From NCBI GenBank assembly GCA_947484245.1, contig CANKOT010000051.1, forward strand, positions 1 to 15,906: a stretch of 15,906 nt of DNA, given 5' to 3'. Source of the stretch: Comamonadaceae bacterium (GTDB lineage: Bacteria; Pseudomonadota; Gammaproteobacteria; Burkholderiales; Burkholderiaceae). Below, one piece after another: positions 1-15,906 of this stretch (positions are counted from its first letter, which is position 1; the number at the start of each line of letters is the position of its first letter). Made by a program: the position numbers and the translations under genes. The notes under the pieces were generated by a model. That model was not told where the DNA came from. It saw nothing but the letters and a program-made list of their open reading frames with translations, and made no database searches.

Positions 1-497
1 GAACCGCTGTCGCCCATCACCAAGGACCGATCAAATCCTCTGGCAGGCGGTAAGTTGTGCGGCTCTTTGCCGACATGCCATTTGCCGGCGACATAGGTTC
101 TGTAGCCGCTGTCTTGTAGCAAGCTTGATACCGTGACAACACGTTGGTTGAGCACACTCAAGTACCCAGCGCGGCCCACATGCGATTGAGGAATGGTTTC
201 CCGCATGTTGCCCACACCATTCAGGTGATTGTCGACCCCAGTGAGCAGCATGGAGCGGGTAGGAGAGCAGGATGCGCTCACATGAAAATTGGAAAAGCGC
301 GTCCCTGATTTTGCCAATTGGTTCAGGTTGGGCGTTTGAATTTCACTGCCAAAAGCGCCCACATCACTGAAGCCCCAATCGTCGGCCAATATCAGAACGA
401 TGTTGGGTCGTTTGGCCTCGGCTTGCGGGGAGAAGATGAAAAAAAGGGCTGCCAGCGCAACAGACCAGATTGGGTAGGAATTGCGAAAGTCTGTCAT
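1..497 (-). CDS. Secreted sulfatase (arylsulfatase AtsA-like), 5' part only
   Basis: The reading frame is open from the ATG at 497 to the left edge (165 codons), so the C-terminal part is missing. It would hydrolyse sulfate esters. Residues 1-28 form a Sec-type signal peptide with a hydrophobic core and an A-E-A end, so the enzyme should be periplasmic or secreted. Mature sequence begins with PNIVLILADDWG, where D39-D40 are metal ligands of the sulfatase fold. C77-S-P-T-R81 is the C-x-P-x-R motif whose cysteine becomes formylglycine, followed by SMLLTG. G138-K-W-H141 supplies the expected active-site Lys and His. The family and cysteine type are clear; the substrate is not. The start lies 2 bp after the stop of the upstream isomerase-like gene, so the two are probably co-transcribed and translationally coupled. 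An FGE that could activate it is encoded at 5065-6123. Confidence 0.93.
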   Translation of the reverse strand, partial: MTDFRNSYPIWSVALAALFFIFSPQAEAKRPNIVLILADDWGFSDVGAFGSEIQTPNLNQLAKSGTRFSNFHVSASCSPTRSMLLTGVDNHLNGVGNMRETIPQSHVGRAGYLSVLNQRVVTVSSLLQDSGYRTYVAGKWHVGKEPHNLPPARGFDRSLVMGDSG

Positions 498-499
498 GG

Positions 500-1678
500 T
501 CAATCGTTAGGGAAAGCGCCAAATTGCGCCCTTAAAGCATCCTCAATGACCCAGAATCTGTCTTGACCCCAGGCCGATGTATTTTCGTAGCGAAAAGATG
601 GCACACCCCACAAGCCAAGAGCAAAAAGGGCCTGTCTGTTTTCTTCAGCGATCGAGCGCCAGTGAGCTTCATTGGATTGGCTTCGCAGGATGTCTTTGGC
701 TGCTGTCCAGTTTAAACCTGCGCGCTCCACGATGATTTTTAAATGCGAATCAAGCCCAGCATCGAGCCCTTCAGACCAAACTCCCTGCATAAAGGACATT
801 ACATAGTCCTCTGCTAAATTGTGCATTTCTGCAAACGGCATCAAGGCTAACCCACGTTCTGTGGGTTTCCCAACAGGATCATTCAGGCGTCCAAAAGGCA
901 CGCCTTGAACGTGAGCTTCACGTGCCGCATCTAGGCTGATGTACTTGCGCTTCTCTGCAGGGACGGGCAAGCCCCTCATGACCATCGGCAACACATACCT
1001 GAGCTTGATATTGACGCCTGCTTTATGAGCCCAGTGGAAAATTCTTGCTGCTGCAATGGCTGAGTAGGGGCTTCTGAAAGAGAAGAAAAAATCAATGCTT
1101 GTATTTTGAGGAGTGACCTGACAGTTGGCATATTGCGAAGCAGAGAAAAGGTGGGTGTTGACGTTTGTTTGGCCTAGACCCAAATCGTTCAGCCTATCTT
1201 CTAAGTGATGTAGGCGGTCAATGCCCCAATACCATTCGCCTTCGTAATAAAGCGTGGCGCCAAGATAGTGGCCCCACTTTTTTCGAAGTGCGTTTGATTT
1301 TCTTGCTGCATCTGAATTTGGCAGTTCACTGGGCTGTACAAATTGCCAATCCACCTGAAACCGGTTGGCCAATCGTTGGGCATCCAATAGGCTATAGGCT
1401 TTCAGCATGGCTCGCTCAGGCACTGCTGAATCCTCAGGAGCATCAACAAGATGGGTCTCTAAAATGATGTTGTAGCGAGATTGCAGAACGGGTAGAGCCT
1501 TTGTCAGCAACTGTGAATAAGGGTCGTCGAGTTGGTGAAAAAAATGGATGACGTGCGGCCGCTTGGCTTCTTGTCTTTTTTTCTCTGCTTTGTGTCTCAG
1601 TTTGAGAAGACGGGATCGGGATAAAAAAAGTTGACTGATGACAGGCATCAGCCAACTTTGAGGGGACCTAAAAAACAT
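500..1678 (-). CDS. Double-module DsbA/HCCA-isomerase-like protein
   Basis: This 392-residue protein belongs to the thioredoxin-fold DsbA/2-hydroxychromene-2-carboxylate (HCCA) isomerase group. It seems to contain two related modules. Module 1 (about 41-165) has D52-P-Y-S55 near its start and W151-G-x-D-R155 near its end. Module 2 (about 195-385) has S203-P-Y-S206, a G358-V-P cis-proline loop and W370-G-x-D-R374. No CxxC is present, so thiol oxidase activity is unlikely; family members act on aromatic or glutathione-linked substrates, but the reaction here is unknown. Typical single-module HCCA isomerases are about 200 residues, so length fits a duplication. Residues 18-40 are basic and there is no signal peptide, suggesting a cytoplasmic location. 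No strong Shine-Dalgarno precedes the ATG at 1678, and a terminator-like hairpin overlaps codons 7-18, so the start is somewhat uncertain. Confidence 0.8.
   Translation of the reverse strand: MFFRSPQSWLMPVISQLFLSRSRLLKLRHKAEKKRQEAKRPHVIHFFHQLDDPYSQLLTKALPVLQSRYNIILETHLVDAPEDSAVPERAMLKAYSLLDAQRLANRFQVDWQFVQPSELPNSDAARKSNALRKKWGHYLGATLYYEGEWYWGIDRLHHLEDRLNDLGLGQTNVNTHLFSASQYANCQVTPQNTSIDFFFSFRSPYSAIAAARIFHWAHKAGVNIKLRYVLPMVMRGLPVPAEKRKYISLDAAREAHVQGVPFGRLNDPVGKPTERGLALMPFAEMHNLAEDYVMSFMQGVWSEGLDAGLDSHLKIIVERAGLNWTAAKDILRSQSNEAHWRSIAEENRQALFALGLWGVPSFRYENTSAWGQDRFWVIEDALRAQFGAFPND
1623..1659 (-). terminator. Intrinsic terminator/attenuator hairpin inside a 5' coding region
   Basis: Read on the minus strand, AAAGTTGGCTGATG pairs with CATCAGTCAACTTT across a CCTGT loop. 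All 14 positions pair in RNA, one of them as G-U; on the plus strand that position would be an A-C mismatch. The stem runs straight into seven Ts (1629-1623), three of them in the stem, as in a Rho-independent terminator. It lies about 70 nt past the stop of the outer-membrane channel gene but inside codons 7-18 of the next gene. It may limit read-through from the channel gene into the isomerase-like and sulfatase genes. Confidence 0.7.
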
Positions 1679-1729
1679 GATGCGAAATCAATCTGCCTGG
1701 GTTAAATTGAAATCGCAAAATCGATCAAG

Positions 1730-2911
1730 TTAGAAAGCTTTGATCAATCGAAGTTGGTAGCTTTTCACATTGATAGCGTTTTTGCCTTGGTAATTGTTGT
1801 TTATCTGAAAATTTAACCCGGCATTTTGTCCTGGTATTTTGTACGAGACGAAGGGACCTGCGCCTAATGTTTTGTATCGTCCATTAATCGTTTTCGTTAT
1901 GTCTGTCCCTGAGTACGAGTCATCTGTGACTTGTTGTGTAGAGAACACATTCATACCAACTGCCCAATCACCACTGACCTTCACGATGGCGGCTTCAGAA
2001 TAAATGAAGTTACCACTCTTGTATTTGGTATCTTTATTTTCTGTATTCATGCCATAAGCGACGCGTCCTGCAATGGTGACGCCAGCATCCCAATCTTGAT
2101 GAGATTGGTTTGGATTTAGGTTGTAAGTGAACGCCACACCTGGTCGAATGGTGTAGAAATCGCCGAAGCCAGGGTTCGCTTGTAAAGCAGCGTCTCTTGC
2201 CAAGGAATATTTGCCTGTAGGAACATACAACGAGACGCCAGCTGCCACTTTCAATCTGTCAGTGTGTCGAATCCAAACTGCTGAGAGTTCTGTGTCACCA
2301 ATACCGGAAATGTCGTCACTGGCTTTTGCGGATGCATTCGCTGCTGCGGTTGCCACTCCCCCGTTGATGGCAGTGGGAATGATGACATTGAAATTATTTA
2401 CAGCTGGTATGGGCGATGAAAAAGTTGCACTTGGGTAAGTGATGAGCGCTGTTCTGCTTTGTTTGACGATGGGTAAGTTGACAACGAAGGCAATACGGCC
2501 ATCGGCATATTTGCCTTCTGTGAGATAACCGCCCGCCAGATTCAATTGAGTTTGATCTTGTTTTAATGAGACAGCGCCATCAGCGACAGATACTTTTATC
2601 GCATTCAAGGCGGCAAAAGCAGGGTTAACAGACCCTAGAGGTGTGTTCGAATAGGGCGATGCTCTTGTTAAAGGAGCGCCTGTTGGTCCTTTGATGCCCT
2701 CAATGGTAATTTGTGACAAACTGGCCGTTCCAAAGAAGCCTGGCTTATCTGCTGGAGTTGCAATATCACCTCCAAAACTGCCTAAGGGTGCCTGTCTTAG
2801 CTTGTAGTTCTCAGCCGCATGCGCATTCATGCTACAAGCAATAAAAACACCCCACGACAAAGTTGAAATGACAATCGAACTGCGATTTTTGTTATGTTTA
2901 GGCTTATGCAT
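1730..2911 (-). CDS. SphA-type outer-membrane channel (phenol MetA-pathway family)
   Basis: This is a 393-residue predicted outer-membrane beta-barrel resembling the SphA / putative phenol-degradation MetA-pathway transporter family, often encoded beside catabolic genes for hydrophobic or aromatic compounds. The ATG at 2911 was preferred over an upstream in-frame ATG at 2962 because AGGAG lies 5 nt before it and because the longer form would run through the promoter/operator. Residues 1-32 form a signal peptide ending in A-H-A before AENY. The rest is rich in alternating polar/hydrophobic stretches with many Gly, Asn and aromatic residues, and the chain ends in Phe, a common barrel-insertion signal. 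It is the first gene of the leftward set (channel, isomerase-like, sulfatase) and is divergent from a TetR regulator. The substrate cannot be read from sequence. Confidence 0.75.
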   Translation of the reverse strand: MHKPKHNKNRSSIVISTLSWGVFIACSMNAHAAENYKLRQAPLGSFGGDIATPADKPGFFGTASLSQITIEGIKGPTGAPLTRASPYSNTPLGSVNPAFAALNAIKVSVADGAVSLKQDQTQLNLAGGYLTEGKYADGRIAFVVNLPIVKQSRTALITYPSATFSSPIPAVNNFNVIIPTAINGGVATAAANASAKASDDISGIGDTELSAVWIRHTDRLKVAAGVSLYVPTGKYSLARDAALQANPGFGDFYTIRPGVAFTYNLNPNQSHQDWDAGVTIAGRVAYGMNTENKDTKYKSGNFIYSEAAIVKVSGDWAVGMNVFSTQQVTDDSYSGTDITKTINGRYKTLGAGPFVSYKIPGQNAGLNFQINNNYQGKNAINVKSYQLRLIKAF

Positions 2912-2927
2912 ATGGTCTCCTGTTGCT

Positions 2928-2957
2928 GTTTTAGTCAATACATGTGTGTATTGACAA
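2928..2957 (-). promoter_or_regulatory. Likely promoter of the outer-membrane channel gene
   Basis: On the minus strand TTGTCA (2957-2952, 5 of 6 matches to the -35 consensus) is followed after 18 bp by TAAAAC (2933-2928, 4 of 6 matches to the -10). The 5' leader would be short, about 10-15 nt, but still includes the AGGAG ribosome-binding site before the ATG at 2911. The spacer is filled by the inverted repeat at 2934-2955. Confidence 0.45.
2934..2955. promoter_or_regulatory. Probable TetR-family operator (22-bp inverted repeat)
   Basis: GTCAATACA and TGTATTGAC are perfect 9-bp inverted arms separated by TGTG. The site lies between the divergent regulator and channel genes, overlaps the spacer of the leftward promoter and the TTGACA of a possible rightward promoter. 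Size and position are typical of TetR-family operators, so binding would repress the channel gene and perhaps the regulator itself. Binding by the adjacent regulator is inferred. Confidence 0.7.
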
Positions 2958-2979
2958 ATCACTCTAGCACAGCAAAGAT
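2951..2979 (+). promoter_or_regulatory. Possible promoter of the TetR regulator gene
   Basis: A perfect -35 hexamer, TTGACA, lies at 2951-2956. The best -10 at 17 bp spacing is AAAGAT (2974-2979), matching only 3 of 6 positions. The -35 overlaps the right arm of the inverted repeat, which would give autoregulation if used. Confidence 0.3.
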
Positions 2980-3033
2980 CAATGCATGTCTAGGGTTTTC
3001 GCTAGCGAGTGCAAATTTAGGAGGCGAACAGAC

Positions 3034-3054
3034 ATGCTTCAAAATAGGGCATGA
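3034..3054 (+). CDS. Possible six-codon leader ORF upstream of the TetR gene
   Basis: AGGAGG (3019-3024) lies 9 nt before an ATG at 3034 that opens a six-codon frame (MLQNRA) ending in TGA at 3052-3054. The stop overlaps the ATG at 3051 of the regulator as ATGA. This strong Shine-Dalgarno suits the small ORF better than either candidate regulator start. It could couple translation of the regulator to a leader peptide, or it may be chance; there is no independent proof of translation. Confidence 0.25.
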   Translation: MLQNRA

Positions 3055-3680
3055 CACGCATGGACACATCACATCAAAATCAACAGGCCAAATCGATGGC
3101 ACCTGAGGCCTCTCGGTTAACGCGTGACAATTGGCTGGACGAGGCCTTCAAGGCGGTGGTGGCAGGCGGCTTTGAGAATGTCAAAGTTCTGGCCATTGCA
3201 GAAAAGCTCAAGGTTACGCGGGGCAGTTTTTACTGGCACTTTACCGATCACGCTGACTTGATTGGCAGTTTGCTCATGCGCTGGAAATTGGCGCAGCTCG
3301 AACTGGACGAAAAATTGAAAGCGCATCAAAGCGACAATCCGATCCAAGATTTGGAATTTGTGGTGGATGCCGCTTTCAATCAAGCAGGCTCAGAGCTTGA
3401 GAATCTTCGCTTTGAACAGGCCTTGCGGGCCTTGAGTCATTTGCACAAAGGTGCTGCGCAAATGTTGGTCGAAGTGGACGCAGAGCGCATCAATTTATTT
3501 GAATCCAAATTTTTGACCATTGTCAAAGACAAAGCCAAGGCGCGTGATTTGGCCGCGTTACTTTACTTGGCCATTGTGGGGGGCTACCAGGCTTTAAGTC
3601 GTCCTGTGAACCCTCCCAACATCAGGCCGTATGTGCAAGGTTTGATTTCAAATTATTTGGTTTTGAAACAAGTGACTTGA
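3051..3680 (+). CDS. TetR-family transcriptional regulator
   Basis: The protein (209 residues; 206 if it starts at the ATG at 3060) has an N-terminal TetR DNA-binding domain at about 24-70. The helix-turn-helix is around 45-64, with LAIAEKLKVTRGSFYWHF, where G-S-F-Y-W-H-F is the family hallmark at the end of the recognition helix. The C-terminal two thirds is helical and would form the ligand-binding and dimer domain. Divergent orientation and the inverted repeat at 2934-2955 point to control of the outer-membrane channel gene and, through it, the isomerase-like and sulfatase genes. The ligand is unknown. The gene ends 5 bp from the stop of the convergent DUF1254 gene, leaving no room for a separate terminator. 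Start choice is open: AGGG at about 3046 serves the 3060 start, while the 3051 start overlaps the leader ORF. Confidence 0.9.
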   Translation: MTRMDTSHQNQQAKSMAPEASRLTRDNWLDEAFKAVVAGGFENVKVLAIAEKLKVTRGSFYWHFTDHADLIGSLLMRWKLAQLELDEKLKAHQSDNPIQDLEFVVDAAFNQAGSELENLRFEQALRALSHLHKGAAQMLVEVDAERINLFESKFLTIVKDKAKARDLAALLYLAIVGGYQALSRPVNPPNIRPYVQGLISNYLVLKQVT

Positions 3681-3685
3681 GTGAC

Positions 3686-5068
3686 TCAATTCAGTCGCTC
3701 CACCACGGGCATTTTCCATGGCCCGTTCAATGCCCTGTCTTCTGGCCAATACAAACGTGCATTGAGTAAAAACGGTCTGCCCTTTTGAACGGGTAGCCAA
3801 TTGGCATGGACTTCTTTGGAATCGGGTGGCGTAGCTTGTATCCAAATGTCCAATGAGCCATCTGCATTGAATACCAATGGATCTCTGTCACCCAGAGCAA
3901 ATCGTTGAATAGGGTTGTCTATTAAAAACTCATCTGCACCATATGCTGTGATGGACCAAAATGCTTTGACGGGTGGCAAAGCGTTGGCAGCAAAATGCAT
4001 GCGATATCGATGCTGGCCATTCAGAGGTTTGCCTTCATGGTCTAGTGCGGTGTTGGGGTAGATAGCGTCTTCTGGCAAGTTGGCCCCAAGCCCTACCATG
4101 GCCACTGCGGCACGCGTGTTGTAGTCGGTGCCATAACGCCCTAAATTCAGCGGCGGTACCGACCAGCTGCCATCAATGGCTTTGTTGTTCAAAGCCTTCA
4201 TGACGCGCTGGCGGGCTATCCATCGACCTAAGGCAAAACTCAAATGCTGGTGCCATTTCAGCGCCACTGCTTGGCCAGGCCGAATTTCAAGTAGTGCCAG
4301 TCGTGCAAGCATTGGTGCATCTTCTGGGGCCGCTGGGTTACTCACCATCAGTTGCATGAGTCGATTGAAAAATTCAAGGGTGCTCATTGCGCTTATCTGT
4401 GCAACGGGCGGTAAGGCTGGCTCAGTGCTGGCTTGCCAAGCTGGTGGGGCAAGTTTTTCAGAATCCGTGCCGACGGATGCTAAGCCGGTAGGGGTATTCC
4501 ATTTTGTGAGCCTCAGGCGATTTTGCAATTCATGCACCGTCGCATAATCAGCTGTACCGTTGGTTTGCGTTCTGCCAATCAGCCAAACCATGTCGGTGGT
4601 CGATTTGAGGAGCGTCATGTCCTTGGGCACGGTGCCTTGCCATTGCGGGCCGGCTAGCAAATAAGTTGCCCCCTGATTGCCTGAAGTTCTGCTACCGGGC
4701 GATGCAACCACATTGGTCCATGCATCCATGAAGGGCATCAACTCATATCGCTTGTCGTTGGCGGGCATTTCAAAAACCCACGGACCATCTATCATGCTAA
4801 TGAATGCCGTGGTGTATAGCGTGTCGACATTCGGGCGCACCACATCTTTGAATTGGGCGTTTGGAAATTGCCTGACCAAGCGCAACTGATTTTCCGGGCC
4901 GATGTATTTCGCGCTTTGAACCCGCGTAGTTTCCATCATGACCAAGGGGTAGCCATACAAAAAAGCCTCAGCGCCCAGCGCGATCTTGTCTTTCAAGACA
5001 AGCACCAAGCCTGCTACCAAGGCCAGCAAAACCAAAACCGCAATGAGTGCGCGTTTGATGATCTTCAT
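3686..5068 (-). CDS. Membrane-anchored DUF1254/DUF1214 protein
   Basis: This 460-residue protein has the DUF1254 domain in its N-terminal half, with hallmark stretches FLYGYPLVMMETTR, RPNVDTLYTTAF and RYELMPFMDAW. It has DUF1214 in its C-terminal part, with FWSITAYGADEFLIDN and WPEDRALNGPWKMP. Residues 5-26 are one long hydrophobic segment after basic residues, so the bulk should face the periplasm as an anchored or secreted domain. The family is widespread but its biochemical role is not established, and I assign none. The start codon overlaps the stop of the FGE gene as ATGA, so the two are translationally coupled. The pairing suggests a shared job in the periplasm or envelope, but this is inference. 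Confidence 0.88.
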   Translation of the reverse strand: MKIIKRALIAVLVLLALVAGLVLVLKDKIALGAEAFLYGYPLVMMETTRVQSAKYIGPENQLRLVRQFPNAQFKDVVRPNVDTLYTTAFISMIDGPWVFEMPANDKRYELMPFMDAWTNVVASPGSRTSGNQGATYLLAGPQWQGTVPKDMTLLKSTTDMVWLIGRTQTNGTADYATVHELQNRLRLTKWNTPTGLASVGTDSEKLAPPAWQASTEPALPPVAQISAMSTLEFFNRLMQLMVSNPAAPEDAPMLARLALLEIRPGQAVALKWHQHLSFALGRWIARQRVMKALNNKAIDGSWSVPPLNLGRYGTDYNTRAAVAMVGLGANLPEDAIYPNTALDHEGKPLNGQHRYRMHFAANALPPVKAFWSITAYGADEFLIDNPIQRFALGDRDPLVFNADGSLDIWIQATPPDSKEVHANWLPVQKGRPFLLNARLYWPEDRALNGPWKMPVVERLN

Positions 5069-6123
5069 GGCTGATAGATTGTTCTAAACCCCAAATGGCT
5101 CACCGCCAAATCGTCTTCTTGGGGTTGCCTAGACCCAGCGCGATATCGCATGCAGTAATTTGGGGCGCACAAAAATGAGCCGCCCTTGATCACGCGAACC
5201 TTGGGCTGAGAATTGGCTTGAAGTTTTTTGAAAATGGGCGGTCGCTGTGCTTCATCGGGATCAAGTCCTTGGTTGGCACTTGAGCCTTGGCTGCTGGAAA
5301 CTGCGGGCCTGTCTGCCACAAAGACATCGGCAGTGAGCTCCCACACATTGCCAACCATGTCGAACAGGCCATAGGCATTGGGTGCGTAGCAAGCCACCGG
5401 TGCCAAGCCTGCAAAACCATCTTCGCTGGCATTGGCCATGGGGAAAATACCTTGCCATGTGTTGGCGCTGGCGGGTTGATCGTGTTGGCCTGGTAATTCC
5501 TTGGCGCCAGCCCGAGCGGCCCATTCCCACTCAGCTTCCGTTGGTAAGCGATGGCCCTTCCATTGGGCATAGGCTTGAGCATCTTCGTAGGTGATGTGCA
5601 CCACTGGAAATTGGCCAAAGTTGTCGATGCTGGAATGGGGTCCTGCTGGTTGCCGCCAGTTAGCGCCTGGAATGTATTGCCACCACTGGCGCGGATCATC
5701 GCCATGAGTGAGCTGGGCGGGCACCTTGAAGACCACGGCGCCCGGCTTGCGCATGTCTTCTGGCAAGGTGGCGATCAACTGAGGGCTGACAGGACGCTCG
5801 GCCACGGTGACATAGCCTGTGGCTTTCACAAAGGCTGCAAACTCTGAATTGGTGACTTCCGTGCGGTCCATCCAAAAACCTTTGACGCGCACATTTCGAA
5901 CAGGTTTTTCTTCGGCATAAACCGTGTCGCCCATGTCGAAAGTGCCATCGGGAATCCAAACCATGCCAGGCTTTGGGGCAGCGGCTAAAGAGGGCGGTAG
6001 CTCGCATTGCAATTTGGCGGGTAGCGCTTGTTTGGAGGATGGCTCATCTTTTGAGAACCAGAAGGCGGCAAGGGCCAGAACCAACAGGGCTGAACCAGCA
6101 AGAAACCATTGGCTTAATTTCAT
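5065..6123 (-). CDS. Formylglycine-generating enzyme (SUMF1 family), membrane-anchored
   Basis: The 352-residue product matches the aerobic, copper-dependent formylglycine-generating enzymes that convert the Cys of C-x-P-x-R sulfatase motifs to formylglycine. After the N-terminus come MVWIPDGTFDMGD (54-66), EVTNSEFAAFVKATGY (89-104), GANWRQPAGP (153-162), RLPTEAEWEWAARAG (192-206), SEDGFAGLAPV (233-243) and GLFDMVGNVWELTAD (252-266). GGSFLC319-x4-C324-MRYR holds the two catalytic copper-binding cysteines in the spacing of human FGE. Many FGE-like domains lack these, so this one is probably an active maturase. Residues 6-23 are a hydrophobic export or anchor segment, giving a periplasmic location that is unlike characterised cytosolic bacterial FGEs. 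It starts 17 bp after ftsY and overlaps the DUF1254 gene, consistent with one operon. The sulfatase at 1-497 is the obvious substrate candidate. Confidence 0.9.
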   Translation of the reverse strand: MKLSQWFLAGSALLVLALAAFWFSKDEPSSKQALPAKLQCELPPSLAAAPKPGMVWIPDGTFDMGDTVYAEEKPVRNVRVKGFWMDRTEVTNSEFAAFVKATGYVTVAERPVSPQLIATLPEDMRKPGAVVFKVPAQLTHGDDPRQWWQYIPGANWRQPAGPHSSIDNFGQFPVVHITYEDAQAYAQWKGHRLPTEAEWEWAARAGAKELPGQHDQPASANTWQGIFPMANASEDGFAGLAPVACYAPNAYGLFDMVGNVWELTADVFVADRPAVSSSQGSSANQGLDPDEAQRPPIFKKLQANSQPKVRVIKGGSFLCAPNYCMRYRAGSRQPQEDDLAVSHLGFRTIYQP

Positions 6124-6140
6124 GATGGCTTTCAGTGGGC

Positions 6141-7166
6141 TCAGTTGAGCAAGGCTTCAGCAAACTCACGCGCATCGAAAGTTTGCAGATCATCCAGTTG
6201 TTCGCCAACACCAATGAAATAAACAGGAATGGTTTTTTCGCGCGCAATGGCGCACAGCACGCCCCCTTTGGCAGTGCCGTCCAGTTTGGTCACGATCAGT
6301 CCGGTTAAGCCCAAGGCTTCGTCGAAAGCTTTCACTTGCATCAAGGCGTTTTGTCCAGTGTTACCGTCAATGACCAGCAGGACTTCGTGGGGCGCAGTTG
6401 CATCCGCTTTCTGCACAACGCGTTTGATTTTTTTCAGCTCTTCCATGAGGTGCAGTTGGGTGGGCAAGCGGCCCGCTGTATCGACCAACACCACATCTCT
6501 GCCGCGAGCTTTGCCTGCAGACACTGCATCAAAGCTGACCGCTGCGGGATCGCCACCTTGTTGGCTGATGATTTCAACGGTATTGCGCTGCGCCCAGACA
6601 GCCAGTTGTTCGCGGGCTGCAGCTCTGAAGGTATCGGCCGCTGCCAACAACACACTGGCCCCTTGGTCTGCCAAGTGGTGCGTGAGTTTGCCAATGGAGG
6701 TTGTTTTGCCCGCTCCGTTGACACCTGCCACCATCAAGACCATTGGCTTTTGAGAACCAATGTGAAGCTGCTTTTGCAGTGGCATGAGCAGGTCTGTAAT
6801 GACCTCTATGAGCAAAGCTTTGACTGCTGCAGGGTCTGTGGCTTTGGTGGCTTTGACGCGAGACTTAAGGTCTTGCAGCAGGTGTTCTGTGGCTTTGACG
6901 CCTGTATCGGCCAGCAACAAGGCCGTTTCAAGCTCTTCGTAAAGCGCATCATCGATTTGCGTGCCAGTGAAGACGGATGCAATGCTGCCGCCCGTTTTGC
7001 GCAAGCCCGCTTTGAGTTTGCTGAGCCAAGACTGCCGAGGAGCCTCAGAAGACTCGGATTGGCTAGCCGCTGTGCTGGGTGCCATCGGCTTTGCTGAGGG
7101 GCTGACCAAAGGGGTCTTGTCCTGAGCTGGTTCTGGTTTGGGGGATGAGCGAAAAAATCGGAACAT
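6141..7166 (-). CDS. ftsY: Signal recognition particle receptor FtsY
   Basis: FtsY is the membrane-associated GTPase that docks the Ffh/4.5S RNA complex and delivers nascent membrane proteins to SecYEG. The 341-residue form starting at 7166 was chosen because the in-frame extension upstream crosses the divergent rsmD gene and a good promoter. The N-terminal acidic region is short (about 45 residues) and Pro/Ser-rich, much shorter than in E. coli. The helical N domain follows (about 46-135), then the GTPase G domain with GVNGAGKTTS (148-157), DTFRAAAREQL (178-188), VDTAGR (228-233), TKLDGTAKGG (293-302) and GVGEQLDDLQTF near the end. It is divergent from rsmD, as is common in proteobacteria. 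The FGE and DUF1254 genes follow closely and are probably transcribed with it. Confidence 0.97.
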   Translation of the reverse strand: MFRFFRSSPKPEPAQDKTPLVSPSAKPMAPSTAASQSESSEAPRQSWLSKLKAGLRKTGGSIASVFTGTQIDDALYEELETALLLADTGVKATEHLLQDLKSRVKATKATDPAAVKALLIEVITDLLMPLQKQLHIGSQKPMVLMVAGVNGAGKTTSIGKLTHHLADQGASVLLAAADTFRAAAREQLAVWAQRNTVEIISQQGGDPAAVSFDAVSAGKARGRDVVLVDTAGRLPTQLHLMEELKKIKRVVQKADATAPHEVLLVIDGNTGQNALMQVKAFDEALGLTGLIVTKLDGTAKGGVLCAIAREKTIPVYFIGVGEQLDDLQTFDAREFAEALLN

Positions 7167-7188
7167 ATTGGGCGGTCTGTAAGGGCCT

Positions 7189-7216
7189 ATTCTATGAAAA
7201 CTTAGGGCAAGCTCAA
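7189..7216 (-). promoter_or_regulatory. Likely ftsY promoter
   Basis: On the minus strand TTGAGC (7216-7211, 4 of 6) and TAGAAT (7194-7189, 5 of 6) are separated by 16 bp. The -10 lies 22 bp before the ftsY ATG at 7166. The same 81-bp gap must also hold any promoter for rsmD, but I could not find a convincing one reading rightward. Confidence 0.45.
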
Positions 7217-7247
7217 AATCGCCTGACAACGCGGTAAGCTTCAGGCC

Positions 7248-7847
7248 ATGCCTACTAAACCCATCAGTAAAGTTGCTATCGGCGCACCTTCGCACGAAGT
7301 GCGCATCATTGGTGGCCAATGGAAGCGCAGCAAAATCAAAGTGATCGATCGGCCTGGCCTTCGGCCCACGCCCGACAGAGTGCGCGAAACATTGTTCAAT
7401 TGGTTGGGCCAAGACCTCAACGGTTGGCGTTGTGTCGATGCATTTGCGGGCACGGGTGCCTTGGGCTTTGAGGCTGCTTCGCGGGGCGCGCAAAGTGTCA
7501 TGATGTTGGAGCAAGACTCTCAATTGGTCTCTCTGCTAAGTCAAACGAGCGAGCGTTTGAAAGCGCACACCGTTCAAGTTCAAAAGGGCGACGCCATGAT
7601 GGCGCTTCAGCGCTTAGCGCCGAGCAGCCTCGATGTGGTTTTTTTGGACCCGCCCTTTGAGGGCTCGCATTTTGAAAATGCCTTGAAGGCTGCTGCCAAA
7701 GCTGTTGTGCCTGGCGGGTGGGTGTACTTAGAAGCCCCCATCCATTGGACAGACGAGGCCATTCAAGCTTGTGGACTACAAGCCCAAAAGTACATGAAAG
7801 CTGGCGCCGTTCATGCGCATTTGCTGCAACGACCAATCGAGGGATAA
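7248..7847 (+). CDS. rsmD: 16S rRNA (guanine-966 N2)-methyltransferase RsmD
   Basis: The 199-residue protein is a SAM-dependent methyltransferase that modifies G966 of 16S rRNA during 30S assembly. The opening EVRIIGGQWKRSKI (17-30) and RPTPDRVRETLFNWL (39-53) are typical of RsmD. SAM-binding motif I is DAFAGTGALGFEAASRG (64-80), and the catalytic DPPF motif is at 134-137. Length is normal for the family. No strong Shine-Dalgarno precedes the ATG. It is divergent from ftsY and is followed 26 bp later by coaD, an arrangement seen in many proteobacteria; the two are likely one transcript. Confidence 0.95.
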   Translation: MPTKPISKVAIGAPSHEVRIIGGQWKRSKIKVIDRPGLRPTPDRVRETLFNWLGQDLNGWRCVDAFAGTGALGFEAASRGAQSVMMLEQDSQLVSLLSQTSERLKAHTVQVQKGDAMMALQRLAPSSLDVVFLDPPFEGSHFENALKAAAKAVVPGGWVYLEAPIHWTDEAIQACGLQAQKYMKAGAVHAHLLQRPIEG

Positions 7848-7853
7848 TCCCTC
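7839..7853 (+). promoter_or_regulatory. Hairpin with the rsmD stop codon as its loop
   Basis: GAGGGA and TCCCTC form a perfect 6-bp stem whose three-base loop is the TAA stop codon of rsmD. No T-run follows, so this is not an intrinsic terminator. It lies 10 nt before the AGGAG of coaD and might affect translation or mRNA processing between the two genes, but this is speculative. Confidence 0.35.
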
Positions 7854-7873
7854 TAAACGATCAGGAGCTCCGC

Positions 7874-8356
7874 ATGAGTCGCTCAGTTACCGCTGTTTAT
7901 TCTGGAACTTTTGACCCAATCACCTTGGGTCATGAGGATGTGGTCTACCGCGCCTCTCAAATGTTTGACAAAGTGGTGGTGGCTGTAGCCACCGCGCACC
8001 ACAAAAAAACCATGTTCACCCTTGAAGAGCGGTTGGCCATGGCGCAAGAAGTGACGCAAGATTTGGGCAATGTCAGTGTGGTCGCCTTTTCTGGTTTGTT
8101 GTGCGATTTTGTGCACAGCCAAGGCGCGCGAGTCATTGTGAGAGGCTTGCGCTCAGTCACCGATTACGACTACGAAACACAAATGGCTGGCATGAACCGG
8201 CATTTAGCACCCGAAGTTGACACCGTGTTCTTGCACACCAGCGCATCTGTACAACACATTAGCAGCACCTTGGTAAGAGAAATCTCCACCTTAGGCGGCA
8301 AGGTGGAGGGGCTTGTTTCTCCAGCTATTTTCAAGGCCCTGCAAGCCAAGCGTTAA
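7874..8356 (+). CDS. coaD: Phosphopantetheine adenylyltransferase CoaD
   Basis: CoaD joins ATP and 4'-phosphopantetheine to dephospho-CoA, the fourth step of coenzyme A synthesis in the cytoplasm. The ATG at 7874 has AGGAG 6 nt upstream (7863-7867) and gives a 160-residue protein, the normal length. Nucleotidyltransferase motifs are YSGTFDPITLGH (9-20, including T-x-G-H), VRGLRSVTDYDYE (89-101) and ISSTLVRE (129-136). It follows rsmD and is convergent with recJ; the two stops overlap by 4 bp (8353-8356), so no dedicated terminator fits between them. Confidence 0.97.
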   Translation: MSRSVTAVYSGTFDPITLGHEDVVYRASQMFDKVVVAVATAHHKKTMFTLEERLAMAQEVTQDLGNVSVVAFSGLLCDFVHSQGARVIVRGLRSVTDYDYETQMAGMNRHLAPEVDTVFLHTSASVQHISSTLVREISTLGGKVEGLVSPAIFKALQAKR

Positions 8357-10068
8357 ATTTCGGCCGCTTCCACCATGAAGCGAACGCGTTTTTGGCCTTG
8401 CCATTCGTCCACATCCAATCTGAACGCCAGCTTCACGCGCGCTGGCAATGGCTCAATTCGGCCAAACCAAATGCCATCGACCGGTTGACCTTGGTGTTTG
8501 AGTTTGAGGGCGAGGTGTTTTTCGCCCACCAATCTTTGTGAAACAACTTCCACTTCTTCGCTGAACACAGGTGGGGCAAAGCCTTGGCCCCACACTTCTT
8601 TGTGCATCACATCGATGAATTCAACTCGCCGGTATTGCGCCTCTAAAGGGCCGTCGGTTTCCAACTTGCGTTGAAGCGTTGCAGCAGACATGAGTGCCGC
8701 CGCCACTTCCATGAAGCAGGCCTCAAACAATTCCAAATTCTCTTCCTCAATGGTGCAGCCAGCTGCCATGGCATGGCCACCAAATCGCAACAAAACTTGC
8801 GGATGTTTTTTGGCCATGAGATCAAGTGCATCTCGCAGGTGAAAGCCAGGAATCGAGCGACCTGAGCCTTTCAACTCGTGTTCTTTGCCAGGCGCATTGC
8901 TGGCGGCAAAAACAAAGCAGGGCCGGTGATATTTGTCCTTGATGCGCGAGGCCACAATGCCCACCACTCCCTCGTGAAAATCAGGGTCGAATACACAGAT
9001 GGCGGGGGGTGGCTCTTCGCTGTCATCCAACAAAGACTCGGCGATGTCCATGGCTTGCTGGCGCATGTCGCCTTCAATGTCGCGACGTTCTCGATTGATG
9101 GCATCGAGTTGCTTGGCCAATTCTTCGGCCCTGGACGCGTCATCGGTGGTCAGGCATTCAATGCCCAGGGTCATGTCCGACAAGCGGCCTGCTGCATTGA
9201 TCCGGGGACCGAGTGCAAATCCAAAGTCAAAGGTGGTGGCGACTTTGGCCTCGCGGCCAGCAGCCTTGAACAAGGCCAGCATGCCCGCCGGCATCTGTCC
9301 CGCGCGAATGCGTTTCAAGCCTTGAGCCACCAAGCGGCGGTTGTTGTTGTCAAGCCGCACCACATCTGCCACTGTGCCCAGCGCGACCAAGGGCAAAAGG
9401 GTGTCGAGCTTGGGCTGAGATTCGGCTGTGAAAATACCGCGTTGCCGCAGCTCGGCACGCAGGGCCAGCAACACATAAAACATCACGCCCACACCCGCCA
9501 AAGATTTGCTTTCAAATTCACAACCGGGTTGATTGGGGTTCACGATCACTTCTGCAGGGGGCAAGCTGGTTGCGGGTAAGTGGTGGTCTGTCACTAAAAC
9601 TTGCAAACCCAATGCTTGTGCTCGAACTGTGCCCTCGATGCTGGCAATGCCATTGTCGACGGTGATGAGCACATCAGCGCCCGATTGCTTCACACGTTCT
9701 GCAATAGGGGCAGTCAGGCCATAGCCATCCACGACGCGGTCTGGCACGATGTAATTCACGTGTTGAGCGCCCAGCATGCGCAAACCCCGAAGGCCGACTG
9801 CACAGGCAGTAGCGCCGTCGCAATCGTAGTCGGCCACGATACAAAGTCGCTTGTTGCTTGCTATGGCATCGGCCAATAAAACAGCTGCAGCTTGGCTGCC
9901 TTTCAATGAGCTTGGCGCCAATAACTTGGCCAGGCCATCGTCCAGTTCGTCTGGACTCACAATGCCTCGCGATGCATACAAACGCGACAACAGGGGGTGA
10001 ATGCCAGCTTGTTCTAAGGCCCAGGCGCTTCGCGGCGGCACGTCGCGCGTCAATATCTTCATACTCAT
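8353..10068 (-). CDS. recJ: Single-stranded-DNA 5'-3' exonuclease RecJ
   Basis: RecJ degrades single-stranded DNA 5' to 3' in RecF-pathway recombination, base excision and mismatch repair. I start it at the ATG at 10068, which overlaps the upstream stop as ATGA and gives 571 residues, close to E. coli RecJ. A longer in-frame version would lie inside the upstream gene; a further ATG at 10062 is also possible. The DHH domain shows VADYDCDGATA (78-88), ITVDNG (135-140) and TDHH (160-163). RINAAGR (289-295) follows. The DHHA1 domain contains GFHLRDALDLM (408-418) and RFGGHAMAAG (428-437). The C-terminal OB-like domain ends the protein. The metal-binding Asp/His residues are all present, so it should be active. 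Confidence 0.96.
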   Translation of the reverse strand: MSMKILTRDVPPRSAWALEQAGIHPLLSRLYASRGIVSPDELDDGLAKLLAPSSLKGSQAAAVLLADAIASNKRLCIVADYDCDGATACAVGLRGLRMLGAQHVNYIVPDRVVDGYGLTAPIAERVKQSGADVLITVDNGIASIEGTVRAQALGLQVLVTDHHLPATSLPPAEVIVNPNQPGCEFESKSLAGVGVMFYVLLALRAELRQRGIFTAESQPKLDTLLPLVALGTVADVVRLDNNNRRLVAQGLKRIRAGQMPAGMLALFKAAGREAKVATTFDFGFALGPRINAAGRLSDMTLGIECLTTDDASRAEELAKQLDAINRERRDIEGDMRQQAMDIAESLLDDSEEPPPAICVFDPDFHEGVVGIVASRIKDKYHRPCFVFAASNAPGKEHELKGSGRSIPGFHLRDALDLMAKKHPQVLLRFGGHAMAAGCTIEEENLELFEACFMEVAAALMSAATLQRKLETDGPLEAQYRRVEFIDVMHKEVWGQGFAPPVFSEEVEVVSQRLVGEKHLALKLKHQGQPVDGIWFGRIEPLPARVKLAFRLDVDEWQGQKRVRFMVEAAEI

Positions 10069-11072
10069 GGGCTGGCAACTCCATTTGACAAGGCACGCAA
10101 TTCTCTGCTCAGTGAGACAGGCTTGAAAACGCGCTGCAGTTTTTGGCGCCATGAATCTGGCTGGAGTGAGTAGTGCCGTAAAGAATTTTCGCTGCACAGC
10201 GTGAGCGACACGGATTGGTTCAATTCCAATGCTTCGCACAAAGAAACTGCGAGCGTGTTGTCAATCTGTTGCCATGACTTTTGCCAAAGCGCTGGGTTAG
10301 ACAGTAGGGCTGCTTCTCGCAAATCGAGGGCCACCGAAACGTTGCCACTTTGCGGGTAGAGCTGGTCTAAATCTCTGTGCATCCAAAAAGAATTTACAGT
10401 CCAACGCCCCTTCAAACTTCGCTCGTCGTTCACAGGGTGTTGGTAGAGAAGCATCTGCATTTCACTTTGTAAACGTTGCAAAGTTTTGGCTTGTTGCAAA
10501 TTGGGCATCCACGTTTGAATGCTTTTGCACGATACCCGCTCAATGCTGGCCAAAGGCAAACCATCGATCAGATTGCCAGTGACACGCCAAACCAGAGGGC
10601 TTTCGTACACAACATGCAGTCCGTCCTCCTCAAAGTAGGGTTGCATGGCAGACAAAACTTGCCTTGATTCTGCGTCGCTTAAGGCCAACTCTTCGGGCTT
10701 GAGCAAAATCACCTCGTTCATGCCGACTTGCCAATGGCAGGGGGTCATGATGGCTTCTTGGCCCAAACAGGGTGCCATGCCAATGAGTTTGGGCGCATCT
10801 TCGTGCGGCATGAGAAACGCATTCGACGGGTCGGCTGCTTGGCTCGAATTTTTGACGTAGGACAGGCGGCTGAGCAATTTTTGCAGGTTGGGCAAATACA
10901 ATGTGTCCATTGCCTCTTGCAGCGCTTCAGATTCTGAGGCAGCATAGGCAATCACCCCATGGCGGATGGCTGCTTGGCCTTCATTGGCCTGGGGCGTTGC
11001 GTTGGGTGGTAAGCCTGCTTTCATGCCTGTATTGTCAGGGATGACACAATGCCCCTTTGTAACAGTCGTCAT
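10065..11072 (-). CDS. RpfE-type conserved protein upstream of recJ
   Basis: I recognise this as the RpfE-type conserved family (sometimes labelled phosphoglycerate mutase in databases), which sits next to recJ in Xanthomonas and Burkholderiales. The biochemical role is not established. Characteristic stretches are YLPNLQKLLSRL (59-70), TPCHWQVGMNEV (110-121), FEEDGLHVVYESPLVWRV (147-164) and RWTVNSFWMHRD (223-234). No signal peptide or membrane segment is present, so it should be cytoplasmic. The start is uncertain: the first 40 residues look like a non-conserved extension, and an ATG at 11024 would remove 16 of them. It overlaps recJ by 4 bp as ATGA and is divergent from lolC. Confidence 0.75.
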   Translation of the reverse strand: MTTVTKGHCVIPDNTGMKAGLPPNATPQANEGQAAIRHGVIAYAASESEALQEAMDTLYLPNLQKLLSRLSYVKNSSQAADPSNAFLMPHEDAPKLIGMAPCLGQEAIMTPCHWQVGMNEVILLKPEELALSDAESRQVLSAMQPYFEEDGLHVVYESPLVWRVTGNLIDGLPLASIERVSCKSIQTWMPNLQQAKTLQRLQSEMQMLLYQHPVNDERSLKGRWTVNSFWMHRDLDQLYPQSGNVSVALDLREAALLSNPALWQKSWQQIDNTLAVSLCEALELNQSVSLTLCSENSLRHYSLQPDSWRQKLQRVFKPVSLSRELRALSNGVASP

Positions 11073-11119
11073 GTGGCATTTGGCGTGTGGCAGTATCTGT
11101 CCCTTGAAAGTGGCCCTGA

Positions 11120-12397
11120 ATGAGTTTTGAATTGGCTTACGAGCTGGTATTGGGTTGGCGCTATACCCGCGCAGGCAGAGCCACGCGCCGCAATGGCTTC
11201 ATCTCTTTCATCTCCGGCGTCTCGATGTTGGGCATTGGCCTTGGTGTTGCAGCCTTGGTCATTGTCTTGTCAGTCATGAATGGCTTTCAAAAAGAAGTCC
11301 GTGACAGAATGTTGAGCGTGGTGTCGCACATCGAATTGATTTCCGCAGATGGCGGGCCTTTGGATGATGTGGATGGCACTCTCCAGCAAATTCGAAGCAA
11401 CCCCAAAGTAATTGGCGCAGCCCCTTTTATTGCAGCTCAGGCCTTGCTGGCCAGGGGTGAGGACATGAAGGGCGTCTTGGTGAGGGGCGTTGACCCCGCA
11501 CTTGAACCCAGCGTGGTGGACCTGTCTGCGGGCTCAATGTCTGGCAACCAAGCCCTGCCGGGCATCCAAGAATTGGTGCCGGGGCAGTTTGGGATTGTGT
11601 TGGGGATTGATTTGGCGCGGCAGTTGGGTTTGCGAATTGGCGACCCCGTAACGCTCATCGCGCCCAACGGCCAAGTGACGCCGGCGGGGGTATTGCCGCG
11701 CCTCAAACAAATGCAAGTGGTTGGCGTTTTTAACTCGGGACACTATGAATATGACGCTTCATTGGCCATGTTGCACGTGGCCGATGCGGGCAAAATTTTT
11801 CGCTTAGAAGGCCCTACAGGCATCCGTCTCAAAATCAAAGATTTGCATGAAGCGCGCAATGTGGCGCGCGAGCTTGCGCCCACCTTGCCCATGGGCATGG
11901 CGCTGCGTGATTGGACGCAGCAAAACAGAACGTGGTTTGCTGCTGTGCAAGTCGAAAAACGCATGATGTTCATCATTCTCACGCTCATTGTGGCGGTAGC
12001 CGCTTTCAATTTGGTATCTACCTTGGTGATGAACGTGACTGATAAGCGCGCAGACATCGCCATCCTGCGAACCTTGGGTGCCAGTCCTAGAAGCATCATG
12101 GGCGTGTTCATGGTGCAGGGCGCCTTGGTGGGCATCATCGGCACCTTGGGTGGCATGCTTCTGGGCTTGCTCATTGCGTTCAACATTGATGTGATCGTGC
12201 CGGCGCTGGAAACGCTTTTTCGCGCCAGTTTTTTGCCTAAAGACATTTACCTGATTAGCCGCATGCCAAGCGATCCTCAAATGTCAGACATCTTGCCGGT
12301 CGTGCTTATTTCGTTGTTTTTGTCTTTTGTTGCAACGCTTTATCCGAGCTGGCGCGCAAGCCAAGTCAACCCTGCGGAGGCTTTGCGTTATGAGTGA
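11120..12397 (+). CDS. lolC: Lipoprotein-releasing ABC transporter permease LolC/LolE family
   Basis: This inner-membrane subunit extracts mature lipoproteins from the membrane and passes them to LolA. The 425-residue protein has the MacB/FtsX-type layout: a first membrane segment at about 27-53 after a cytoplasmic N-terminus, a large periplasmic domain (about 55-275), and three segments at about 282-306, 325-358 and 390-410. TPAGVLP (186-192) resembles the Hook loop that LolC uses to bind Lol[14 protein letters not shown] (310-322) is the coupling region that contacts LolD, and NPAEALRYE closes the protein, as in the family. It overlaps lolD by 8 bp. No second permease gene lies nearby, so it may act as a homodimer (LolF-like); the symbol lolC is by convention. 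Confidence 0.93.
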
Positions 12398-13079
12398 TGT
12401 CGCCCAACAGCCGGTGCTTGAAGTTCGTGGTTTGAGCAAGCGCTTTTCAGAGGGCGGCTTAAGCGTCTCTGTCTTGCAAGGTGTTGACTTCAGCGTGCAA
12501 GCGGGTGAGACGGTGGCCATTGTGGGCGCCTCGGGTTCAGGCAAAAGTACCCTCATGCATTTGATGGGTGGTCTCGACTCGCCTACCCAAGGACAAGTCT
12601 TGTTGCAGGGACAAGATTGGTCTGGGTTCAGTGCCGCAGAGCAAGGCTCTAGGCGCAACCGCTTGCTGGGTTTCGTTTATCAGTTTCACCATTTGTTGCC
12701 TGAATTTACCGCACAAGAAAATGTGGCTATGCCGCTTTGGATTCGGCGTGAATTGAAGCAAACCGCCAATGCGGTGGCCTTAGAAAGATTGGCACAAGTG
12801 GGGCTTCAAAACCGGGCATTGCACAGACCCGCAGAGCTTTCAGGGGGTGAGCGTCAAAGGGTGGCCATTGCGCGAGCCATGGTCACACAGCCCGCTTGCG
12901 TTTTGGCCGATGAGCCAACAGGTAACTTAGACCGGGCCACCGCAGAAAGCGTGTTTGACCTGATGCTCAACACGGCCGAACAACAAGGCACTGCTTTTGT
13001 GGTGGTCACGCACGATCCCCAACTTGCGGCGCGTTGCAGTCGGGTACTTCGTTTAGAAAAAGGCGTGCTTCAGTCATGA
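12390..13079 (+). CDS. lolD: Lipoprotein-releasing ABC transporter ATP-binding protein LolD
   Basis: LolD hydrolyses ATP to power lipoprotein release by the LolC/E permease. The ATG at 12390 has GGAGG 9 nt upstream (12376-12380) inside the lolC end and gives 229 residues, the family size. Walker A is GASGSGKST (46-54). The Q-loop region [19 protein letters not shown] (97-115) is a LolD hallmark. The signature is [14 protein letters not shown] (150-163), Walker B is [11 protein letters not shown] (171-181) and the H-loop His is H208. All catalytic residues are present. It overlaps lolC by 8 bp and tatD by 4 bp, so it is clearly in an operon. Confidence 0.97.
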
Positions 13080-13951
13080 GCCTGCGCTGGCTTGACAGCC
13101 ATTGCCATTTAGATGCACCCGAGTTTGAGTTAGACCGCAGTGCGGTTTTTCAAAATGCAAAAGAGCAGGGTGTCGCTTGGTGTGTCATGCCTGCCGTCCA
13201 AGCCAAAGATTTTGTGCCACTGCAAAAACTGGCTGAAGAATTTCACCAGCCCTATGCTTTGGGAATTCACCCTTTGTATGTGCCGCAGGCTCAAATGCAA
13301 GACTTGGATTTTTTGGCAAATTGCATTGAAAGTGCGCTGGCCAAAGACACTCAGGGTCAGCAGCTTGATTCTCGATTGGTGGCAGTTGGTGAAATTGGCT
13401 TGGATTTTTTTGTCCCCGCTTTGTGCGAGCCTGCCATGCGAGAGAAGCAAGAATTTTTCTACCACGCGCAATTGAAATTGGCACAAAAATTCAAATTGCC
13501 AGTCATTTTGCATGTGCGCAAATCAGCAGATGAATTGTTAAAAGGACTCCGGCGGCATGCGGTACAGGGCGGCATCGCGCATGCCTTCAATGGCAGTTTT
13601 CAGCAAGCTCAAACCTTCATCGAGATGGGTTTTGCTTTGGGTTTTGGGGGTGCACTCACCTTTGATCGAGCACTGCAGCTCAGGCGCTTGGCCACAGACT
13701 TGCCTCTCTCGGCTTTGGTCTTGGAAACCGATGCACCCGACATACCGCCGCATTGGCTTTACAAAACGCAAGCCGAAAGAGAAACGACCCAAGGTCCTTT
13801 TGCGCAAACCCGAAATGAGCCCTCCGAGTTGCCACGCATTGGCGCTGTTCTGGCGCAGCTGCGTGGTGTGTCAGTGTCTGACATTGCCACCATCACGTTA
13901 AGCAATGCGCGGCGTGTACTGCCACAGCTTCAAACTTTTGAAACCCCATGA
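13076..13951 (+). CDS. TatD-family metal-dependent hydrolase (DNase)
   Basis: This 291-residue TIM-barrel hydrolase belongs to the TatD family, whose members include 3'-5' DNases involved in DNA repair and quality control. Metal ligands are visible: H9 and H11 in DSHCHLD, E106 in GEIGLDFF, H146 in LHVRK, H169 in AHAFNGS and D219 in [10 protein letters not shown]. The ATG at 13076 overlaps the lolD stop as ATGA and puts DSHCHLD at the expected N-terminal place; an earlier in-frame ATG would run into lolD. It could be TatD or the YcfH/YjjV branch; this cannot be settled from sequence alone, so no symbol is given. Confidence 0.93.
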
Positions 13952-14712
13952 GCAAACCCCGATCCAAAACCCTCGAGCTGCCAGAAGTCAATTTTTCGGA
14001 AGATGGTGTATCGCGCTATTTGCATTTAGGCACGCCTTGGATTCAAGGCGCCATGAATATCAAAGAGCCTTTTGACTTAGACCTTGAGTACATTCAAAGA
14101 ATGATGGCGGGTTTGCTTTTTTTAAAGACCGCCTCTGTCGCGGGTCGTCATGCCATGCAATTGGGTTTGGGTGCCGCCAGTTTGACCAAGTTTTGCCACA
14201 AAAAATTGCGCTGGACGTGCACCGCAATTGAGTTGAACCCGGGGGTTTTGCATGCCTGCCGTGGCTGGTTCAAATTGCCTGAAGATGGCCCTCGCATGCG
14301 CGTCATCATTGCCGATGCAGCTCAAGAAATTCAGAGCGAGGAGTGGCAAGGCACGGTCGATATGCTGCATGTAGACCTCTACGACCACGAGGCAGCTGCG
14401 CCTGTTTTAGACAGCGTGGCCTTTTACAAAAATTGCCGTTCACTTCTGACGGATGAAGGCACCATGACAGTCAATTTGTTTGGGCGCACTTCAAGTTATG
14501 AAAACAGTTTGGCTCAGATGGCGGAAGCCTTTGGGGAAGATGCGTTGTGGGCCTTCAAACCCACCCGCGAAGGCAACACAGTGGTCTTGGCGCAACGTAT
14601 TGCCAGTAGGCCGCCAAAAGATGTTTTTTGGGTTCAAGCGGAGGCGATTGAAAATAGATGGGATCTGCCAGCCACAAAGTGGCTGAAAGTTTTCAAACCC
14701 CTAGTGAAGTAA
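13948..14712 (+). CDS. Spermidine-synthase-like SAM-fold protein
   Basis: The 254-residue protein has the Rossmann fold of spermidine synthases and related methyltransferases. Motif I is HAMQLGLGAASLTKF (68-82), the acidic strand-2 motif is AIELNP (93-98), and ADAAQEI (122-128) and VDMLHVDLYDHEAAAP (137-152) follow. In true aminopropyltransferases a conserved acidic catalytic motif occupies the last position; here it reads D-L-Y-D, and the N-terminal beta domain is short, so polyamine synthesis is not assured. The protein may instead be a methyltransferase-like relative that is common in Burkholderiales. It overlaps tatD as ATGA and is the last gene of the lolC-lolD-tatD operon. A 7-bp hairpin lies in its last codons. 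Confidence 0.75.
   Translation: MSKPRSKTLELPEVNFSEDGVSRYLHLGTPWIQGAMNIKEPFDLDLEYIQRMMAGLLFLKTASVAGRHAMQLGLGAASLTKFCHKKLRWTCTAIELNPGVLHACRGWFKLPEDGPRMRVIIADAAQEIQSEEWQGTVDMLHVDLYDHEAAAPVLDSVAFYKNCRSLLTDEGTMTVNLFGRTSSYENSLAQMAEAFGEDALWAFKPTREGNTVVLAQRIASRPPKDVFWVQAEAIENRWDLPATKWLKVFKPLVK
14669..14685 (+). terminator. Weak terminator-like hairpin in the 3' coding end
   Basis: CAGCCAC and GTGGCTG form a perfect 7-bp stem with an AAA loop inside the last codons of the spermidine-synthase-like gene. Only a short TTTT (14690-14693) follows, so intrinsic termination would be poor. It is the best hairpin candidate for the end of the lolC operon that I found. Confidence 0.25.
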
Positions 14713-14739
14713 TTCTTGCGCGCAATGTGCTTGAAGCTA

Positions 14740-14749
14740 GGGTTAACCC
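14740..14749. promoter_or_regulatory. GGGTTAACCC palindrome upstream of tctBA
   Basis: A perfect 10-bp palindrome stands alone in the 144-bp gap between the spermidine-synthase-like gene and tctB. It could be a regulator site for the transporter genes, but no regulator gene is in the window and a short palindrome may occur by chance. Confidence 0.25.
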
Positions 14750-14801
14750 ATGTGCTGCGTTGAAAAATTTAGCATTCAGTAGGTGAAACCCACATATCGA
14801 C

Positions 14802-14817
14802 TGGCCCGAATTGGGCT
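14802..14817 (+). promoter_or_regulatory. Sigma-54-like promoter element upstream of tctB
   Basis: TGGCCCGAATTGGGCT has the invariant GG and GC of the -24/-12 sigma-54 promoter with correct spacing, but lacks the usual TT before GC and one further consensus base. Transcription would start near 14828, leaving about 29 nt before the GTG at 14857. No clear sigma-70 promoter was seen in this gap. Confidence 0.25.
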
Positions 14818-14856
14818 GAAAATCCTTCATCCCAAACTTTTTGGAGGAGTGTTCCT

Positions 14857-15345
14857 GTGAAAATAAAGAGTCAAAAAGACTTTTACTCCGGACTTTTGTA
14901 CACCTTGGTCGGTGCTGCATTTGCTTACGGAGCTACAAGCTACAACATCGGAACTGGTGCCCGCATGGGCCCTGGTTATTTCCCACTTTTGTTGGGCTCC
15001 ATATTGGCCGTCATTGGCGCCATTATCTTGTTCAAATCCTTGGTTGTTGAAACACCCACGGGCGATGAAGTTGGCGGATGGGCTTGGAAGCCTTTGTTTT
15101 TCATCATTGCAGGCAACTTGCTGTTTGGTATTTTGTTGGGCGGCTTGCCCAGCATCAAATTTCCGGCAATGGGCCTCATCGTTGCTATTTACGGAACCAC
15201 CCTGATTGTTAGCATGGGTGGTGAGACATTCAAACTTAAAGAAGTCTTGATTTTGGGAACCATCTTGTCTGTCATGAGCTACCTTGCCTTCATCTTGCTG
15301 CTCAAATTGCAGTTCCCTGTTTGGCCTACTTTCATTTCAGGTTAA
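14857..15345 (+). CDS. tctB: Tripartite tricarboxylate transporter TctB-family small subunit
   Basis: TctB is the small four-helix membrane subunit of tripartite tricarboxylate transporters, which use TctA as the main pore and a periplasmic TctC receptor to take up citrate-like and other organic acids. The start is GTG at 14857, supported by GGAGGAG (14843-14849) 7 nt upstream. The 162-residue protein has hydrophobic segments at about 11-30, 41-63, 77-115 (two close helices) and 128-150. The stretch GTGARMGPGYFPLLLG (32-47) is typical of TctB. tctA follows 12 bp later with its own AAGGAG. The substrate cannot be predicted without the TctC receptor. Confidence 0.9.
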   Translation: MKIKSQKDFYSGLLYTLVGAAFAYGATSYNIGTGARMGPGYFPLLLGSILAVIGAIILFKSLVVETPTGDEVGGWAWKPLFFIIAGNLLFGILLGGLPSIKFPAMGLIVAIYGTTLIVSMGGETFKLKEVLILGTILSVMSYLAFILLLKLQFPVWPTFISG

Positions 15346-15357
15346 GGAGTATTCCAA

Positions 15358-15906
15358 ATGGATTTGATCAATAACTTGTCCTTGGGTTTTGGTGTTGCTT
15401 TCACCTTACAAAACCTTTTTTACGCCTTCATTGGTTGTATGTTGGGTACGCTCATTGGCGTGTTGCCAGGCATTGGACCTGTGGCCACCATTGCCATGCT
15501 GCTGCCCGCGACGTACGCATTGCCGCCCATTGCGGCCCTCATCATGTTGGCCGGTATTTACTACGGCGCCCAATACGGTGGCTCTACAACCGCCATTTTG
15601 GTGAATTTGCCAGGCGAGTCTTCGTCCGTGGTCACCGTCATTGACGGCTACCAAATGGCCCGCAAGGGCAGAGCGGGGCCTGCGCTGGCGGCTGCCGGTT
15701 TAGGCTCCTTCTTTGCTGGCTGCGTAGGTACTTTGATCTTGGCTGCGTTTGCTGCACCTTTGACCGAAGTGGCTTTTAAGTTCGGTCCTGCCGAATATTT
15801 CTCGCTCATGATCTTGGGCTTGATTGGCGCAGTTGTTTTGGCATCTGGCTCACTTTTAAAAGCGGTTGGCATGATCGTGCTGGGTCTTTTGATGGGCCTG
15901 GTGGGA
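15358..15906 (+). CDS. tctA: Tripartite tricarboxylate transporter TctA large subunit, 5' part only
   Basis: The frame is open from the ATG at 15358 to the right edge (183 codons), so about two thirds of the usual 500 residues is missing. It starts MDLINNLSLGFGVAF, with AAGGAG (15344-15349) upstream. The family signature IGVLPGIGPVATIAMLLP (about 33-50) is present, as is the second conserved stretch GIYYGAQYGGSTTAILVNLP (about 66-85). Several hydrophobic segments continue to the edge. TctA is the main membrane subunit carrying substrate through the inner membrane with TctB and the TctC receptor. The start lies 12 bp after the tctB stop, consistent with one operon. A TctC gene may lie beyond the window. 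Confidence 0.93.
   Translation, partial: MDLINNLSLGFGVAFTLQNLFYAFIGCMLGTLIGVLPGIGPVATIAMLLPATYALPPIAALIMLAGIYYGAQYGGSTTAILVNLPGESSSVVTVIDGYQMARKGRAGPALAAAGLGSFFAGCVGTLILAAFAAPLTEVAFKFGPAEYFSLMILGLIGAVVLASGSLLKAVGMIVLGLLMGLVG

Follow-up and report, generated by a model that had tools for sequence, protein, structure and literature searches.

The window, as we call the whole 15,906-nucleotide stretch of DNA analyzed here, encodes a formylglycine-generating enzyme (FGE) and a sulfatase, and sequence comparison gives good support for the export of both proteins. The FGE appears to be tethered to the periplasmic side of the inner membrane and would there activate sulfatases leaving the cytoplasm. 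Our overall explanation is a membrane-anchored periplasmic FGE that converts the cysteine of the exported sulfatase and is stapled by a C40-C245 disulfide, and we place its probability at about 0.8. The FGE would insert into the inner membrane via its N-terminal segment, leaving the catalytic domain in the periplasm, where we infer that catalysis takes place. There it would bind copper on C319 and C324 and, with O2, turn the cysteine of the neighboring sulfatase's CSPTR motif into formylglycine. Known FGE chemistry suggests that the sulfatase would be converted still unfolded, on its exit from Sec, while the co-occurrence of C40 and C245 suggests that their disulfide would staple the N-terminal linker to the domain.

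Gene layout and export signals

The features of the window, whose host is described as a freshwater bacterium, are collected in Table 1.

Table 1. Features of the window with their positions, strands and basis of assignment.
Feature	Position	Strand	Basis
Sulfatase, Cys-type S1, N-terminal part; proposed substrate	3..497	-	ORF, PF00884, full-length orthologue in L001
Sulfatase Sec-type signal peptide (MTDFRNSYPIWSVALAALFFIFSPQAEA)	414..497	-	Hydrophobic 15-mer score 2.03; AxA-type end from sequence; putative cleavage site
Sulfatase CSPTR motif, Cys for formylglycine conversion	255..269	-	Sequence
DSBA-domain (PF01323) protein, neighborhood-conserved	500..1678	-	Profile match and neighborhood comparison
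Phenol_MetA_deg family (PF13557) protein, neighborhood-conserved	1730..2962	-	Profile match and neighborhood comparison
TetR-type regulator, part of conserved neighborhood	3051..3680	+	Profile match and neighborhood comparison
DUF1254/DUF1214 protein, own N-terminal hydrophobic segment	3686..5068	-	Profile match and neighborhood comparison; start overlaps FGE stop (ATGA)
FGE, 352 aa, probably exported and membrane-tethered	5065..6123	-	
FGE C319 to C324, copper-binding pair at ends	5152..5169	-	Alignment to human pair; both invariant in 68-row alignment
C245 of the FGE, putative disulfide to C40	5389..5391	-	Co-occurrence
C40 of the FGE, putative disulfide to C245	6004..6006	-	Co-occurrence
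Hydrophobic segment of the FGE (residues 6-23) with aromatic end (FWF); likely N-in signal anchor	6055..6108	-	

The sulfatase reading frame (3-503, minus strand) is clipped by the window edge, with a likely ATG start at 497 and a TTG at 503, and most of the gene falls outside the window, a point missing from the earlier sequence-only reading of this DNA. The portion present is an S1 sulfatase by its PF00884 match (E 4e-26, profile positions 1-118 of 301) together with CSPTR. A full-length orthologue with 89% identity lies at 15618-17447 of locus L001, and the orthologous frames in L001, L005, L006, L007 and L010 span 592-610 residues. The N-terminus is hydrophobic and ends in SPQAEA followed by KRPN, with the putative cleavage point between the two placed by eye.

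The FGE is a complete reading frame with a strong match to PF03781 (E 4e-72, 243 bits against a cut-off of 23.3, profile positions 2-254 of 255), and it has the fold of solved FGEs. Its cysteines are C40, C245, C319 and C324, of which the last two match human C336 and C341 in the alignment (GGSFLCAPNYCMRYR over GGSYMCHRSYCYRYR) and are invariant across 68 sequences (alignment A1). Could this be another periplasmic FGE-fold protein, comparable to PvdO, OCTIN or PorK/GldK, that does not activate sulfatases? Exported proteins of this fold exist, OCTIN being described as one without the catalytic cysteines (PMC5915273), structures of PorK and PvdO are available, and the families that the window FGE matches in NCBIfam (GldK, EgtB, SenA, PvdO and others) are different ones of this fold. 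None of these matches, however, reaches its curated cut-off, with 75 of 500 bits for PvdO, 121 of 350 for GldK and 90 of 360 for EgtB, and in the PDB the closest sequences are those of true FGEs. Both catalytic cysteines are retained, and a CSPTR sulfatase neighbors the FGE in 22 of 27 loci of close relatives, the remaining contigs ending too early; a non-activator is thus very unlikely. No copper or thiol-redox partner gene was recognized beside the FGE in the unannotated list of recurring neighbors, scanned by eye, and no signal peptide was seen by eye on the DSBA-domain protein.

Residues 6-23 of the FGE form a hydrophobic segment (15-mer score 2.44), a putative export signal that sets the enzyme outside the cytosolic bacterial type, and the AlphaFold2 model places a single helix at residues 2-23. 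The first 24 codons show 11 to 14 amino acid differences from each of five close relatives, yet every one of the five retains the hydrophobicity (15-mer scores from 1.97 to 2.32), which goes beyond chance. By the hydropathy rule with which export signals were called, a hydrophobic N-terminal segment is present in all 60 members of the window FGE's clade. In 42 of them it is anchor-like with a Trp, Phe or Tyr end and in 13 it holds a lipobox (L184 being doubtful), so that 55 of 60 carry one or the other; the remaining 5 are of other types. The L018, L040 and L060 FGEs show no start codon in the 35 residues ahead of their segment. Neither the named FGEs of Streptomyces (L203) and Deinococcus (L204) nor the sulfatases beside them have a hydrophobic N-terminus; a Nonomuraea control (L205), unannotated and with an unclear start, was left out. 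A misplaced start codon, with the true protein beginning downstream without the segment, would draw on internal TTG codons, such as the one at residue 38, and on the lack of a strong ribosome-binding site, by eye, ahead of the ATG. We hold this to be extremely unlikely, as the ATG is retained in the five relatives despite differing upstream DNA, the hydrophobicity persists while the sequence changes, and 59 other clade members share the segment.

These observations agree with the sequence-only reading, which had described a sulfatase with a signal peptide and a C-S-P-T-R motif and an FGE whose residues 6-23 are hydrophobic and which keeps C319 and C324 as its copper pair.

The FGE tree and the C40-C245 pair

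In a tree of 128 FGEs, the window FGE lies inside an exported Pseudomonadota clade of 60 rows, which stands apart from the cytosolic clade and from a mostly lipoprotein exported group of Bacteroidota, Planctomycetota and others (L047-L080), itself separate on the tree with weak support. Across 299 Pseudomonadota genomes, 17 of 48 FGE places appear exported, in a sample that favors the window FGE's clade. Judged from these sequences, the exported layout is not peculiar to the window and marks a whole clade.

Members of this clade also differ from cytosolic enzymes in their cysteines. The residue after GFR is cysteine in 31 of 33 cytosolic-class FGEs and is replaced in the exported clade, by threonine in the window FGE. 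C245, the fourth cysteine, went unmentioned in the sequence-only reading and co-occurs with C40 in relatives. In a first sample, C245 was present in 60 of 64 exported and in none of 30 cytosolic Pseudomonadota FGEs (Fisher p 1.4e-20, an overstated value because C245 changes once on the tree, which makes its link with export a single event; an independent-pairs test yielded only 1 usable pair). Left out of this count were L191, L199 and a piece of L032, whose domain start was unreadable; the other L032 frame, which is truncated, stayed among the 64. All 60 enzymes with C245 had an N-terminal cysteine. A second sample of 33 new FGEs, which excludes four skipped frames and 11 loci already sampled, held 17 exported enzymes with both cysteines, 5 exported with neither and no C245 among 11 cytosolic ones. 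Taken together, the complete exported Pseudomonadota FGEs of both samples comprise 77 with both cysteines, 8 with neither and none with one only, and C245 occurs in 0 of 41 cytosolic FGEs. An N-terminal cysteine without C245 is found in six cytosolic Pseudomonadota FGEs and in the Streptomyces L203 enzyme (Cys 3 and 4).

A structural C40-C245 disulfide is the most likely interpretation of these sequence patterns. The sequence-only reading had instead proposed that C40 could form a functional thiol, and a free thiol has some precedent in the N-terminal cysteines C50 and C52 of human FGE, which one account links to retention (PMC4505483). We rejected this candidate on the co-occurrence, since all 77 enzymes with C245 pair it with the N-terminal cysteine and all 8 without C245 lack that cysteine; the C40 region is moreover modeled as coil (pLDDT 82-85). 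A free, functional C40 thus seems improbable.

Sulfatases beside exported and cytosolic FGEs

Within 3 kb of exported-clade FGEs, 56 of 56 sulfatases have a hydrophobic N-terminus and none has a strict Tat motif by rule, whereas the 25 near cytosolic-clade FGEs divide by rule into 6 strict Tat, 1 loose Tat, 11 Sec/anchor and 7 with no signal; 21 sulfatase-like frames without a readable cysteine motif are omitted from the export-type count. By eye, a Tat-like SRREFS stretch missed by the rule is present in the L161 sulfatase (exported-clade FGE, 3 Cys), and the L165, L175 and L182 sulfatases (cytosolic-clade FGE) also look Tat-like. These were kept in their rule classes, L175 under none and the other three under Sec/anchor. 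At L028, with an exported-clade FGE, the sole sulfatase read lies 4.7 kb away and is without a signal. Because Sec-type sulfatases also adjoin cytosolic-clade FGEs, export of the FGE is no precondition for a Sec sulfatase, and the notion that a cytosolic FGE means a Tat sulfatase held only in part.

The cysteine content of the sulfatases separates the two settings further. The convertible cysteine is the only one in 51 of 53 sulfatases beside exported-clade FGEs (49 of 51 without two split-gene pieces in L011) versus 5 of 25 beside cytosolic FGEs, and the contrast holds inside one sulfatase family (23 of 23 versus 3 of 7). Beside the third FGE group (Bacteroidota and others) the figure is 7 of 21. 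These counts exclude four frames with an open end, of which 3 lie next to exported-clade FGEs and 1 next to a member of the third group. As the mature sulfatases of the clade mostly have no other cysteine, the oxidizing periplasm could therefore not trap the target thiol internally, which may be the reason for the pattern.

Genome-wide statements rest on relatives, chiefly G001, the genome that contains L001, the closest relative. G001 has three PF03781 genes, and only the exported FGE keeps the cysteine pair. A search of six genomes for anSME, the radical SAM sulfatase maturase, gave no match in four, G001 among them, and only sub-cut-off matches in the other two. Cys sulfatases that look cytosolic (L112 with CVPTR, L110 with CSPTR) also occur in G001 and G006, and no maturase was found for them in these two genomes; the proposition that an exported FGE implies that all sulfatases are exported was not upheld.

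These sulfatases are one argument for an FGE anchored by its N-terminal segment with the domain in the cytoplasm, modifying the sulfatase before export, as the only intact FGE found in G001 and G006 is of this type. The charge bias around the segment is also weak (K+R 2.08 before versus 1.40 after), and Sec sulfatases occur beside cytosolic-clade FGEs. However, a lipobox replaces the anchor in 13 of 60 clade members, placing the domain outside, and the extra cysteine pair, the loss of the GFR cysteine and the single-Cys substrates likewise speak against a cytoplasmic domain, which we consider unlikely. The periplasmic reading accords with the sequence-only suggestions that FGE and sulfatase work outside the cytoplasm and that modification may follow Sec export: signals, cysteine pattern, conserved neighborhood and single-Cys substrates all lend comparative support to export of both proteins and to conversion after it.

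A periplasmic pathway and known systems

More tentatively, and at somewhat less than even odds, many Gram-negatives may possess a periplasmic formylglycine pathway. It would combine a disulfide-stapled, outer-face FGE clade with Sec-exported single-Cys sulfatases and tolerate Val or Ile for the motif proline, as in the membrane-anchored CT[VI]SR sulfatases whose genes lie directly upstream, while cytosolic FGEs would serve cytosolic, Tat and some Sec sulfatases. Should a substantial fraction of the FGEs in Pseudomonadota be periplasmic, the eukaryotic arrangement gains a bacterial parallel. Copper supply would then probably be easier to explain, each sulfatase set could be assigned its proper activator, and aldehyde tagging in the E. 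coli periplasm would become conceivable. A periplasmic FGE also makes the origin of the thiol reductant in an oxidizing compartment a testable matter.

Several known systems resemble this one in part. PvdO, OCTIN and PorK/GldK share the FGE fold with the window FGE; PvdO and PorK/GldK are described as exported, and neither PvdO nor PorK is known to activate sulfatases. The same formylglycine that FGE makes is produced by anSME, a cytosolic radical SAM enzyme. The exported group of Bacteroidota, Planctomycetota and others has the active-site pair, an export signal and sulfatases nearby. It differs in often carrying a lipobox, in having cysteines at 264 (24 of 25) and 348 (23 of 25) rather than at 40 and 245, and in sulfatases that hold more cysteines than those of the exported Pseudomonadota clade. 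The prokaryotic FGE is placed in the cytosol by one account (PMC4505483), and compared with the Thermomonospora curvata and Streptomyces coelicolor enzymes (PDB 6s07, 5nyy, 2q17) the window FGE has an N-terminal anchor, the C40/C245 pair and Thr rather than Cys after GFR. The sequence-only reading had likened the layout to the eukaryotic secretory pathway, an analogy that stands for function and fails for the disulfides. Human FGE (SUMF1, PDB 1y1e, 5ssz) has C218-C365 and C235-C346, which in the alignment correspond to A186/T348 and A203/A329 of the window FGE, and neither equivalent pair was found in exported Pseudomonadota FGEs (C186/C348 0/64, C203/C329 0/64). Unlike the human enzyme, the window FGE would have its tether in or on the membrane.

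Gene neighbourhood of the FGE and the sulfatase

On the minus strand of the window, the genes run ftsY, FGE, DUF1254/1214, Phenol_MetA_deg-family protein, DSBA-domain protein and sulfatase, with a plus-strand TetR gene between the DUF1254/1214 and Phenol_MetA_deg-family genes. Only 17 bases separate the end of ftsY, which encodes the SRP receptor, from the FGE start, and the FGE stop overlaps the DUF1254 start. A CSPTR sulfatase lies downstream of the FGE in 22 of the 27 close relatives (L001-L027), and 21 of these carry a TetR gene in between. The exception, L011, has no TetR match between the two genes and a split sulfatase frame; in the remaining five (L002, L003, L004, L016 and L018) the contig stops before a sulfatase could appear. 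Because this neighbourhood is kept, the sulfatase and FGE of the window form one set despite the four intervening genes. The window's FGE was matched (E 1e-25) in 20 of 60 genomes sampled from the genus of G001, the genome holding the closest relative.

The DUF1254/DUF1214 protein has its own N-terminal hydrophobic segment, and 11/27 relatives have a DUF1254 neighbour after the FGE. In L007, L008 and L010, ftsY and the FGE are separated by a CTVSR sulfatase gene, which the line of the window may therefore have lost.

Coordinates and loci of the features discussed
Locus	Coordinates	Strand	Feature
Window	5065-6123	-	FGE
Window	5065-7523	-	FGE and ftsY
Window	3686-5068	-	DUF1254/DUF1214 protein
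L030	3834-7375, 9752-10876		Two-FGE locus, Brevundimonas/Caulobacteraceae
L031	4086-7444, 9830-10942		Two-FGE locus, Brevundimonas/Caulobacteraceae
L007, L008, L010, L011, L013, L015, L016, L017, L019, L020, L021, L022, L024, L026			CTVSR/CTISR sulfatase just upstream of FGE
L179	5897-7876		Sulfatase with CAITR/CSVTR motif
L184	5850-7844		Sulfatase with CAITR/CSVTR motif
L057	5554-7338		Sulfatase with CAITR/CSVTR motif
L112 (G001)	1141-2517		CVPTR sulfatase homologue
L110 (G006)	1408-2814		CSPTR sulfatase homologue

Probable export of the FGE in Pseudomonadota

We classed 129 distinct FGE frames (80 loci from genome contigs, 48 Pseudomonadota genome places and the window) by the best 15-residue hydropathy mean upstream of the FGE domain, taking values of at least 1.5 as hydrophobic and below 1.1 as none. 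This gave 89 frames with a hydrophobic segment, 33 without and 7 in between. Two of the 33, L062 and L071, are placed with lipoprotein types on the FGE tree, and score 2.32 and 1.17 in a wider search. On that tree, built from 128 domains by a quick search without a mixture model, the exported Pseudomonadota clade comprises 60 rows including the window (SH-aLRT 95), and a second clade comprises 31 rows, 29 cytosolic by the rule and two in between (SH-aLRT 96), with the long-branch cytosolic rows L196 and L197 outside it. Support is weak (91) for a third group, whose 35 rows are in the main exported and Bacteroidota-like. The export state requires at least four changes.

Within the window's clade, the segment ends in aromatic residues, as a membrane anchor does, in 42/60 rows, 13 rows carry a lipobox (L184 being doubtful) and five are of other kinds; in L018, L040 and L060, a search of the 35 residues upstream of the segment gave no start codon. 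A codon comparison with five close relatives shows the segment to be fast-evolving, with the ATG and hydrophobicity retained. The predicted membrane topology of the window's FGE places its domain outside the cytoplasm.

A search of 299 Pseudomonadota genomes gave 49 FGE places, 48 of which were taken (the remaining one is the genome of locus L042 itself): 14 in the exported clade, 3 otherwise exported, 29 within or adjacent to the cytosolic clade and 2 unplaced, counts biased toward the window's own clade since its FGE was the query. The exported FGE system is common rather than peculiar to the window.

Sulfatases beside exported and cytosolic FGEs

Among 129 sulfatases with a readable cysteine motif (21 profile matches lacking one were excluded), 56 lie no more than 3 kb from an exported-clade FGE, and all of these are hydrophobic at the N-terminus. 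A strict Tat motif occurs in none of the 56 and a loose one in five; a Tat-like stretch is visible by eye in the L161 sulfatase. Near third-group FGEs, 22/22 are of Sec or anchor type. The 25 near cytosolic-clade FGEs comprise 6 strict Tat, 1 loose Tat, 11 Sec/anchor and 7 that are segment-less by the rule. Separately, L030 and L031 each hold two FGEs, one cytosolic by rule and adjoining a Tat-type sulfatase (DRRSLLIG), the other of exported lipoprotein type; these loci are a natural test of compartment matching.

The sequence-only reading was right about the N-terminal and active-site features of the two proteins; these sequence features are seen directly, as are the gene neighbourhood and the co-occurrence. 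Its main proposal, that the FGE modifies the sulfatase in the periplasm after Sec export, is well supported; with the predicted topology, the enzyme would be loaded with copper and act in that compartment.

Counted from 52 residues before the nucleophile onward, exactly one cysteine is present in 51/53 sulfatases beside exported-clade FGEs (L161 and L200 have three), 5/25 beside cytosolic FGEs and 7/21 beside the third group; for exported sulfatases beside cytosolic FGEs the count is 5/18. With families defined by 35% identity linkage, the single-cysteine fractions for exported-clade, cytosolic and third-group neighbours are 23/23, 3/7 and 6/12 in the largest family, and 22/23, 1/3 and 0/1 in the second. 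A lone cysteine would suit a target that must stay reduced amid disulfide-forming enzymes.

In fourteen sulfatases encoded directly upstream of exported-clade FGEs, CTVSR or CTISR replaces C-x-P-x-R; all have a membrane segment at the N-terminus. At the Asp, Asn, Arg, Lys and His positions that do not vary among 11 Pro-type relatives, 13 or 14 of the 14 keep the residue (one gap). SulfAtlas gives proline in 87% of motifs, then alanine, with each other residue below 1% (PMC5066984), and a human IDS Pro to Leu change at the motif-proline place is described as pathogenic, which counts against tolerance (PMC10185571). Further non-proline motifs near FGEs are CAITR (two) and CSVTR (one).

No anSME over the cut-off was found in six genomes reached from the loci (four without a match, two with weak matches). 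Three genes of G001 match PF03781: the exported FGE; L090, a 277-residue frame in which a script search did not find the FGE cysteine-pair motif; and L254, an EgtB-like protein without the pair. G006 has one match. L112 and L110 are cytosolic-looking sulfatase homologues without an export signal, and in their genomes neither a cytosolic FGE with the cysteine pair nor an anSME over the cut-off was found. By its title, a published study characterises the unmodified choline sulfatase of Ensifer (Sinorhizobium) meliloti (PMC6189696).

Co-occurring cysteines and comparison with known FGEs

A cysteine at position 245 occurs in 60/64 exported vs 0/30 cytosolic Pseudomonadota FGEs; the four exported enzymes without it are L032 (truncated) and the third-group L171, L180 and L187. 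All 60 enzymes with C245 also have a cysteine within 25 residues before the domain; 6 of the 30 cytosolic ones carry an N-terminal cysteine in the absence of C245. The earlier suggestion that C40 could form a functional thiol is, given this co-occurrence, probably wrong. In a second sample, separate from the tree, 385 and 369 genomes yielded 33 further FGEs that keep the active-site pair. Both cysteines are present in 17 exported ones and absent from another 5, and all 11 cytosolic ones lack C245, two having an N-terminal cysteine. Exported FGEs without both belong partly to another tree group. Because C245 was gained or lost once on the tree, these co-occurrences are not independent events; pairing is favoured because both cysteines are kept across a clade diverging to ~43% identity with the window's enzyme. 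The simplest reading of the sequences would be that C40 and C245 form a disulfide, the compartment being an oxidising one. Other cysteines are class-specific: one after GFR in 31/33 cytosolic-class FGEs and, of the 63 exported Pseudomonadota enzymes that could be read there, in L171 alone, which lies outside the clade; and, in exported FGEs of other phyla, at 264 in 24/25 and 348 in 23/25.

One account places prokaryotic FGE in the cytosol, describes the disulfides of human FGE and states that turnover requires copper, oxygen and a reductant (PMC4505483). The available portions of PMC10154612, PMC11500405, PMC8746622, PMC6388578, PMC9723792 and PMC6923384 contain no statement on the site of bacterial FGE action. 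We recognised no description of an exported, catalytically intact bacterial FGE in the open-access literature, a scope that leaves out most subscription journals. Bacterial OCTIN is described as an FGE-fold protein with signal sequences and without the catalytic cysteines (PMC5915273). The FGEs of Streptomyces anulatus (L203) and Deinococcus deserti (L204) differ from the window's enzyme in having no hydrophobic N-terminus, and their neighbour sulfatases have no signal; the former has two N-terminal cysteines and serine at the C245 place, and for the latter no cysteine is listed near that place (unaligned).
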